Source: Rhodococcus phenolicus
GTDB taxonomy: Bacteria; Actinomycetota; Actinomycetes; Mycobacteriales; Mycobacteriaceae
Direction of reading: 5' to 3'
Length of the DNA stretch: 64,000 nucleotides
Assembly: GCF_001646785.1 (NCBI RefSeq)
Contig: NZ_LRRH01000001.1
Span: 124,001-188,000, forward strand
Shown here: piece after piece, positions 1 through 64,000 of the stretch
How the letters are laid out: each line of letters opens with the position of its first letter
Numbering within the stretch: position 1 is the stretch's first letter
Position numbers and translations under genes: made by a program
Notes under the pieces: generated by a model
Databases searched by the model: none
Told to the model about the DNA's origin: nothing
The model's input: the letters and a program-made list of their open reading frames with translations, nothing else

Positions 1-114
1 TCGCGCTGTTCCCACTGCGGACAGCCGCCGTATTCGTGGCGGATTCCGGCCCGACCGGCACTGCGGTTTTCCCCAGGCGTGCACGCACGGCCCGACGGGC
101 AGGCAGACACTGCA

Positions 115-840
115 TCACCGGCCTGCGTCAGTGCTGCCCGGGAGATCCGTTCGTGCAGCAATCCTCCCGCCGACGTCGGAACCACCGATCCTGCTGGTGC
201 TTTCGAGATACAGCAGGACCGCACGCACCCGCCTGCTTCGGTCCGCGTCCCGGGGCAGATCGAGTTTGGTGAAGATCGAGTTGACGTGCTTTTCCACGGC
301 GCTGACCGACATGTGGAGCCGGTCGGCGATACCCGTGTTCGTCAACCCCTGGGCGAGCGTTTCGAGCACCTCACGTTCGCGTGCGGTGAGTCCGGCGATC
401 GGATCGGATCGTCGCGCCCTGGTGAACAGCTGCCGGACGACTTCGGGGTCGAACGCGGTGCCACCCGCAGCGACTCGCTCGAGGTCGGTGAGAAACGCCC
501 CGACGTCCGAGACGCGGTCCTTGAGCAGATACCCGACCCCGCCCAATCCGCTCGTCAGCAGGGTCGTCGCGTTGCGATGCTCGACGTACTGGGACAGAAC
601 GAGCACGGCGAGATCGGGATGTTCCGCCTTCAGCCGATGGGCGGCGTCGATGCCCTCCGTCGAGAAGGTCGGCGGCATCCGCACATCAAGCAGAACGAGA
701 TCGGGGACCTCACGCGACACGGCGTGATGCAGTTCGACAGCGTTGCCCACGGAGGCCACCACGTCGTGACCCTCGTCGGCGAGCAACCGGGACAGGCCCT
801 CCCGGAGAAGGGCCGAGTCCTCGGCGATCACGATGCGCAC
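115..840 (-). CDS. LuxR/NarL-family response regulator
   Basis: A 241-residue DNA-binding response regulator. The receiver domain starts with IVIAEDS (acidic pocket), has the phospho-acceptor Asp in LVLLDVRMP, and the conserved Lys in YLLKDRV. A LuxR-type helix-turn-helix follows (LTAREREVLETLAQGLTN, then SAVEKHVNSIFTKL). I chose the GTG at 840, which gives a normal receiver start and overlaps the kinase stop by about 13 bases; the reading frame stays open upstream but that part has no domain. It is the last gene of a dedA-kinase-regulator operon and should be phosphorylated by the adjacent kinase. Target genes are unknown. Confidence 0.93.
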   Translation of the reverse strand: MRIVIAEDSALLREGLSRLLADEGHDVVASVGNAVELHHAVSREVPDLVLLDVRMPPTFSTEGIDAAHRLKAEHPDLAVLVLSQYVEHRNATTLLTSGLGGVGYLLKDRVSDVGAFLTDLERVAAGGTAFDPEVVRQLFTRARRSDPIAGLTAREREVLETLAQGLTNTGIADRLHMSVSAVEKHVNSIFTKLDLPRDADRSRRVRAVLLYLESTSRIGGSDVGGRIAARTDLPGSTDAGR

Positions 841-1925
841 GGAATCCTCGCTTCCACGACGGTCGGCCCTCCCGCAGGACTGTGGACCGACAGTGTGCCG
901 TCGAGAGCGGCGACACGGCGCTGCAGACCGGTCAGGCCCGAGCCGGACGGATCGGCACCTCCGGACCCGTCGTCGATCACCGTGAGGGTGACCGCGCACC
1001 CACCGGCAGTGGCGGTCACGGCGACCCGTTCGGCACCGGAGTGTTTGGTCGCGTTCGTGACGGCTTCGGCAGCAACGTAGTACACCGCGGCCGCGACATC
1101 GTGAGGTGGTTCCGAGGTGATCCGCAGATCCAGGTCGACAGGCAGGAACGTGTGCGCCGACAACCCTTCCAGAGCTGCGACGAGTCCGTGTTCGTCGAGC
1201 ACCGCCGGATAGATCCGCCACGCCACGTCGCGTAGTTCTGCAAGCAGTGCCTGCGCCTGGGCGACCGCGTGGTCGAGGTCGGCCACCAGGTCGTCGTCAC
1301 CGCGCTCGGCCTTGCGGCGCGTCCGGCCGATGGCGAGGGCCAGCGCCACGACTCGTTGCTGCACGTCGTCGTGGAGGGCACGTTCGATTCGGCGTCGCTC
1401 GTCGTCGATCGCGGCGACGACGTCCGCGCGGGTGCGCTGGAGTTCACGCAGCCGGTTCTGGGCTGTGTCGCCGTCGAGGGTGCGGAGTGCCAGCCGAACG
1501 TCCCACTGCCCCACGATCATCGCCAGTCGCACCGCGAGGTAGACCGCGATCGCGGCGACGACGAGTGCCACGATTCCGTCAGCCGGCGGGATGCGGCCGC
1601 CGAGCAGCAGGACGATGCTCCAGGCCGCGTACCCGGAGCCGGCAGCCAGGACCACGACGACGGCGATGCCGGCCGGAAGGCCGTAGACCAGACGGCCGAG
1701 CAGGTACCCCGCCGGGTCGCGATCCGGAAGGTCGCGGACGGCCTCGGCCCCGTACCAGTGAGCCAGGCGCCCACGCTCCCTCGCCACTGCTCGGCACAGC
1801 AATTCCTGCCTTCCCCCCGCCAGCGCCGCAACACCCGGCACGGCGGCGGCCGTGCCGAGCACACTCCCGGCGACGGCACGACAGGAATCCTCGAGCGGAC
1901 GTCGGAGATGTCGAATCACGGTCAC
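828..1925 (-). CDS. NarL-type sensor histidine kinase
   Basis: A 365-residue membrane histidine kinase. Two hydrophobic segments lie around residues 95-145, followed by a coiled DHp region. The phospho-accepting His is in ERALHDDVQQR (HisKA_3 type). The C-terminal HATPase_c has an N-box-like EAVTNATKHS and a G-box VIDDGSGG. The GTG start overlaps the dedA stop as GTGA (4 bases), which suggests translational coupling, and the 3' end overlaps the response regulator gene. No sensor domain beyond the membrane part is recognisable, so the signal is probably sensed in or at the membrane, possibly with the DedA protein. Confidence 0.92.
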   Translation of the reverse strand: MTVIRHLRRPLEDSCRAVAGSVLGTAAAVPGVAALAGGRQELLCRAVARERGRLAHWYGAEAVRDLPDRDPAGYLLGRLVYGLPAGIAVVVVLAAGSGYAAWSIVLLLGGRIPPADGIVALVVAAIAVYLAVRLAMIVGQWDVRLALRTLDGDTAQNRLRELQRTRADVVAAIDDERRRIERALHDDVQQRVVALALAIGRTRRKAERGDDDLVADLDHAVAQAQALLAELRDVAWRIYPAVLDEHGLVAALEGLSAHTFLPVDLDLRITSEPPHDVAAAVYYVAAEAVTNATKHSGAERVAVTATAGGCAVTLTVIDDGSGGADPSGSGLTGLQRRVAALDGTLSVHSPAGGPTVVEARIPCAS

Positions 1926-2584
1926 GATCCGACCCTACGGGCACGAAGCGAGCGGATGCGACGGACCACGAACACCGCGACCGCCCCGGCCACGGCGGCG
2001 ATCACCGCTTTCTGGAGCACGTCCGCGTACGGTTCGACAACTCCCCAGTTCTCGCCCAGCGCGTACCCGGCGAGCACGAACGCCGAGTTCCACAGTGCAC
2101 TGCCCGCCGCGGTCAGTAGCAGGAAGCGCCCCAGAGGCATCGCCTCCACCCCGGCAGGAACCGACACCAGGCTGCGCACGAGCGGGACCATCCTGCCGAG
2201 GAACACCGCCTTCGTCCCGTGGCGGGCAAACCATTCCTCACTGCGTTCGAGGTCGGTCGTACTCACCAGAGGCAGTATCGCAACCAGTGCGTACGTCCGC
2301 CGGCGCCCGACTGCGCGTCCGGCGAGACAGAGCAGCAACGCACCGATGACGGAGCCGATGGTTGTCCAGGCGACGGCCGCGACGAGGGAGATCTCGCCGC
2401 GGGAAGCCGTGAATCCGGCGAGCGGCAGGATCACCTCGCTGGGTATCGGCGGGAACAGATTCTCGGCGGCCACCGCGAGGCCCGCTCCCGGAGCTCCGAG
2501 CCGTTCCATGAGGTCGACCGCGAGGCCCGCGAGACCGCCGAGATCACCGGTATCGTTCTGCGCCAGGGCACGTTGGAGATTCAT
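1922..2584 (-). CDS. DedA family (SNARE-associated/VTT) membrane protein
   Basis: A 220-residue polytopic membrane protein. It has the DedA/VTT hallmarks: an N-terminal re-entrant motif with AAENLFPPIPSEVILPLAGF, then a G-rich helix, an F/Y-ARHG stretch and the FLGRMVPLVRSLVSVPAG motif with conserved Arg residues. DedA proteins are lipid (undecaprenyl phosphate or phospholipid) flippases linked to envelope homeostasis. The ATG at 2584 is used; longer reading is possible but carries no conserved sequence. First gene of the operon with the downstream kinase and regulator, so it may report membrane state to them (inference). Confidence 0.92.
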   Translation of the reverse strand: MNLQRALAQNDTGDLGGLAGLAVDLMERLGAPGAGLAVAAENLFPPIPSEVILPLAGFTASRGEISLVAAVAWTTIGSVIGALLLCLAGRAVGRRRTYALVAILPLVSTTDLERSEEWFARHGTKAVFLGRMVPLVRSLVSVPAGVEAMPLGRFLLLTAAGSALWNSAFVLAGYALGENWGVVEPYADVLQKAVIAAVAGAVAVFVVRRIRSLRARRVGS

Positions 2585-2747
2585 GCTTCGAAGGCTAGGA
2601 ACGGATACCGTCTCGTTCCCTGCAGTTTTCCGCCGAATTCCCACACCCGGGGATGCGGATTTCCGCACCCCTGCCACGACAGCCGCCACTGCCCGAACAC
2701 CGAACCCGGAGCGGCCGCCTCGCCGACAGATGGCGAACGGGCGGGGA

Positions 2748-2921
2748 TCAGCGACGGAACAGCGACCGCAAAGCCGGGCGCCGCTCCTGGACCGGCGAGG
2801 CGTCCTGGCTGCACGTGCAGCGATCTGCGGCGGGCACGGTGCGCATGACCGCGTCGACATGCTGTCCGCAGCCTCCCCAGCCGGTCTTGCCGCAACGGGT
2901 GCAGGTGACGGGGTAACACAT
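2748..2921 (-). CDS. small Cys-rich putative zinc-binding protein
   Basis: A 57-residue ORF starting MCYPVTCTRCGKTGWGGCGQ. Cysteines at 2, 7, 10, 18, 35 and 37 plus His21 fit one or two zinc sites. A strong Shine-Dalgarno (GAGGAGG) sits just upstream of the ATG, which makes this a real gene rather than a shadow. Short proteins starting MC-x-P/H-x-TCxxCGKxxWxGCG are widespread in bacteria and fungi; their function is not known to me. It lies 73 bases downstream of the persulfide dioxygenase gene on the same strand, so it may be co-transcribed with the sulfur-detoxification module. Confidence 0.85.
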   Translation of the reverse strand: MCYPVTCTRCGKTGWGGCGQHVDAVMRTVPAADRCTCSQDASPVQERRPALRSLFRR

Positions 2922-2994
2922 GGGATCCTCCTCGGATCGAAAGGGTGTCGGAATCGGGTGACGCGGGGCCGGGTGGCCCCGTGCCGTCGGGTGA

Positions 2995-4374
2995 TCAGGC
3001 CGGGACGTGGGCCTCGGCCCAGGCGTTGTAGCCACCGAGCAGGTCCGAGACGTCGTCGAATCCCTGGGCGCGCAACAGCGAGGCCGCCACACTCGAACGC
3101 CATCCGCCTGCACAGTGCACCACGATCGGCTTGTCGTCCGGCACCTGATCCAGTCGGGTTCGCAGCTGCGCCAACGGAATCGGGATCGATCCCGGAATGG
3201 TGCCGAGTTCGCGCTCGCCGGGATTGCGGATGTCGACGAGGCGCACCGCGCCGGCGGCGAGCAATCGGTCGAGTTGCTCGACGGTGGTGCGCGGCGCGGC
3301 CTCGACCAGTTCGGCCAGTTCCGCGGGGAACACCCCGTCCCGGTCGACGGCGAGATAGCCTGCCGCGCCGTCCGATCCGATCCGGGCCAGGCGCACCGCC
3401 GCGTCCTGTTCCTCACCGGGGTAGGTGATCAACACGATCTTCTCACCGACGTCGGCGACCATACCGCCGGTCTCGGCGAAACGGCCGTCGAACCCGACGT
3501 TGACCGAACCGCGCAGGTGCCCGGCGGCGAAGTCGTCGACGCTGCGCGCGTCGAGCACGAGGGTGCCGGCGGCGAGTTCGGCCTTCACCTGCGCGGGCGT
3601 CGATTCCGGAATGGTGCGGTCCTGCGCGAGCAGCGGATGGATCCGCTTGTTCATCGCAGCGTCGACCGAGAAGTACGACGGAGCGACCGGCTGACCCTCG
3701 GTGACGAGGGCGACGAAGGCATCCTCCGTCATCGGCTGCACCGACGGGTTCGTGGCCCGCTGTTCGCCGATCGTGGAGGTCAGTTCCGCCGACAGGTTCT
3801 TTCCACACGACGAGCCTGCGCCGTGTGCGGGCATCACCGTGACCCGGTCGGGAAGAGTCAGGAGCTTCTCGTGCACGGTGCGGTACATGGCCCGGGCCAG
3901 ATCCGCCGTGGATCCGTCGCCGAGGTTGACCAGATCCGGGCGGCCCACGTCCCCGATGAACAGCGAATCGCCGGTCAGCACCGCGGTCGGGACGGCGTCG
4001 TGCCGCTCACGCACCAGCACCGAGATCGACTCCCAGGTGTGCCCCGGTGTGGCCAGGATCTCGAGCTCGACCTCGCCGAGCGACAATCGCTCGCCGTCGC
4101 GCAGCCGGCGGATCGGGTAGTCGGTCTCGGCGGCCTCCCCGAACCCGATCCAGGCGCCGGTGGCCGCGACCAGTTCGAGGTGACCGGACACGAAATCGGC
4201 GTGGAAGTGCGTGTTGATCACCCCTTCGATGGTCAGCCCGTATTTTGTTGCGTCGTCCAGATATTCGGCGATGTCGCGACGCGGATCGACGACGACTGCC
4301 CGGCCGGTGCTCTCGTCACCGATCAGGTACGACGCGTGCGAAAGGCATTCGATGTAGTACTGCTCGAGAATCAT
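2995..4374 (-). CDS. persulfide dioxygenase-sulfurtransferase fusion
   Basis: A 459-residue cytosolic fusion. Residues 1-240 are a metallo-beta-lactamase-fold persulfide dioxygenase (ETHE1-like) with the metal motif THFHADFVSGH (His56, His58, Asp60) and further metal ligands in TPGHTWES and GDSLF. It would oxidise glutathione/mycothiol persulfide to sulfite. Two rhodanese domains follow. The first (about 265-355) has no Cys in its active loop (ITYPGEEQD) and is probably structural; the second has the catalytic Cys in VVHCAGGWRSS. The ATG at 4374 has a GGAGGAG ribosome site. It is transcribed away from the rhodanese-permease-cstR operon across two CstR-type palindromes. Confidence 0.95.
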   Translation of the reverse strand: MILEQYYIECLSHASYLIGDESTGRAVVVDPRRDIAEYLDDATKYGLTIEGVINTHFHADFVSGHLELVAATGAWIGFGEAAETDYPIRRLRDGERLSLGEVELEILATPGHTWESISVLVRERHDAVPTAVLTGDSLFIGDVGRPDLVNLGDGSTADLARAMYRTVHEKLLTLPDRVTVMPAHGAGSSCGKNLSAELTSTIGEQRATNPSVQPMTEDAFVALVTEGQPVAPSYFSVDAAMNKRIHPLLAQDRTIPESTPAQVKAELAAGTLVLDARSVDDFAAGHLRGSVNVGFDGRFAETGGMVADVGEKIVLITYPGEEQDAAVRLARIGSDGAAGYLAVDRDGVFPAELAELVEAAPRTTVEQLDRLLAAGAVRLVDIRNPGERELGTIPGSIPIPLAQLRTRLDQVPDDKPIVVHCAGGWRSSVAASLLRAQGFDDVSDLLGGYNAWAEAHVPA

Positions 4375-4443
4375 GGGCTCCTCCGTAACTGGTGCCGGAT
4401 GGGCTCCCGGCGATCTTCCGGGGGGATGTGGACAGGTTGACAT

Positions 4444-4459
4444 ATACCCCCTAGGGTAT
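4444..4459. promoter_or_regulatory. CstR/CsoR-type operator 1
   Basis: Palindrome ATACCCCCTAGGGTAT between the divergent persulfide dioxygenase and rhodanese genes. It matches the GC-rich ATACCCC-GGGGTAT type of site bound by CsoR/CstR-family tetramers. The local repressor gene is at 6004-6273. Position fits control of the leftward promoter. Confidence 0.8.
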
Positions 4460-4465
4460 GTCAAG

Positions 4466-4479
4466 TACCCCCGGGGGTA
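4466..4479. promoter_or_regulatory. CstR/CsoR-type operator 2
   Basis: Perfect 14-base palindrome TACCCCCGGGGGTA, 6 bases from operator 1 and identical to the palindrome upstream of the repressor gene at 5957-5970. Placement fits control of the rightward rhodanese promoter. Confidence 0.82.
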
Positions 4480-4542
4480 TTCCCCTGGCGGAGGTACGTC
4501 TTGCCGCACGGCGCCTGCCGTCACCCGAATCGAAAGGCCCAC

Positions 4543-5145
4543 ATGAACGAGTCCACCGCTGCCACCGTCGATGCCATCGCCCTGCGTGAGCTCATCGACT
4601 CCGGCAAGAACGTGCGTATCGTCGACGTCCGGACGCCGGGCGAATTCGAGTCCGTCCACGTTCCCGGGGCCTACAACGTGCCCCTCGACCTGCTGCGCGA
4701 GCACCGCGACGAATTTCTCGCCCACTTCGACGAGAACATCGTGCTCGTGTGCCGCTCCGGGCAGCGCGCCGCGCAAGCCGAGGAGACCCTACGCGCCGCA
4801 GGACTGTTCAACGTCCGCATCCTCGACGGCGGAATGCTCGACTGGGAAGCCGCCGGCCTCCCCGTGACGCGCGGCATCCGGCGCTGGGACCTCGAACGGC
4901 AGGTCCGCCTCGTTGCCGGCTCGGTCGTGCTGGGCTCGGTCCTGGCCAGCGTCGCCGTGCCCCGGCTGAAATGGCTCGCGGCCGGCATCGGCGGTGGACT
5001 CGCCTTCGCCGCGGTGTCGAACACCTGCGCGATGGGCGCCGCGTTGTCGAAACTGCCCTACAACCGCGGCGCCTCGTGCGACGCGGGCACCATCGTCGCG
5101 CGGCTGACCGAATCGACGAACGTCGCGGACGGGCACCGGCCGTGA
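4543..5145 (+). CDS. rhodanese-like sulfurtransferase with DUF2892 membrane tail
   Basis: A 200-residue protein. Residues 8-112 are a rhodanese domain (IVDVRTPGEFESVHVPGAYN; active-site Cys70 in VCRSGQRA). The C-terminal part (about 118-165) is a DUF2892/YgaP-like two-helix membrane domain that begins after RGIRRWDLERQVRL. Family role: moving sulfane sulfur at the membrane. The ATG at 4543 is preceded by GAAAGG; an upstream TTG at 4501 is possible but less likely. First gene of a rightward operon with the TauE/SafE permease, cstR and the DUF302 gene. Confidence 0.93.
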   Translation: MNESTAATVDAIALRELIDSGKNVRIVDVRTPGEFESVHVPGAYNVPLDLLREHRDEFLAHFDENIVLVCRSGQRAAQAEETLRAAGLFNVRILDGGMLDWEAAGLPVTRGIRRWDLERQVRLVAGSVVLGSVLASVAVPRLKWLAAGIGGGLAFAAVSNTCAMGAALSKLPYNRGASCDAGTIVARLTESTNVADGHRP

Positions 5146-6273
<1,128 letters not shown>

Positions 6274-6305
6274 GCCACCATTTCCGAGAGAAGGACAGGA
6301 GACCG

Positions 6306-6716
6306 ATGACACTCGCATTGTCGACGACGCTGCACACCTCGTTCCCCGAGGCTGTCGAACGCACGCGCACAGCCTTGGCCGAGCAGGGTTTCGGCGTACT
6401 CACCGAGATCGACATGAAGGCCACCCTGAAGGCGAAACTCGGTGAGGACATGGAGGACTACCTGATCCTCGGCGCCTGCAATCCGCCGCTGGCACATCGC
6501 GCGGTGACCGTCGACCGTCGGATCGGGCTGCTGCTGCCGTGCAACGTCGTGGTCCGAACCGACCCCGCCGAGCCGGGCACGGTGCTGGTCGATGCGATGA
6601 ACCCCCAGATGATGGTCCAGGTCGCCGACCACCCGGGACTCGCCGAGGTCGCCGACGACGCCACCGCCGCGTTGCAGGCCGCCATCGACTCGCTGGCCGC
6701 CGAGACCGCGAACTGA
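6306..6716 (+). CDS. DUF302 domain protein
   Basis: A 136-residue protein of the DUF302 family: N-terminal half with ALAEQGFGVLTEIDMKATLK, then DYLILGACNPPLAHRAV and LLPCNVVV, the conserved core. It is small and soluble with no signal peptide. Biochemical role unknown; DUF302 genes are often found beside sulfur-oxidation or CsoR-family genes. It lies 32 bases after cstR on the same strand and is the last gene of the sulfide-response operon. The Cys residues in GACNPP and LPCNV are possible reactive sites (inference). Confidence 0.88.
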   Translation: MTLALSTTLHTSFPEAVERTRTALAEQGFGVLTEIDMKATLKAKLGEDMEDYLILGACNPPLAHRAVTVDRRIGLLLPCNVVVRTDPAEPGTVLVDAMNPQMMVQVADHPGLAEVADDATAALQAAIDSLAAETAN

Positions 6717-6892
6717 CGGACCGCACGGCGTCCCGGCCGCGCGGAACCCCACGAGCGATGCCCGGCAGGGAGCGAAACGTCCGCGCCGATCAGGCGGTGC
6801 GGGCGTCGTAGCTCTCGCGGTGTGCGAGCACCTCGGTCATCTCCACATCGTGACCGAGGTCGGCGCAACCCGCGACGAGCGAGGCGGCCGGC

Positions 6893-7018
6893 CGGCGGGA
6901 GACGACGCCGGGGTCGGTCGCGCTCGCCCGGCTGCTGCACCGCTCACCGAACATCCTGCTCATCCCGGGCACCTCGTCGACGGCACACCTGCGCGAGAAC
7001 CTCACCGGCGCAGATCTT
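6893..7018 (+). pseudogene. aldo/keto reductase C-terminal remnant
   Basis: The plus strand encodes an isolated piece typical of aldo/keto reductase C-termini: SVALARLLHRSPNILLIPGT, then SSTAHLRENLTGADLS. There is a stop in frame at 6851 and no N-terminal barrel upstream. After the fragment the frame runs straight into antisense sequence of the tetR gene. It is a decayed gene end. The rest of the 302-base gap (6717-7018) holds nothing I can name. Confidence 0.7.
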
Positions 7019-7606
7019 TCAATGTCTCCCGACGAGTGCCTCGATCCACCGGCGGACGGGAACCCGCAGCGACTCGGCCGGCGACGTGCCGGGATCGAAC
7101 ACACGCGCACCGATCGCGACGTCGAACACGAGCCCTTCGAGGAGACCGACGAGGTCTCCGGCGGCTCCGGTGGCGTCGGCAGCGCCCAGGGCGTCCATCA
7201 GCGCCGACGCGGCCGGGCGGGAGAACAGGCACGATGCCAGGTCCGCGCGCAGTTCGTCGTCGCCGAACACATCGGCCATGAGCGCATACCGGGCCAGGAC
7301 GTCCCTGCGCCGCTCCCCCAGCAGCATTTCCAGTTCGGCGGCGATCACACCTGCCGCCTCGTCGATCGAACTCGGCGGAGCGCTCGGAACCACGGCGTGG
7401 AACCGTTCGCGTGATCGCGCGGTGAGGTGCGCGACCGCGGCGGAGACCAGCGCACGGCGGGTCCGGTAGTAGTAGGACGTCGAGCCGCGTGCGAGGCCGA
7501 GTCGCGCGTCGATCGCCTGGTGGGTGAGCGCGTGGTTGCCACCCTCGGCCGCGAGCTCCAGCGCTGCCTCGCAGATGAGGTCACGACGTGAGCGACGGTG
7601 AGCCAT
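7019..7606 (-). CDS. TetR-family transcriptional regulator
   Basis: A 195-residue regulator with an N-terminal helix-turn-helix (LICEAALELAAEGGNHALTHQAID, then LGLARGSTSYYYRTRRALV) and a variable ligand domain. ATG at 7606. It is divergent from zapE, and a perfect inverted repeat with 8-base arms lies in the 41-base gap, so it probably represses itself and zapE. Its 3' end overlaps the aldo/keto reductase remnant. Confidence 0.9.
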   Translation of the reverse strand: MAHRRSRRDLICEAALELAAEGGNHALTHQAIDARLGLARGSTSYYYRTRRALVSAAVAHLTARSRERFHAVVPSAPPSSIDEAAGVIAAELEMLLGERRRDVLARYALMADVFGDDELRADLASCLFSRPAASALMDALGAADATGAAGDLVGLLEGLVFDVAIGARVFDPGTSPAESLRVPVRRWIEALVGRH

Positions 7607-7621
7607 GTCTCCATCCTTCCA

Positions 7622-7643
7622 GAACTCTACGATGCTAGAGTTC
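7622..7643. promoter_or_regulatory. TetR operator between tetR and zapE
   Basis: Inverted repeat GAACTCTA - 6 bases - TAGAGTTC, arms perfectly complementary. It fills half of the 41-base intergenic gap and ends 4 bases before the zapE ATG, so bound repressor would cover the zapE promoter. Confidence 0.82.
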
Positions 7644-7647
7644 CGGC

Positions 7648-8676
7648 ATGCGCTGGAGACTCCGAGCTTCACGACCGCAGCCCGCCCTCCCGAGTGGTGT
7701 CGACGTATTCGATACGGCGGCAACAGAACTGGGATTCACACTCGACACCGCGCAACGAGACGCCTGCGCCGCCCTCGCGACCGACCGCGACCTGTATCTG
7801 TGGGGTCCGGTCGGCAGGGGGAAGAGCTGGCTCGTCTCGACGTACTTTGCCGCGCTGCCGACCGATCGTAAGTTGCGGGTCCACTTCCACGAGTTCTTCC
7901 GCGACCTGCACCTCGCGGTCCGGCGTCACCGCAACGACCTCGCGGCCGCCCTGCACGATCTGCTCGGCGGCCTCGACGTCGTGTGCTTCGACGAGTTCCA
8001 CGTGCACGATCCGGCGGACGGAAAATTCATCGCCCGCCTTCTGCCCGCGCTGCTCGAACGGGACATCCGGGTCGTGCTGACGTCGAACTACCCGCCGCAC
8101 GCCCTGTTGCCGAATCCACTGTTCCACGACGACTTCGTGCCCACCATCGAGCTGATCGAAAGGTCGCTGCGGGTCATCACGGTCGACGGCCCCGTGGACT
8201 ACCGCACGACCTCCGGTCACGAGGCCGGGTTCGCCGCGGGCTGGTGGATCCCCCCCGACCGCATCGACCACCTGGGTCTGCAGGTACCGGCACCGGACGA
8301 ACATCGGACGCTCTCCCCTGCCGGCCATCCCGTCCACGCCGACCGAGCGCTCGACGGATGCCTGTGGATCGATTTCGCCGATCTGTGCGAGAAGACCACC
8401 GCGCCGGTCGACTACCTCGCGCTCGCCGAGGTCTTCCCGCGGTGGACGATCGGCAATATCCCGGACCTCCGCTCCGCGGGCCGTGAACCGGCGCAACGCT
8501 TCGCGAACGTCGTCGACGTTCTCTACGACCGGGACGTCACCACCGTCTTCCTCGCGACCACCCCGCTCGACGCCCTGACCCGCGGCACCCGCCTGCCCGT
8601 CGACATCGACCGGATCCTGAGCCGACTCGGCCAGCTCCGCCGGATCGAGCATCAGCCGGGCACGGTGCGCGTGTAA
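7648..8676 (+). CDS. zapE: ZapE (AFG1-like) cell-division ATPase
   Basis: A 342-residue P-loop ATPase of the AFG1/ZapE family. Walker A is GPVGRGKS (about 52-59), the partner His/Phe motif is HFHEFF, Walker B is VVCFDEFHVHD and sensor 1 is VLTSNYPP. In E. coli ZapE destabilises FtsZ bunches; AFG1 relatives help protein turnover. The usual actinobacterial length is 340-360. No Shine-Dalgarno precedes the ATG and the TetR operator ends 4 bases away, so translation may be leaderless. Control of zapE by a TetR protein is not something I know as standard. Confidence 0.92.
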   Translation: MRWRLRASRPQPALPSGVDVFDTAATELGFTLDTAQRDACAALATDRDLYLWGPVGRGKSWLVSTYFAALPTDRKLRVHFHEFFRDLHLAVRRHRNDLAAALHDLLGGLDVVCFDEFHVHDPADGKFIARLLPALLERDIRVVLTSNYPPHALLPNPLFHDDFVPTIELIERSLRVITVDGPVDYRTTSGHEAGFAAGWWIPPDRIDHLGLQVPAPDEHRTLSPAGHPVHADRALDGCLWIDFADLCEKTTAPVDYLALAEVFPRWTIGNIPDLRSAGREPAQRFANVVDVLYDRDVTTVFLATTPLDALTRGTRLPVDIDRILSRLGQLRRIEHQPGTVRV

Positions 8677-8713
8677 CCATCAGTGGGCACAACGGTTCAA
8701 CCAGAGGAGAGTC

Positions 8714-9211
8714 ATGCGTTTGCGCGATACACCCACGGTCGAGGTCACCCGGCGTCTGGCCTGCAGCCCGGAACGTGCCTGGGAGCTGGTCACCGACATC
8801 GAGCTGCCCACCCGCGCCGAGGGCGAACTGCAACGGGCCGAGTGGCTCGACGGCGCCGCCGGTGTCGCCGTCGGCGCCCGATTCCGCGGGCACAACGCCA
8901 GTACCCAGATGGGTGAATGGCACACCGAACCCGAGGTCGTGGAGGTCGAGGACGGCCGCCGCTGGGTGTGGCGGGTCGGTCCGGCCGACGCGCCGATCGC
9001 CCTGTGGGGATTCGAAGTGGACACCGATCGCGAGGGCGTCGTCGTCCGGCAGTGGGCCAAGATGTGCGACGGACGATCACCGTTGTCCGAATTCATCGCT
9101 CAGCATCCCGACAAGGAGGGCCGGATCGTCGAACACCGGCTTTCCGTGTGGCACACAGCGATGACGGCGAACCTGGCGACCATCGAGGAGTTCGCCGCCG
9201 ATCCCGCCTGA
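8714..9211 (+). CDS. SRPBCC (START-like) family protein
   Basis: A 165-residue single-domain protein of the polyketide cyclase/SRPBCC fold: TVEVTRRLACSPERAWELVTDIELPTR at the start, GARFRGHN in the middle and a C-terminal helix with a WHTAMTANLATIEEF signature. Such proteins bind hydrophobic ligands; substrate unknown. ATG 8714 has an AGAGGAGAG ribosome site. It lies 37 bases after zapE, same strand, possibly in its operon. Confidence 0.85.
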   Translation: MRLRDTPTVEVTRRLACSPERAWELVTDIELPTRAEGELQRAEWLDGAAGVAVGARFRGHNASTQMGEWHTEPEVVEVEDGRRWVWRVGPADAPIALWGFEVDTDREGVVVRQWAKMCDGRSPLSEFIAQHPDKEGRIVEHRLSVWHTAMTANLATIEEFAADPA

Positions 9212-9273
9212 CACCACGCGGAGGCTGCGAACTCCGACAAATGCCCGATTACGGTAGGGTCGATGACGATCCG

Positions 9274-9695
9274 ATGAAACGGCGGCGGGTGGACATCTTC
9301 TACATTGCATGTCTCGCAATGGGTCTGGTGGGGATCGTGGGAACCCTCGTCGTCGGCGAGTTCGATTCGGAACTCGGCGACACCGGCGACGGTGACGGGC
9401 TCCGTTCCTGAACCTGACCACCGTCGCCACGGCACTCCTCGGGACAGGCGGCCTGCACCCGCGGTGATCATGGTCTTCCTGGCCCGAGGAGTCCTGCTGC
9501 CGTATCTGATGCGGCAGCAGGGCAACTCGCACACCGGACGCCTCTCGTACATCGGACTGACCGGCGTCGTCACCCTGTCGATCGAGCCCGGCGGCTGAGG
9601 TCAGATCGCGTTCACCGACACCGAGAGCAACCGGTCCGGCCCCGTGCCGTCACCGCGGAAACGACCGCCCTGCCCGCGGATTCCCGCGTCTACAT
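9274..9695 (+). pseudogene. nfeD-like gene, broken by frameshifts and deletion
   Basis: The pieces of an NfeD-like membrane protein are spread over all three plus-strand frames. First comes MKRRRVDIFYIACLAMGLVG (9274-9411, frame 1), then LNLTTVATALLGTGGL (9408 on, frame 3). Next is YIGLTGVVTLSIEPGG in frame 2, ending at a stop (9596) directly followed by GQIAFTDTES in the same frame. Last is AVTAETTALPADSRV in frame 1. The transmembrane part between is missing. At least three frame changes and one in-frame stop show a dead gene. It runs into a flotillin-like remnant. Confidence 0.75.
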
Positions 9696-10409
9696 CGGTG
9701 ACGTCGAGGCTGGAAGCGACCTGGCCCGCATCGGCATGGAAGTCGACGTTCTCGAGATCGTCGGGATCAGCGACAACAACGGCTATCTCGAATCCCTCGG
9801 TCAGCGCCGGATCGCCGGGGTCAAGCGTGAGGCCGCGGTCGGTACCGCGAACGCCGAACGCGACGCCCAGGTCCAGTCCGCGAAGGCCCGGCAGGAAGGC
9901 GCGGTCGCGCAGGTCGAGGCCCGCATCGAGGTCGAGAAGCGGCGCGCCGAACATACGAAGGCTGCACTCGAAGCCGACGTCATCGCGCCCGCGAAGCGGA
10001 ACGTCAGGCCGCGGTCGCCCGCGCCGAAGGCGAGAAGCAGGCGACGATTCTGCGCGCGGACGCTTCGGCGGAGGCCGCCCGCCGGTCCGGCGCCGCCGCC
10101 GCGGTCCGCACCGAGCAGCATGCCGAAGCCGACGGCATCAAGGCCCTGGTCGAGGCGACGGCAGCTGCCGCGAAGCCGGTCGGCGAGATCGACCGTATCT
10201 CGATCGTGGGGGGCGCCGACGGCTTGTCCGGCTCGGTGGGGTCGATCCTCGGGATCAGCCCGTCGACCATCGCTGGAGTGATCGAGACGCTCGAGGCCTC
10301 CGGTGTCGACATCAGCGGCATGCTCAATTCCGTCGGGCACCGGCCCACCGGGGCCGCAACCGCCGCACCGACCGCGAAGATCGACGCCGTGCACAACGGC
10401 ACAGGATAG
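9696..10409 (+). pseudogene. flotillin-like (SPFH/band 7) gene, 5' half deleted and frameshifted
   Basis: Frame 1 encodes GSDLARIGMEVDVLEIVGIS and NGYLESLGQRRIAGVKREAA, the end of a flotillin SPFH domain, then an Ala/Glu/Lys-rich coiled coil. Near 9990 the frame shifts by one base. The reading then continues as EAERQAAVARAEGEKQATIL and ISIVGGADGLSGSVGSILGI to the stop at 10407-10409. Most of the SPFH domain is absent and the 5' side is joined to nfeD sequence. nfeD and flotillin genes are normally adjacent, so this is one decayed two-gene cassette. Confidence 0.78.
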
Positions 10410-10578
10410 GCCCGGGGCGTCTTCCGGGCGGCTCCGGATGCCCGAAAGACGTACGGGCAGACCACTGCACCGGCGTACGCTGTGCCCACCGGTGCGTCGC
10501 GTCTCGACCATCCGGCGGCCCGCCCGGGCCGAGGACCCGTCCGTGCCCGGACACGATGGCTCCGACAGGAGGCCGTGG

Positions 10579-11550
10579 ATGCTGGATGTGGTGATTCCCC
10601 CGAGTCAACGCCGCGACCTCGGCGAACTCGAGGACCGCCTGGATCTGTCCGTCGGTGATCCCGCAGCGAAGCGCTCGGCATTCTGGGTGATGCTGACCCT
10701 GTCCGCGGTGATCGCGGTGGCGGGGGTGGTGAGCGACTCGACCGCCACCGTCATCGGAGCGATGATCGTCGCGCCCCTGTCCACGCCGATACTCGGTGTG
10801 GGACTGGGCATCACCGTCGGCCGTGGATCCCTGATCGTCCGTAGCCTGCTCTACATCGCCGCCGGGATCGTGCTGGTCGTTGTCCTCGGCGTCGCATTCG
10901 CGCAGTTGCTTCCGAATCCCGGTTCCGTACTGAGCAACTCGCAGGTACTGGGACGGACCTCACCGACCCTGATGGACCTCACCGCGGCGCTCGCCACCGG
11001 CCTCGTCGGCGCGGTCGCCGTCGCCCGCCGCGACGTCGGCGACGTCCTTCCGGGCGTGGCCATCGCCATCTCGCTCGTTCCCCCGCTCGCCGTGGTCGGC
11101 GTGTGCCTGGGTTCGGGAGCCGGTTCCCTGGCGGCGGGAGCGTTCGTCCTGTTCGCCTCCAACGTGGTCGCGATGATCATCACCGCGACGGTCGTCCTCG
11201 TCACCGCCGGCTACTCCCGCGTGAACGGTGCCGCCGGGACACGGTGGCGGCGGGCCTACGCGATATTGGCGGTCGCGCTGATCGTCGTGGCCGTGCCGAT
11301 GGTCGTCAACTCCCTCGCCTCGCTGTGGTCACGGCAGGTATCGGGGGCGGCACAGCAATGGCTGGGGTCGACACCCGGCGCCGAGGTCACCGACGTGGCG
11401 TGGCAGGGCGACACCGTCACCGTCTCCGTACTGGGCCCCGCGGAACTGCCTCCGCTCGACGAACTGGAGGATTCCGTCGACGCGCTGCTCCCCTGGGACC
11501 CCGAACTGCAGGTCGTGCACACCGTCGGATCCCGGGTCGAGCCCGGGTGA
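10579..11550 (+). CDS. DUF389 (TIGR00341-like) membrane protein
   Basis: A 323-residue membrane protein with the DUF389 core: DSTATVIGAMIVAPLSTPIL, then ALATGLVGAVAVARRDVGDV and PGVAIAISLVPPLAVVGV. About six hydrophobic segments, with a soluble C-terminal domain of about 75 residues. The function of the family is not established. ATG 10579 follows an AGGAGG site (10568-10573); the reading frame extends further up but through the flotillin remnant. Confidence 0.88.
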   Translation: MLDVVIPPSQRRDLGELEDRLDLSVGDPAAKRSAFWVMLTLSAVIAVAGVVSDSTATVIGAMIVAPLSTPILGVGLGITVGRGSLIVRSLLYIAAGIVLVVVLGVAFAQLLPNPGSVLSNSQVLGRTSPTLMDLTAALATGLVGAVAVARRDVGDVLPGVAIAISLVPPLAVVGVCLGSGAGSLAAGAFVLFASNVVAMIITATVVLVTAGYSRVNGAAGTRWRRAYAILAVALIVVAVPMVVNSLASLWSRQVSGAAQQWLGSTPGAEVTDVAWQGDTVTVSVLGPAELPPLDELEDSVDALLPWDPELQVVHTVGSRVEPG

Positions 11551-11577
11551 CTCGGAATGTCCCCGGCACGAGGGATC

Positions 11578-12033
11578 TCAGCGGCCGGGCCGCCCGGGGC
11601 GCGTCGCGGTGGCCGCCACGCCCGACAGCAACGAGTAGATCGCGATTCCGACGACGAGGTGGATCGTCCCGCTCCCGATCTTCGCCGCGAGCGTCGCGCT
11701 GACGGTGAACGGCCACAGTGCCGCCGTGATCGTGGCGAGTATGCAGATCCAGCCGAAGAAGGTGGTTGCCCTCGGTGTCGTCAGGATGAGCAGGTGAAGC
11801 AGCGCCGTCGCGATGAGGGCCGCAACGATCGCATGCCCGACGATCGTGGTGACCTGTGAGTTTCCCAACTGCAGCGCGGATGTGATCACCGGGATCCCCA
11901 GTACGTCGCGCACCAGCAGCAATCCGACGGCCGCCGTCAGACCGGCGACCAGGGCGGTGGCGGCGCCACCCGCCCACAAGCGTTTCGCATCGACCGTCGG
12001 CTCGGCGGAACGGTCGGCTCGATATGCATCCAA
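11578..12033 (-). CDS. DUF6069-like four-helix membrane protein
   Basis: A 151-residue integral membrane protein with four hydrophobic segments: RLWAGGAATALVAGLTAAVG, a second starting TIVGHAIVAALIATALLHLL, a third around FFGWICILATITAALWPF, and a last around GTIHLVVGIAIYSLLSG. The layout fits the actinobacterial DUF6069 family, function unknown. No ATG or GTG sits near the conserved part; the TTG at 12033 is preceded by GGAGGGG and is taken as the start. It is convergent with the DUF389 gene and leaves a 27-base gap. Confidence 0.78.
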   Translation of the reverse strand: MDAYRADRSAEPTVDAKRLWAGGAATALVAGLTAAVGLLLVRDVLGIPVITSALQLGNSQVTTIVGHAIVAALIATALLHLLILTTPRATTFFGWICILATITAALWPFTVSATLAAKIGSGTIHLVVGIAIYSLLSGVAATATRPGRPGR

Positions 12034-12139
12034 CGAGTGCTCCCCTCCGGGCTGCGGACCGGTCTGCCGCCAACGTAACCGAGCGGCGCCCGGCGAAACC
12101 TCATCCCCCGCGGGTGAGATCACCGCCGCGCATGGGGCG

Positions 12140-12766
12140 TCAGCGACGGCGTGCCACGACATGAACCTCGGGAAAGCGATGGAATCCGGGGCCGGGGCGG
12201 CTGATCGTCCGCCACATCTCGTCGAATCCGGCGGTTGCGAGCGCCCCGGCGAGCCGGTCCGGATGCCACCGCCATGCCCGTGCGACGGCGTGATCGAACT
12301 CGGCGACCTCCCCCGCCTCGTCGGTGGCCTGGGCGGCGACCGCGAGCACCGCACCCGGAACCGTCCTGGCCGCCCAGCCGGCGAGCACATCGGGAATGTC
12401 GGTGGGCGGCACGTGGATCAGGCTGTACCGGGCGATGATCGCGGCGATGCCGCGTCCACCGAGATCGGTGGCCTCCAGAAACGCGTCGTCGTGGTCGAAA
12501 CGGAGACCGGGATACGTGCTCCGTGCGATCGCGAGCATCTCCCGGCTCGGATCGACACCGATCACGTCCAGTCCTCGATGCGCGAGGTCCGCGGTGACGT
12601 GCCCGATACCGCACCCGACATCGACGACGACGCCACCGACGGCACTGTCGAGCACGAGCTCCGCGAACGCCGCGACGACGTGACGTTCGAGCGGCGTCGT
12701 CGACGACGCGGGAAACATGTCGGCGTAGAGGTCTGCGAGCGCGTCGTATCCGGGCTGATGCACCAC
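12140..12766 (-). CDS. class I SAM-dependent methyltransferase
   Basis: A 208-residue methyltransferase. Motif I is VVVDVGCGIGHVTADLAHRG, the acidic loop is VIGVDPSREML, and the post-motif region has AAIIARYSLIHVPPTDIP. Substrate unknown; a small-molecule target is likely by size. The start is one of two adjacent GTG codons (12766 or 12763) without a clear ribosome site. It is divergent from helR. Its predicted promoter overlaps the rifamycin-associated-element-like palindrome, and a terminator-like hairpin lies in its short leader. Confidence 0.85.
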   Translation of the reverse strand: MVHQPGYDALADLYADMFPASSTTPLERHVVAAFAELVLDSAVGGVVVDVGCGIGHVTADLAHRGLDVIGVDPSREMLAIARSTYPGLRFDHDDAFLEATDLGGRGIAAIIARYSLIHVPPTDIPDVLAGWAARTVPGAVLAVAAQATDEAGEVAEFDHAVARAWRWHPDRLAGALATAGFDEMWRTISRPGPGFHRFPEVHVVARRR

Positions 12767-12795
12767 CGCATCGTCCCAGAAACGGCCGGGACATG

Positions 12796-12821
12796 AAAAA
12801 GGAGAGGATCTGCTCCTCTCC
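12796..12821 (-). terminator. terminator-like hairpin in the methyltransferase leader
   Basis: On the minus strand an 8-base perfect stem (GGAGAGGA / TCCTCTCC, 5-base loop) is followed directly by TTTTT, the classic intrinsic terminator shape and rare in this GC-rich genome. It lies upstream of the methyltransferase GTG and only a few bases after its predicted transcription start, so it may be an attenuator. Confidence 0.6.
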
Positions 12822-12829
12822 ACTTTCAA

Positions 12830-12858
12830 GATATAGCGCACCCGGGGCCTTGCGGCAA
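12830..12858 (-). promoter_or_regulatory. predicted sigma-70 promoter of the methyltransferase gene
   Basis: Minus strand TTGCCG (12858-12853), 17-base spacer, TATATC (12835-12830). The -35 box lies inside the palindrome at 12844-12864, so both divergent genes could respond to the factor reading that element. Confidence 0.55.
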
Positions 12859-12864
12859 GACCCC
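12844..12864. promoter_or_regulatory. rifamycin-associated element (RAE)-like palindrome
   Basis: GGGGC, core CTTGCGGCAAG, ACCCC: a 21-base near-perfect inverted repeat 69 bases before the helR ATG. The CTTGCGGCAAG core flanked by G and C runs matches my memory of the RAE consensus upstream of rifamycin-resistance genes, including helR. Its TTGCGG could be the rightward -35 (with CACAAT about 19 bases on). Confidence 0.78.
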
Positions 12865-12933
12865 GGTCATGCCGCACAATCGCTGGCCGTGGTCGAAACC
12901 CCTGATCGCAGAGGCGAGGAAAGCGAGGCGCAC

Positions 12934-15105
12934 ATGCCGATTCGAGGGTACGAAGAGGAACTGGAGTCCGAGCGCGGCTACGTGGCCGGACTGTATGCAC
13001 AACTCGACACCGAGCGGACGGACGCGAGGACCCGGTACACCGAAGCTCTGCGCGATCGGGGAAACACGCTGGTGGATCGGGACGTCGCGGTCCACACCCT
13101 GGCCCGGGAGGTGCGGCGCCTGAACGTCGCCGAAGGAGGGCTGTGCTTCGGGCGGCTCGACGCCGTGACGGGTGAGCGTTCGTACATCGGCCGGATCGGC
13201 CTGTTCGACCAGGACAACGGGTACGAACCGCTGCTGCTCGACTGGCGTGCCCCGGCCGCGCGGCCGTTCTATGTCGCGACCGGCGCCAGGCCGGAGGGCA
13301 TGCGACGGCGCCGTCAATTCTTCTCACGCGGGCGGGAGGTCGTCGAGTTCACCGACGAGATCCTCGGCAGGCCCGGTGGGCACGAACGCGGCAGCCGGGG
13401 CGATTCGGCGCTTCTCGCAGCGGTGAACGCGCCGCGCGGACGGGGCATGCGCGACATCGTGGCGACCATCCAGTCCGAACAGGACGAGATCATCCGTCTC
13501 GACCATCCGGGTGTGCTGGTCATCGAGGGTGGCCCCGGCACCGGTAAGACGGTGGTGGCGTTGCACCGCGTCGCGTACCTTCTCTACACGCAGCGGGAAC
13601 GGATGCAGCGGCACGGGGTGCTCGTCGTCGGACCGAACCCCGCGTTCCTGGACCACATCGGTCACGTCCTGCCGTCGCTGGGCGAGACGAATGTGGTCTT
13701 CGCGACCGCAGGCGACCTCGTTCCGGGCCTGCGCGTCACGGCGGAGGACACCACCGAGGTCGCGCAGCTCAAGGGTTCGGTGCGAATCCTGGATGTGCTG
13801 GCCGCCGCGGTGGCGGACCGTCAACGGCTGCCCCGGGAACCGGTGGTCGTCGAGCTGACGGACGTCACGATGCGGCTCGACGCCGAGGTTGCGCAGTGGG
13901 CCCGCGAGGAGGCCCGCGCGAGCGGCCGGCCGCACAACGAGGCGCGAGCCGTGTTCACCGAGATCGTCACGTGGGCACTGACCGAACGGGCGATCGCGCG
14001 GATCGGGCGCGGCTGGCTGTCCCGCGACGACCGCCGAGCGTGGGAGGACTTGCGAGAGGACCTGCGCGGCGAACTCGCCGGCAACGATGCCTTCACCCGG
14101 GCACTCGACGATCTGTGGCCCGTACTGACACCGGAAAGCCTGCTGTCCGAACTGTTCTCGTCGCCCGTCCGGATGGAGGCGGCAGGCGGCGACGACGCGC
14201 TGCTGCGTGAGCGCGGCGACGCGTGGACCGTGTCGGACATACCACTGCTCGACGAACTCGTCGACCTGCTCGGCACGACCGGCCCGGACGATCGGTCGGC
14301 GACCGGGGATGCTCGGGAAACTGCCTATGCCGCAGGTGTTCTCGACCTTCTGACGAACCGCGAGGACCACATGGACGACGAGGACCACCTGTTCGCGACC
14401 GACTTGCTGTACGCCGAGGACCTGGCGGACCGCTTCGTCGAACGCGACACGCGCGACCTCGCCGAACGCGCCGCCGCGGATCGGGACTGGACATACGGGC
14501 ACATCGTGGTCGACGAGGCGCAGGAACTGTCCGAGATGGACTGGCGGGTGCTGATGCGACGCTGCCCGAGCCGATCGTTCACGGTGGTGGGTGACCTCGC
14601 GCAGCGTCGATCACCTGCGGGTACGTCCTCGTGGGGTGCGATCTTCGAACCGTACGTCCCCGGGCGCTGGGCGTACCGGTCGCTGTCGGTGAACTACCGC
14701 ACCCCGGCGGAGATCATGGCGGTCGCGGCCGCAGTGCTCGCCGACTTCGCACCCGGGACGGTCCCGCCGGAATCGGTGCGCTCGTGCGGGGTCGCGCCGT
14801 GGGCGCGTCGCGTGACCGGCGGTGAACTCGCCACGGCAGTCCGGGAATTCGTCCGTGACGAATCCGGCCGCGAGGGCACCAGCGTCGTGATCGGCCCACC
14901 GGGCGTGCCGGGCGCGGTCGCGCCGTCGGAGACGAAGGGGCTCGAGTTCGACGCGGTACTGGTGGTCGAGCCGGAGCGGATTCTCGCCGACGGTCCGCGG
15001 GGAGCGGCCGACCTGTACGTCGCGCTCACCCGTGCCACACAGCGCCTCGGTGTGCTGTACCGCGGCACGTTGCCGACGGCGCTGGCAGGACTCACCGCGG
15101 CGTAG
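12934..15105 (+). CDS. helR: HelR/HelD-type RNA polymerase-rescuing ATPase
   Basis: A 723-residue superfamily 1 helicase-like ATPase. The N-terminal antiparallel coiled coil (YEEELESERGYVAGLYAQLD) is the arm that enters the RNA polymerase secondary channel. Next is the 1A region with DWRAPAARPFY, Walker A GGPGTGKT (199-206), Walker B HIVVDEAQELSEMDW, then GDLAQRR and the C-terminal SF1 motifs NYRTPAEIM and LYVALTRATQRL. HelR displaces rifamycin from, and recycles, RNA polymerase. The ATG at 12934 fits the known N-terminus (MPIRGYEEEL) with a GAGGAAAGCGAGG ribosome site. The RAE-like palindrome upstream supports the helR name over plain helD. Confidence 0.92.
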   Translation: MPIRGYEEELESERGYVAGLYAQLDTERTDARTRYTEALRDRGNTLVDRDVAVHTLAREVRRLNVAEGGLCFGRLDAVTGERSYIGRIGLFDQDNGYEPLLLDWRAPAARPFYVATGARPEGMRRRRQFFSRGREVVEFTDEILGRPGGHERGSRGDSALLAAVNAPRGRGMRDIVATIQSEQDEIIRLDHPGVLVIEGGPGTGKTVVALHRVAYLLYTQRERMQRHGVLVVGPNPAFLDHIGHVLPSLGETNVVFATAGDLVPGLRVTAEDTTEVAQLKGSVRILDVLAAAVADRQRLPREPVVVELTDVTMRLDAEVAQWAREEARASGRPHNEARAVFTEIVTWALTERAIARIGRGWLSRDDRRAWEDLREDLRGELAGNDAFTRALDDLWPVLTPESLLSELFSSPVRMEAAGGDDALLRERGDAWTVSDIPLLDELVDLLGTTGPDDRSATGDARETAYAAGVLDLLTNREDHMDDEDHLFATDLLYAEDLADRFVERDTRDLAERAAADRDWTYGHIVVDEAQELSEMDWRVLMRRCPSRSFTVVGDLAQRRSPAGTSSWGAIFEPYVPGRWAYRSLSVNYRTPAEIMAVAAAVLADFAPGTVPPESVRSCGVAPWARRVTGGELATAVREFVRDESGREGTSVVIGPPGVPGAVAPSETKGLEFDAVLVVEPERILADGPRGAADLYVALTRATQRLGVLYRGTLPTALAGLTAA

Positions 15106-15134
15106 GCTGAACCGACACGACCCCGGGAGCGCCC

Positions 15135-15431
15135 ATGTCCGCCGCCGTATGGATTGCCCTCACCGTCCTGATCGCCGTGCTCGCCGATCGTGCCGGGTTG
15201 TACGCCGAGCGGCGCGGCTGGATCTACTGGCGTAAACGAAAGCCGGAGGGCGGCGGCGAGTTCGGCGAGTTCGGCGAGTTCGAGACACTGCTCTCGCCGT
15301 CGTTTCGGCACATCGTCGAGGAACAGCAGCGGCAGCGAACGTCGCGGCACGAACAGGGCACCGGGGCGGATCCCCTCGGGGTCGATCTCGACGCCGGAAC
15401 CGTGCGGTGGGACCGCACGGACTGGTGGTGA
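15135..15431 (+). CDS. DUF6191-like small membrane-anchored protein
   Basis: A 98-residue protein: one N-terminal hydrophobic segment (AAVWIALTVLIAVLADRAGL), then a basic GWIYWRKRK stretch and a soluble region ending VDLDAGTVRWDRTDWW. This resembles the actinobacterial DUF6191 family, function unknown. A run of GEF repeats (three tandem 9-base units near 15255-15282) sits in the middle. It lies 29 bases after helR, so it could be read through from it. Confidence 0.75.
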   Translation: MSAAVWIALTVLIAVLADRAGLYAERRGWIYWRKRKPEGGGEFGEFGEFETLLSPSFRHIVEEQQRQRTSRHEQGTGADPLGVDLDAGTVRWDRTDWW

Positions 15432-15458
15432 GCCGATCCCCGAACGCGCGGACAACCT

Positions 15459-16103
15459 TCAGGGGCGGAGCGGTCGCAGATCGGCACCGTGGGTGTCGCC
15501 GAGATGTGACGCCAACGCCTCCCCGAAGCCTCGGTGATCGTCGCGCAGCAGCTGGATCAGCGTCCGGTGTTCGGCGATGATCTCGGCGCTGCGCGAGAGC
15601 AGGGTGCCTCCGTGGCTGTACAGCAGGAATCGGTGACGATCGGCGAGCCGGTCGTACATCTCGAGAATGACGGCGTTGCCGCTGACCTCGACGAAGGATC
15701 GGTGGAATGCGATCGTCAGTTCGATGAAGCGATCGAGGTCGGCGGCGGCCAATGCCCCCTGCTGCGCGGCGATCCCCGCGTCGAGGCGGTCGGCGAGTGT
15801 GTCGCGGGCGGCGCGGGGAGCACGGGCGATCGAGGTCGCTTCGAGCACCAGACGCGCATCTGCGAGGTCCGAGATGTCCTTTTCGGTGAGTCCCCGCACG
15901 AGCGCTCCACGCTTGGGATAGATGGTGATCCATCCTTCCTCCTGGAGACGCACCAGAGCCGCGCGGATCGGAGTACGACTGACTCCGAGTCCGGCGGCGA
16001 GACCGGCCTCACCCAGCATGGTTCCCGGAGCGTGGACCCCGTTGAGGATGTCCCCACGGATGGCCGCGTAGGCGCGGTCGGCAGCACTCTCGGCAGACGT
16101 CAT
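15459..16103 (-). CDS. GntR-family (FCD/FadR-type) regulator
   Basis: A 214-residue regulator. The N-terminal winged helix has AYAAIRGDILNGVHAPGTML and LGVSRTPIRAALVRLQEEGW; the C-terminal FCD domain has the metal/ligand positions in ARLVLEATSIARA, FHRSFVEVSGN and EHRTLIQLL. ATG at 16103. It lies 55 bases downstream of an MFS exporter gene on the same strand. Two GTATCC sites between that exporter and the next divergent one are its likely operators. Confidence 0.92.
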   Translation of the reverse strand: MTSAESAADRAYAAIRGDILNGVHAPGTMLGEAGLAAGLGVSRTPIRAALVRLQEEGWITIYPKRGALVRGLTEKDISDLADARLVLEATSIARAPRAARDTLADRLDAGIAAQQGALAAADLDRFIELTIAFHRSFVEVSGNAVILEMYDRLADRHRFLLYSHGGTLLSRSAEIIAEHRTLIQLLRDDHRGFGEALASHLGDTHGADLRPLRP

Positions 16104-16158
16104 GGACCTATTCTGCGGCCAGGGACGAAGAGCGCCGGGCATCGGCTCCTCACAGCCG

Positions 16159-17379
16159 TCACCTCGGGTCGCGATGAGGAAGGTGCCCCGCAGGCCACCG
16201 GGCAGGCCACCGGGCGGGGATGCCCGGGTGCCCCATGGCGCGATGGACGGCCACGACGAGCGCTGCCGCCGCGAGCAACGTCAGCGGAACAGCGACCCCG
16301 CCCCGGGGCCCGAGGAACGTCAGGAGCACCGGCAGGCCGAAACCGAGATAGGCAAAGACGTAGAACACCCCGGTGAGCGCACCACGTGCGCGCGGAGGCG
16401 CCATCGTCTCCACATCGATGAGCCCGTCGCGCAGGCACAACCCGTACGCGACGCCGAGAACGACTGCGATCCCGATGGATCCGAGGGGCGAGTGACTCAG
16501 GCCGGTCACGGCGGTCACACCGAATCCGGCCGCCGCGAGAATCGCTCCCATCACACCCGCGCGAGGACCCCAGCCGAATCGACGGCCCGCGAACTGGGCC
16601 AGCACTCCGGAACCCAGCGCGACGACCGCCGCGACACCGGCCGACAACGGACCTCGGTACCGCTCGTCGAGGTTCTGGGTCAGGACCACGAGCGGAAGCG
16701 TGACCGACGCGAACACCCACAAGGCCATCGGCAGTGAGAACAGAAGAGCGATACCGGTTCCGACGGGTCCGCTCGCCGAACCGGGAGGAGCGGACTGCGG
16801 TGGAATGGCCGACGGAGTCGACGACGCGGTCAGCGCGATCACCACGAGCGTCACCGAGACGACTCCGGTCGCCGCGAACGGAACGGTCAGAGGGCTGGCG
16901 ACGAAGGTGGCGAGCAGGCCGGAAATCAATGGCCCGAGCGCGAACCCACTCGACAACGCGACACCCGCGAGGACCGCACCCGCCTTGCCTCCCAGATCTG
17001 CGGCCCACGCGGTGCCCGCGCCGATGGCGAGGCCGGCTCCCATGCCCACGACGAGTCGCCCGGCGTAGACGCCGTGTTCCTGGTGCCATCCGAGCATGAG
17101 GAGATTGCCGAGGCCCGCTACCGCCGCACCCGGGAGAACCACCGGTCGACGCCCGATCCGATCGGAGAGGCCGCCTCCGAAGAGCAGGCCGGGAAGCAGG
17201 CCCACCGCGTAGATCCCGAACGCGCCGTTCAGGACGGTCGGCGACAGCGTCTCCCGGTCGTGGAGAACCGGAATCATCGCGGCGAAGTGGTTCGCCCCCC
17301 ACCCCGTGGCAAACAGCAGAACCAGCACCCCGGTCAGGCCGGCCCGGTTCACCCGGGTCGGATTCACGGTCGACGTCAC
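16159..17379 (-). CDS. MFS transporter
   Basis: A 406-residue major facilitator with 12 predicted membrane segments. The loop 2-3 motif is GGLSDRIGRRPVVLPG; segment 5 has GVALSSGFALGPLISGLLAT. The C-terminus is Pro/Arg rich (GHPGIPARWPARWPAGHLPH). Substrate unknown. GTG start with AGGAGTGG upstream. Co-directional with the GntR gene and divergent from a second MFS gene at 17711, with which it shares operator-like GTATCC sites. Confidence 0.9.
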   Translation of the reverse strand: MTSTVNPTRVNRAGLTGVLVLLFATGWGANHFAAMIPVLHDRETLSPTVLNGAFGIYAVGLLPGLLFGGGLSDRIGRRPVVLPGAAVAGLGNLLMLGWHQEHGVYAGRLVVGMGAGLAIGAGTAWAADLGGKAGAVLAGVALSSGFALGPLISGLLATFVASPLTVPFAATGVVSVTLVVIALTASSTPSAIPPQSAPPGSASGPVGTGIALLFSLPMALWVFASVTLPLVVLTQNLDERYRGPLSAGVAAVVALGSGVLAQFAGRRFGWGPRAGVMGAILAAAGFGVTAVTGLSHSPLGSIGIAVVLGVAYGLCLRDGLIDVETMAPPRARGALTGVFYVFAYLGFGLPVLLTFLGPRGGVAVPLTLLAAAALVVAVHRAMGHPGIPARWPARWPAGHLPHRDPR

Positions 17380-17447
17380 GAACCACTCCTCTCGCGTTTC
17401 GGCTCATCACCGCCGGACCCGGCCGGACGGAGGCAGGCGAGTGCCTA

Positions 17448-17464
17448 GGATACATTAAGTATCC
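17448..17464. promoter_or_regulatory. GntR-type operator A
   Basis: GGATAC-ATTAA-GTATCC, a perfect inverted repeat 69 bases upstream of the leftward MFS gene. The arm recurs at 17551-17567. It is probably bound by the GntR protein encoded at 15459-16103. The rest of the 331-base gap (17380-17710) shows no further feature. Confidence 0.75.
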
Positions 17465-17549
17465 AAGTCTGGAAGGGAGTGGTTTTCACCGGCTCGCAAG
17501 CCCCGAGCGCACTCGGCGCGCGACGCCGGGCGGCACCCCCGTGGCATCT

Positions 17550-17567
17550 TGTATCCAACATGTATCC
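17550..17567. promoter_or_regulatory. GntR-type operator B
   Basis: TGTATCC-AACA-TGTATCC: two direct copies of TGTATCC spaced 11 bases (one helical turn), upstream of the rightward MFS gene. It shares the GTATCC core with operator A. Confidence 0.62.
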
Positions 17568-17710
17568 TGCAGGCGGCGATCAGGTGGTGCGGCCTGTCGG
17601 AGCAGCACCGGGTCGTTCAGCCTCCCCTGCCGACGTCCTCACGTGCGGCCGGCGACTCCCCCGATCGCCGACGCCCGCCCAGGTACCGAACCGAAAGGAA
17701 ACCCGGTCCG

Positions 17711-19036
17711 ATGACGCCCCAGTCACGAACACTGGCCAAACTGGTTACCGCACAATTGTTCTCCGGAGCCGGGATCGCGTCGGGCTACGCCGTCGGAGGG
17801 TTGCTGGCCGAGCAGATCACCGGAAGCACTGCCACGGCGGGTTTCGCGCAGATGAGTGTGATCCTCGGGGCCGGTCTCGTGGCCTACCCGCTGGCCGCGC
17901 TGGCTGCCCGAACCGGACGGCGCAGGGCGCTGACCCTCGGATTCGGGGTCGGCGCGATCGGGGCGTGTGTGGTGTCGGCGGCCGTGGCAGTGCAGTTCCT
18001 GCCACTGTTCATGGTGGGAATGATGCTGTGCGGATCGTCCACCGCCGCAGGCCTGCAGACACGCTACGCCGCCGCCGACGGTGCAGGCCGAGACGCGACG
18101 GGTCGTGCGTTGTCCGTGGTGGTGGGTGCAACCACACTCGGATCCGTTCTAGGCCCCAACTTCACCGAGCCCGGTGCGCGTCTGGGCGAGATGCTCGGGA
18201 TGGACCCCCTCGCCGGCCCTTTCGTGATCTCGATGACCGCCTTCGCCGTCGCGGCGATCACCGCATCGACCCTTCCGAGCAGAACCGGGCGCGGCACGGG
18301 ACAGCGGAACCGGGCGCTCACACACGAGGACACGCACGATGGCGCAGCCCCGGCGAGTACTACTGCCGCGTCGACCATCGGACTGAGAGCCACGCTGCGG
18401 TACGTGGCCGCACACCCGGTTCCGCGGTTCGCCTTCGTCACCGTGATCGCCGGCCAGATGATGATGACGAACGTCATGGTGATGACCCCGGTGCACATGC
18501 ACCACCAGGAATTCGACCTCGGTGCCATCGGCATCGTGGTGAGCATCCACATCGCCGGGATGTACGCCCTGTCGCCGATATTCGGCTGGATGACGGACCG
18601 CTGGGGCCCCGGAACGGTAATCGTCTCCGGCGCCGTCGTGTTCGCCGCAGCCATCACCCTCGGCGTGATCGACGCAGTGGCGCAGAGACCATCGATGGTG
18701 CTGTTGAGCATTGCGTTGTTGCTCCTCGGCGTGGGGTGGTCGATGTTCCTCATCGGCGGCTCCGCACTACTGACCTCGTCGGTACCGGAGGAGGCGAGAA
18801 TCCCGCTGCAGGGCGCGTCGGACGCGGCCATGAACCTGGGTGGGGCGCTGATGGCAGCGAGCGCAGGCGCGGTACTGGCCATGGGCGGCTTCTTGTGGAT
18901 CAACCTCACGGCCACCGTCGTCCTGTTCGCCACGTTGCTCTGCTCGGTCGAGGCAGTGCCGTCGATGAGGTGGCCCGGCAGGCCCGCACCCATCCCCGAC
19001 GACACCCGCGACCCCGAACGAGTGCAGGTCCGGTGA
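17711..19036 (+). CDS. MFS transporter
   Basis: A 441-residue 12-segment major facilitator. The loop 2-3 region has AALAARTGRRRALTLG, segment 5 has GATTLGSVLGPN, the central loop is hydrophilic and His/Asp rich, and the second half has IFGWMTDRWGPGTVI. Substrate unknown. The ATG at 17711 is favoured over an upstream ATG at 17549, because the extra sequence overlaps the operator and has no membrane segment; GAAAGGAAA lies upstream. Probably co-regulated with the divergent MFS and GntR genes. Confidence 0.88.
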   Translation: MTPQSRTLAKLVTAQLFSGAGIASGYAVGGLLAEQITGSTATAGFAQMSVILGAGLVAYPLAALAARTGRRRALTLGFGVGAIGACVVSAAVAVQFLPLFMVGMMLCGSSTAAGLQTRYAAADGAGRDATGRALSVVVGATTLGSVLGPNFTEPGARLGEMLGMDPLAGPFVISMTAFAVAAITASTLPSRTGRGTGQRNRALTHEDTHDGAAPASTTAASTIGLRATLRYVAAHPVPRFAFVTVIAGQMMMTNVMVMTPVHMHHQEFDLGAIGIVVSIHIAGMYALSPIFGWMTDRWGPGTVIVSGAVVFAAAITLGVIDAVAQRPSMVLLSIALLLLGVGWSMFLIGGSALLTSSVPEEARIPLQGASDAAMNLGGALMAASAGAVLAMGGFLWINLTATVVLFATLLCSVEAVPSMRWPGRPAPIPDDTRDPERVQVR

Positions 19037-19146
19037 AGTGACCGAGCAGAGACACGATGCGCAATCCGAGACCACTGTCCGAACCGCTTCGCGCACTGCT
19101 CCGGATGCGATCCGGCCGGGGGCGACGGAGCGGTGGACCGCCGGGG

Positions 19147-20067
19147 TCAGTACCCGGCGCCGGGATCGACGACCGCGATCAACTGCTCCCCCGCGATGAA
19201 ACGAGCGACGTTCTCGCGGACCGTCGGCGCCAGCGTCGCGTTCAGCCCCGTCCGCGTGTTCGCGATGTGCGGGGTGATCACGACGTTGCCGAACGTCCAC
19301 AACGGATGGTCGTCGGGCAGCGGCTCGGGATCGGTGACGTCGAGGACGGCACCGGCGATCCGTCCGTCGCGCAGTGCCTCGACGAGTGCATCCGAGTCGA
19401 CCAGGTTGCCGCGCGCGACGTTGACGAGCCACGCGGTGTCGGGCATCGCGTCGAGCACGTCGGCGTCGACGAGCCGGTCCGTGTCCGCGGTCGAGGGGGC
19501 CGCGACCACGAAGTGATCGGCCATCGTCCACACCTCGGCGGTGCGGCTCGCGGGCAACGTCACCGAGGCGCCCTCAACCGGACGGCCGGAGTAGTTCACG
19601 GCGACGACGTCGACACCGAGCGCACGCAACCGCGGGATCATCGCGCGACCGATACCGCCGCACCCGACGATCGCGACGGTCGACCCGTGCAGCAAGCGCA
19701 CGCGGGGATCCAGCACCGGCTTCTGCCACCGCTGCTCCGGCCGTGCGGCAGCCGCGATCGAACCGTGGAACTGTCGCAGTCCGACAAGCAGCGCCCCGAC
19801 AGCGTACTCGGCGACGTTGTCGGCGTACACCCCGGACGCGTTGGTCCACACCCGGTCGTTGTCGATGATCCCGGCGCGGAAGTACGGTTCGATGCCTGCG
19901 AAGGCGAGCTGGACCCAGCGCACACCGGCCGGCAGCGCCGGAAAATCATCGACGTCACCGTGCCAGACGAGCGCCTCCGCCTCGTCGAGCGGGACGAGTG
20001 TGCCGCCGCCGTCGACGATCGCGGCGGCGAGATGGGGGTCGTGACCGGGTCCGAGATGAACACGCAT
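19147..20067 (-). CDS. D-isomer-specific 2-hydroxyacid dehydrogenase
   Basis: A 306-residue NAD(P)-dependent dehydrogenase. The Rossmann dinucleotide motif is VAIVGCGGIGRAMIPRLRAL (GxGxxG), with catalytic Arg in LVNVARGNLVD, the Glu region in VLDVTDPEPLP and catalytic His in VITPHIANT. Members reduce 2-oxoacids to D-2-hydroxyacids. The catalytic domain is split around the Rossmann domain as usual. ATG start. It stands alone on the minus strand, convergent with the MFS gene. Confidence 0.92.
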   Translation of the reverse strand: MRVHLGPGHDPHLAAAIVDGGGTLVPLDEAEALVWHGDVDDFPALPAGVRWVQLAFAGIEPYFRAGIIDNDRVWTNASGVYADNVAEYAVGALLVGLRQFHGSIAAAARPEQRWQKPVLDPRVRLLHGSTVAIVGCGGIGRAMIPRLRALGVDVVAVNYSGRPVEGASVTLPASRTAEVWTMADHFVVAAPSTADTDRLVDADVLDAMPDTAWLVNVARGNLVDSDALVEALRDGRIAGAVLDVTDPEPLPDDHPLWTFGNVVITPHIANTRTGLNATLAPTVRENVARFIAGEQLIAVVDPGAGY

Positions 20068-20363
20068 GGACCGACCCTATCGACCCCCGGGAATATCGGC
20101 GCGGGACGTCGCGTTGACCCGTTCGGATCGGCACACCTCGTATCCCCCGGGCTCAAATTATCTGCCTTCGCGGACTACCGTCCGGCTGGAGCCGCGTTGC
20201 GCCTTTCGCCGTGAGGCGATCGGGTGTGCCGGTCCTTTCACGTCTCCTCCCGGGACCGGTTCCGAGCGCTTCCACCGCGGCGAGGACGGTTCTGTGCCGC
20301 CTATTACAGTCGCTGGGGCACGACACCCGCCGGGTGCCGGCACCTCGACCGAATGGAGCGCGC

Positions 20364-22487
20364 ATGAACCGCTGGGCCACGACCGTGGTCACCCGGCGAT
20401 GGTGGGTCCTCGGGCTCGCCGTCCTGATCGTGGCCGTGGCAGGAGCCTGGGGCACCGGCGTGTTCGGAAGCTTGTCGTCGGCCGGGTTCTACGACCCCGG
20501 CAGCGAGTCGTACAAGGTCGCGGAGATCGTCGAGGAGAACTTCGGTCCGCAGACCGCCGATATCGTCGCGATGTACACGGCCCCCGAGGGACGGACCGTC
20601 GAGGACATCGAACCCGAGGTCACAGCGGTGCTGGACCGTTTCGCCGCCGAGGTGCCGACCCACGCGATCAACACCTACTGGTCGACGGGACCCCCCGCGA
20701 ATCAGCTGTTGTTGTCGAAGGACGGGCGCAGCGTCGCCGCGTCCATCACCCTGTCCCCCGACGCGGGTGTCTCCGTCGGCACGTTCGATTCGCTGCTGCC
20801 GAAACTCGAGGTTCCCGGCGTCGAGTCGCAGTTCGCCGGGAATTCGGTGGTGGCCGTGGCCTTCACCTCGACGCTCGAGCACGACCTGTTGCGCGCCGAA
20901 GCCATCGCCATCCCGATCACCCTCGTACTGCTCGTGATCATCTTCGGTGGCCTCACCGCGGCCGCCGTTCCCGTGTTCGTCGGGGTGCTCGCCGTGCTCA
21001 GCGCGCTCGCGACGCTCCGCCTGCTCACGATGATCACCGACGTGAGTTCGTTCGCCCTGAACGTGACGTCCCTGATCGGCCTCGGTCTGGCGATCGACTA
21101 CGGCCTGTTCATCGTCAGCCGATTCCGCGAGGAACTCGAGGGCGGCGCCGACACCGCGGCGGCCACCCGCCGTACCGTCCTCACCGCGGGCCGGACCGTC
21201 ATGTTCTCCGGGCTGCTGCTGATCTGCGCGTTCGCAGGCATGCTCGTGTTCCCGCAGGCGGTGCTGCGATCCCTCGGACTCGGCGCGATCGCCGCCGTGC
21301 TGAGTGCGGCACTGCTCGCGCTGACCGCGATCCCGGCCCTGCTCGCGATCCTCGGTCCGCGTATCAATTCGCTGACGTGGAACAAGAACGCCGCACACCG
21401 CGGCGAAGCCCGGGCCCGCCGCTTCTGGGGTTCGGTGGTCGTCGCCGTGATGCGCAGGCCCGCGGTCGTCGCCGTCACGATCGTCGCGGGACTGCTCGTA
21501 CTCGCCTTCCCGGTGCTGCGGGCCTCCTTCGGGGAGGTCGAGTACACGGCGCTTCCAGAGAACGCGCCGGCGCGGGTGGCGACGCAGACACTGCTCGACG
21601 ACTTCCCGTCCACCGGCAACGGCGCCACGCTCGTGCTGCGGGGCAGCGGCGGTGCCCCGCCGTCCACTGCCGCGGTCGGCGAGGTGTCCCGCGAGGCGGC
21701 CCGGGTCGACGGCATCGCCCAGGCGTTGACAGTCGCGTCGAATGCCGACGTGACGGTCGTGCAGGCCCTGTACGCACAGGGTGTGGACGGCACCGCCCGG
21801 GCCGGGGAGATCGTCCACGAGCTGCGCGCCGTCGACGCGCCGGTCGGCACGGAACTGCTCGTCGGCGGTGGCCGCGCGATGGTGGACGACGGCAACGCCG
21901 CCATCAGCCGGTGGCTGCCGGCGATGATCGCGATCATGGTGGTCTCGACGCTGGTGCTGCTGTTCCTGGCATTCGGGTCGGTGGTGCTGCCGCTCAAGGC
22001 CGTCGCGATGGCAGCGTTGAGTCTCGCCGCGACGTTCGGTGTGCTGACCTGGGTGTTCCAGCTCGGTCACGGCGCGGAACTGCTGGGGGTGACCGCGAGT
22101 CCGCTGGAACCGTCGTTCGTGGTCCTGATCCTGGCGGTGGTGTTCGGTCTGTCCACCGATTACGAGGTGTTCCTCATGTCGCGGATGGTCGAGGCCCGCG
22201 CCGCCGGGGCGACCACCGAGGAAGCGGTGAAGTTCGGTACCGAACGCACGGGCCGGGTCGTCACCGCGGCGGCGCTGCTGCTGATCGTGGTGACCGGAGC
22301 CTTCACCATCTCCGGGTTGTCGATCATGCGGTTCCTCGGCGTCGGCATGATCCTCGCGCTGATCATCGACGCAACGGTGGTGCGGATGCTGCTGGTGCCG
22401 TCGCTCGTGAAACTGATGGGCGACGCCAACTGGTGGGCCCCGGCATGGATGAAGCGGGTGCACGAGAAGGTCGGCATCGGGCACTAG
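20364..22487 (+). CDS. MMPL family RND-type transporter
   Basis: A 707-residue membrane transporter with the MMPL layout: one helix, a periplasmic domain of about 140 residues, five helices, then the same again. The family motif appears twice: GLGLAIDYGLFIVSRFREEL and VFGLSTDYEVFLMSRMVEA, with the proton-relay Asp-Tyr pair in each. MMPL proteins in mycolata move lipids or drugs to the outer envelope. No substrate biosynthesis gene is nearby. The ATG at 20364 is chosen; longer reading lacks conserved sequence. Confidence 0.93.
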   Translation: MNRWATTVVTRRWWVLGLAVLIVAVAGAWGTGVFGSLSSAGFYDPGSESYKVAEIVEENFGPQTADIVAMYTAPEGRTVEDIEPEVTAVLDRFAAEVPTHAINTYWSTGPPANQLLLSKDGRSVAASITLSPDAGVSVGTFDSLLPKLEVPGVESQFAGNSVVAVAFTSTLEHDLLRAEAIAIPITLVLLVIIFGGLTAAAVPVFVGVLAVLSALATLRLLTMITDVSSFALNVTSLIGLGLAIDYGLFIVSRFREELEGGADTAAATRRTVLTAGRTVMFSGLLLICAFAGMLVFPQAVLRSLGLGAIAAVLSAALLALTAIPALLAILGPRINSLTWNKNAAHRGEARARRFWGSVVVAVMRRPAVVAVTIVAGLLVLAFPVLRASFGEVEYTALPENAPARVATQTLLDDFPSTGNGATLVLRGSGGAPPSTAAVGEVSREAARVDGIAQALTVASNADVTVVQALYAQGVDGTARAGEIVHELRAVDAPVGTELLVGGGRAMVDDGNAAISRWLPAMIAIMVVSTLVLLFLAFGSVVLPLKAVAMAALSLAATFGVLTWVFQLGHGAELLGVTASPLEPSFVVLILAVVFGLSTDYEVFLMSRMVEARAAGATTEEAVKFGTERTGRVVTAAALLLIVVTGAFTISGLSIMRFLGVGMILALIIDATVVRMLLVPSLVKLMGDANWWAPAWMKRVHEKVGIGH

Positions 22488-22562
22488 CCTCGGTACCGCG
22501 GGAGGGGCCGTCACCGGCGCCTATCATCGGCACGCCCCCTTCCCCTCGACCGGGAGATCTTC

Positions 22563-23810
22563 TTGGACACGCCCCCCGCTCCCCGTTCCCCGCATCGCAT
22601 CCGGCGGATGGGTGGTCGTGATCCCGGCGAGTCGTTCCGCGTCGCCAGCCCGCTCGAGTTGCTGCTCGACCTGACGTTCGTCATCGCGTTCGGTGTCGCC
22701 GGAAACCAGGTGGCGCACCTGATCGCCGAGGGGCACCTGAGCTCCGGCATCCTCGCGTTCGGGTTCGCGATGTGGGCGGTGTGCTGGGCGTGGGTGAACT
22801 TCGCCTGGTTCGCTTCCGCGTTCGACACCGACGACTGGTTGTACCGCATCGCGACGATGCTGCAGATGCTCGGTGTGCTCATCCTGGCACTGGGCCTGCC
22901 GACGATGTTCGCGTCGGTCGACGGCGGCGACTATCTGGACAACCGCGTCGTGGTGCTCGGATACGTCGTGATGCGCGTGGCGCTGGTCGGCCAGTGGCTG
23001 CGTGTGGCGAAGCAGAACGAGGCGCTGCGCCGCACGGCGCTGACCTACGCGGGGTTCGTGTCGGTCGCGCAGCTCGGCTGGATCGTGCTGATCTTCGTCG
23101 ACGTCCCGGTGTGGGAGACGTTCCTGCTGACGATCCCGCTGATCTTCCTCGAACTGCTCGGTCCCGTTCTCGGTGAACGCACCACACGGACGCCCTGGCA
23201 CCCGCATCACATCGCCGAGCGGTACAGCCTGCTCACGATCATCGCGCTCGGCGAGGTGATCGTCGGGACGGTCGCCTCGCTCGGCGCGGTCGTCGATCTG
23301 CAGGGCTGGGATGTGACGGCCGCGGTGACCGGACTGGCCGGGGTCGGCCTCACGTTCGGCCTGTGGTGGGTGTACTTCCAGTACCCGTTCGGCGACGCCC
23401 TGCACCATCACAGGTCGCGGTCGTTCGGCTGGGGATACGGGCACATCCTGGTGTTCGCGGCGCTGGCCGCCGTCGGTGCGGGACTGCACGTGGCCGCGTA
23501 CCACCTCGAACGGGAGTCGCACGTGTCGACGATGACGGTGCTCGCGACCGTCGCGATCCCCGTCGCGGTATACCTGGTGACCCTGACCGCCCTGTACAGC
23601 CGGCTCGTCGGTGTCGACCGCGGAATTCTCGGGACGACCGCCGCGGCGCTCGCGGTTCTCGGCGTGGCTGTCGGGGCGGGCGCGCTGGGGGTTCCGGTGC
23701 CGATCTGCCTGCTGATCGTCGCGGCGGCACCGGTGGTGATCGTCGTGGCGGACGAGACCGTGCTGTGGAAGCGGCGCGAGGCGGCGCTGGCCCGTCTGCG
23801 CGCGTCCTGA
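22563..23810 (+). CDS. LtrA family (low temperature requirement A) membrane protein
   Basis: A 415-residue membrane protein with about eleven hydrophobic segments. It has the LtrA opening SPLELLLDLTFVIAFGVAGNQ and the mid-protein HIAERYSLLTIIALGEVIVG, both diagnostic. Function is unclear; the name comes from a Listeria cold-sensitive mutant. The TTG at 22563 (with GGGAG upstream) gives the fullest N-terminus; a Met at residue 16 is an alternative. It follows the MMPL gene by 75 bases. Confidence 0.9.
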   Translation: MDTPPAPRSPHRIRRMGGRDPGESFRVASPLELLLDLTFVIAFGVAGNQVAHLIAEGHLSSGILAFGFAMWAVCWAWVNFAWFASAFDTDDWLYRIATMLQMLGVLILALGLPTMFASVDGGDYLDNRVVVLGYVVMRVALVGQWLRVAKQNEALRRTALTYAGFVSVAQLGWIVLIFVDVPVWETFLLTIPLIFLELLGPVLGERTTRTPWHPHHIAERYSLLTIIALGEVIVGTVASLGAVVDLQGWDVTAAVTGLAGVGLTFGLWWVYFQYPFGDALHHHRSRSFGWGYGHILVFAALAAVGAGLHVAAYHLERESHVSTMTVLATVAIPVAVYLVTLTALYSRLVGVDRGILGTTAAALAVLGVAVGAGALGVPVPICLLIVAAAPVVIVVADETVLWKRREAALARLRAS

Positions 23811-23820
23811 TCGGCCGTGA

Positions 23821-25410
23821 TCAGCAGCCGGTCAGCATCCGGTAGCCGCGCTCGTGCAGGCGGCGGTGCTCCGTCCACCGGCTCGCGGTCCAGCCGGGTT
23901 CGGTGTGAGCGGCGATGATCGCCGCGGTGGTCGAGGCGTGTAGATCGAATTCGAGGTCGCGGCGCAACTCGGCCAGCTCACGAGCGTCGCCGGCAGCGCG
24001 GATCCGGTCGATCGTTCCGGCGACCCGGCCGTCCGCATGGGCGAGGATCCGGCGGTGGGCCCGCGGCAGCACACCCCACATGACCACCAGCGCGACGACC
24101 ACGCCGATGACGGTTTCGACGAGGCGTTCCAGTGACAACGTGACGAGATTCCCCGGGGTGCCGAGCGCACCGAGGAGCAGCGCGAGCGGAGTGATGAACA
24201 CCATCGCGAGCCCGTAGTTGCGGACCAGATACGCCTCGATGCCCGCCATCATCGCGGCGAGCACGAGGACGAAGGCGGCGCCGCGCACATCGAACATCGA
24301 CAGCGCCGCGAGCAGTGCGAGCCCGAGGACGGTACCGACGAACCGGTGCACCGCCCGATAGGTGCCGAGGATCCGGTCCGGGCCCTGGTGCAGGATCATC
24401 GCCGCGGTGATGACCGCCCAGTCCGGCCGGCCCAGGCCTGCCGCGACCGCGATTCCCCCGGCCACGGGGCCGGCAACGAGCAACCGCACCACGACCGCCA
24501 CGGACCGGCCGCCGGGGTGCGCGGCACGCGCCAGGCGGTGACGCGCCGACGGCCGGCGCAGCGGGACCTGGGGACGGAAGTCGTCCTCGGGGTCGGCCTC
24601 GTGGTGATCGACGCCGTGCAGCACGGTCGCGCATCGTGCGTGCGCGGCCAGGAGGGCCCGGAACAACGGATGCTGCGAGCCGACGAGCCCGGCGTCGTGC
24701 AGGCACTGCCACGCCGCATGCAGATCGTGCACCGCAGCGCGGCGGTGCGCCGGCGTGTTCTCCTCCTCCACGGCCTCGACCGCGGCCACCGCGGCGGCCA
24801 CCGCCGTCCGCTCGGGAGTGCGCGGACGGACGAGGACGCCGGACATCGCCACCACCAGCGCGGTGCCGGCACCGACAGCCGCCCACCCCACGATCGCGGC
24901 GGCGGACACCCCGATCATGGGCAGCGACGACGCGATCTCCAGGGTCAGCAGCATCAGGAACGCGCCGGGCGCACCGAGTCGCAACGCATCGACGACGAAG
25001 GCGCACGCCGCGACCGTCACCGTCATGGTGAGCACCACGAGCATCGGCCACCATGCCGATCCGCCGGCGGCGACGGCCCGGTGCACCACCGCGCCGATCG
25101 CGGCGCCGAGCCCGGCCAACGCGACGAGTACGCATCCGACGATCGCCACCGCCCGCCACCGCACCCGGTAGGGCCGGGACTCGCCGTAGACGACGGCGAA
25201 CGCCCCGATGGTCGCGATCGCGGACGCCGGTCCGGCTCCGGCGGCGACACCGGCCAGCCCGGGAATCGCCACCGTCGCGGCCGCACGCGCGACCCCGGGC
25301 CACTTCCGTACCGAGTGGGGTACTGCGACCATCGCGGGCCACGGCGCCGCGGGGGCGGGAATCGGCAGGTCGGCAGCACCGGTCGGACGGCGGTTCTCGG
25401 TACGGGACAC
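23821..25410 (-). CDS. FUSC family inner-membrane protein
   Basis: A 529-residue protein with two membrane blocks of five to six helices each, separated by a soluble region, the aromatic-acid-exporter/FUSC design. The second block has GRPDWAVITAAMILHQGPDR and GTYRAVHRFVGTVLGLALLA, typical for FUSC. Role is likely efflux of aromatic or other organic acids, but the substrate is unknown. GTG start at 25410. Convergent with ltrA, 10 bases between stops. Confidence 0.88.
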   Translation of the reverse strand: MSRTENRRPTGAADLPIPAPAAPWPAMVAVPHSVRKWPGVARAAATVAIPGLAGVAAGAGPASAIATIGAFAVVYGESRPYRVRWRAVAIVGCVLVALAGLGAAIGAVVHRAVAAGGSAWWPMLVVLTMTVTVAACAFVVDALRLGAPGAFLMLLTLEIASSLPMIGVSAAAIVGWAAVGAGTALVVAMSGVLVRPRTPERTAVAAAVAAVEAVEEENTPAHRRAAVHDLHAAWQCLHDAGLVGSQHPLFRALLAAHARCATVLHGVDHHEADPEDDFRPQVPLRRPSARHRLARAAHPGGRSVAVVVRLLVAGPVAGGIAVAAGLGRPDWAVITAAMILHQGPDRILGTYRAVHRFVGTVLGLALLAALSMFDVRGAAFVLVLAAMMAGIEAYLVRNYGLAMVFITPLALLLGALGTPGNLVTLSLERLVETVIGVVVALVVMWGVLPRAHRRILAHADGRVAGTIDRIRAAGDARELAELRRDLEFDLHASTTAAIIAAHTEPGWTASRWTEHRRLHERGYRMLTGC

Positions 25411-25481
25411 GACGGTTCAGGTTAGGAGCCACACGGTCCCGGCCTCGAATCCACGACGCCGGATGAGGCGCACGTCACGCG

Positions 25482-26372
25482 TTACAGAGCGGTGACCTTG
25501 GACGCGATCACCGGGCGCACCGGCTTCGGAGCGGCCCCGCAACTCGCCGGCCGGGGCGGCAGCTCGTGTTCCTCGACATCGACGCGCCAGGTACGGCCGT
25601 CGCGGTGACGCACGATCGGTGCGGCGGCCTCGTCGACGGTGACCGTGTCGATACCGGGGGCCACCTCGCTACCCGCGGCGTCGAGTTCGCGCACCGCGAT
25701 CTCTGCGACCTGACCGGCCGCGGTCCACGTGCTGCGTCCCCGCAACCCCGGGAGGTACACCTCGCCGGCGACCGCGGCACGGACGGCGTCGGCGCTGTGC
25801 GCGGCGTCGAGGCGTCCGTAGGTGTAGCCGGTGGGAAGCAGGATCATCGACGGCGCGAAGCGGTGCCCGCCGGTGTGCGAGCACTCCCACACCGTGTCGC
25901 CGAACTGCTCCGCGAGCGCGGCCGCGATCGGACGCCCCTGCACCGCGCAGCACTGGTCGCGCTTGCCGTGCGCGCACACCAGCACGATCGGGTCGGTCAC
26001 CGCGGAACCGAGACCGGGCGCCGGTCCGGCGACCACCCGCGGCACGACGTCGAGCAGTTCGGCGGGTTCGGTGATCTCGAGGCGTTCACACCACGTGCCG
26101 CCGGGTTCGGTGCGGGCGATCAGTACCGTGCGGGCCGGGCGCTCCACGTCGCGGCCGGGACGACGGATGAACAGGACCCGCACTCCCGCCCTGTCCGCGC
26201 GGACGGACAGTTCCGCGGCGAGCTCGGTTCCCAGCGCGGTGCCGTCGAGGACGTCCCGGCCCCACCCGGAGGGAACCTCGAGACACACGTACCCGGGTGC
26301 CGCGGCGGCGGTGCCGGGCAGCGGTTCCTCGGGGACGGACAGCGCGGAGCAGATCGGGGCGGCGATGGTCAC
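25482..26372 (-). CDS. sucrase/ferredoxin-like (Suc_Fer) family protein
   Basis: A 296-residue protein of the sucraseferredoxin-like family, a thioredoxin-fold [2Fe-2S] protein. The iron-sulfur ligands are expected in VCAHGKRDQCCAVQG (Cys and Cys) and in WECSHTGGHRFAPSM (Cys and His). The N-terminus carries a further Cys in ICSAL. The electron partner is unknown. GTG start at 26372. It heads a leftward run with FUSC; the YdeI-like gene lies 22 bases upstream. Confidence 0.88.
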   Translation of the reverse strand: MTIAAPICSALSVPEEPLPGTAAAAPGYVCLEVPSGWGRDVLDGTALGTELAAELSVRADRAGVRVLFIRRPGRDVERPARTVLIARTEPGGTWCERLEITEPAELLDVVPRVVAGPAPGLGSAVTDPIVLVCAHGKRDQCCAVQGRPIAAALAEQFGDTVWECSHTGGHRFAPSMILLPTGYTYGRLDAAHSADAVRAAVAGEVYLPGLRGRSTWTAAGQVAEIAVRELDAAGSEVAPGIDTVTVDEAAAPIVRHRDGRTWRVDVEEHELPPRPASCGAAPKPVRPVIASKVTAL

Positions 26373-26394
26373 CCGGCCATTGTCGCCGGTGCGG

Positions 26395-26973
26395 TCACTC
26401 GTGGAAACGGCGGCCCTCGGCGAGTTGCCGGACGAACTTCTCGATCCGGCGCGCCCGGGTCTCGGGGCGCTTGGCGTCCTGCAGGCGGTAGACGATCGCG
26501 TAGCGGTTGCGGCCGTCGAGGGTCTCGTAGAAGGCCTGCGCGTCGGCGTTCTGCGCGAGCGCGTCCAGGAAGTCCTGCGGGACCTGCGCGGTGGCCTGGC
26601 CGGCGTAGGCGCGGTCCCAGCGTCCGTCGGCGCGGGCCCGCTCGACCTCCGCCAGCCCCGCAGGCTCCAGTCTGCCGTCCGCCTCGAGTTGTTCGGCGAG
26701 TTGCCGGTTGCGTTGCGACCACGGGCTGCGTGCCCGCCGCGGGGTGATGCGCTGCAGCGAGAAATCGTCGTCGAGGCTGCGGGCCTGACTGTCGATCCAG
26801 CCGTAGCGCAACAGTTCTGTGACGAGTTCGTCGCGGGTCACCGAGGTCTTCGACGACGCTTTCTTGGCGAGCGCGACCCAGATCCCGTCCGAGTCGGAGT
26901 GATGGGCGCGCAGCCAGGCGTCGAGCGCGTCGCGGTCCGGGAAGTGCTCGACGGGCAGTTCCGGGGCAGGCAC
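26395..26973 (-). CDS. YdeI/OmpD-associated family protein
   Basis: A 192-residue soluble protein of the YdeI (bacteriocin-protection, OmpD-associated) family: FPDRDALDAWLRAHHSDSDGIW at the start, LRYGWIDSQ in the middle, QRITPRRARSPWSQRN, and the C-terminal RLQDAKRPETRARRIEKFV. Molecular function not settled. Start GTG at 26973, only 4 bases after the stop of the upstream membrane protein gene, so the two are probably co-translated. Confidence 0.85.
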   Translation of the reverse strand: MPAPELPVEHFPDRDALDAWLRAHHSDSDGIWVALAKKASSKTSVTRDELVTELLRYGWIDSQARSLDDDFSLQRITPRRARSPWSQRNRQLAEQLEADGRLEPAGLAEVERARADGRWDRAYAGQATAQVPQDFLDALAQNADAQAFYETLDGRNRYAIVYRLQDAKRPETRARRIEKFVRQLAEGRRFHE

Positions 26974-26977
26974 GGGA

Positions 26978-27508
26978 TCAGCCCTTCTCGCCGCGCAGGC
27001 GCCGCAGCCCGGCGCCGGTCCACACCCGCAGGAATCCCTGGGACAGATAGGCGAAGCAGCCGAGCGCCAGCACCCATTTGGTGACGCTGATCGTCGATGC
27101 GGCGCGGACCGTGGTGTCGTCGATGCGGTCGCGGTGGTCGAGCAGGTACAGCCCCGCGATGTTCTCGACGTAGTCGCCCGCCGCCGCGATCGCCGGTGCC
27201 ACCGCGAGGGTCCGGCGGGTGCCCGGCGACAGCGGGCGACGGTCGGCGAGGGCTCGCGCACCGGCGCGCAATGCGACCGCAAAAGTCAAGGGGTGCACCA
27301 TGTCCCAGTAGTAGTGCCGGCGGTAGCGTCGGAGGTCCTCGGGTTCGAGGTTGTCGAGGATCTTCCGGTACTTCGCCGCCGAGAACGTGGTCTGGATCGT
27401 GCCCACGGTCGGGGCGGTGGCCCCGAGGACGCGGGCGATGTTGACCTGGGAAACCACGAACACCACGGCCGAGCCGAGGAGCCGACGATCCGATCCGGTG
27501 AGAGCCAT
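26978..27508 (-). CDS. conserved membrane protein of unknown function
   Basis: A 176-residue protein not recognised as a named family. There is an N-terminal hydrophobic segment (LLGSAVVFVVSQVNIARVLG), a charged stretch with KYRKILDNLEPEDLRRYRRH, then three further hydrophobic segments, ending basic (RRLRGEKG). The DYVENIAGLYLLDHRD motif looks conserved. ATG at 27508; longer reading has no membrane or domain signal. Likely in one operon with the YdeI-like gene. Confidence 0.72.
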   Translation of the reverse strand: MALTGSDRRLLGSAVVFVVSQVNIARVLGATAPTVGTIQTTFSAAKYRKILDNLEPEDLRRYRRHYYWDMVHPLTFAVALRAGARALADRRPLSPGTRRTLAVAPAIAAAGDYVENIAGLYLLDHRDRIDDTTVRAASTISVTKWVLALGCFAYLSQGFLRVWTGAGLRRLRGEKG

Positions 27509-27592
27509 GCGCACGATGCTAGTGCCCACCACGACGTGCCGGGCCGCGTGCCGGATTCGCGGGCGACGTCCCGGCTCTCCGGTGAGTTGCGG

Positions 27593-27635
27593 GCGGTTCT
27601 GCCTCACCGGTGTTCGGCCGGTGGGGCAGAACCGC
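27593..27635. terminator. hairpin terminator downstream of the hydrolase gene
   Basis: Two 18-base arms (27593-27610 and 27618-27635) pair with only one G-U type mismatch around a 7-base loop. There is no T-run, as is usual for actinobacterial I-shaped terminators. It separates the alpha/beta hydrolase gene from the downstream membrane protein gene. Confidence 0.7.
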
Positions 27636-27657
27636 TCCTCGCATCGTGGGATGCCGG

Positions 27658-28559
<902 letters not shown>

Positions 28560-28579
28560 CACCGGTGGTTGCTAGAGTA

Positions 28580-28595
28580 GAGAATCTTCATTCTC
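28580..28595. promoter_or_regulatory. TetR operator copy 2
   Basis: GAGAAT-CTTC-ATTCTC, perfect inverted repeat 16 bases before the tetR ATG. Centre-to-centre distance to copy 1 is 36 bases, so two dimers could cover both promoters. Confidence 0.85.
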
Positions 28596-28611
28596 CGCGC
28601 AAGGAGCACCG

Positions 28612-29178
28612 ATGAAAGACATTGCCGAGTCCCGTGTCCGGATCGTCGAGGCCGCCGATCGGCTCTTCTACGGGCAGGGCATCCAGTCCGTCACCATGGA
28701 ACAGGTCCGCGCCGAAGCCGATGTCTCCCTCAAGCGCCTCTACACCACGTTTCCGTCCAAGAGCGACGTGGTGCTCGCCGTCCTCGAACACCGACGACAG
28801 ATGTGGGAGAGCGGCATTGCGCGCGCCGTCGACGCCGCCCCCACTGCGCGCGAGAGGATCCTGGCCGTCTACGACTTCCTCTTCGACTGGTTCGAACAGG
28901 ACGACTACCGTGGCTGCGGCTTCGTCAACGCCTTCGGCGAGCTCGGCGCGACATACCCCGCCGTGGCGGACGCGGCCCGGGAACACAAGCGAGCCTTCCA
29001 GCAGCTGATGTCCGAGCTGGTCCAGCAGGCGGGCGGCAGCGGCGCGCTCGGCATCCAGCTCGCCGTTCTCGCCGAGGGCGCACAGACGACGTCCGCGATC
29101 TGCGGCGATCCCGAGATGGCCCACCACGCCAGGGATGCCGCCGAAGCCCTCATCGCACATTCCCTGCCGGCGCGGTGA
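28612..29178 (+). CDS. TetR-family regulator of the adjacent hydrolase
   Basis: A 188-residue TetR protein: ESRVRIVEAADRLFYGQGIQ and SVTMEQVRAEADVSLKRLYT form the DNA-binding domain, followed by an all-helical ligand domain with DYRGCGFVNAFGELGATYP, a signature of a common TetR subgroup with a Cys near the pocket. AAGGAG precedes the ATG. It is divergent from the perhydrolase-like gene with two matching operators between them. Confidence 0.92.
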   Translation: MKDIAESRVRIVEAADRLFYGQGIQSVTMEQVRAEADVSLKRLYTTFPSKSDVVLAVLEHRRQMWESGIARAVDAAPTARERILAVYDFLFDWFEQDDYRGCGFVNAFGELGATYPAVADAAREHKRAFQQLMSELVQQAGGSGALGIQLAVLAEGAQTTSAICGDPEMAHHARDAAEALIAHSLPAR

Positions 29179-29204
29179 CCCCGCGACACCGCACCTCGGC
29201 GGGA

Positions 29205-29531
29205 CTGCCCGTCCGTGGGACTCGCGGCGTCGAGATAGACGAGATGGCCGATCCGGTCCGGAGCCCGGTCGGCGACACCCGTGATCACCATGCCGCCGTA
29301 GCTGTGGCCGACGAGCACCACGTCGGACAGGTCCTCGAATTCGAGTACCGCGAGGATGTCGGAGATGTGATGGTCGAGGTCGATTCCCGGACGCAACAGA
29401 TGGGCGCGGTCACCGAGCCCGGTCAGGGTCGGAGCGTGGACGTCGTGCCCCTCGGCCCGCAGCAACGGGGCCAGCCGACCCCAGCACCACCCGCCGTGCC
29501 CGCCACCGTGCACCAGAACGTACGTCGCCAC
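29205..29531 (-). pseudogene. truncated alpha/beta hydrolase (esterase) remnant
   Basis: From a GTG at 29531 the minus strand encodes a good N-terminal half of a salicylate-esterase/hydroxynitrile-lyase-like hydrolase: TYVLVHGGGHGGWCWGRLAP, then the elbow VVLVGHSYGGMVITGVADRA and VYLDAASPTDGQ. After about 109 residues similarity stops and the frame runs on antisense to tetR. The acid and His of the triad are missing. No other feature was seen in the 469-base gap 29179-29647. Confidence 0.75.
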
Positions 29532-29647
29532 CCCGCACCCGCTTCCCACCCCGGCAGAATCACATTCCGGAAGAGAGATATCACGTTCTGTGGCGTTCGG
29601 GAACAGAACGGCCCCCTCGGTCGGCTCGAGCGGCTCCGGGCGTGAGG

Positions 29648-30562
29648 TCAGATGTCGTAGTCGACGACGACCGGCGCGTGATCGCTCATCCGGCGATCCG
29701 CCGACGGTTCCCGGTCCGTGCCCGCCGCGGTCGCGGTGCGCGCCAGCCCCGGGGTGGCGAGGTGGTAGTCGATGCGCCACCCGACGTCGCCGGTGAACGA
29801 CTGCCCCATCCACGACCACCACGAATACGGCCCGTCGACGCCCGGATGCCGGCTGCGGACGACGTCGACGAGGGTGCGCGGCGAGAGCAGCGAGTCGAAC
29901 CACTCCCGCTCCTCCGGCAGGAACCCCTCGGCCTGGTTGCTGCGCCGCCAGTTCCGCACGTCGTACCGGGTGTGCGCGATGTTGAGGTCGCCCATCAACA
30001 GCAGTTCCCGGCCCTGCGCGCGGGCCGCGCGGCGCGACCGGGTCAACTGGCGCGCGAACGCGGAGAGGAACCGCATCTTGCGGTCGTAACGGGCGCCGCC
30101 GTCCGGCGCCTCCCGCATCCGCCCCGGCTTCTGCAGATGCGCCGGAAGGCCGCCTTTCGGCAGATACAGCGACGCGACGGTGAGCGGCGCGTCGGCCAGG
30201 TCGACCTCGATGTACCGGCCCTGACCGGCGAACTCCCCCAGCCCGCGCGCGAGCGGCACCGGTTCGAGTTCGATCCGATCGAGATGTTCCTCGCCGGGCG
30301 CCCGCAGCAACGCGGTCCCGCTCCAGGTGCGCACCGCCGTGGGCGGCTGCGCGGTCAGGATGCCGACACCGTTGCGGCCGGCGAGCGTGCCCTCGTCGTA
30401 GGTGAAGTGGTATTTGCCGAACACGCCGGGCGGAATCGCCGCGGCCGGGGCGCGGACCTCCTGCAACGCGACCACGTCGGGGTCGCGTTCGCGCAGCCAG
30501 TCCTCGAATCCGCGTCGCTGCGCCGCGCGGATGCCGTTGATGTTGAACGTCGCGATCCGCAC
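29648..30562 (-). CDS. xthA: exodeoxyribonuclease III / AP endonuclease
   Basis: A 304-residue EEP-fold nuclease. Motifs in order: TFNINGIRAA (Asn), ALQEVRAP (catalytic Glu), SLYLPKGG, MGDLNIAHT (Asp/Asn), RIDYHLATP and SDHAPVVVDY (His). It removes 3' blocking groups and incises abasic sites in base-excision repair. The GTG start lies just 2 bases after the stop of the upstream hydrolase gene. It is the fourth gene of a leftward run that begins at the LexA-boxed imuA'. Confidence 0.93.
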   Translation of the reverse strand: MRIATFNINGIRAAQRRGFEDWLRERDPDVVALQEVRAPAAAIPPGVFGKYHFTYDEGTLAGRNGVGILTAQPPTAVRTWSGTALLRAPGEEHLDRIELEPVPLARGLGEFAGQGRYIEVDLADAPLTVASLYLPKGGLPAHLQKPGRMREAPDGGARYDRKMRFLSAFARQLTRSRRAARAQGRELLLMGDLNIAHTRYDVRNWRRSNQAEGFLPEEREWFDSLLSPRTLVDVVRSRHPGVDGPYSWWSWMGQSFTGDVGWRIDYHLATPGLARTATAAGTDREPSADRRMSDHAPVVVDYDI

Positions 30563-30564
30563 GG

Positions 30565-31323
30565 TCAGTCCATGAGGAACGGCAGCACCGCTGCCTCGAA
30601 GTCACGGAAACGGTCCCGGTGGATGCTGTGCCCGCACATGATGTCGCGGACCGTGCACGTCGGGAGTGCCGCGGCGGCCTCGGCGAGCAGTCGCGGATCG
30701 ACCAGGCTGCCCGGCCGCGCACCGCGCAGGAACAGGGTCGGGACGGCGGTGTCCGGAAGACGCTGCCACCACTGCTGATCCGGAGTGTGGAACTGCTCGA
30801 TCGCCGAGGCGGTCATGGTCCGGTCGAACGCGATCGTCGCGCGCGGATTGCGCACCAGGCTGCTCGTGGCATGCCACAGTTCCGCGGCGGTCGGCCGGCG
30901 GGACGCGAGCACCGGGATCGGATCGCCGGTGCGCAGCGGCAGCGGCGATTCCTCGAGCACGAGACGGCGGACCAGGTCCGGGCGATCCTGCGCGATCAGC
31001 GACCCGGTCCGGCCGCCGAGCGAATGACCGACCAGGTCGACGGTGCCGAGGTTCAGGTGATCGCACAAGCCGGCGATGTCGGCGGCGAACTCCCCGAACA
31101 GGTACGACCGGGCCCGGCCACTGCGTCCGTGTCCGCGAAGGTCGACGGCGACGACCCGGCGTCCGGCGGCGACGAGGCTGCGCGCAAAACGGTCCCAGGT
31201 GCGGCTGTCGCCGCCCATGCCGTGCACCAGCACCACCGGAACGGGGTGCGTGCCGGCGCTCGGCGCCGAGTCGCGGTAGGCGATCGCCACCCCGTTCGGC
31301 TCGACTGTCAACACGGTTTCCAC
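30565..31323 (-). CDS. alpha/beta hydrolase
   Basis: A 252-residue hydrolase: oxyanion motif LVHGMGGDSRTWDRFA, nucleophile elbow VGHSLGGRTGSL, late acidic residue and a His in MCGHSIHRDRFRDF. Substrate unknown. GTG start, 15 bases after the imuB stop, and tightly followed by xthA. A role in DNA damage is not evident; it may simply share the transcript. Confidence 0.88.
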   Translation of the reverse strand: METVLTVEPNGVAIAYRDSAPSAGTHPVPVVLVHGMGGDSRTWDRFARSLVAAGRRVVAVDLRGHGRSGRARSYLFGEFAADIAGLCDHLNLGTVDLVGHSLGGRTGSLIAQDRPDLVRRLVLEESPLPLRTGDPIPVLASRRPTAAELWHATSSLVRNPRATIAFDRTMTASAIEQFHTPDQQWWQRLPDTAVPTLFLRGARPGSLVDPRLLAEAAAALPTCTVRDIMCGHSIHRDRFRDFEAAVLPFLMD

Positions 31324-31338
31324 GGATGTCGAGCCTAC

Positions 31339-32907
31339 TCAGTCGTAGACCCCCTCCACTTTCCAGCCGTCCGCCGTGTGGATCACCAGCAGTGCCCGCG
31401 ACCCGTCGAGCAGCACCTGCAGGCGCGCCACCGCCCGCGCCTGAGCCGGATCCCACCAGTACTCGTCGACCGGCCACGGTCCGGCCCAGCCCACCACCGG
31501 CCACCCGCGGCTTCCCCACCGCAGATGTGCCGGTGCCGCGCTCAGCAGACCCCGCTCGGTCACCGCGACCTCGGCTCCCGCGTCGTCGAGCAGCGTGATC
31601 GGCGGAGGGGCGGTCAGCACCATGGCCGGGGCGGGGGGCGGGAGCCGGCCGGGCCACGGCGCCTCCGGGTCCGACGCGGGGATCTGCTCGTCTCCGACCG
31701 GTACCAGGGTGATGCGTTCGGCCGGGCTCCGGCCGCCGCTGAGCACTCCCACGAGCACCGCCTCCCCACCGAGCAGTCCCTGCACCCGGACCAGCGCACG
31801 GCGGGCCCGTTCGTCCTCGTCGCCGACACCACCCCACAATCCCGGTTGCAGCGCACCGGCCGACACCACCTCCACCGGTTCGAGTCGCAGCACCTCGATG
31901 CCGGCGGTCGGCCGGTCCCTGCTCCGCCCGGTGAGCCAGCCGTCGAGTTGCCAGCGCACCCGGTCGGCGGTGCCGTCGGGGGTCAACGGTTCGGCGCAAC
32001 GCCAGGTGCGCGCCAGTTCCTCGCCGTTACCGGTGCGCGCCGCGACCAGCAGCCGGGTACACGCGACCCCGGCGGCGGCGAGCCGCACGTGCAGCAGTTC
32101 GGCGAGAGCGCGCCCGGCGAAGGCGGCCGTATCCACCCGTTCGAGCGGCGGGTCACAGCGTTGTTCGACGGTCAGGTCCGGCGGCAGCGCCCGGCCGGAC
32201 GGTGGCCGCTCGGGATGCCCTCGGGCGGTGCGGTGCGCCGCGACCGCGTCGGTACCGAAACGTGAGGCGACATCCCCGGGCGAGAGCGCGGCGAAGGCTC
32301 CGATCGTGCGCAACCCGAGGCGACGCAGCAGGTCGACCAGTTCCTCGCGTTCCGGTGCCGCCAGGGACGGTTCGACGGCCAGCTCGGAAATCGGCAGAGG
32401 CGCAAGGAATTCCGATCCCCGACCGGAGGGGACCAGCGTTCCGCGGCGGGCCGCGAACACCGCGGTGGACAGTTCGTCGGCCACCCCCACCTGACATTCG
32501 ACGCCGAGAGCGGCGACCTCGTCGACCAGTCGTTCCGCGGCCGCCTCCTCCGAACCGAACCAGCGGACGACGCCGCGGGCGGCGAGCACCACCAGACCGG
32601 GACGAAGCACCTCCACACCGGGAGCGGTCGCGTCGACCGTCTCCACCACGGGTTCGAACAGCCGCGCATCCCGACTCGGATCCGACTGCAGCACAAACAA
32701 TTCCGGGCATCTCGCCTGTGCCTCGCGCCGCCGCAGGCCGCGACGCACCCCGGCCGCACGAGCGGTCGCCGAGCACGCGACCACCCGGTTCGCCGAGACC
32801 ACCGCGACCGGTTCGGTCGCGGGCAGGTCCGTCGCGGCAGCCGCAGCGACGGCGGGCCAGTCCGGGCACCACAGCGCCAGCACCCGTGCCGGTTCGCGGG
32901 CGCTCAC
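31339..32907 (-). CDS. imuB: ImuB, Y-family polymerase-like mutasome protein
   Basis: A 522-residue Y-family polymerase relative. The N-terminal palm begins RVLALWCPDWPAVAAAAATD; where true Y polymerases have catalytic Asp/Glu it has variable residues, as known for ImuB, which is inactive and acts as an adaptor for the beta clamp and DnaE2. The helix-hairpin region is LLRRLGLRTIGAFAALSPGDV. GTG start overlaps the imuA' stop as GTGA. dnaE2, usually next door, is not within this window. Confidence 0.92.
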   Translation of the reverse strand: MSAREPARVLALWCPDWPAVAAAAATDLPATEPVAVVSANRVVACSATARAAGVRRGLRRREAQARCPELFVLQSDPSRDARLFEPVVETVDATAPGVEVLRPGLVVLAARGVVRWFGSEEAAAERLVDEVAALGVECQVGVADELSTAVFAARRGTLVPSGRGSEFLAPLPISELAVEPSLAAPEREELVDLLRRLGLRTIGAFAALSPGDVASRFGTDAVAAHRTARGHPERPPSGRALPPDLTVEQRCDPPLERVDTAAFAGRALAELLHVRLAAAGVACTRLLVAARTGNGEELARTWRCAEPLTPDGTADRVRWQLDGWLTGRSRDRPTAGIEVLRLEPVEVVSAGALQPGLWGGVGDEDERARRALVRVQGLLGGEAVLVGVLSGGRSPAERITLVPVGDEQIPASDPEAPWPGRLPPPAPAMVLTAPPPITLLDDAGAEVAVTERGLLSAAPAHLRWGSRGWPVVGWAGPWPVDEYWWDPAQARAVARLQVLLDGSRALLVIHTADGWKVEGVYD

Positions 32908-33695
32908 AACGCCACCGGACGGCCGGACCGGCGCGACGAATCGACCCGGTCGGCGCGCGTCCATTCGATCCGGGTACGGGTGGCGCACACGTCCATCCGG
33001 GTGGTCCGTGCGGGGAACGCCCGCCCCTGGGCCCGCACCGCCAGCCGGGTGCCGCACAACCGGCCACGACCCGCTCCGAGCCCCTCGTAGCCGCTGACCT
33101 GCGCGTCGAGCCGAACCTGCGCCCCGTCCCACCGGCCGTCCACGACGATCAGCACAGCCCCCTTGCTGCGGGCGCGGGCGGCCACGGCCCGGGTCCGCGA
33201 CGGCGGCACCGAGATTCCTCCGAGACCGAGGATCACCAGGTCCATGCCGTCGAGCAGAACCGCCGCGATCTCCACCGGATCGGGACCGGGATCGGGAATC
33301 ACGGCGACCCGCTGCAACTGCGCTCCCATTTCCGCGGCGGCGAGCAGACTCAGCCGGCGGTGACCGATCACGGCGGCGTGCCCCCCGGCAGCGGTCGCCG
33401 CGGCGAGAATCCCGATCAGCAACGACGTGGCGCCGGAGACGGAGACGACGGAGCCCCGGACGAGACCGCCCTGGGGCAGCACATCGGCGAGCGGCGCCGG
33501 GACCGGCAGCAGCCGCCCCGTGGGAACGTCGGCAGGGGCGGCCCGTTCCGGTTCCCCGCGCGCGGGTATCGCGGCGATCCGCCGTCGCAGCGACTCGAGC
33601 CGCTCCTGCCGGGACGGTCTTTCCGCACCGTCGAGCGGGAACTCGGCGAGCTCACCCACATGCACCCCTTCGTCATCTGCCGGCCGTGCGCACAC
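32904..33695 (-). CDS. imuA': ImuA' SOS mutasome protein
   Basis: A 263-residue RecA-like protein of the mycobacterial ImuA' type: region LADVLPQGGLVRGSVVSVSG with a degenerate P-loop (SGATSLLIG, no Lys), then DLVILGLGGISVPPS and a C-terminal R-rich tail. Together with ImuB and DnaE2 it makes the SOS mutasome. The GTG at 33695 is taken; a later GTG near 33665 is possible. A LexA-type box 43 bases upstream drives it. Confidence 0.88.
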   Translation of the reverse strand: MCARPADDEGVHVGELAEFPLDGAERPSRQERLESLRRRIAAIPARGEPERAAPADVPTGRLLPVPAPLADVLPQGGLVRGSVVSVSGATSLLIGILAAATAAGGHAAVIGHRRLSLLAAAEMGAQLQRVAVIPDPGPDPVEIAAVLLDGMDLVILGLGGISVPPSRTRAVAARARSKGAVLIVVDGRWDGAQVRLDAQVSGYEGLGAGRGRLCGTRLAVRAQGRAFPARTTRMDVCATRTRIEWTRADRVDSSRRSGRPVAL

Positions 33696-33738
33696 GGCCC
33701 ACCGACACCACGGGGAAGACGCGGTTCAGTCACAACTG

Positions 33739-33754
33739 TCGAACATATTTTCGA
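33739..33754 (-). promoter_or_regulatory. LexA (SOS) box of imuA'
   Basis: TCGAAC-ATAT-TTTCGA matches the actinobacterial SOS box TCGAAC-N4-GTTCGA with one mismatch. It lies directly upstream of imuA', a known SOS gene family. Confidence 0.85.
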
Positions 33755-33824
33755 ACCTTTCCAGTAGACCCGATGCCGGGGCCGGCCGTCAAGCGGAGGA
33801 ACACCTCGCGCATCCACTACTCTC

Positions 33825-35009
33825 GTGAAGGTGTCGAAACAGGAACGAGTAGGGAGGGTCGTAGGCCCGGATCACCTGGTGGCCGGACGCTACCGGCTCG
33901 ATTCCAAGCTCGGCGGCGGCGGAATGGGCGCGGTCTGGCTCGCCCGCGACACCCGGCTCGGCCGCGACGTCGCCGTCAAACAGGTCGTCTCCATCGCCGA
34001 CCTGCACCCCGATGCCGCCGACGAGGTGCGGCGCCGCACGCTGCGCGAAGGCCGGATCGCCGCGCAACTCACCCACGAGCACGCCATCGGAATGTACGAC
34101 GTGGCCCTCGACGCGGGCGAACCGTGGCTGGTCATGGAATACCTTCCGTCCCGCAGCATCGCCGAGGTGATGAACGCCGTCGAGACCCTGCCACCGCACG
34201 AGGTCGCGCAGATCGGGGCGGACATCGCCGACGCCCTGGCCGCCGCGCACGCCGCGGGCATCGTGCACCGCGACATCAAACCCGGCAACATCCTCGTCGC
34301 CGAACGCGGCAACGACCTCGGTGTCGTGAAGATCAGCGACTTCGGCATCGCCATGGCGAAGGGCGACTCCGATCACTCCGGTGTGATCGCCGGGACCCCT
34401 GCGTATTTCGCTCCCGAAGTGGCGCGCGGCAACAACCCCACCGAAGCCAGCGACGTGTTCTCCCTCGGCGCGACCCTCTACACGACCGTCGAGGGTCAGC
34501 CCCCGTTCGGTTTCGAAGCCGACTCGATCGCACTGCTGCATCGCGTCGCACGCGCCGAGATCATCCCGCCGACCCGGACCGGTCCCCTCACCGACATCCT
34601 GCTCGCCATGCTCGAACCCGACCCGGCCCGCCGCCCGACGATGGCGCAGGCTCGCGACCGGCTCGCCGCGGTGGCGCTCGGGCCGGGCATGAATCCCGCA
34701 CTACTGCGCGGTCGTCCCATCCAGTCCGCGGACGGCTCGATTCCCACCTGGGCACAACGCTCCACCCCGATCGCCGGACCTCGGTCCCGCGGCTCGTTCG
34801 TGGACCGGCCCGCACCGCCCCCGGTGTCGCCCTCGCGAGGGATCCCCCGGCCGGCCGGCCTGCTGACCCGGCTGCTCCCGGACGGGCCCGTGCCGGAGGA
34901 CCCCAAGGAACGACTCGTCGCCTACGCGCCGCTGGCGATGGCGGCGATGGTCGCGCTGATCGTCGTGGCGCTCCTGGCCGCGCTCGTCATCAGCTTCCTC
35001 GTGTCCTGA
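33825..35009 (+). CDS. membrane-anchored Ser/Thr protein kinase
   Basis: A 394-residue eukaryotic-like kinase. Gly loop GGGGMGAVW (30-38), ATP Lys52 in VAVKQV, HRDIKPGN (148-155), DFG (172-174) and activation-loop end GTPAYFAPE (190-198). A Pro-rich juxtamembrane linker (about 290-360) leads to one C-terminal membrane helix (about 368-392) with no extracellular sensor (ends FLVS). The GTG at 33825 is the start, a second GTG lies 6 bases on. It is not identifiable as one of the named Pkn kinases. Confidence 0.92.
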   Translation: MKVSKQERVGRVVGPDHLVAGRYRLDSKLGGGGMGAVWLARDTRLGRDVAVKQVVSIADLHPDAADEVRRRTLREGRIAAQLTHEHAIGMYDVALDAGEPWLVMEYLPSRSIAEVMNAVETLPPHEVAQIGADIADALAAAHAAGIVHRDIKPGNILVAERGNDLGVVKISDFGIAMAKGDSDHSGVIAGTPAYFAPEVARGNNPTEASDVFSLGATLYTTVEGQPPFGFEADSIALLHRVARAEIIPPTRTGPLTDILLAMLEPDPARRPTMAQARDRLAAVALGPGMNPALLRGRPIQSADGSIPTWAQRSTPIAGPRSRGSFVDRPAPPPVSPSRGIPRPAGLLTRLLPDGPVPEDPKERLVAYAPLAMAAMVALIVVALLAALVISFLVS

Positions 35010-35237
35010 CCCGTTCCCCGCGGGTCAGCGCGCGGCGTCCGGCTCACGGCGAGCACCGCGTCCCGCCGGCTCAGCGATCCGAACGGCGAGCCCCCGGCCG
35101 GGTTGTCGCTGCAGATCCACGCCCTTCCGTTGCGGTAACGCTGGCGCCTCGCCCTCGATTCCAGAAGACCATCTCCTGAAATTACGAGAGTTCGTGGCAG
35201 GCCGCCCGGGCGCATCATCGGTCACTACGATTGCCGC

Positions 35238-35825
35238 ATGGCCGAGTTCCCCCGCCGCGCAGGACGCCCCCGCGACACCGCTATCGACGAACGCGCCCTC
35301 GCCGCCGCACGCACACTGCTCGTGGAACGCGGCTTCGAGGCGACGACGATCCAAGCGATCGCCGCGCACGCCGGCATTCACGCCTCCGCCATCTACCGGC
35401 GCTGGCCGTCCCGTATCGAACTGATCGAGGACGCCGCGTTTCCCGACACGACACCGCTCGAGGTCACGCCCACCGGCGACCTCCGCCGAGACCTCCGCCG
35501 ATTCGTCCGGGCCTACGTCGCGATCTTCGGTACACCACCGGCCCGTGCCGCAGCGGCCGGCGTCCTCGCCCACCATCGGTCGTCGACGAAGCACCCGTCT
35601 GCCGCGGAGGAGCTGCGCATGTCGGCACGACCGCAGTTCCGGGAGATCCTGCGTGCCGCCGCGCCCGGGAGCGTCGACCCCGCGCTCGACCCCGACGACG
35701 TTTTCGACCTGCTCATCGGCGCCGTCTGGATACGGAACAGCGTTGCCTCCACGCCGAGCCGGCAGCGGCCGCTCGAGCGCATCGTCGACATGATCGTCCG
35801 GGTACTACGACCCGAGCCGGCCTGA
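35238..35825 (+). CDS. TetR-family regulator
   Basis: A 195-residue TetR protein. N-terminal RRAGRPRDTAIDERALAAARTL and helix-turn-helix TTIQAIAAHAGIHASAIYRR, with a TetR_C-type ligand domain (VRAYVAIFGTPPARAAAAGV). ATG 35238. It has no divergent partner; the 228-base gap before it has no clear operator. Target unknown. Confidence 0.88.
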   Translation: MAEFPRRAGRPRDTAIDERALAAARTLLVERGFEATTIQAIAAHAGIHASAIYRRWPSRIELIEDAAFPDTTPLEVTPTGDLRRDLRRFVRAYVAIFGTPPARAAAAGVLAHHRSSTKHPSAAEELRMSARPQFREILRAAAPGSVDPALDPDDVFDLLIGAVWIRNSVASTPSRQRPLERIVDMIVRVLRPEPA

Positions 35826-35853
35826 TCGGCCCGATCGGCGACCCCGATCGGTC

Positions 35854-36522
35854 TCAGTCGATGCGCCGCCGGTGCGCCCAGCGGGTCAGCGCGTTGCGGT
35901 TCGACTGCTGGGTCTTGCGCAGCACGTTCGACGCGTGCGTCTCCACGGTCTTGACCGAGATCACCAGTTCCTCGGCGATCTCCCGGTAGGTGTAACCCCG
36001 CGCGAGCAGCCGCAGCACCTCGAGTTCTCGCGGGGTCAGCGAATCGAGCTCGGGATCCAGCGGCGGCTCGGGCACACTGGACCGCCCGGTGAACGAATCG
36101 AGCACGAACCCCGCCAGGCGGGGGCTGAACACCGCGTCGCCCCCGGCCACCCGCCGGACCGCGTCCGCCAGCTCGGTACCCGAGATCGTCTTGGTGACGT
36201 ATCCGCGCGCGCCGGCACGGATCACCGCGATGACGTCCTCCGCCGCGTCCGAGACACTCAACGCCAGGCACACGGGCCCGGGCGCGATGCGGCCGAGCAC
36301 TGCGACTCCCCCACCGTCGGGCATGTGCACGTCGAGCAGCACCACATCGGGACGGCTGGCGTCGATCCCGGCGACGGCCTCGGCGACACCGCCCGCCTCC
36401 CCCACGATCTCCATGTCCGCTTCACGGCCCAGCTCCGTGCGCACCCCGGAACGGAACACGGCGTGATCGTCGACCAGGAAAACACGGAAGGCAGGTGAAG
36501 TGGGGGCGCCGGTCGACGTCAC
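35854..36522 (-). CDS. LuxR/NarL-family response regulator (envelope-stress pair)
   Basis: A 222-residue response regulator: receiver with VFLVDDHAVFRSGVR, phospho-Asp in VLLDVHMPDGG and Lys in YVTKTISG; output helix-turn-helix LTPRELEVLRLLARGYTYRE. GTG start at 36522 overlaps the kinase stop as GTGA, so they are coupled. Pairs with the PspC-domain kinase just upstream. Confidence 0.93.
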   Translation of the reverse strand: MTSTGAPTSPAFRVFLVDDHAVFRSGVRTELGREADMEIVGEAGGVAEAVAGIDASRPDVVLLDVHMPDGGGVAVLGRIAPGPVCLALSVSDAAEDVIAVIRAGARGYVTKTISGTELADAVRRVAGGDAVFSPRLAGFVLDSFTGRSSVPEPPLDPELDSLTPRELEVLRLLARGYTYREIAEELVISVKTVETHASNVLRKTQQSNRNALTRWAHRRRID

Positions 36523-37790
36523 TGAGTGTGCTCCTCGGGTTGGGGTTCGGCCTCCTGCCACTCTAGGGGCGTGTCCACTGTGGGCGCCGAACCGCCGCGA
36601 GGCATGTGTATCCGGATCTCGGTGCCCTTGCCGAGCTCCGACTTCACCACCACCCGGCCACCGCGCCGCTCGACCCGCGCCCGGATCGACTTGGCCAGTC
36701 CCTGCCGGTCGTCGGGGACCACCTCCGGATCGAAGCCCACCCCGCGGTCGCGGACGAACACGCCCACCTCGGCCGGCTCGACCTCGGCGAACAGGTCGAC
36801 ACTGTCCACCCCGGCGTGCTTGGCGGAGTTGACGAGCGCTTCGCGGGTCGCCCCCAGCACCGCGGTGAACGATTCGGCGGTCAGGTCGTCGTCGTCGCCG
36901 GGCGCGACATCACCGACGATCACCGGGGTGACGGACATCCCGTGCTGGTCCTCGACCTCACCGGCGATGGTGCGCAGCGCCTCGGCGAGGCTGGTGCGGG
37001 GACTCTCCCCGCCGCCGAACAGCCAGCGCCGCAGCTCCCGCTCCTGGCTGCGTGCCAGCCGCACCACCTCCTGCGCGTCACCGGCCTGCTTCTGGATCAG
37101 CGCCAGCGTCTGCAGTACCGAATCGTGCAGATGCGACGCGATCTCCTCCCGCTCCTCGTTGCGGACGCGGGCTGCGCGTTCCTGCTCGAGTGCCCGCCAC
37201 ATACGGACCCACAGCGGAACCGACAGCAGCCCGGCCCCCAGGAGGGTCACGACCACGGCGAGCAACGACGACCGCAACGCGGCGACGTCGACCTGGGCGA
37301 GGATCACCACGCCGAGACCGGTGACGATGAGGGTCAGGCCGCCGAGGACCCGCGCCCACGTCAGAACCGTGGGCCGGGCCGGCAACCCGAGGACCGAACG
37401 TGGCCCGTCGACGTCGAATTCGCGCCACACCAGAGCCGCACCCACCGCGACCACGACGACCGGCGCGATCACCGATGCCGCGCCCCCGTTCAGCAGCCAG
37501 GACAACCCCGCGGCCAGTCCCAGTCCGATGACCGCCAGGCCGAGGGCGCGGCGGCGCTCGGTGGCCGAGGGCGGCTCGGTGTCCGTACCCTGCGCCACGA
37601 ACGCCCACAACAGGCCGTATGCGACGATGCCGACGCCGAGCGCGGCGAGCACCGCGAACGCGACCCGCACCTTCATCACGTCCACGCCGAGATGGTCGGC
37701 GAGACCACCGGCCACGCCGCCCACGACACGGCCTCCGACACGGCGTTCGAGTCGGGGGACGGGCACGGGAAGGTCTGCTACCGGCTGCAC
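36519..37790 (-). CDS. PspC-domain sensor histidine kinase
   Basis: A 423-residue kinase with an unusual input: residues about 14-70 are a PspC domain (GRVVGGVAGGLADHLGVDVM, then a membrane helix), followed by several more membrane helices, a DHp with EEIASHLHDSVLQTLALIQK (HisKA_3, catalytic His) and a HATPase with REALVNSAKHAG and RDRGVGFDP. It resembles LiaS/VraS-like envelope sensors. The start is set at the GTG at 37790; longer reading lacks domains. Divergent from a PspC/LiaF-like protein gene. Confidence 0.9.
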   Translation of the reverse strand: MQPVADLPVPVPRLERRVGGRVVGGVAGGLADHLGVDVMKVRVAFAVLAALGVGIVAYGLLWAFVAQGTDTEPPSATERRRALGLAVIGLGLAAGLSWLLNGGAASVIAPVVVVAVGAALVWREFDVDGPRSVLGLPARPTVLTWARVLGGLTLIVTGLGVVILAQVDVAALRSSLLAVVVTLLGAGLLSVPLWVRMWRALEQERAARVRNEEREEIASHLHDSVLQTLALIQKQAGDAQEVVRLARSQERELRRWLFGGGESPRTSLAEALRTIAGEVEDQHGMSVTPVIVGDVAPGDDDDLTAESFTAVLGATREALVNSAKHAGVDSVDLFAEVEPAEVGVFVRDRGVGFDPEVVPDDRQGLAKSIRARVERRGGRVVVKSELGKGTEIRIHMPRGGSAPTVDTPLEWQEAEPQPEEHTQ

Positions 37791-37921
37791 ATATTCGATA
37801 CTGGCACGTGAGCGACCACCCCGGCATCGGGGATCGACCCTGATCCCCGGGTGGTCACAGGTCCCGAAGATCAGGGTTCGCCCCTGATGTGCGGGCGCCG
37901 CGCGGGCGACAGGATGAGTCC

Positions 37922-39349
37922 ATGAACTCGCGCAGCTTCCACGAGCAGCTTTCGGACATGTGGCGCACCCGCCCGGTGCGCATGCCCGATCAGGGCCACG
38001 TCGCCGGTGTGTGCGCCGGCATCGGAGTTCGGTACGGCGTCGACCCGGTACTGATCCGGATCGCGTTCGTGGTGTCCACCCTCTTCGGGGGTGCCGGCAT
38101 CGTCCTGTACCTGGCGTGCTGGGTTCTTCTCGCCCGCTACGGCGACACGGTCTCCCCCGTCGAGTCCCTCGTCGGGCGCGGTCACAGCGCCGACTCGAAC
38201 ACCAAGGTGATCGTCCTGCTGGTGGCGCTCGCTGTGGCCGCGAGCGCGCTCGGCCCGATGGGCGCCGGCCTGGGCGGTTCCGGGTTCCTGAGCATGCTGC
38301 TGATGTTCGGCGGCCTGTGGCTGCTGTACCTGCGCAGACCGGAACCACCGGTGCTGCCCGCGGCGCCGGGGTCGGTCGCCTTCCAGCAGAATCCGTTTCC
38401 CGATTTCTCGTTCCCGCAGGCGTCGTACATTCCGACGCAATTCACCTCGTCCCCGTTCGCGCAGGAACCGTACGCCGCCGGGACGACCGCGGCTCCCGGA
38501 CCGGCGCCGGCCGACCCGAACTTCTGGGTCAAGGCCGAGCCCGCGGCCCCCGATGCCACCGATACAGCGCCCGGCGAGCCGACCGCAACCGCCGGTACCG
38601 GCACGGCGGACGCGTCGTTGCCACCCGCGGTGCCCCCATCCGACCCGGCCCGGTCCCCGTCCGATCTCCTCGGGGGAACGGCGACGCCGCCGGCCTGGGA
38701 CCCGCTGGGCGTCGCACCGTTCGCGTGGGACCTTCCCGAACCGGCGCCGGCCCGGACACCCGTGCCGGAGCAGAAGCAGCCGCGGTCGCGGTTGACGACC
38801 ACGATCCTGGGCCTGGCCGTGCTCGCCGCGGCCGCGGCCGGCGCGGTCGCCGCCGCCACCGGACTGGAGTGGCTGACACCGGCCCGGATCGGAGCGATCG
38901 CCCTCGCCGTCGTCGGACTGGGACTGCTGCTCGGTGCGTTCCTGCACCGCGGCCACGGCCTGCTGGTGGTGACCGGCCCGCTCATCGGGTTCGTGGTGCT
39001 CGCCTCACTCGTCGGGCCCATCGACACCTCGCGGTGGGGCCAGCAACAGCACGCACCCCGCACGATCGGTGAGCTGCAACCCGAGTACGCGGTCCAGATG
39101 GGCGAGCTCCAGCTCGATCTACGCGGACTGGACCTCACCGAGAACCGCACCGTCGCGGTCGAGAACCGGTTCGGCAACGCCCAGATCTTCCTGCCGGCGA
39201 ACCTGGATGTCGACATCACCTGTACCGAACGTGCGTCCTCGCCGTGCCCCGCCGAGGGCTTCGACGGTGGCGCCGACGGCCGCGGCGGCCCCGTCCTGAC
39301 CCTCGACATCGACACCGCATTCGGAAACTCGGAGGTGCACCGTGGCTGA
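37922..39349 (+). CDS. PspC-domain protein with LiaF-like C-terminus
   Basis: A 475-residue membrane protein. N-terminal PspC (GHVAGVCAGIGVRYGVDPVL, with a membrane helix), a second membrane segment, a long Pro/Ala-rich cytosolic linker (about 150-285), then three more hydrophobic segments and a C-terminal beta-rich domain (GELQLDLRGLDL, VENRFGNAQIFLPANLDVDI) like the LiaF/DUF2154 domain. Likely the inhibitor or sensor partner of the divergent kinase in a Lia-like envelope-stress system (inference). ATG 37922. Confidence 0.88.
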   Translation: MNSRSFHEQLSDMWRTRPVRMPDQGHVAGVCAGIGVRYGVDPVLIRIAFVVSTLFGGAGIVLYLACWVLLARYGDTVSPVESLVGRGHSADSNTKVIVLLVALAVAASALGPMGAGLGGSGFLSMLLMFGGLWLLYLRRPEPPVLPAAPGSVAFQQNPFPDFSFPQASYIPTQFTSSPFAQEPYAAGTTAAPGPAPADPNFWVKAEPAAPDATDTAPGEPTATAGTGTADASLPPAVPPSDPARSPSDLLGGTATPPAWDPLGVAPFAWDLPEPAPARTPVPEQKQPRSRLTTTILGLAVLAAAAAGAVAAATGLEWLTPARIGAIALAVVGLGLLLGAFLHRGHGLLVVTGPLIGFVVLASLVGPIDTSRWGQQQHAPRTIGELQPEYAVQMGELQLDLRGLDLTENRTVAVENRFGNAQIFLPANLDVDITCTERASSPCPAEGFDGGADGRGGPVLTLDIDTAFGNSEVHRG

Positions 39350-39602
39350 TTTCGACACCGACCACACCGGATCCGGCTCCGAGGACACCGGCACGACACG
39401 GCCGCACCGGCGAGGCCCGTCGATCCTGCTGCTGCTCGCCGCGATCGCTGCACTCGCGGTCAGCGGCTGGGCACTGATCGGCCCGTTCTCCCTGGATCCC
39501 CTCGCGAACGTGGAGTTCCGCTGGGTGTTCGTGGCCGTCGCCGTGGCCGTGGGCGCGGCCCTGCTGTTCGCACCCGGCAAACGATCCTGCCGCAGACACT
39601 GA
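39342..39602 (+). CDS. small two-helix membrane protein
   Basis: An 86-residue protein with two hydrophobic segments (SILLLLAAIAALAVSGWALI and WVFVAVAVAVGAALLF) after an acidic N-terminus. No family recognised. The GTG start overlaps the pspC-like gene by 8 bases, so they are translated together and the protein probably belongs to the same envelope-stress complex. Confidence 0.8.
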   Translation: MADFDTDHTGSGSEDTGTTRPHRRGPSILLLLAAIAALAVSGWALIGPFSLDPLANVEFRWVFVAVAVAVGAALLFAPGKRSCRRH

Positions 39603-39606
39603 AAGA

Positions 39607-39659
39607 ACTGCGCCCCACGGATTCTCGGAGTATCACAGCTCCGGTCCGTGGGGCGCAGT
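39607..39659. terminator. bidirectional terminator between the pspC operon and guaA
   Basis: Perfect 15-base inverted repeat (39607-39621 with 39645-39659) around a loop that itself can form a small stem (CGGAG/CTCCG). Placed between convergent genes, it can stop both transcripts. Confidence 0.85.
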
Positions 39660-39675
39660 CGCGTCTACGGGAGGA

Positions 39676-41247
39676 TCACTCCCACTCGATCGTTCCCGGC
39701 GGCTTGCTCGTCACGTCCAGGACCACGCGGTTGACCTCCGCGACCTCGTTGGTGATGCGGGTGGAAATCCGCTCGAGCGTCTCGTAGGGCAGGCGCGTCC
39801 AGTCCGCGGTCATCGCGTCCTCGCTCGAGACCGGGCGCAGGACGATCGGATGACCGTAGGTGCGGCCGTCACCCTGTACACCCACGCTGCGGACGTCGGC
39901 GAGCAGCACCACCGGGCACTGCCAGATCTGGCCGTCCAGGCCGGCGACGGTGAGCTCCTCGCGCGCAATGGAATCCGCGTGCCGCAGGATCTCGAGGCGC
40001 TCCTGGGTGACCTCGCCGATGATGCGGATACCCAGGCCCGGGCCCGGGAACGGCTGCCGTCCGACGATCTCCTCGGGCAGGCCCAGTTCCCGGCCGACGG
40101 CACGGACCTCGTCCTTGAACAGCAGGCGCAGCGGCTCGACCAGCTCGAACTGCAGGTCCTCGGGCAGACCGCCGACATTGTGGTGGCTCTTGATGTTCGC
40201 GGTTCCGGATCCGCCGCCGGATTCGACGACATCCGGGTACAGCGTGCCCTGGACGAGGAAGTCGACGGTCTCACCCTGCGCGGCGCTCTCGCCGAGCACC
40301 TCGGAGACCGCGCCCTCGAAGGAACGGATGAACTCGCGGCCGATGATCTTGCGCTTGGTTTCCGGGTCGGACACGCCGGCCAGCTCGCGCAGGAACGTCT
40401 CCGCGGCGTCGACCGTGACCAGCCGGGCGCCGGTTGCGGCGACGAAGTCCTTCTCGACCTGCTCGCGCTCACCGGCGCGCATCAGACCGTGGTCGACGAA
40501 CACGCACGTGAGACGGTCACCGATGGCCCGCTGTACGAGCGCGGCCGCCACCGCCGAGTCGACACCGCCGGAGAGCCCGCAGATGGCCTTGCCGTCGCCG
40601 ACCTGCTCACGCACCTGCTCGATGAGGGCATCGGCGATGTTCGCGGCCGTCCACGCGCCGGGGATGCCGGCGATCTCGTGCAGGAAGCGGCTGAGCACCT
40701 GCTGACCGTGCGGCGAGTGCAGAACTTCCGGGTGGTACTGGACGCCGGCGAGACGGCGGGCGCGATCCTCGAACGCCGCGACCGGCGCGCCCGCGCTGGA
40801 CGCGGTGACCTCGAATCCCTCCGGGGCGGCGGTGACGCCGTCGCCGTGGCTCATCCACACCGGCTGCGTCGCCGGCAGTCCGTCGTGCAGGACGCCGCCG
40901 CTGACGGACATCTCGGTGCGGCCGTACTCCCGGCTGCCGGTGTGCGCGACCGTGCCGCCGAGAGCCTGGGCCATTGCCTGGAAGCCGTAGCAGATACCGA
41001 AGACCGGCACCCCCAGGTCGAACAGTTTCGGGTCGAGCCGGGGCGCGCCGTCCTCGTACACGCTGGACGGGCCGCCGGACAGCACGACCGCGAGCGGCTC
41101 CTTGGCTGCGATCTCCTCGACGGTGGCCGTGTGCGGCACGACCTCCGAGTAGACCTTCGCTTCACGGACGCGACGAGCGATCAGCTGCGCGTACTGGGCT
41201 CCGAAGTCGACGACGAGGACCGGCCTGGACTGCTGGGTTTGCGACAC
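39676..41247 (-). CDS. guaA: GMP synthase (glutamine-hydrolysing)
   Basis: A 523-residue two-domain enzyme that converts XMP to GMP. The glutaminase part has Cys86 in [10 protein letters not shown] and the His/Glu pair in [13 protein letters not shown]. The synthetase part has the ATP-PPase loop [15 protein letters not shown] and ends KPPGTIEWE, the usual terminus. GTG start. It lies with guaB3 and guaB in one leftward group, interrupted by the cholesterol-oxidase-like gene. Confidence 0.97.
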
Positions 41248-41288
41248 CCGAACAGTCTAAGCGGCGGTCCCCGTCACACGAACGCCGG

Positions 41289-43019
41289 TCAGGCCACGCC
41301 CGATTCCGAACCGCTGCGGATCTCGACGATCGGCAGCGACAGCGCACCGGGTGCACCCGCCGGCACCACCGGATTCTTCGGGGCGACCGGATCCAGCCGG
41401 CGGTACGGCTCGCCCTGCGCGGGACGAGTGTCGTTCTCGCCCTTGTTCGGCCACAGCGACGCGGACCGTTCGGCCTGCGCGGCGATCGTCAGCGACGGGT
41501 TCACCCCGAGATTCGCGGAGACGGCGGCACCGTCGACGACGCTGAGCGTCGGGTAACCGAACACCCGGTGGTAGGGGTCGATGACGCCGTGGTCGCGGTC
41601 GGTGCCGATGACCACGCCGCCGAGGAAGTGCGCGGTCAGCGGGATGTTGAAGATCTCTCCCCACGTGCCGCCGGCGACGCCGTCGATCTTCTCCGCTATG
41701 CGGCGGGTGGCCTCGTTCCCGGCGGGAATCCAGGTGGGATTCGGTTCGCCGTGCCCCTGCCTGCTGGTGACCCGGCGGCCGAAGAACCCCTTCTTCGTGT
41801 AAGTGGTGATGGAGTTGTCGAGGTTCTGCATGACCAGCGCGATGATGGTCCGCTCGCTCCAGTCCTTGACCGACAGCATCCGGGCCATCTGCACCGGGTT
41901 CTTCGCGACCTGGATCAGGAATTTCACCCACCGCGGGGTGCGTCCGCCGCCGTCGGTCATGAGGGTCTGCAGCAGACCCATCGCGTTCGAGCCCTTTCCG
42001 TAGCGGACCGGCTCGATGTGCGTGTCGGAGGTCGGGTGGAACGACGAGGTGATCGCCACCCCGCGCGTCAGGTCCATGTCGGGGTCGACGGACATCCTGC
42101 CGGCGCCGACGATCGACTCGGAATTCGTGCGGGTCAGCTCGCCGAGCCGATCCGACAGTTCGGGCAGCGCGCCGGTGTCCTTGAGGTGGTGCAGCAGGTG
42201 CTGGGTGCCCCAGGTTCCGGCGGCGAGCACGACGTGACCGGCGGTGTAAGTGCGCCGGTTCTTCCGCCGCCATGCCCCGGTCCGTTCGGTGGCGACCTCC
42301 CAGGTGCCGTCGGCGGTCTCCCGCAGACCGGTGACGGTCGTCATCGGGACGATCTCGGCGCCGGCCTTCTCGGCGAGGCCGAGATAGTTCTTCACCAGGG
42401 TGTTCTTCGCGCCGTGCCGGCAGCCGGTCATGCACTCGCCGCATTCGATGCAACCGGTGCGGTCGGGCCCCACCCCACCGAAGTAGGGGTCGGCGACGGT
42501 GCGGCCGGGCTCCCCGAAATACACGCCCACGGGTGTCTGGATGAACGTGTCGCCCACTCCCATGTCGTCGGCGACGGACTTGATCACGTCGTCGGCGGGG
42601 GTCATGTGCGGGTTCGTCACGACACCGAGGATCCGGCGGGCCTGCTCGTAGAACGGGGAGAGTTCGTCGTGCCAGTCGGTGATGTGTGCCCACTGCTTGT
42701 CCTCGAAGAACGACGCGGGCGGCTTGTAGAGCGTGTTCGCGTAGTTGAGCGATCCGCCGCCGACGCCGGCGCCGGCGAGGATGAGGCAGTCGCGCAGAAG
42801 GTGTACGCGCTGGATGCCGAAGCAGCCGAACTTCGGGGCCCACAGGAAACGCTTGAGATCCCAGCTGGTCTTCGCGAAATCCGCGTCCGCGTAGCGCCGG
42901 CCCGCCTCGAGAACCCCGACGCGGTATCCCTTCTCGACGAGACGCAACGCCGTGACGCTGCCACCGAAGCCCGATCCGACGACGAGGACGTCGTAGTCCG
43001 TCTCGCGCTGCTTACCCAT
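41289..43019 (-). CDS. choD: GMC oxidoreductase, cholesterol oxidase-like (ChoD-type)
   Basis: A 576-residue FAD enzyme. The dinucleotide motif is VLVVGSGFGGSVTALRL; a second GMC region has GAGVGGGSLNYANTLYK; GHVVLAAGTWGTQHLL and the C-terminal substrate/FAD region PTLSVVDGAAVSANLGVNPS. A Cys-rich loop (CIECGECMTGCRHGAKN) is typical for the ChoD subgroup. It corresponds by position to M. tuberculosis choD next to guaB3; sterol oxidase activity of this subgroup is debated. ATG with GGAGG site. A TACTNNCCAGTA palindrome lies in its promoter region. Confidence 0.88.
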   Translation of the reverse strand: MGKQRETDYDVLVVGSGFGGSVTALRLVEKGYRVGVLEAGRRYADADFAKTSWDLKRFLWAPKFGCFGIQRVHLLRDCLILAGAGVGGGSLNYANTLYKPPASFFEDKQWAHITDWHDELSPFYEQARRILGVVTNPHMTPADDVIKSVADDMGVGDTFIQTPVGVYFGEPGRTVADPYFGGVGPDRTGCIECGECMTGCRHGAKNTLVKNYLGLAEKAGAEIVPMTTVTGLRETADGTWEVATERTGAWRRKNRRTYTAGHVVLAAGTWGTQHLLHHLKDTGALPELSDRLGELTRTNSESIVGAGRMSVDPDMDLTRGVAITSSFHPTSDTHIEPVRYGKGSNAMGLLQTLMTDGGGRTPRWVKFLIQVAKNPVQMARMLSVKDWSERTIIALVMQNLDNSITTYTKKGFFGRRVTSRQGHGEPNPTWIPAGNEATRRIAEKIDGVAGGTWGEIFNIPLTAHFLGGVVIGTDRDHGVIDPYHRVFGYPTLSVVDGAAVSANLGVNPSLTIAAQAERSASLWPNKGENDTRPAQGEPYRRLDPVAPKNPVVPAGAPGALSLPIVEIRSGSESGVA

Positions 43020-43050
43020 CGGAGTACCTCCACCCGTGAAGACTGGTTGT

Positions 43051-43062
43051 TACTCGCCAGTA
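43051..43062. promoter_or_regulatory. TACTNNCCAGTA-type palindrome upstream of the ChoD-like gene
   Basis: TACTCGCCAGTA, embedded in TTGTTACT. The same element (TACTGTCCAGTA within TTGTTACT) occurs at 46890-46901 upstream of the secreted lipase. Probably a shared operator; the regulator is unknown. Nothing else is evident in the 233-base gap. Confidence 0.55.
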
Positions 43063-43252
43063 TGCACCCCGGTTCTGTGACAGCTGCCACAAGGATGACC
43101 TAACCGTTACCGCGCGTACCGGAAACCCCAGGTGGTGCACTCCGGCGGGCGCCGCGCACCACGACGGCACAAACGACGACGGCCGGACGCCGAGTCGATC
43201 CGTTTCACACGAACCGATCCGACATCCGGCCACCGGAAGCGGAAGTCACCCG

Positions 43253-44395
43253 TCAGGCGCGAACCGACAGACCCACCTTCTGGAACTCCTTGAGGTCCGA
43301 GTAACCGGACTTCGCCATCGCCCGGCGCAGCCCGCCGACGAGGTTCAGCGAACCGTACGGGTCGTCCGACGGACCGCCGAGCACCCGATCCAGGCCGGGA
43401 CGCTCGTCGTCGACCTCGACCTGCAGCACGGAACCGCGCGGCATCGACGGATGCGCCGCGACGGACGGCCAGTACCAGCCGCGTCCCGGCGCCTCGGCGG
43501 ACACCGCGAGCGGCGCCCCGAGCACGGCCGCGTCGGCACCGCAGGCGATGGCCTTCGCGAGATCGCCGGCGGTCTCGATGTCGCCGTCGGCGATGACATG
43601 CACGTAGCGGCCCCCGGTCTCGTCCAGGTAATCGCGACGTGCCGCGGCGGCGTCCGCGATCGCGGTGGCCATCGGGATCCCGATACCGAGAGCACCGCTG
43701 GTCGTCGTGGCGCCGGCCGTGGAGCCGTAGCCGACGATGACGCCTGCCGCACCGGTACGCATCAGGTGCAGGGCCGTGCGGTGATCGCTCACGCCGCCGG
43801 CCACGACCGGAACGTCGAGTTCCGAGATGAACGTCTTGAGGTTGAGCGGCTCGTCCTCACCGTGCGCGACGTGCTCGGCGGAGATGATCGTGCCCTGAAC
43901 GACGAGAAGGTCGATGCCCGCCTTGATCAGGTCCGGGGTCAGCGCACGCGCATTCTGGGGACTGACCCGCACCGCCGTCGTCACGCCCGAGTCCCGCACC
44001 TCGCCGACCGCGGCGGCGAGCAACTCGGGACGCAGCGGCGCCGCGTGCAGTTTCTGCAGGTACGCCACCGCCGCGCTCGGATCCGGATTCGTCTCGGCGA
44101 GCTCGACGAGCTTGGCGATCTCCGCCTCGACGTCCTCGTGCCGGCCCCACAGACCTTCACCGTTGATGACACCCAGACCGCCGGCCTTGCCGAGTTCGAC
44201 GGCGAACTTCGGCGACACCAGGGCGTCGGTGGGATGCGCGAGCAGCGGGATGTCGAATCGGTAGGCATCGAGCTGCCAGGCCGTCGACACCTCCTTGGAG
44301 GACCGCGTCCGGCGGGACGGCACGATGTCGATGTCGTCCAGCTCGTAGGTGCGCCGGGCGGTGCGGCCCATGCCGATTTCAACGAGGTCGCGCAC
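43253..44395 (-). CDS. guaB3: GuaB3 family IMP dehydrogenase-related protein
   Basis: A 380-residue TIM-barrel protein of the GuaB3 group, lacking the CBS pair. The segment where IMPDH has its catalytic Cys loop reads GYGSTAGATTTSG with no Cys, as in the M. tuberculosis homologue (from memory), so activity as a standard IMPDH is doubtful. It begins VRDLVEIGMGRTARRTYELD. GTG at 44395 with an AAAGGGG site. It follows guaB by 87 bases on the same strand. Confidence 0.93.
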   Translation of the reverse strand: MRDLVEIGMGRTARRTYELDDIDIVPSRRTRSSKEVSTAWQLDAYRFDIPLLAHPTDALVSPKFAVELGKAGGLGVINGEGLWGRHEDVEAEIAKLVELAETNPDPSAAVAYLQKLHAAPLRPELLAAAVGEVRDSGVTTAVRVSPQNARALTPDLIKAGIDLLVVQGTIISAEHVAHGEDEPLNLKTFISELDVPVVAGGVSDHRTALHLMRTGAAGVIVGYGSTAGATTTSGALGIGIPMATAIADAAAARRDYLDETGGRYVHVIADGDIETAGDLAKAIACGADAAVLGAPLAVSAEAPGRGWYWPSVAAHPSMPRGSVLQVEVDDERPGLDRVLGGPSDDPYGSLNLVGGLRRAMAKSGYSDLKEFQKVGLSVRA

Positions 44396-44482
44396 GCGCG
44401 CCCCTTTCTCGTGTGAGGTCGGTCCTCTCGTCACGGACGAGGACGAGAGGGGAAACGACCGGCGGTGGATCGAACGTGCGGC

Positions 44483-46309
<1,827 letters not shown>

Positions 46310-46353
46310 CTACGGCTGGCGCAGACCCCACCGCACTGCGTACCGTGGGTGTC

Positions 46354-46764
46354 GTGCGTGATCAGTTACCTCCGGGTCTTCCACCGGACCCCTTCGCCGG
46401 AGATCCCGACGACCCGTCGGCCGCGTTGGACGCGATCGAACCGGGTCAGCCGCTGGACCCCTCGGAGCGACTGGCGGTCGAAGAGGACCTCGCGGACCTC
46501 GCCGTCTACGAGGCACTGCTGGCCCCGCGCGGGGTCCGCGGTCTCGTCGTGTGCTGCGAGGACTGCCACCAGGACCACTACCACGATTGGGACATGCTGC
46601 GCGCGAACCTGCTGCAGCTCCTCGTCGACGGGACGGTCCGCCCGCACGAACCCGCCTACGATCCGGCCCCTGAGGCATACGTCACGTGGGACTACTGCCG
46701 CGGGTACGCGGATGCCTCGATGAACGAGGCGCTCCCCGCAGATCCCTACGGCTTCGATTCCTGA
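46354..46764 (+). CDS. DUF5319 protein (Rv3412-like)
   Basis: A 136-residue acidic soluble protein with a CCEDCHQDHYHDWDML motif, a possible metal site, and WDYCRGYADASMNEAL near the end. Length and position (between guaB and rsdA/sigD) match Rv3412 of M. tuberculosis, DUF5319. Function unknown. The GTG at 46354 gives the family start; the longer ATG-initiated reading from 45949 overlaps the guaB leader. Confidence 0.88.
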   Translation: MRDQLPPGLPPDPFAGDPDDPSAALDAIEPGQPLDPSERLAVEEDLADLAVYEALLAPRGVRGLVVCCEDCHQDHYHDWDMLRANLLQLLVDGTVRPHEPAYDPAPEAYVTWDYCRGYADASMNEALPADPYGFDS

Positions 46765-46809
46765 CGACGCACGCGAAACACCGCTGATCACGTGCGGTGA
46801 CCCGAACAC

Positions 46810-46849
46810 CGACGACGCCCGACCGGACGATTCCGGTCGGGCGTCGTCG
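46810..46849. terminator. terminator of the DUF5319 gene
   Basis: Perfect 18-base inverted repeat (46810-46827 with 46832-46849) and a 4-base loop CGAT, 45 bases past the stop. No T-run. Confidence 0.85.
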
Positions 46850-46889
46850 TGTGTGCCCCGGGGTGCCGAAACTTGACATCATTGCTTGT

Positions 46890-46901
46890 TACTGTCCAGT
46901 A
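46890..46901. promoter_or_regulatory. TACTNNCCAGTA-type palindrome upstream of the lipase
   Basis: TACTGTCCAGTA, preceded by TTGACA at 46873-46878; the palindrome overlaps the expected -10 (CAGTAT, 18-base spacing). Twin of the site at 43051. A repressor site is likely. Confidence 0.6.
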
Positions 46902-46981
46902 TCACCCCCGTGACCGGCGCGACTCGACGTACCGGTCGTCACCGACGCCACTCGGCGCCGACCAGTATGGGGGATTCATCG

Positions 46982-48316
46982 ATGCCGTATCAGTACAGGT
47001 GGAAGGCCGGAGCCGGCCCGAACCTCCGAGTCCGGGCCGTGGTCGTCGCGGTCGTCGCGTGCCTGGGATCGACCGTTGTCGGGCTCACCGCTGCGCCCGC
47101 CGCGGCCGCCCCGGTCAGCGACTTCTACATTCCGCCCGCCACGTTCGACCAGGCACCCGGCGCGATCGTGAAGGAGACGCCGACGCCGATCTTCGCGACC
47201 GCGCCGACCGCGAACGGCACCCTCCCGGTGGACGGCCGGCTGGTCATGTACACCTCGCGGACCCAGGACGGGACACCGGTCGCGGTGTCCGGCACCTACA
47301 TCGAGCCCACCCACCCGTGGGAGGGTCCGGGCGAGCGGCCCACCGTCGTGATCGCTCCCGGCACATCCGGCCAGGGCGACCACTGCGCGATCTCCGCCGC
47401 ATTCTCGAGCGGCCTGTTCGCCGATCCCTCCAAGCTGTCCATCTCCGCGAACCAGGAGGCGCTGTCGGCCGGCGCGTGGAGCGCGGCAGGCGCGCGGGTG
47501 TTCGTCACCGACTACATCGGCCTCGGCACCCCGGGCATCCACACCTACGCCAACCGGGTCGAACAGGCGCACGCCGTCCTCGACGCCGCGCGCGCAGCCA
47601 ACAACCTCTCCGGATCCGGCGACGCCACCCCCCTTCTGTTCTGGGGCTATTCCCAGGGCGGCGGCGCCACGGCGGCAGCCGCGGAGATGCTGCCGACATA
47701 CGCACCCGAGCTCAATCTCAAGGGCACCTGGGCGGGCGGCCCGACCGCGAATCTGATCGAAATCCTCGACACTATCGACGGCGCGCTCATCGGCGGCGCG
47801 ATCGGCTTCGCGATCAACGGATTCATCGACCGAAATCCCGAGATCCGGCCCCTCCTCGCGCCGAGACTCACCCCTGAGGGAAGAGACCTGCTCGCCACGT
47901 TGTCGGATTCGTGCATCGGCGATGTCATCATGAAGCACCCGTTCCTGCGAACTGCCCCCTACACCACCGACGGGCGCTCCCTGCTCGCCCACCTCCAGGA
48001 GATCCCCGAAGTGCTGTCGGACCTGAACGACCAGCGCATCGGAACGATGACACCACCCAGCCCGGTGCTGATCACCAGCGGCCGCAACGACGACACCGTC
48101 CCCTACGGCCAGGCCCGCCGGCTCGCGGAGGACTGGTGCTCGCTCGGCGCGACGGTCACGTTCCGGACCAACGAGCTGCCGCCGATCCTGCCCGGAACAA
48201 CGCTGCCCAACCACTTCGGTCCTCTGCTGATCGACGGCTACGGCACGGACACCGCCGTCTCGTTCCTGTACGACCGGCTGGCGGACGCACCGCTGTCGGG
48301 ATGCGCGATCGACTGA
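46982..48316 (+). CDS. secreted lipase, LIP family
   Basis: A 444-residue exported lipase. A signal peptide (VRAVVVAVVACLGSTVVGL, cleavage near AAPAAAA-P) is followed by an alpha/beta hydrolase with the nucleophile elbow FWGYSQGGGAT, acid in SGRNDDTVPYG and His in LPNHFGPLL. Mature Cys residues could form disulfides (GDHCAIS, SDSCIGD, EDWCSLG, SGCAID). Family members attack triacylglycerols or mycolate esters. The ATG at 46982 has GGGGGA upstream; another ATG lies 15 bases earlier. Confidence 0.92.
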   Translation: MPYQYRWKAGAGPNLRVRAVVVAVVACLGSTVVGLTAAPAAAAPVSDFYIPPATFDQAPGAIVKETPTPIFATAPTANGTLPVDGRLVMYTSRTQDGTPVAVSGTYIEPTHPWEGPGERPTVVIAPGTSGQGDHCAISAAFSSGLFADPSKLSISANQEALSAGAWSAAGARVFVTDYIGLGTPGIHTYANRVEQAHAVLDAARAANNLSGSGDATPLLFWGYSQGGGATAAAAEMLPTYAPELNLKGTWAGGPTANLIEILDTIDGALIGGAIGFAINGFIDRNPEIRPLLAPRLTPEGRDLLATLSDSCIGDVIMKHPFLRTAPYTTDGRSLLAHLQEIPEVLSDLNDQRIGTMTPPSPVLITSGRNDDTVPYGQARRLAEDWCSLGATVTFRTNELPPILPGTTLPNHFGPLLIDGYGTDTAVSFLYDRLADAPLSGCAID

Positions 48317-48335
48317 GGTAGCCGATACACGACGA

Positions 48336-48377
48336 AACAGCGGCGCCGGCACACCAGGGTGTGCCGGCGCCGCTGTT
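48336..48377. terminator. bidirectional terminator between lipase and rsdA
   Basis: Perfect 19-base inverted repeat (48336-48354 with 48359-48377), loop CAGG, flanked by AA/TT. Sits between convergent genes. Confidence 0.87.
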
Positions 48378-48394
48378 CACGTGCGGGGCGTTCC

Positions 48395-49447
48395 TCAGCG
48401 CACTTCCGCGCTCTCCGGCGACCGGGTCACCGGCTGGCTGATCGACTGCTGCTCGAGCGAAGTCGTCGATGCCGAGGCGGACGCCGTCGTGGTGGGCGGA
48501 GCTTCGGTGGTGGGCGGCGTGCTGGGCTCGCTGCTCGGTGCCGGTGGCGTGGTCGTCGGGCGGGTGCTCGGTTCGACCGGCGGTGTGGACGGGACCGTCG
48601 TCGGCTCGTTCAGGATCGTCGGATCCGTGGTCGGGGACGGAGACGGTTGTGTCAGGGCGTCCGTCGGGGTGCTCGCAGAGGTTCCCGGCCACGTCGTGCC
48701 GGGGGTCTGCGGGATCGTGGCGGCATCGGACTGCGGCGGCGTGAACGGCGGCAGCAGGGGCGGGAGGGGCTGCCCCGGCACCGGAGACGGCGGGACGGGC
48801 ACGAGCCTGCTCAGCTCGTCGGCCAGGCGCTCCAGCCAGTTGCCCAGTTCGTCACGTTGACCGGCATCGGCCACATCGCTGGAACGGACCTGGGCGGACG
48901 CGAGCAGTTCCTGCGCACCGGCGGTGTCGCCGGCAGCGATCGCACGCTCGGCCTGCTCGAGGCTGGACGTGGTGTCGATGCGCGCGACGGTGCTCTGCGC
49001 CTGTTCGCTGAACACGACTTCCTTGACGCCCCACAGCGGGTCGCCCGGTTCGGCGCTGTAGGACACGGCTGCCGCCGTGCCGACGGCGACCGCGACGAGT
49101 GCGGCGGCGCCGGCAATGGGACGCAGCAGGCGCAGCTGGGTGCGGGAACGCGTTCGACTGTTCGTCAGCGCATCGCGGGCACCGATTTCGCGGTTGACCG
49201 CTGCGACGATCTCGTCGAGCTCGGGACCGGCAGGTAATGGCTCGGCGAGGATCTCGGCGCGCCATCCTGCCAGCAGCGTGGCAAGTTCGTATTCTTCGTC
49301 CGATTCCGTCGTTACCGGACCGTCACCGGAGATCGCGTCGATGAGGGCATCATCACGACGCACTGCCGCGATGTCCACCGGGGTGCCGTCGTCGGCGAGA
49401 TCAGCGTGGAAGTCGTCGTCACCGCGCTTCCTACCCATTCCTCTCAC
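48395..49447 (-). CDS. rsdA: anti-sigma-D factor RsdA
   Basis: A 350-residue single-pass membrane protein. The N-terminal cytosolic part (1-105) carries a SigD-binding-like segment (RDDALIDAISGD, then ATLLAGWRAEILAEPLPAGP). A membrane helix spans about 109-130. The extracytoplasmic part has LWGVKEVVFSEQAQSTVARI and a long Pro/Thr/Ser-rich tail (about 240-350). RsdA is normally degraded to release SigD. Start taken at GTG 49447, overlapping sigD by 17 bases; ATG 49438 is an alternative. Confidence 0.9.
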   Translation of the reverse strand: MRGMGRKRGDDDFHADLADDGTPVDIAAVRRDDALIDAISGDGPVTTESDEEYELATLLAGWRAEILAEPLPAGPELDEIVAAVNREIGARDALTNSRTRSRTQLRLLRPIAGAAALVAVAVGTAAAVSYSAEPGDPLWGVKEVVFSEQAQSTVARIDTTSSLEQAERAIAAGDTAGAQELLASAQVRSSDVADAGQRDELGNWLERLADELSRLVPVPPSPVPGQPLPPLLPPFTPPQSDAATIPQTPGTTWPGTSASTPTDALTQPSPSPTTDPTILNEPTTVPSTPPVEPSTRPTTTPPAPSSEPSTPPTTEAPPTTTASASASTTSLEQQSISQPVTRSPESAEVR

Positions 49448-50009
49448 CTGCTCTCGTCACTTCCTTCTTGAGTCTGGCTATGGCTCGATGCTGAGCCACT
49501 CGAACGGCCCCCGCCGTGCTTCCCACTGCGGCTGCCGTCTCCTCCGCCGACAACCCCACAACCAATCGCATGATCAGGATCTCGCGTTGCTTCTCCGGAA
49601 GCGTGCCCAGCAGCTCTTTCATCTGCCGGCTCGTCTCCGCGTTGAGCGCATGCTCTTCCGGGCTGTCCTCCAGCGACATCACTTCGGGAACATCGGCGAC
49701 CGGATCCGACCGATTGCGGGCCGAACTCCGATGCGCGTCCGCGACCTTGTGCGCTGCGATGCCGTAGACGAACGCCATGAACGGGCGTCCTTGGTCCTGG
49801 TATCGCGGCAGCGCCGTCATCACAGCCAGGCATACCTCCTGCGCTACGTCGTCTGCGGAGTGCTGACCGCGCTCCGCAGACCCGACCCGTGCCCGGCAGT
49901 ACCGCACGACCAAGGGTCGGATGCTTGCGAGAACCTGGGCAAGAGCAGCCCGATCGCCTTGCGAAGCTGCAGCGACGGCCGAGTCCAACTCCTCACCCAT
50001 AACAGTCAT
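49431..50009 (-). CDS. sigD: ECF RNA polymerase sigma factor SigD
   Basis: A 192-residue ECF sigma factor. Region 2 includes LVVRYCRARVG and ADDVAQEVCLAVMTALPRYQ; region 4 is TLPEKQREILIMRLVVGLSAEETA. Identity follows from the rsdA gene directly downstream and the flanking whiB3/groEL1 order. M. tuberculosis SigD controls ribosomal and stringent-related genes. The ATG at 50009 is used; another ATG lies 9 bases inside. Confidence 0.93.
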   Translation of the reverse strand: MTVMGEELDSAVAAASQGDRAALAQVLASIRPLVVRYCRARVGSAERGQHSADDVAQEVCLAVMTALPRYQDQGRPFMAFVYGIAAHKVADAHRSSARNRSDPVADVPEVMSLEDSPEEHALNAETSRQMKELLGTLPEKQREILIMRLVVGLSAEETAAAVGSTAGAVRVAQHRAIARLKKEVTRAGERNG

Positions 50010-50129
50010 CGATTGCGTATGTCCTGGCGTTACAAGTGGCACATCCCCGGCCGGGTGTGCTTCCACGTGACGGTGGAACGCCCCCAGCCTAACTACATGC
50101 GGGGACAACTCCGATTCGCCCTGGCCGAA

Positions 50130-50993
50130 CTAATTTCGGATCGTTGCGAAGCGGCCGCCGCGTTCGATCACGATCTCGGCGCATTCGTCGCGCACCCGAT
50201 CTGCGCCGGTTCCGGCCCCGATGCCGTCGGCCAGCATCGCGGCCGCCCAGCGCAGCGGCACGAGGCCGTGTTCCGCGCATCGCCGGTCCACGTCGACGGC
50301 GAGCGCACGGGCGGTCCCGAGGTCGTCGTCGCCGGTCGCCGAGGCCGCACGCAACAGGTCGGATTTCACCCGATGACGCACGGACGGACCGCGTTCCGCA
50401 TGCATCGACGCCTGGGCGGCGTGCACCTTCGCCGCCGCGAAATCGCCCGAGGCCAGGGCGGTTTCCGCCGTCACCCAGTGCAGTCGGATCCGCTGCCGCC
50501 GGAAGGCCGCGTCGTCCGGGCCGGCGTCCGGCAACCGGTCGGCGCACCGGGCGAGCAACCGCCGGGCCAGGCCGAGCCGGCCGCAACCGAGCGCGTCTGC
50601 CGCCAGGCCGGTGAGCGCATCGCACTGCGCTTCGACGAGGCGGGCCCCCTCTTCCGGCGACCGCGACGGGGCTGCCCGTGCGAGCGCGAACGCGCGGCCG
50701 TCGTGTGCCGCGGCCCGCCGGTGCCAGCCGAGTTGCCGCAACAACGAGGCCTCGGTGCTCGCCGCCAGCGACGCCAGCGACCCTTCCGTGACCTCGCGTT
50801 GCAGTCGCGCGAGTTCCGCCCGTGCACCGCTGTAGAAGCCCTGCCCTCCGAGAGCGACCGCGCGAAGCCATCGCTGCTCCGGGTCGGTCGCCGCGGGCAG
50901 CGGACTCATCCCCGGCCGATCGCCGAACGCCGCTGCCGCCAGGACCTCGGCGGCGAAATCGGGCGGGCGCACAAACGCAATGGTCGCTGACAC
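50130..50993 (-). CDS. helical-repeat protein of the Rv3415c type
   Basis: A 287-residue Ala/Arg-rich helical protein with TPR-like pairs of helices (RWLRAVALGGQGFYSGARAE, then FRRQRIRLHWVTAETALASG). No catalytic motif. Position between sigD and whiB3 matches Rv3415c. The function is not known to me. GTG start at 50993; longer reading to 51059 is open. Also has one conserved-looking terminal segment (AEIVIERGGRFATIR). Confidence 0.82.
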   Translation of the reverse strand: MSATIAFVRPPDFAAEVLAAAAFGDRPGMSPLPAATDPEQRWLRAVALGGQGFYSGARAELARLQREVTEGSLASLAASTEASLLRQLGWHRRAAAHDGRAFALARAAPSRSPEEGARLVEAQCDALTGLAADALGCGRLGLARRLLARCADRLPDAGPDDAAFRRQRIRLHWVTAETALASGDFAAAKVHAAQASMHAERGPSVRHRVKSDLLRAASATGDDDLGTARALAVDVDRRCAEHGLVPLRWAAAMLADGIGAGTGADRVRDECAEIVIERGGRFATIRN

Positions 50994-51515
50994 ACCGGAA
51001 TCATCGCACCATCGCGGCGGCAGATCCCACGGGGTGTCCGAATAGCGAGAAATAAGCACCGCGAGCGCAAATATTTACTGCGGTGAATTCCGCCCCGCAA
51101 CACGGCCATTCGCTTGCCGTTTACAACCCGTTAATTCCAAACATACTGCATGTACGCTAATGCCCTCCGGGCGCGGGCACGAGGGCGCACACCGGCGCAG
51201 ACCAGGAGCAGAACAGGAGGACATCGATACAAACCCGCAGGTGGACCGCGCGCCGGGGGAATTGCCGGAATCGACCCGGACACCGCTCGCGGCCATGGTC
51301 GATCGTCAGCCAATCATGATCCGGTCACGAAGTAAACATTTCCCAGGTTAATTCTCGGCGTGAGGGATATGGAGTTTCCCACGCAACGAAAGTATTGACG
51401 CGAATTGTGTCGCGCTTTTACGGTGGCGGTGCTCGAAAGAATGATCGGCCGGGACACCGTTCCCCGCCGCCGGTCCGCTCGCACCAACGCGAGCATGCTG
51501 CAAAGGAGTGCCACA
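50994..51515. other. long regulatory region upstream of whiB3
   Basis: 522 bases without a supported gene and clearly AT-richer than its surroundings in places (near 51060-51140 and 51330-51420). A weak promoter candidate for whiB3 is TTGACG (51395-51400) with TTTACG 16 bases on. whiB3 in mycobacteria is redox- and acid-controlled through a long upstream region, so several sites are expected here; I can identify none with confidence. Confidence 0.5.
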
Positions 51516-51809
51516 ATGCCTGCACCACATCACTTGCCCGGCCCCAACGCGGATATCTGGGATTGGCAGATGCACGGATTGTGTCGCGGCGTGGACTCCT
51601 CGATGTTCTTCCATCCGGACGGTGAGCGCGGCCGCGCACGTGCCCAGCGGGAGAGCCGCGCGAAGGAAATGTGCCGAAGCTGCCCCGTGATCGCGCAGTG
51701 CCGTGAGCACGCCCTCAATGTCGCCGAGCCGTACGGCATCTGGGGTGGAATGTCCGAGACGGAGCGCGAGATGTACGCGCGGCACAGACGCCGCCGGATC
51801 GCGGTGTGA
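51516..51809 (+). CDS. whiB3: WhiB3 redox-sensing Fe-S regulator
   Basis: A 97-residue Wbl protein with a [4Fe-4S] cluster bound by Cys23, Cys53, Cys56 and Cys62 (MCRSCPVIAQC), spacing as I recall for M. tuberculosis WhiB3. The turn GIWGGMSETERE precedes the basic C-terminal DNA-binding tail (HRRRRIAV). It binds sigma factor region 4 and controls lipid and redox genes. ATG with AAAGGAG site. Position next to groEL1 supports the whiB3 name. Confidence 0.94.
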   Translation: MPAPHHLPGPNADIWDWQMHGLCRGVDSSMFFHPDGERGRARAQRESRAKEMCRSCPVIAQCREHALNVAEPYGIWGGMSETEREMYARHRRRRIAV

Positions 51810-51831
51810 CCGCGCCGTTCCGACCACAACG

Positions 51832-51872
51832 ACGAAGCCCCGCCCGGGAGATGTTCCCGGGCGGGGCTTCGT
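51832..51872. terminator. bidirectional terminator between whiB3 and groEL1
   Basis: Perfect 18-base inverted repeat (51832-51849 with 51855-51872) with a 5-base loop, GC rich with AA/TT near the base. It lies between convergent genes. Confidence 0.88.
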
Positions 51873-51887
51873 GTGCGCCGGCGTGGC

Positions 51888-53513
<1,626 letters not shown>

Positions 53514-53589
53514 CTACTCCTGTCGAATTTCTCCGGAACGGACTCCGCCCCGGGTCCTGTGAGGAACTCCGGGGCGGAAGACACGCGAC

Positions 53590-53892
53590 TTACTTGGCGA
53601 CGACGGCCAGCACGTCGCGAGCCGACAGGATCAGGTACTCCTGGCCTGCGTACTTGATCTCGGTTCCGCCGTACTTGCTGTAGATGACGACGTCGCCTTC
53701 CTTGACATCCAGCGGGATGCGCTTGTCGCCATCCTCGTCCCAGCGGCCCGGGCCGACGGCGACGACGGTGCCCTCCTGGGGCTTCTCCTTCGCCGTATCC
53801 GGGATGACGAGGCCGGAGGCAGTCGTCGTCTCGGCCTCGTTGGCCTGGACGAGGATCTTGTCCTCGAGCGGCTTGATGTTCACGCTCGCCAC
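53590..53892 (-). CDS. groES: co-chaperonin GroES
   Basis: A 100-residue co-chaperonin: [20 protein letters not shown], mobile-loop residues [16 protein letters not shown], ending [21 protein letters not shown] at 53892 has GGAGGG upstream. A CIRCE element lies about 130 bases upstream of its start. Confidence 0.97.
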
Positions 53893-54023
53893 GATGAGCC
53901 CTCCACTTTCAGGGGTACTTTGGTCCGAGAACCTGTGTTCCCGGACTCGGATTCGTTCAGTCACCACGGTGACTCCGTGCGAGGTCCCGTCGTCGCGGGT
54001 GCCGGGCCGACGCTCGGTGTCAC

Positions 54024-54048
54024 TAGCACTCTATACATGCGAGTGCCA
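54024..54048. promoter_or_regulatory. CIRCE element (HrcA operator) of groES-groEL1
   Basis: TAGCACTC - 9 bases - GAGTGCCA, the classic CIRCE spacing, mapped 132-156 bases before the groES start. A TATAGA and a TTGAGT on the minus strand overlap it and could be the promoter. HrcA represses it until heat shock. An extra CTTGAGT half next to it could be part of an HspR site, weak. Confidence 0.9.
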
Positions 54049-54201
54049 GCACTCAAGGCTTGCGGGCGCTTGCTCGTCCTCAGCGAACATCGCGAGCCTT
54101 CTGTTACGTTCGGATAACAGAGATACGGAGCGTGACCATACGGTGACCTTTCGAGGAGCAGACGAGCTCCTTGGCCCCCGGTCACGCACGGGAGGTGGAC
54201 A

Positions 54202-55767
54202 ATGCGCACGTCGCTGGGGATCTCCACCGGAGCATCCGGAGTGGGATCCGCGCTGGTGATCGACACACCGGAAGGCCGGATCACCGAGTACCGCGAACTC
54301 GCAGCCGACACCCACGCTCAGCGCGACGTCGGTGACCTCGTCTTCGACGCGGTCACCCTGATGACGACCCAGGTCTCCGACCTTCCGAAGCCGGAAGTCG
54401 TGACGGTCGCCTACCGGACCGCCGAACAGGCCGACTCGGTCCGCGCCGCGGCCATCCGCGAAGGCCACCTCGTACGGCTGATCCCGGAGACCGCCGCGGT
54501 CGTCACCTATCTGCACGACACCGGCCTGGCGAGCACCGAGGGCGCGATCGCGGTCGCCGACATCGGCGCCTCCGGGATGAGCGTGTCGATCGTCGACCAC
54601 ACCGACGGCACGGTCCTGCACGCCGACCGCACCGACGCGGTCGGCGGCGAAAGGATCGGCAACCGGCTCCGCGAGCACGTCCGGAAGTCGACGGACGGCG
54701 TCCGCACCCGCATGCCGGTCGACGCCGAGTTGCTCTCCGCCCGGTGCCTGGGGGCCCTCGAGACCCTCGCGGTCGCCGACACCGCGCACATCGAGATCGG
54801 TGAGGCCGGACCGGGTGTCTCCGTCACCGTCACCCGCGCCGAGTTCGACGAGCTCGTCGCGGACCTGGTCGGCGCGGCCGCCGAGTTCACCGCGCGGACC
54901 TGCGCGGCTGCCCCGGCATCCCCCGAGGTCCTCGTCCTCGTCGGCGGCACCTCGTCCGTTCCGGCCCTGGCCGCAGCGGTCACGGCCGCGTTCGGCGGTC
55001 GGGCCGTCACGGTCGACGATCCCGCGACCGTCGCCGCACACGGTGCCGCCTACCTGGACGAGCATCCCCACCTCGACCGCTACCCCCTCGCCGGGGGCCC
55101 GGAGGCGGGCGCCGCGCGCTCGTCGGGCCGCACGGCCGGGGCACTCGTCGGCGCGCTGGTCGTCGGAGCACTCGTCGCCGGTTACGCGACCGATCGGATC
55201 GGGGAACCCGGGCCCACCGACCGGCCCGTCTCCCCCGCCGGCTCCACCGACTCGGTGCTGCCGCCCCCGCCGGACACGGTCGTGCCCGACGCGACGGCTC
55301 CGACCGAGACACGCATCCCGTCGTTCGATCCGGTACCCACCCGTGTTCCCTCGAACGGCGGCACGACCGAGGAGGACGAAGCGCCCCGGACCCGGGTGTC
55401 CACGACCCCGCCCACGACCGTGCCGGAGACCACGACGTCCCCGCTGCCGGCCGAGTCGACGTCGGAGGCACCCGACCGGGACAGTGACCGACCGGAAACG
55501 ACAACGCCGGGCACGTCGACGCCCGAGCCGACGACCCCACCGGTCACGACCACACCACCGACCACCACACCCGACCCCGGTTCGACGACGACACCGGTGC
55601 CGCCTCCGGAGGAATCGGCCGGACCGGAACCCGCTGCGCCGGAGACCGATGCGCCGGACGAGAGCCCTGCACGCCCGGCCGATCCGGGCACGGCAGCTCC
55701 GACGCTCACGCCGACCGAGGTCATCACGCCGGAGACGTCGACGGCCGGAGCCGCGACGGACGAGTGA
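54202..55767 (+). CDS. membrane-anchored Hsp70-like (actin-fold) protein with Pro/Thr-rich extracellular tail
   Basis: A 521-residue protein. Residues 1-295 form an Hsp70-like nucleotide-binding domain: N-terminal LGISTGASGVGSALVI (phosphate 1 region, degenerate), IAVADIGASGMSVSIVDH (phosphate 2) and VLVLVGGTSSVPALAAAV (adenosine motif). A membrane helix spans about 311-331. Then comes a tail of about 190 residues made mostly of Pro, Thr, Ser, Glu and Asp. The substrate-binding domain of Hsp70 is absent. It is divergent from groES and convergent with tsaD. ATG with GGGAGG site. The role is unknown; cell-wall-linked sensing is a guess. Confidence 0.85.
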   Translation: MRTSLGISTGASGVGSALVIDTPEGRITEYRELAADTHAQRDVGDLVFDAVTLMTTQVSDLPKPEVVTVAYRTAEQADSVRAAAIREGHLVRLIPETAAVVTYLHDTGLASTEGAIAVADIGASGMSVSIVDHTDGTVLHADRTDAVGGERIGNRLREHVRKSTDGVRTRMPVDAELLSARCLGALETLAVADTAHIEIGEAGPGVSVTVTRAEFDELVADLVGAAAEFTARTCAAAPASPEVLVLVGGTSSVPALAAAVTAAFGGRAVTVDDPATVAAHGAAYLDEHPHLDRYPLAGGPEAGAARSSGRTAGALVGALVVGALVAGYATDRIGEPGPTDRPVSPAGSTDSVLPPPPDTVVPDATAPTETRIPSFDPVPTRVPSNGGTTEEDEAPRTRVSTTPPTTVPETTTSPLPAESTSEAPDRDSDRPETTTPGTSTPEPTTPPVTTTPPTTTPDPGSTTTPVPPPEESAGPEPAAPETDAPDESPARPADPGTAAPTLTPTEVITPETSTAGAATDE

Positions 55768-55777
55768 GCCCGGAGGC

Positions 55778-56809
55778 TCACACCTGGTGCACGGACACCG
55801 GCAGGCCGGGATCGGTGGCGGCGGTCAGCAACGACGGCTGCGCGCCGCCCGCGATGAGGTGGGCGCCGAGCGCCGCGATCATCACACCGTTGTCGGTGCA
55901 CAACCGCGGGCGCGGCACCCGCAAGGTGATCCCGGCGGCGTCGCATCGTTCCCGGGCCAGCGAACGCAACCGTGAATTCGCGGTCGCGCCGCCGCCGAGC
56001 ACGAGCGTGTCGACCCCGACATCCTGGGCCGCGCGCACCGCCTTCATCGTGAGCACGTCGGCGACCGCCTCCTGGAATCCGGCCGCCACATCGGCGACCG
56101 GAACCGGCTGCCCGGCGCGTTCCAGCGCTTCGACATGCCGTGCGACCGCGGTCTTCAGACCGGAGAACGAGAAGTCGTGACGCGCGTCGCGCGGTCCCGT
56201 CATCCCCCGCGGGAACACCACCGCGGTCGAGTCGCCCTGCTGGGCCAGCTTGTCCAGCACCGGACCGCCCGGGTATCCGAGGTCCAGCAGCCGGGCCACC
56301 TTGTCGAACGCCTCCCCTGCCGCGTCGTCGACGGTGGTACCGAGCTCGACGATCGGCTTGCCGATGTCCTCGACGTGCAGCAGGTGGGTGTGGCCCCCCG
56401 AGACCAACAGCGCGATGCACGGTGGCATCGGGCCGTTCTCGAGGGTGTCGACGGCGACGTGCCCGGCCAGATGGTTGATCGCGTAGAACGGTACGTTCCA
56501 GGCCGCGGCGTACGCCTTGGCGGCGGCGACCCCCACGAGCAGGGCACCGGCCAGGCCGGGCCCGATGGTGACGCACACGGCGTCGGGTCTGTCGATGCCG
56601 GCGGCAGCGAGTGCCCGCCGCATCGTCGGGACGATCGCCTCGAGATGCGCGCGGGACGCGATCTCCGGCACCACACCACCGAAGCGGGCATGCTCGTCGA
56701 CACTCGACGCCACCTCGTCGGCGAGCAGTTCGAGCGTGCCGTCGCCGACCCACCGGACGATGCCGACACCCGACTCGTCGCACGAGCTCTCGATGCCCAT
56801 CACGATCAC
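55778..56809 (-). CDS. tsaD: tRNA N6-adenosine threonylcarbamoyltransferase
   Basis: A 343-residue Kae1/TsaD enzyme: N-terminal [11 protein letters not shown], metal His pair in NHLAGHV (His113, His117), [16 protein letters not shown] and [10 protein letters not shown]. With TsaB and TsaE it makes t6A37 in tRNA. GTG start overlaps the rimI stop as GTGA. Part of the coupled chain tsaE-tsaB-rimI-tsaD. Confidence 0.96.
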
Positions 56810-57285
56810 GGCTTTGGCTCCTCTCGCCGGTCCGGCCGACACATGGTGTACGCGTCGGCGCCGCTCGGCTGGTAGTAACGCTTCCTGGTGCCCACGATCT
56901 CGAAACCCTCCCGCCGGTACAACGCGATCGCGGGATCGTTGTCGGTCCGCACCTCGAGGAACACCGGGCCGCCCCACGCGTCGGCGACCCGCAGCAGTTC
57001 ATCGAGCAGCGCACCCCCGATACCGCGTTGCCGCAGTTCGGGGTCGACGCCGATCGTGTGCACCTCCGATTCGGGATGCACACCGGTGCCCAGCCGAGCC
57101 AGTCCGGCATACCCGATCAGGCGGCCGTCGTCGTCGCGGGCGGCGACGTAATGGTTGTGCGGGGACGCCAGTTCCGACCGGAACGCGTCGGCGCTCCACG
57201 GGTCGTCCCCGGGAAACAGGACCTGTTCGAGTTCCGCGCAACGCTCGACATCGTCCGGGCGCAGCGCGTCGACGAGCACGCTCAT
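56806..57285 (-). CDS. rimI: ribosomal-protein-S18-alanine N-acetyltransferase
   Basis: A 159-residue [24 protein letters not shown] holds the acetyl-CoA loop (RQRGIG), then [19 protein letters not shown]. It acetylates protein N-termini (RimI). ATG overlaps the tsaB stop as ATGA; its stop overlaps tsaD. The conserved tsaB-rimI-tsaD order supports the name. Confidence 0.92.
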
Positions 57286-57947
57286 TTCTTCCGGGCCGCC
57301 GTCTCCACCGCGTCCGGCCGGCGCAGGTACAGCGGCACCAGCGGCTGCGGCGCGGCCCCGGCGATCAGTTCGGGCGCTGCCGCCGTGACCAGCCCGGCCG
57401 GGGACGGCGTGTGCACCGGCGCGGTGGGCAGGTCGAACAGTTCGGCGTGGGCCGGCGAGCCGGCGACCCGCTGCGACGGCGCGGCCGTCAGGTCGGCGGG
57501 TTTGCGCACGTCGGGGCCCTCCACCCGGCGTCCGCCGGAGTATCGCGCCCAGTACACCTCGCGGCGCCGCGCGTCGGTGACGACGAGCAGGTCGGGACCG
57601 TCCGGATCCGCCGCGTACACGTCGGCGGCGAGTGCGTCGAGGGTGCACACGCCGTGCACGGGGATGCCCAGCGCGTCACCGAACGCGGCGGCCGTCGCCA
57701 TCCCGACGCGCAATCCGGTGAACGGTCCCGGACCGACCCCGACGACTATCGCGTCGAGGTCCGCCGGTTCGCATCCCGCTTCGGCGAGACATTCGAGGAT
57801 CTGAGGAGTGAGGATCTCGGCGTGGGCCCGTGGGTTGTCGGTGACCCGCACTGCGACCGTCTCGAGGTTCTGCGCGGCGCCGGTGTCGAGGCGGACCAGC
57901 CCCGAGGTCACGGCAGGGGTGGCGGTATCGACGGCGAGCACAAGCAC
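57282..57947 (-). CDS. tsaB: TsaB, t6A complex component
   Basis: A 221-residue inactive TsaD paralogue: VLVLAVDTATPAV, GVGPGPFTGLRVGMATA and ALGIPVHGVCTLDALA. GTG at 57947 is used; an ATG at 57971 in frame is also possible. Stop overlaps rimI. It scaffolds TsaD-TsaE. Confidence 0.92.
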   Translation of the reverse strand: MLVLAVDTATPAVTSGLVRLDTGAAQNLETVAVRVTDNPRAHAEILTPQILECLAEAGCEPADLDAIVVGVGPGPFTGLRVGMATAAAFGDALGIPVHGVCTLDALAADVYAADPDGPDLLVVTDARRREVYWARYSGGRRVEGPDVRKPADLTAAPSQRVAGSPAHAELFDLPTAPVHTPSPAGLVTAAAPELIAGAAPQPLVPLYLRRPDAVETAARKK

Positions 57948-58008
57948 GATTACCCAGGATACCGCCACCATGGACGGGCGCCGCGGCGGGGAAGGCCGGT
58001 CCGAGCCG

Positions 58009-58524
58009 CTAACCCACCCAGCCCCAGGTGGCACGGCGCACATCGGATTCGGGATCGCGCCGCAACCGGACGCGCAGATGCCGGTCGGTCAGCTTCTCGA
58101 CGAGCCCCTCACCCCATTCGACGACGACGACCGCGGCGGTCAGATCGGTGTCGAGATCCAGCGCGTCGAGTTCGTCGAGGGCACCCGGTCCGTTGCCGAG
58201 CCGGTAGGCGTCGACGTGGACGAGCCCCACCGGTTCCCCGTGGGGTCGCTCCCCCGGCCGATGTTCACGAGCGATCACGAACGTCGGCGACGTGACCCTC
58301 CCCTGCACACCGAGGCCTGCGGCGATCCCCCTGGTCAGCGCGGTCTTGCCGGCACCGAGGGGTCCGTCGAGCACCACCAGGTCCCCGGCCTTCAGGCTCG
58401 CGGCGAGCCGGCGGCCCAGGGCCTCGGTGTCCTCGACCGTCGGCAATTCCGCGTGCTCCTCCGGCACGGACGGTTCAGACACGGCTGGTTCGGACACGCC
58501 GTCACCTTTCACGTTGTCAGACAC
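58009..58524 (-). CDS. tsaE: TsaE, t6A complex ATPase
   Basis: A 171-residue P-loop ATPase: Walker A DGPLGAGKTALTRGIA, TSPTFVIAREH, VHVDAYRL and VVVEWGEGL. The N-terminus carries an acidic Ser/Glu/Pro extension (about 25 residues) before the domain. GTG start overlaps the upstream hydrolase stop by 8 bases. Confidence 0.94.
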   Translation of the reverse strand: MSDNVKGDGVSEPAVSEPSVPEEHAELPTVEDTEALGRRLAASLKAGDLVVLDGPLGAGKTALTRGIAAGLGVQGRVTSPTFVIAREHRPGERPHGEPVGLVHVDAYRLGNGPGALDELDALDLDTDLTAAVVVVEWGEGLVEKLTDRHLRVRLRRDPESDVRRATWGWVG

Positions 58525-59575
58525 CGACGGCCCGCCGGTTGCGCGCGTCGTGCGCGAAGGCCCGCTGGACGAGCCGGTCCACGGCCTTGGACACGACCTC
58601 CGGGAACTCGAGCTGCACGAGGTGACCGGCACCCCGCACCCGCTTGAGTTCGCAGTCCGGCAACTCGGCGGCCAGAGCCTCGGAGCTCGCGAACGGGATC
58701 ACCATGTCCGCGTCACCGCACAACACCAGCGTCGGCACCGTTCCCAGCGTCGGCAACGCCGCGGACTCGTCGTGCAGCTCGAGGGTGCGCAGAAAGTTCA
58801 CGACGGTCAGCACCGACGTCTCGTTGAGCATGCGGTCGGAGAACTCCACCAGCCGCGGGCTCACGACCGTGCCGTACGACGCGGCGCGCAGGATCGGCGA
58901 GACGATCGCCTTCGCGGTGCCGCGGGCGAACTGCACGAATCCGGGCGCGGTTCGGGCGGCGTAGCGGAACGCGTCGATCACCGGGTTCTCGAGATTGCGT
59001 CCGATCCCGGACTTGCTGAGCCCGGCCGCGGTGGTCGCGAGCAGGCCCACCCCCACGATGCGGGAGTCGAACAGGTCGGGTCGCTGCGCGGCGAGCGCGA
59101 TCACGGTCATGCCGCCCATCGAGTGCCCGACGACCACGACCGGGCCGCCCGGCGCGGTCGCGTCGATGACACGGCCGAGGTCGCGACCGAGCTGGGCGAT
59201 GGTGCAGGACTTCGAACCGGCGGCACCGGATTCGCCGTGGCCGCGCTGGTCGTAGAACACCATGCGCACGTCACGGCCCCACCGCTGTGCGAGGTAGCGC
59301 TGCTGCAGGTGCCAGGACTGCATACGCAGGCAGTATCCGTGGACGAACACGATGGTCAGCGGCGCGAGCGACGAACCGAATTCGCGCACCGCGAGGTCCA
59401 CGCCGTCCTCGGTGGTGACGCTGCGCTTGGGTGCGGCGAGCATCGCGTCGAAGTCCTCGTCGGCGTAGATCTCGGGGGCGGGCATTCCCGCGGACCGCAC
59501 CGCGTATAGGCCGGCGGCGGAGGCGAGTGTGGCCAGGCTCGCGCCGAGCAGCCCCATCCTGCCCATCATGCTCAT
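58517..59575 (-). CDS. alpha/beta hydrolase of the alr-tsaE cluster
   Basis: A 352-residue hydrolase with an N-terminal hydrophobic anchor (MGLLGASLATLASAAGLYAV). Oxyanion VHGYCLRMQSWHLQ, elbow VVGHSMGGMTVIAL, acid in LCGDADMVIP and His in RGAGHLVQLEFP. Function unknown, though a hydrolase at this spot is conserved in related genomes. ATG overlaps the alr stop as ATGA. Confidence 0.9.
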   Translation of the reverse strand: MSMMGRMGLLGASLATLASAAGLYAVRSAGMPAPEIYADEDFDAMLAAPKRSVTTEDGVDLAVREFGSSLAPLTIVFVHGYCLRMQSWHLQQRYLAQRWGRDVRMVFYDQRGHGESGAAGSKSCTIAQLGRDLGRVIDATAPGGPVVVVGHSMGGMTVIALAAQRPDLFDSRIVGVGLLATTAAGLSKSGIGRNLENPVIDAFRYAARTAPGFVQFARGTAKAIVSPILRAASYGTVVSPRLVEFSDRMLNETSVLTVVNFLRTLELHDESAALPTLGTVPTLVLCGDADMVIPFASSEALAAELPDCELKRVRGAGHLVQLEFPEVVSKAVDRLVQRAFAHDARNRRAVGV

Positions 59576-60753
59576 TCCGTCCCGCCTCCTTCTCCACCGA
59601 CGTAGGTCCGCACGGTGCGCCCGCCCACCCCGGTCACGACCTCGTAGTTGATCGTGTCGAGCAGGTCCGCCCAGTCCTGGGCGTTGGGCTCGCCGTGGCG
59701 TCCGTCACCGAAGAACAACGCATGATCACCCTCGCTTACTCCACCGCCGTCCGGTCCGAGGTCGACCACGATCTGGTCCATGCACACGCGGCCGAGCTGA
59801 GGGCGACGTCGGCCACCGAGCTGCACCTCGAAGCGGCCGCTCAGGTTCCGGCGGATCCCGTCCGCGTATCCCATCGGCAGCACCGCCACGGTGGTGTCGA
59901 TGGGAGCGATCCAGCGGTGCCCGTAGGACACACCGGACCCTGCGGTCACCTTCTTCACGAGCGCCACCCTCGTCCGCAACGTCATCACGGGCCGGAACCC
60001 GTAGTCGCCGATCTCCGGAATCGGGGACAGTCCGTACATCGCGATTCCGGGACGAATCATGTCGAATCGCAGGTCGGGACGGGTGACGGCGGCCGCGGAG
60101 TTCGACAGGTGAACCACCTCGGGCGGCATGCCGTGGCGACGCAGATCGGCGACGGCCTCGACCAGCCGGTCCCGTTGCGAATCGATCTCGGGGTGGTGGA
60201 GTTCGTCGGCGTGCGCGAGGTGGGAGAACGTACCGCGCAGCCGGACCGCGCCTTCGGCGTGGGCTCTGCCGAGGTCGCGGAGGAAGCCCGGCCACTCGTC
60301 ACGGGCGACGCCGCCGCGGTTGAGGCCGGTGTCGACCTTCACGGTGATCACGGCGGTGACTCCGCTGTCACGGGCGGCCGCGACGATCGAGGCGAGGTGG
60401 CGCGGCGAGGAGACTCCGAGTTCGACACCGGCGACGATGGCGGGTGCGTAGTCGGCGTCCGGTGTGTGCAACCAGGACAGCACCGGTGCGTCGATGCCCG
60501 CCGACTTCAGTTCCAGTGCTTCGGTCAGAGTGGTGACGCCCAGTTCGCGCGCGCCCGCGGCGAGCGCGGCTTTCGCGACCGGCACCGCCCCGTGGTTGTA
60601 GGCGTCCGCCTTGACCACGGCCATCACCGCCGCGTCCCCGGCGTACTCGCGCAGCAGGCGAACGTTGTCCGCGACCGCATCCAGGTCGATCACCGCCTCG
60701 GCCTGGGGCTGGGCGTGACGGTGCTGTTCCTGGGTGCGTTCTGCCGTGGTCAT
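59572..60753 (-). CDS. alr: alanine racemase
   Basis: A 393-residue PLP enzyme of fold type III. The Schiff-base Lys48 is in MAVVKADAYNHG; the second catalytic base is Tyr in GVSYGHRWIAP. Makes D-alanine for peptidoglycan. ATG at 60753 fits; a GTG 18 bases earlier (60771) is possible. Its stop overlaps the hydrolase start. Confidence 0.95.
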   Translation of the reverse strand: MTTAERTQEQHRHAQPQAEAVIDLDAVADNVRLLREYAGDAAVMAVVKADAYNHGAVPVAKAALAAGARELGVTTLTEALELKSAGIDAPVLSWLHTPDADYAPAIVAGVELGVSSPRHLASIVAAARDSGVTAVITVKVDTGLNRGGVARDEWPGFLRDLGRAHAEGAVRLRGTFSHLAHADELHHPEIDSQRDRLVEAVADLRRHGMPPEVVHLSNSAAAVTRPDLRFDMIRPGIAMYGLSPIPEIGDYGFRPVMTLRTRVALVKKVTAGSGVSYGHRWIAPIDTTVAVLPMGYADGIRRNLSGRFEVQLGGRRRPQLGRVCMDQIVVDLGPDGGGVSEGDHALFFGDGRHGEPNAQDWADLLDTINYEVVTGVGGRTVRTYVGGEGGGTE

Positions 60754-60811
60754 GATCTTCGATCCTGCCACTGTCGGATTCGAGAGCCGCGCGCTGGTGG
60801 TTGAGTTCGGA

Positions 60812-62257
60812 TCACGATTCGGACATATGTGCCCGCAGCGTGCGCACTGCGGCCCTGACCTGCGTCAGGATCGCGCTCGCCGAGACGGGAGCAGCTCCGT
60901 CGCGGTCGTGCGCGGCGAGGTTCGCGGCGAGCGCGTGCGCCCGGGCTCCGGCCGCCGCGGCGAGATCGGGAGCCATCCCGGCCGACATCAGCGCTCCGAT
61001 CAGCCCGGACAGCACGTCGCCGGCGCCGGCCGTCGACGCCCACGAACCACCCGCGTCGTTGACGAACACGTGCCCGTCGGGACGGGCGATCAGGGTCGCG
61101 CGGCCCTTGAGCAGCACGTGGACGTTCCAGTCCGCCGCGAGCGCACGCACGGCGGCGACCCGGTCCGGTTCCGGCCGCGCACCGGTGAGCCGGGCGAATT
61201 CACCGGCGTGCGGCGTGAGCAGGGTCGGGGCCGTGCGGTCGCGCACCGGCGACGGATCCTTCGCGAGCAGCGTCAGCCCGTCCGCGTCGACGAGCACCGG
61301 CAGGTCGGTGGCCAGCACGTCCCGCAAGGTCCGCGCGGCGTTCTCGCCGGTGCCGCCGCCCGGCCCGACGACCCAGGCCTGGGCGCGCCCGGCCGCGGCG
61401 AACGACGGCGCCGCGACGACCTCCGGATACCGGGCCAGAACCGCGTCCGCTGCCGTGCCGGCGTAGCGGACCATGCCGGACGTCGCGGCGACCGCGGCGC
61501 CGGTGCACAGCACACCGGCACCCGGATAGGTGTCACTGCCCGCGATGATGCCGACGACCCCCTGGCTGTACTTGTCGTCGTCGGGCCCGGGGATCGGCCA
61601 GATCGCCCCGACCTCGGCGGGTTCGGCGGCCACCAGGTGAGCCGCCGGCAGGTCCAGGCCGATGTCGACGAGTTCGACGCGACCACAGCGCGCCGCGGCG
61701 AGCACGTGCACCGGCTTGAGGGCACCGAACGCGACGGTGACCGCGGCGGTGACCGACGGGCCGTCGACCGCGCCGGTGTCGGGGTCGACACCACTGGGGG
61801 TGTCGACCGCGACGATCGGCGCGGTGATCGCGTCGACCAGCGTTGCGGCCGCCGGCCGCAGCGGGCCACGCCCGGAGATTCCGACGATCCCGTCGAGCAC
61901 CAGATCGGGTTCGCCGACAGCGTCCGGGACCGCAGGCGCAACGCGACCGCCCGCGACCCGCAGGGCGGACAACCCGTCCGGATGGGCGCGATCCGGGGCG
62001 AGCAACAGCGCGGTCACCGCGACCCCGCGACGGCGCAGGAACGCGCCCGCCCACAACGCGTCACCGCCGTTGTCTCCGGAACCGACGAGCAGCACCACGC
62101 GCCGCCCGGCGACCCCGCCGGTGCGCGACCGCAGTTCCGCGGCGGTGACCCGGGCGAGGCCGTGCGCGGCCCGCCGCATGAGCGTGCCCTCGGGCAGCGA
62201 CGCGAGCAACGGCGCCTCGGCGGCCCGGACCCGGTCGCACGGGTGGTAACTGCGCAT
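60812..62257 (-). CDS. nnr: bifunctional NAD(P)H-hydrate repair enzyme (epimerase and ADP-dependent dehydratase)
   Basis: A 481-residue fusion. Residues 1-205 are the YjeF_N epimerase (VVLLVGSGDNGGDALWAGAF). Residues 215-475 are a ribokinase-like dehydratase: GVVGIIAGSDTYPGAGVLC, LLTPHAGEFARLTG and SWASTAGAGDVLSGLIGALM. It repairs hydrated NADH and NADPH. ATG at 62257. It lies between glmS and alr, co-directional. Confidence 0.95.
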   Translation of the reverse strand: MRSYHPCDRVRAAEAPLLASLPEGTLMRRAAHGLARVTAAELRSRTGGVAGRRVVLLVGSGDNGGDALWAGAFLRRRGVAVTALLLAPDRAHPDGLSALRVAGGRVAPAVPDAVGEPDLVLDGIVGISGRGPLRPAAATLVDAITAPIVAVDTPSGVDPDTGAVDGPSVTAAVTVAFGALKPVHVLAAARCGRVELVDIGLDLPAAHLVAAEPAEVGAIWPIPGPDDDKYSQGVVGIIAGSDTYPGAGVLCTGAAVAATSGMVRYAGTAADAVLARYPEVVAAPSFAAAGRAQAWVVGPGGGTGENAARTLRDVLATDLPVLVDADGLTLLAKDPSPVRDRTAPTLLTPHAGEFARLTGARPEPDRVAAVRALAADWNVHVLLKGRATLIARPDGHVFVNDAGGSWASTAGAGDVLSGLIGALMSAGMAPDLAAAAGARAHALAANLAAHDRDGAAPVSASAILTQVRAAVRTLRAHMSES

Positions 62258-62281
62258 CGCCGCTCCGATCGGAGTACGGGT

Positions 62282-64000
62282 CTATTCGACCGTCACGGAC
62301 TTGGCCAGGTTGCGGGGCTTGTCCACGTCGTAGCCGCGTGCCTGCGCGACCTCGGCGGCGAAGACCTGCAGCGGCACCGTCGACAGCAGCGGCTGCAACA
62401 GCGACGGCGACGACGGGATCTCGATGAGATGGTCGGCGAACGGCCGCACGGTCTCGTCGCCCTCTTCGGCGATGACGACGGTGCGCGCGCCCCGGGCCTG
62501 GATCTCCCGGATGTTGCTGAGCAATTTGCTGTGCAGCACTGCCCGGCCCTTCGGGGACGGCATCACCACGATGACGGGCAGACCGTCCTCGATGAGCGCG
62601 ATGGGGCCGTGCTTGAGTTCACCGGCCGCGAAGCCCTCCGCGTGCATGTACGCGAGTTCCTTGAGCTTGAGGGCACCTTCGAGCGCGACCGGATACCCGA
62701 CATGGCGGCCGAGGAAGAGCACCGCCGGCGACGCCGACAGTTCCCGTGCGAGATCCCGCACCGGGTCCATCGTGGTGAGCAGCTGCGCGATCCGCTCAGG
62801 CATCGCGGCGAGATCCTCGTACTCGCGGGCCACCTCGTCCGGGTACTTGGTGCCGCGGGCCTGCGCGAGCGCCAGGCCGACGAGCAGGTTCGCCGCCATC
62901 TGCGCGAGGAACGCTTTCGTCGAGGCGACGCCGATCTCGGGACCGGTGCGGGTGTAGAGCACGGCGTCGGCCTCGCGCGGAATCTGGGCACCGTTGGTGT
63001 TGCACACCGCCAGCACCCGCGCCTTCTGCTCCTTCGCGTGCCGGACGGCCTCGAGGGTGTCGGCGGTCTCCCCGGACTGCGAGATCGCCACGACCAGGGT
63101 GGACCGGTCCAGCACCGGGTCGCGGTAGCGGAACTCGGAGGCCAGTTCCACCTCGACAGGCAGGCGCGTCCAGTGCTCGATGGCGTACTTGGCGACCAGC
63201 CCGGAGTGATACGAACTGCCGCACGCGACGACGAACACCTTGTCGATGTCGCGCAGTTCCTGATCGGACAGCCGCTGCTCGTCGAGGACGATCCGGCCGT
63301 CGACGAAGTGCCCGCGCAGCGTGTCGGCGACCGCCTCGGGCTGTTCCTCGATCTCCTTGAGCATGAAGTAGTCGTGGCCGCCCTTCTCGGCGGCGGCGAG
63401 ATCCCAGTCGATCGTGAACGGCTGCGTCGGCACGTCGGGGTTGCCGTCGAAGTCGGTGACCTCGTAGGAGTCCTTCGTGATGACGACGACCTGGTCCTGC
63501 CCCAGCTCGACGGCGTCGCGGGTGAACTCGATGAACGCCGCGACGTCGGAGGCGATGAACATCTCGCCGTCGCCGACCCCGACGACCAGCGGCGTGGAGC
63601 GGCGGGCAGCGACGATCGTGCCGGGATGGTCGGCGTGCGCGAACACGAGCGTGAACGCGCCCTCGAGACGGCGCAGCACGCTGCGGGCGCTCTCCACGAA
63701 GTCCCCGGCGGTGGGACCGTCGGCGTAGGCACGGGCCACCAGGTGCACGGCGACCTCGGTGTCGGTGTCGGACGCCAGCTCGACACCCTCGTGCTCGAGT
63801 TCGGCGCGCAGCGGCGCGAAGTTCTCGATGATGCCGTTGTGGACGACCGCGACGCGGCCGGTCGCGTCACGGTGCGGGTGCGCGTTGCGGTCGGTGGGCC
63901 GTCCGTGGGTCGCCCAGCGGGTGTGTCCCATGCCGGCGGTGCCGGCGAAGCCGTCCCTGCCGACCTCGTCGAGCTCGGCCTCGAGGTTCGCCAGCCGCCC
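62282..64000 (-). CDS. glmS: glutamine-fructose-6-phosphate aminotransferase (partial, runs off the edge)
   Basis: The 573 C-terminal-most codons are present; the start lies beyond base 64000. The glutaminase part shows MGHTRWATHGRPTDRNAHPH; the two SIS isomerase domains show ISQSGETADTLEAVRHAKEQ and the terminus ends in PRNLAKSVTVE, the usual GlmS end. It makes glucosamine-6-phosphate for peptidoglycan. Co-directional with nnr, 24 bases between. Confidence 0.95.
   Translation of the reverse strand, partial: GRLANLEAELDEVGRDGFAGTAGMGHTRWATHGRPTDRNAHPHRDATGRVAVVHNGIIENFAPLRAELEHEGVELASDTDTEVAVHLVARAYADGPTAGDFVESARSVLRRLEGAFTLVFAHADHPGTIVAARRSTPLVVGVGDGEMFIASDVAAFIEFTRDAVELGQDQVVVITKDSYEVTDFDGNPDVPTQPFTIDWDLAAAEKGGHDYFMLKEIEEQPEAVADTLRGHFVDGRIVLDEQRLSDQELRDIDKVFVVACGSSYHSGLVAKYAIEHWTRLPVEVELASEFRYRDPVLDRSTLVVAISQSGETADTLEAVRHAKEQKARVLAVCNTNGAQIPREADAVLYTRTGPEIGVASTKAFLAQMAANLLVGLALAQARGTKYPDEVAREYEDLAAMPERIAQLLTTMDPVRDLARELSASPAVLFLGRHVGYPVALEGALKLKELAYMHAEGFAAGELKHGPIALIEDGLPVIVVMPSPKGRAVLHSKLLSNIREIQARGARTVVIAEEGDETVRPFADHLIEIPSSPSLLQPLLSTVPLQVFAAEVAQARGYDVDKPRNLAKSVTVE

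What the first reader, a model, noticed from the sequence alone, without database searches (positions are those of the whole stretch)
12796..12936. RAE palindrome may be bidirectional, driving helR and a methyltransferase
The CTTGCGGCAAG core with G/C flanks upstream of helR carries a plausible -35 on each strand: TTGCGG rightward and TTGCCG-17-TATATC leftward. If real, a methyltransferase of unknown substrate would be rifamycin-inducible along with helR, a candidate new resistance or repair function.
Basis: partly seen in the sequence, partly recalled or inferred. Interest (0 to 1): 0.7.

Follow-up and report, generated by a model that had tools for sequence, protein, structure and literature searches.

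The report
Two-way promoter inside rifamycin-response element
The DNA switch that turns on a rifamycin-protection gene here looks like a back-to-back pair of promoters, and the backward one appears built to make only a tiny, quickly ended RNA rather than to drive the neighbouring methyltransferase gene.

Summary
The palindrome is real: a rifamycin-associated element (RAE, core 12849-12859) upstream of a genuine helR. Two-way promoter activity is well supported by comparison; control of the methyltransferase (MT) is not. In 145 non-redundant RAEs before rifamycin-resistance genes, a leftward TAnnnT -10 box lies exactly 19 bp from the shared -35 in 141, mirroring the rightward -10. At the predicted leftward start (12821) lies a leftward terminator (12821-12796), before the MT start. 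Start-anchored terminators occur in 45 of 81 RAEs (GTDB-wide scan plus own-genus loci; shuffles at most 7) but only 9 of 63 in a Mycobacteriaceae sample. MT adjoins the RAE at 2 of 123 sites; at one of them it is broken while promoter and hairpin persist, and relative G017 has MT beside the 98-aa gene without helR between. Best reading: the RAE is the shared -35 of two divergent promoters; the leftward one makes a stub RNA and is part of the rifamycin switch. How the drug tips the switch is inferred.

The parts
12844..12864 (.). Rifamycin-associated element (palindrome centred on 12854; core CTTGCGGCAAG 12849-12859) = overlapping -35 elements of two divergent promoters
   Evidence: same element in front of rifamycin-resistance genes elsewhere
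12850..12855 (+). rightward -35, TTGCGG (helR promoter)
   Evidence: sequence; 19 bp from the conserved -10
12875..12880 (+). rightward -10, CACAAT
   Evidence: A2 and T6 conserved at +21 in 141 of 145 RAEs; CACAAT is the second commonest form, 28 of 145
12853..12858 (-). leftward -35, TTGCCG
   Evidence: sequence; central base G in gene orientation in 106 of 145
12828..12833 (-). leftward -10, TATCTT, 19-bp spacer; predicted leftward start at 12821
   Evidence: TAnnnT at exactly this mirror position in 141 of 145 RAEs; TATCTT in 10 of 145
12796..12821 (-). leftward intrinsic terminator: 8-bp stem, 5-nt loop, TTTTT; stem starts at the predicted leftward +1
   Evidence: same position in many other RAEs
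12934..15105 (+). helR (723 aa), RNA polymerase recycling factor / rifamycin protection
   Evidence: NCBIfam HelD_MYCSM 1343 bits (cut-off 1051) and motor_HelR_2 1320.8 (cut-off 1100); residues 4-721 match PDB 6yxu chain H
12140..12766 (-). class I SAM-dependent methyltransferase, 208 aa; judged not to belong to the element
   Evidence: Pfam Methyltransf_25, 55.1 bits; no NCBIfam model above its cut-off; residues shared with G014 begin at the GTG codons 12766/12763
12781..15091 (.). approximate extent of the unit (terminator, RAE, helR) that is absent between MT and the 98-aa gene in relative G017
   Evidence: ends of the two flank alignments
15135..15431 (+). 98-aa gene (DUF6191), right flank of the unit

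Best explanation
The RAE upstream of helR is the shared, overlapping -35 region of two divergent promoters, each with a 19-bp spacer. The rightward promoter (weak -10, CACAAT) makes helR mRNA. The leftward promoter (TAnnnT -10) starts at about 12821, at the foot of a terminator hairpin, so its expected product is a stub RNA of roughly 25-30 nt, not methyltransferase mRNA. Most likely working: RNA polymerase can engage the palindrome in either orientation, one at a time. In drug-free cells the leftward, dead-end orientation is favoured and holds the helR promoter down; rifamycin upsets this balance so that the rightward promoter fires. Shown here by conservation: the two mirror promoters, the start-anchored terminator in many loci, and the lack of a link to the MT. 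Inferred: mutual exclusion, the leftward orientation being the stronger, and the way the drug tips the balance (polymerase alone, or helped by an unknown palindrome-binding factor). My confidence covers the anatomy and the MT verdict; for the drug-switch step alone I would say about 0.35.
For:: of 145 non-redundant RAEs (HelR 67, Rox 51, Arr 12, Rgt 8, Rph 7; oriented by the resistance gene, not by promoter boxes), 141 have leftward TAnnnT at offset 21 from the centre and 141 have rightward nAnnnT at the mirror offset. Medians over all offsets tested (12-59) are 1 and 2; the next-highest counts of A2+T6 are 69 of 144 (left, offset 27, none of them with T1) and 31 of 145 (right, offset 24); both boxes together in 138 of 145, against 7 of 36 pattern hits with no assigned resistance gene; base profile of 82 sites (left strand T .98, A .98, T .96 at 21, 22, 26; right strand A .99, T .98 at 22, 26); leftward hairpin plus T-rich tail anchored at the predicted +1 in 49 of 86 (100 shuffles: mean 2.7, max 8), against 1 of 87 on the mirror side and 0 of 86 on the opposite strand; 45 of 81 after removal of near-duplicates (max 7); exact 6-nt hairpin arms peak at position -33, the predicted start (36 of 144; at most 5 at -27 to -31), with 11 different arm sequences, i.e. 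compensatory change. MT evidence. Parallel: B. subtilis helD is held down by a stronger antisense promoter with a 19-bp spacer that makes a short terminated RNA (PMC12802891, sections read).
Against: No transcript data. Simple steric competition predicts the wrong sign: a rifamycin-arrested polymerase on the leftward promoter should also block the -35 (inference), so something more is needed. For five E. coli bidirectional promoters basal activity was too low for competition (PMC12825309, passages). The terminator is patchy: 9 of 63 in the Mycobacteriaceae sample (shuffle mean 1.2, max 5), where hairpins of any tail (14) only equal the shuffle maximum (14), and 1 of 6 Arr loci. RNAalifold on 53 RAEs (taken at fixed steps from 132, not for hairpins) gave no consensus pairs. 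The left box read on the other strand (CAAnnT) could be a rightward -10, and an M. smegmatis sense start about 20 bp upstream of the RAE is on record (PMC10719064), though no strongly conserved -35 lies upstream of it. The strict G/C arms of the palindrome exceed what a -35 needs and point to a protein dimer.
Confidence: 0.72

Rival explanations
1. The palindrome is the operator of an unknown dimeric regulator that controls both divergent promoters; rifamycin or stalled polymerase changes that regulator, and the leftward stub is a by-product capped by a terminator.
For: Palindrome arms are conserved beyond the -35 (position -9 G .96 and +9 C .93, neither forced by the search pattern). Literature proposes an unknown factor (PMC10719064 section 9, PMC12802891 discussion).
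Against: No regulator is named in what I read. It does not explain why the leftward -10 is kept in 141 of 145 and has the consensus first base there, which the rightward one has in 1 of 145.
Confidence: 0.4
2. One reading: the RAE is a working two-way promoter and the methyltransferase is a rifamycin-inducible resistance or repair gene.
For: Leftward promoter boxes are present and MT begins 88 bp from the palindrome centre in the right direction. Only about 15 bp upstream of MT align with G017, so read-through may now be its only supply.
Against: Terminator between them; MT adjoins the RAE at 2 of 123 sites and is broken at one of them; relatives keep MT without helR beside it.
Confidence: 0.06
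3. The left A/T box is an upstream (UP) element or a second sense promoter for helR, not a leftward promoter.
For: AAnnTATA lies 52-59 bp upstream of the predicted rightward start, where alpha-subunit contacts fall (recalled); CAAnnT reads as a sense -10; two sense starts are reported for M. smegmatis helD.
Against: Exact mirror spacing and near-invariant T1/A2/T6; only weak conservation at -52 to -45, where a sense -35 would lie; terminator polarity and position are leftward (49 of 86 vs 0 of 86).
Confidence: 0.12

Closest known systems
Rifamycin-associated element (RAE) of Actinobacteria
   Same: Same palindrome in front of the same kinds of gene, overlapping the -35 of the resistance-gene promoter, as described in PMC10719064 (passages and section 9) and PMC8655204 (passages).
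   Different: In the papers I could see it is a 19-bp palindrome with two sense promoters and an unknown factor; here it is the centre of an element of about 95 bp with a mirror-image leftward promoter and, in many loci, a start-anchored terminator.
Bacillus subtilis helD/pps dual-promoter rifampicin alarm (PMC12802891)
   Same: Resistance gene paired with an opposing promoter with a 19-bp spacer that yields a short terminated RNA; the opposing promoter is the stronger one there, and is predicted so here from its boxes.
   Different: There the promoters are convergent and do not overlap (39 bp including both starts; shortening by 17 bp abolishes control); here they are divergent with overlapping -35s and predicted starts about 66 bp apart. 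The authors set RAE genes apart from their system.
Bidirectional promoters of E. coli (PMC12825309, passages)
   Same: One symmetric sequence binds polymerase in either orientation.
   Different: [quoted passage not shown] here the -35 is shared and the predicted starts lie about 66 bp apart.

Membership tests
Rifamycin-associated element (RAE) | 19-bp palindrome around CTTGCGGCAAG with G/C arms | tested here: met
Rifamycin-associated element (RAE) | lies upstream of a rifamycin-resistance gene and overlaps its -35 | tested here: met
   helR at 12934; -35/-10 register conserved
Rifamycin-associated element (RAE) | rifamycin-dependent induction | not testable with these tools
   no expression data
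HelR / Class II HelD | full-length match above the curated cut-off of a HelR/HelD model | tested here: met
   NF041465 and NF041258 above cut-off; colinear with 6yxu HelD
HelR / Class II HelD | releases polymerase and protects from rifamycin | not testable with these tools
   needs an assay
B. subtilis-type dual-promoter rifampicin alarm | opposing promoter giving a short terminated RNA | tested here: inconclusive
   predicted from sequence and conservation only; no RNA seen
B. subtilis-type dual-promoter rifampicin alarm | convergent, non-overlapping promoters | tested here: not met
   divergent with overlapping -35s; so it may work like it but is not a member
   2 of 123 sites, one of them broken; no helR near 10 of 12 MT loci

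The most novel reading that the evidence does not exclude
The RAE needs no dedicated regulator: it is an RNA-polymerase-based rifamycin sensor made of two divergent promoters that compete for one palindromic -35, with a dead-end leftward stub promoter as the brake, a second, independently evolved geometry of the dual-promoter drug alarm found in Bacillus.
Probability: 0.27. Interest if true: 0.9.

Novelty: new variant of a known kind. Interest (0 to 1): 0.68.

Why it matters
How Actinobacteria sense rifamycins through the RAE was still called unresolved in January 2026 (PMC12802891, discussion read). A leftward promoter kept in 141 of 145 elements, with a terminator at its start in many, gives concrete targets (one -10 box, one hairpin) for testing whether polymerase itself is the sensor, and enlarges the motif usable to find new RAE-controlled genes. 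It also removes a false lead, the methyltransferase.

Tried and rejected
MT as an induced gene: rejected as above. A leaderless MT start at GTG 12823, suggested by the frame being open through the hairpin: rejected because in G014 the upstream codons and the frame relative to the RAE are not conserved. Leftward -10 at 17 bp (TATATC): its sixth base is not conserved, while the 19-bp register is. Rfam: one match below its gathering score, judged chance. Consensus fold of 53 leftward RNAs: no pairs, a negative result; the MAFFT alignment of variable loops is poor, so I used start-anchored tests instead. The looser hairpin test gave 63 of 86 left (shuffle mean 29.9, max 42) and 21 of 86 right, with at least three T in 37 and 4 (left shuffles mean 6.5, max 11); there long stems absorb the T tail, so the anchored test replaced it. 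Search for Mycobacterium helR: I guessed the wrong genus (0 of 37), so the reported M. smegmatis sense start P1 was not compared. RAE upstream of the second HelD paralogue (50-53% identity to HelR): none found in 16 loci scored over 600 bp upstream of where the match begins (best 14 of 19 letters); in several of these the match begins inside the gene, so less true upstream was covered; L018 was not scored because its contig starts at the gene.

With the two sites in L051 and four own-genus loci (the window's and three relatives) there were 123 sites; 87 were assigned to resistance families and 36 left as controls. L057 (104-aa fragment) and the left-hand HelD of L083 were not used as HelR; one alternate-frame ORF of L139 was left out of Rgt. 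The MT and HelR look-ups used at most three ORFs per side, starting within 350 bp. The Mycobacteriaceae loci are 30 chosen by the tool and 40 chosen by me across genera from a capped list of places; one of the 70 (L150) was unassigned, giving 69. Near-duplicates above 85% were removed, 156 to 145. One short locus (L103) drops out of the hairpin tests. Family names of the clusters were checked on one representative each; the Rgt representative scores below the NCBIfam cut-off (507.6 vs 800). Matches were accepted up to 1.5 kb downstream, so a few may not be immediate neighbours.

Full report
WHAT IS THERE. The core CTTGCGGCAAG lies at 12849-12859, centre 12854, inside the RAE 20-mer with one mismatch at 12845-12864, the only such place within three mismatches in the 6.28-Mb genome. 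To its right is helR (12934-15105), which passes the NCBIfam cut-offs for HelD_MYCSM and motor_HelR_2 and matches HelD of PDB 6yxu over residues 4-721. To its left, on the minus strand, is a small class I methyltransferase (12766-12140; Pfam Methyltransf_25; no NCBIfam model above its cut-off). Between the palindrome and that gene is a perfect 8-bp stem, 5-nt loop and TTTTT, oriented leftward (12821-12796; -14.7 kcal/mol, z -3.5).

COMPARISON. With four loci from the window's own genus, its own included, there were 123 sites. By homology of the neighbouring ORF, 87 sites stand before HelR (36), Rox (30), Rph (8), Rgt (7) or Arr (6), and 36 do not (family names checked on one representative each, where the Rgt one scores below its cut-off). 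Another 69 sites came from a sample of Mycobacteriaceae genomes. After removal of near-duplicates 145 remain.

MIRROR PROMOTERS. All sites were oriented by the resistance gene. At +21 to +26 the rightward strand has nAnnnT in 141 of 145 (mostly CAGAAT 68 and CACAAT 28). At the mirror position the leftward strand has TAnnnT in 141 of 145. Median counts of A2+T6 over offsets 12-59 are 2 (right) and 1 (left); the next peaks are 31 of 145 (right, offset 24) and 69 of 144 (left, offset 27, none with T1). Two of the four leftward misses (L109, L124) have the box one base nearer. From TTGCSG at the palindrome both spacers are 19 bp. The leftward -10 has the consensus T1 in 141, the rightward in 1. 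The central base is G in 106 of 145, which makes the leftward -35 TTGCCG (C5 as in the consensus) and the rightward TTGCGG; in the other 39 it is the reverse. The boxes therefore mostly favour the leftward direction; this is a prediction, not a measurement. The full mirror element is in 138 of 145 sites and in 7 of the 36 sites without an assigned resistance gene; all 7 are actinobacterial. Ascertainment: the core and arm positions +/-7 and +/-8 are fixed by the search pattern; the -10 boxes are not.

TERMINATOR AT THE START. Seven bases beyond the leftward -10 is position -33. Hairpins anchored within two bases of it with at least three T in the next eight bases occur in 49 of 86 sites (100 dinucleotide shuffles: mean 2.7, max 8), against 1 of 87 in the mirror rightward region and 0 of 86 on the opposite strand. 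After removal of near-duplicates it is 45 of 81 in the GTDB-wide set with the own-genus loci (shuffle max 7) but only 9 of 63 in the Mycobacteriaceae sample (mean 1.2, max 5), where hairpins regardless of tail (14) do not exceed the shuffle maximum. By gene: Rph 8/8, Rgt 5/7, Rox 17/29, HelR 18/36, Arr 1/6. Exact 6-nt arms peak at -33 (36 of 144, against at most 5 at -27 to -31) with 11 different arm sequences, and pair types at the same stem position vary between C-G, A-U and G-C: compensatory change. Against this, RNAalifold on 53 sites taken at fixed steps from 132 found no consensus pairs. So the leftward -10 is close to universal and the terminator is common but not universal.

THE METHYLTRANSFERASE IS A BYSTANDER. 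Among 123 sites it adjoins the RAE only in the window's genome and in G014. In G014 it is interrupted by an internal deletion with a change of frame, while the RAE, the leftward box (TACGTT) and a hairpin of different sequence, with a poorer T tail, persist. Orthologues occur in 19 of 61 genomes searched, the own one included; of 12 MT loci checked for helR, 10 have none in flanks of about 1.5 kb. In G017 the same MT lies directly beside the same 98-aa DUF6191 gene; the window has the unit from about 12781 to about 15091 (terminator, RAE, helR) between them. Whether that is a gain here or a loss in G017 is not settled, but the terminator and leftward promoter lie on helR's side of the junction, not on MT's. 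Across RAEs the left neighbour points away from the RAE in 71 and towards it in 63 of 134 scored loci (11 too short), and no left-neighbour family recurs in more than 4 loci (a crude caller based on codon-position GC, so its distances are not trusted).

HOW IT PROBABLY WORKS. Two polymerases can hardly share the overlapping -35s, so the element should toggle (inference). A leftward promoter whose product ends almost as soon as it starts is suited to be a brake or sensor rather than a gene promoter. The nearest shown mechanism is B. subtilis helD and pps: a stronger antisense promoter with a 19-bp spacer makes a short terminated RNA and holds the sense promoter down until rifampicin arrests it (PMC12802891; abstract and sections 37, 45, 47-50 read). 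The geometry differs (convergent there, divergent and overlapping here), and simple occlusion predicts that an arrested leftward polymerase would still block helR. Either arrested complexes leave quickly (19-bp spacers, HelR itself) or an unknown palindrome-binding protein helps; the conserved G/C arms leave room for that. The literature I could see calls the RAE mechanism unresolved.

NOVELTY. Searches for the element by name and for divergent, bidirectional or antisense promoters with RAE/HelD listed no paper that I recognised as describing a leftward promoter or terminator in the RAE; of the listed papers I opened five, in passages or sections. The primary RAE papers (Spanogiannopoulos 2014, Surette 2022, Hurst-Hess 2022) were not seen: one was looked up and is not held, the others I know only as cited. 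The claim of novelty is limited accordingly.

Noticed in passing
L048:117-1797: In Actinoplanes aureus a full mirror RAE lies about 104 bp upstream of a 522-aa MFS transporter (PF07690): a candidate RAE-controlled efflux gene.
   Followed up: partly
L101:3592-5127; L136; L060; L062; L115; L141: RAE matches upstream of Rox-, Arr- or Rph-cluster genes also appear outside Actinobacteria (a Bradyrhizobium isolate; Xanthomonadaceae, Gemmatimonadaceae and Chloroflexi MAGs), suggesting transfer of the switch with its gene; MAG mis-binning is not excluded.
   Followed up: partly
L006:820-1319: In G014 the methyltransferase beside helR is interrupted by an internal deletion with a frame change.
   Followed up: yes
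L197: In G016 an RAE stands before a Rox-like gene, and the helR orthologue lies about 1.5 kb away on the other strand without a recognisable RAE of its own (best 12 of 19 letters within 600 bp upstream of the match).
   Followed up: no
L023 (G000:C37:36568-38616): The window's genome has a second HelD paralogue (52% identity) with no RAE-like sequence found in the 600 bp before the match (best 11 of 19 letters).
   Followed up: partly
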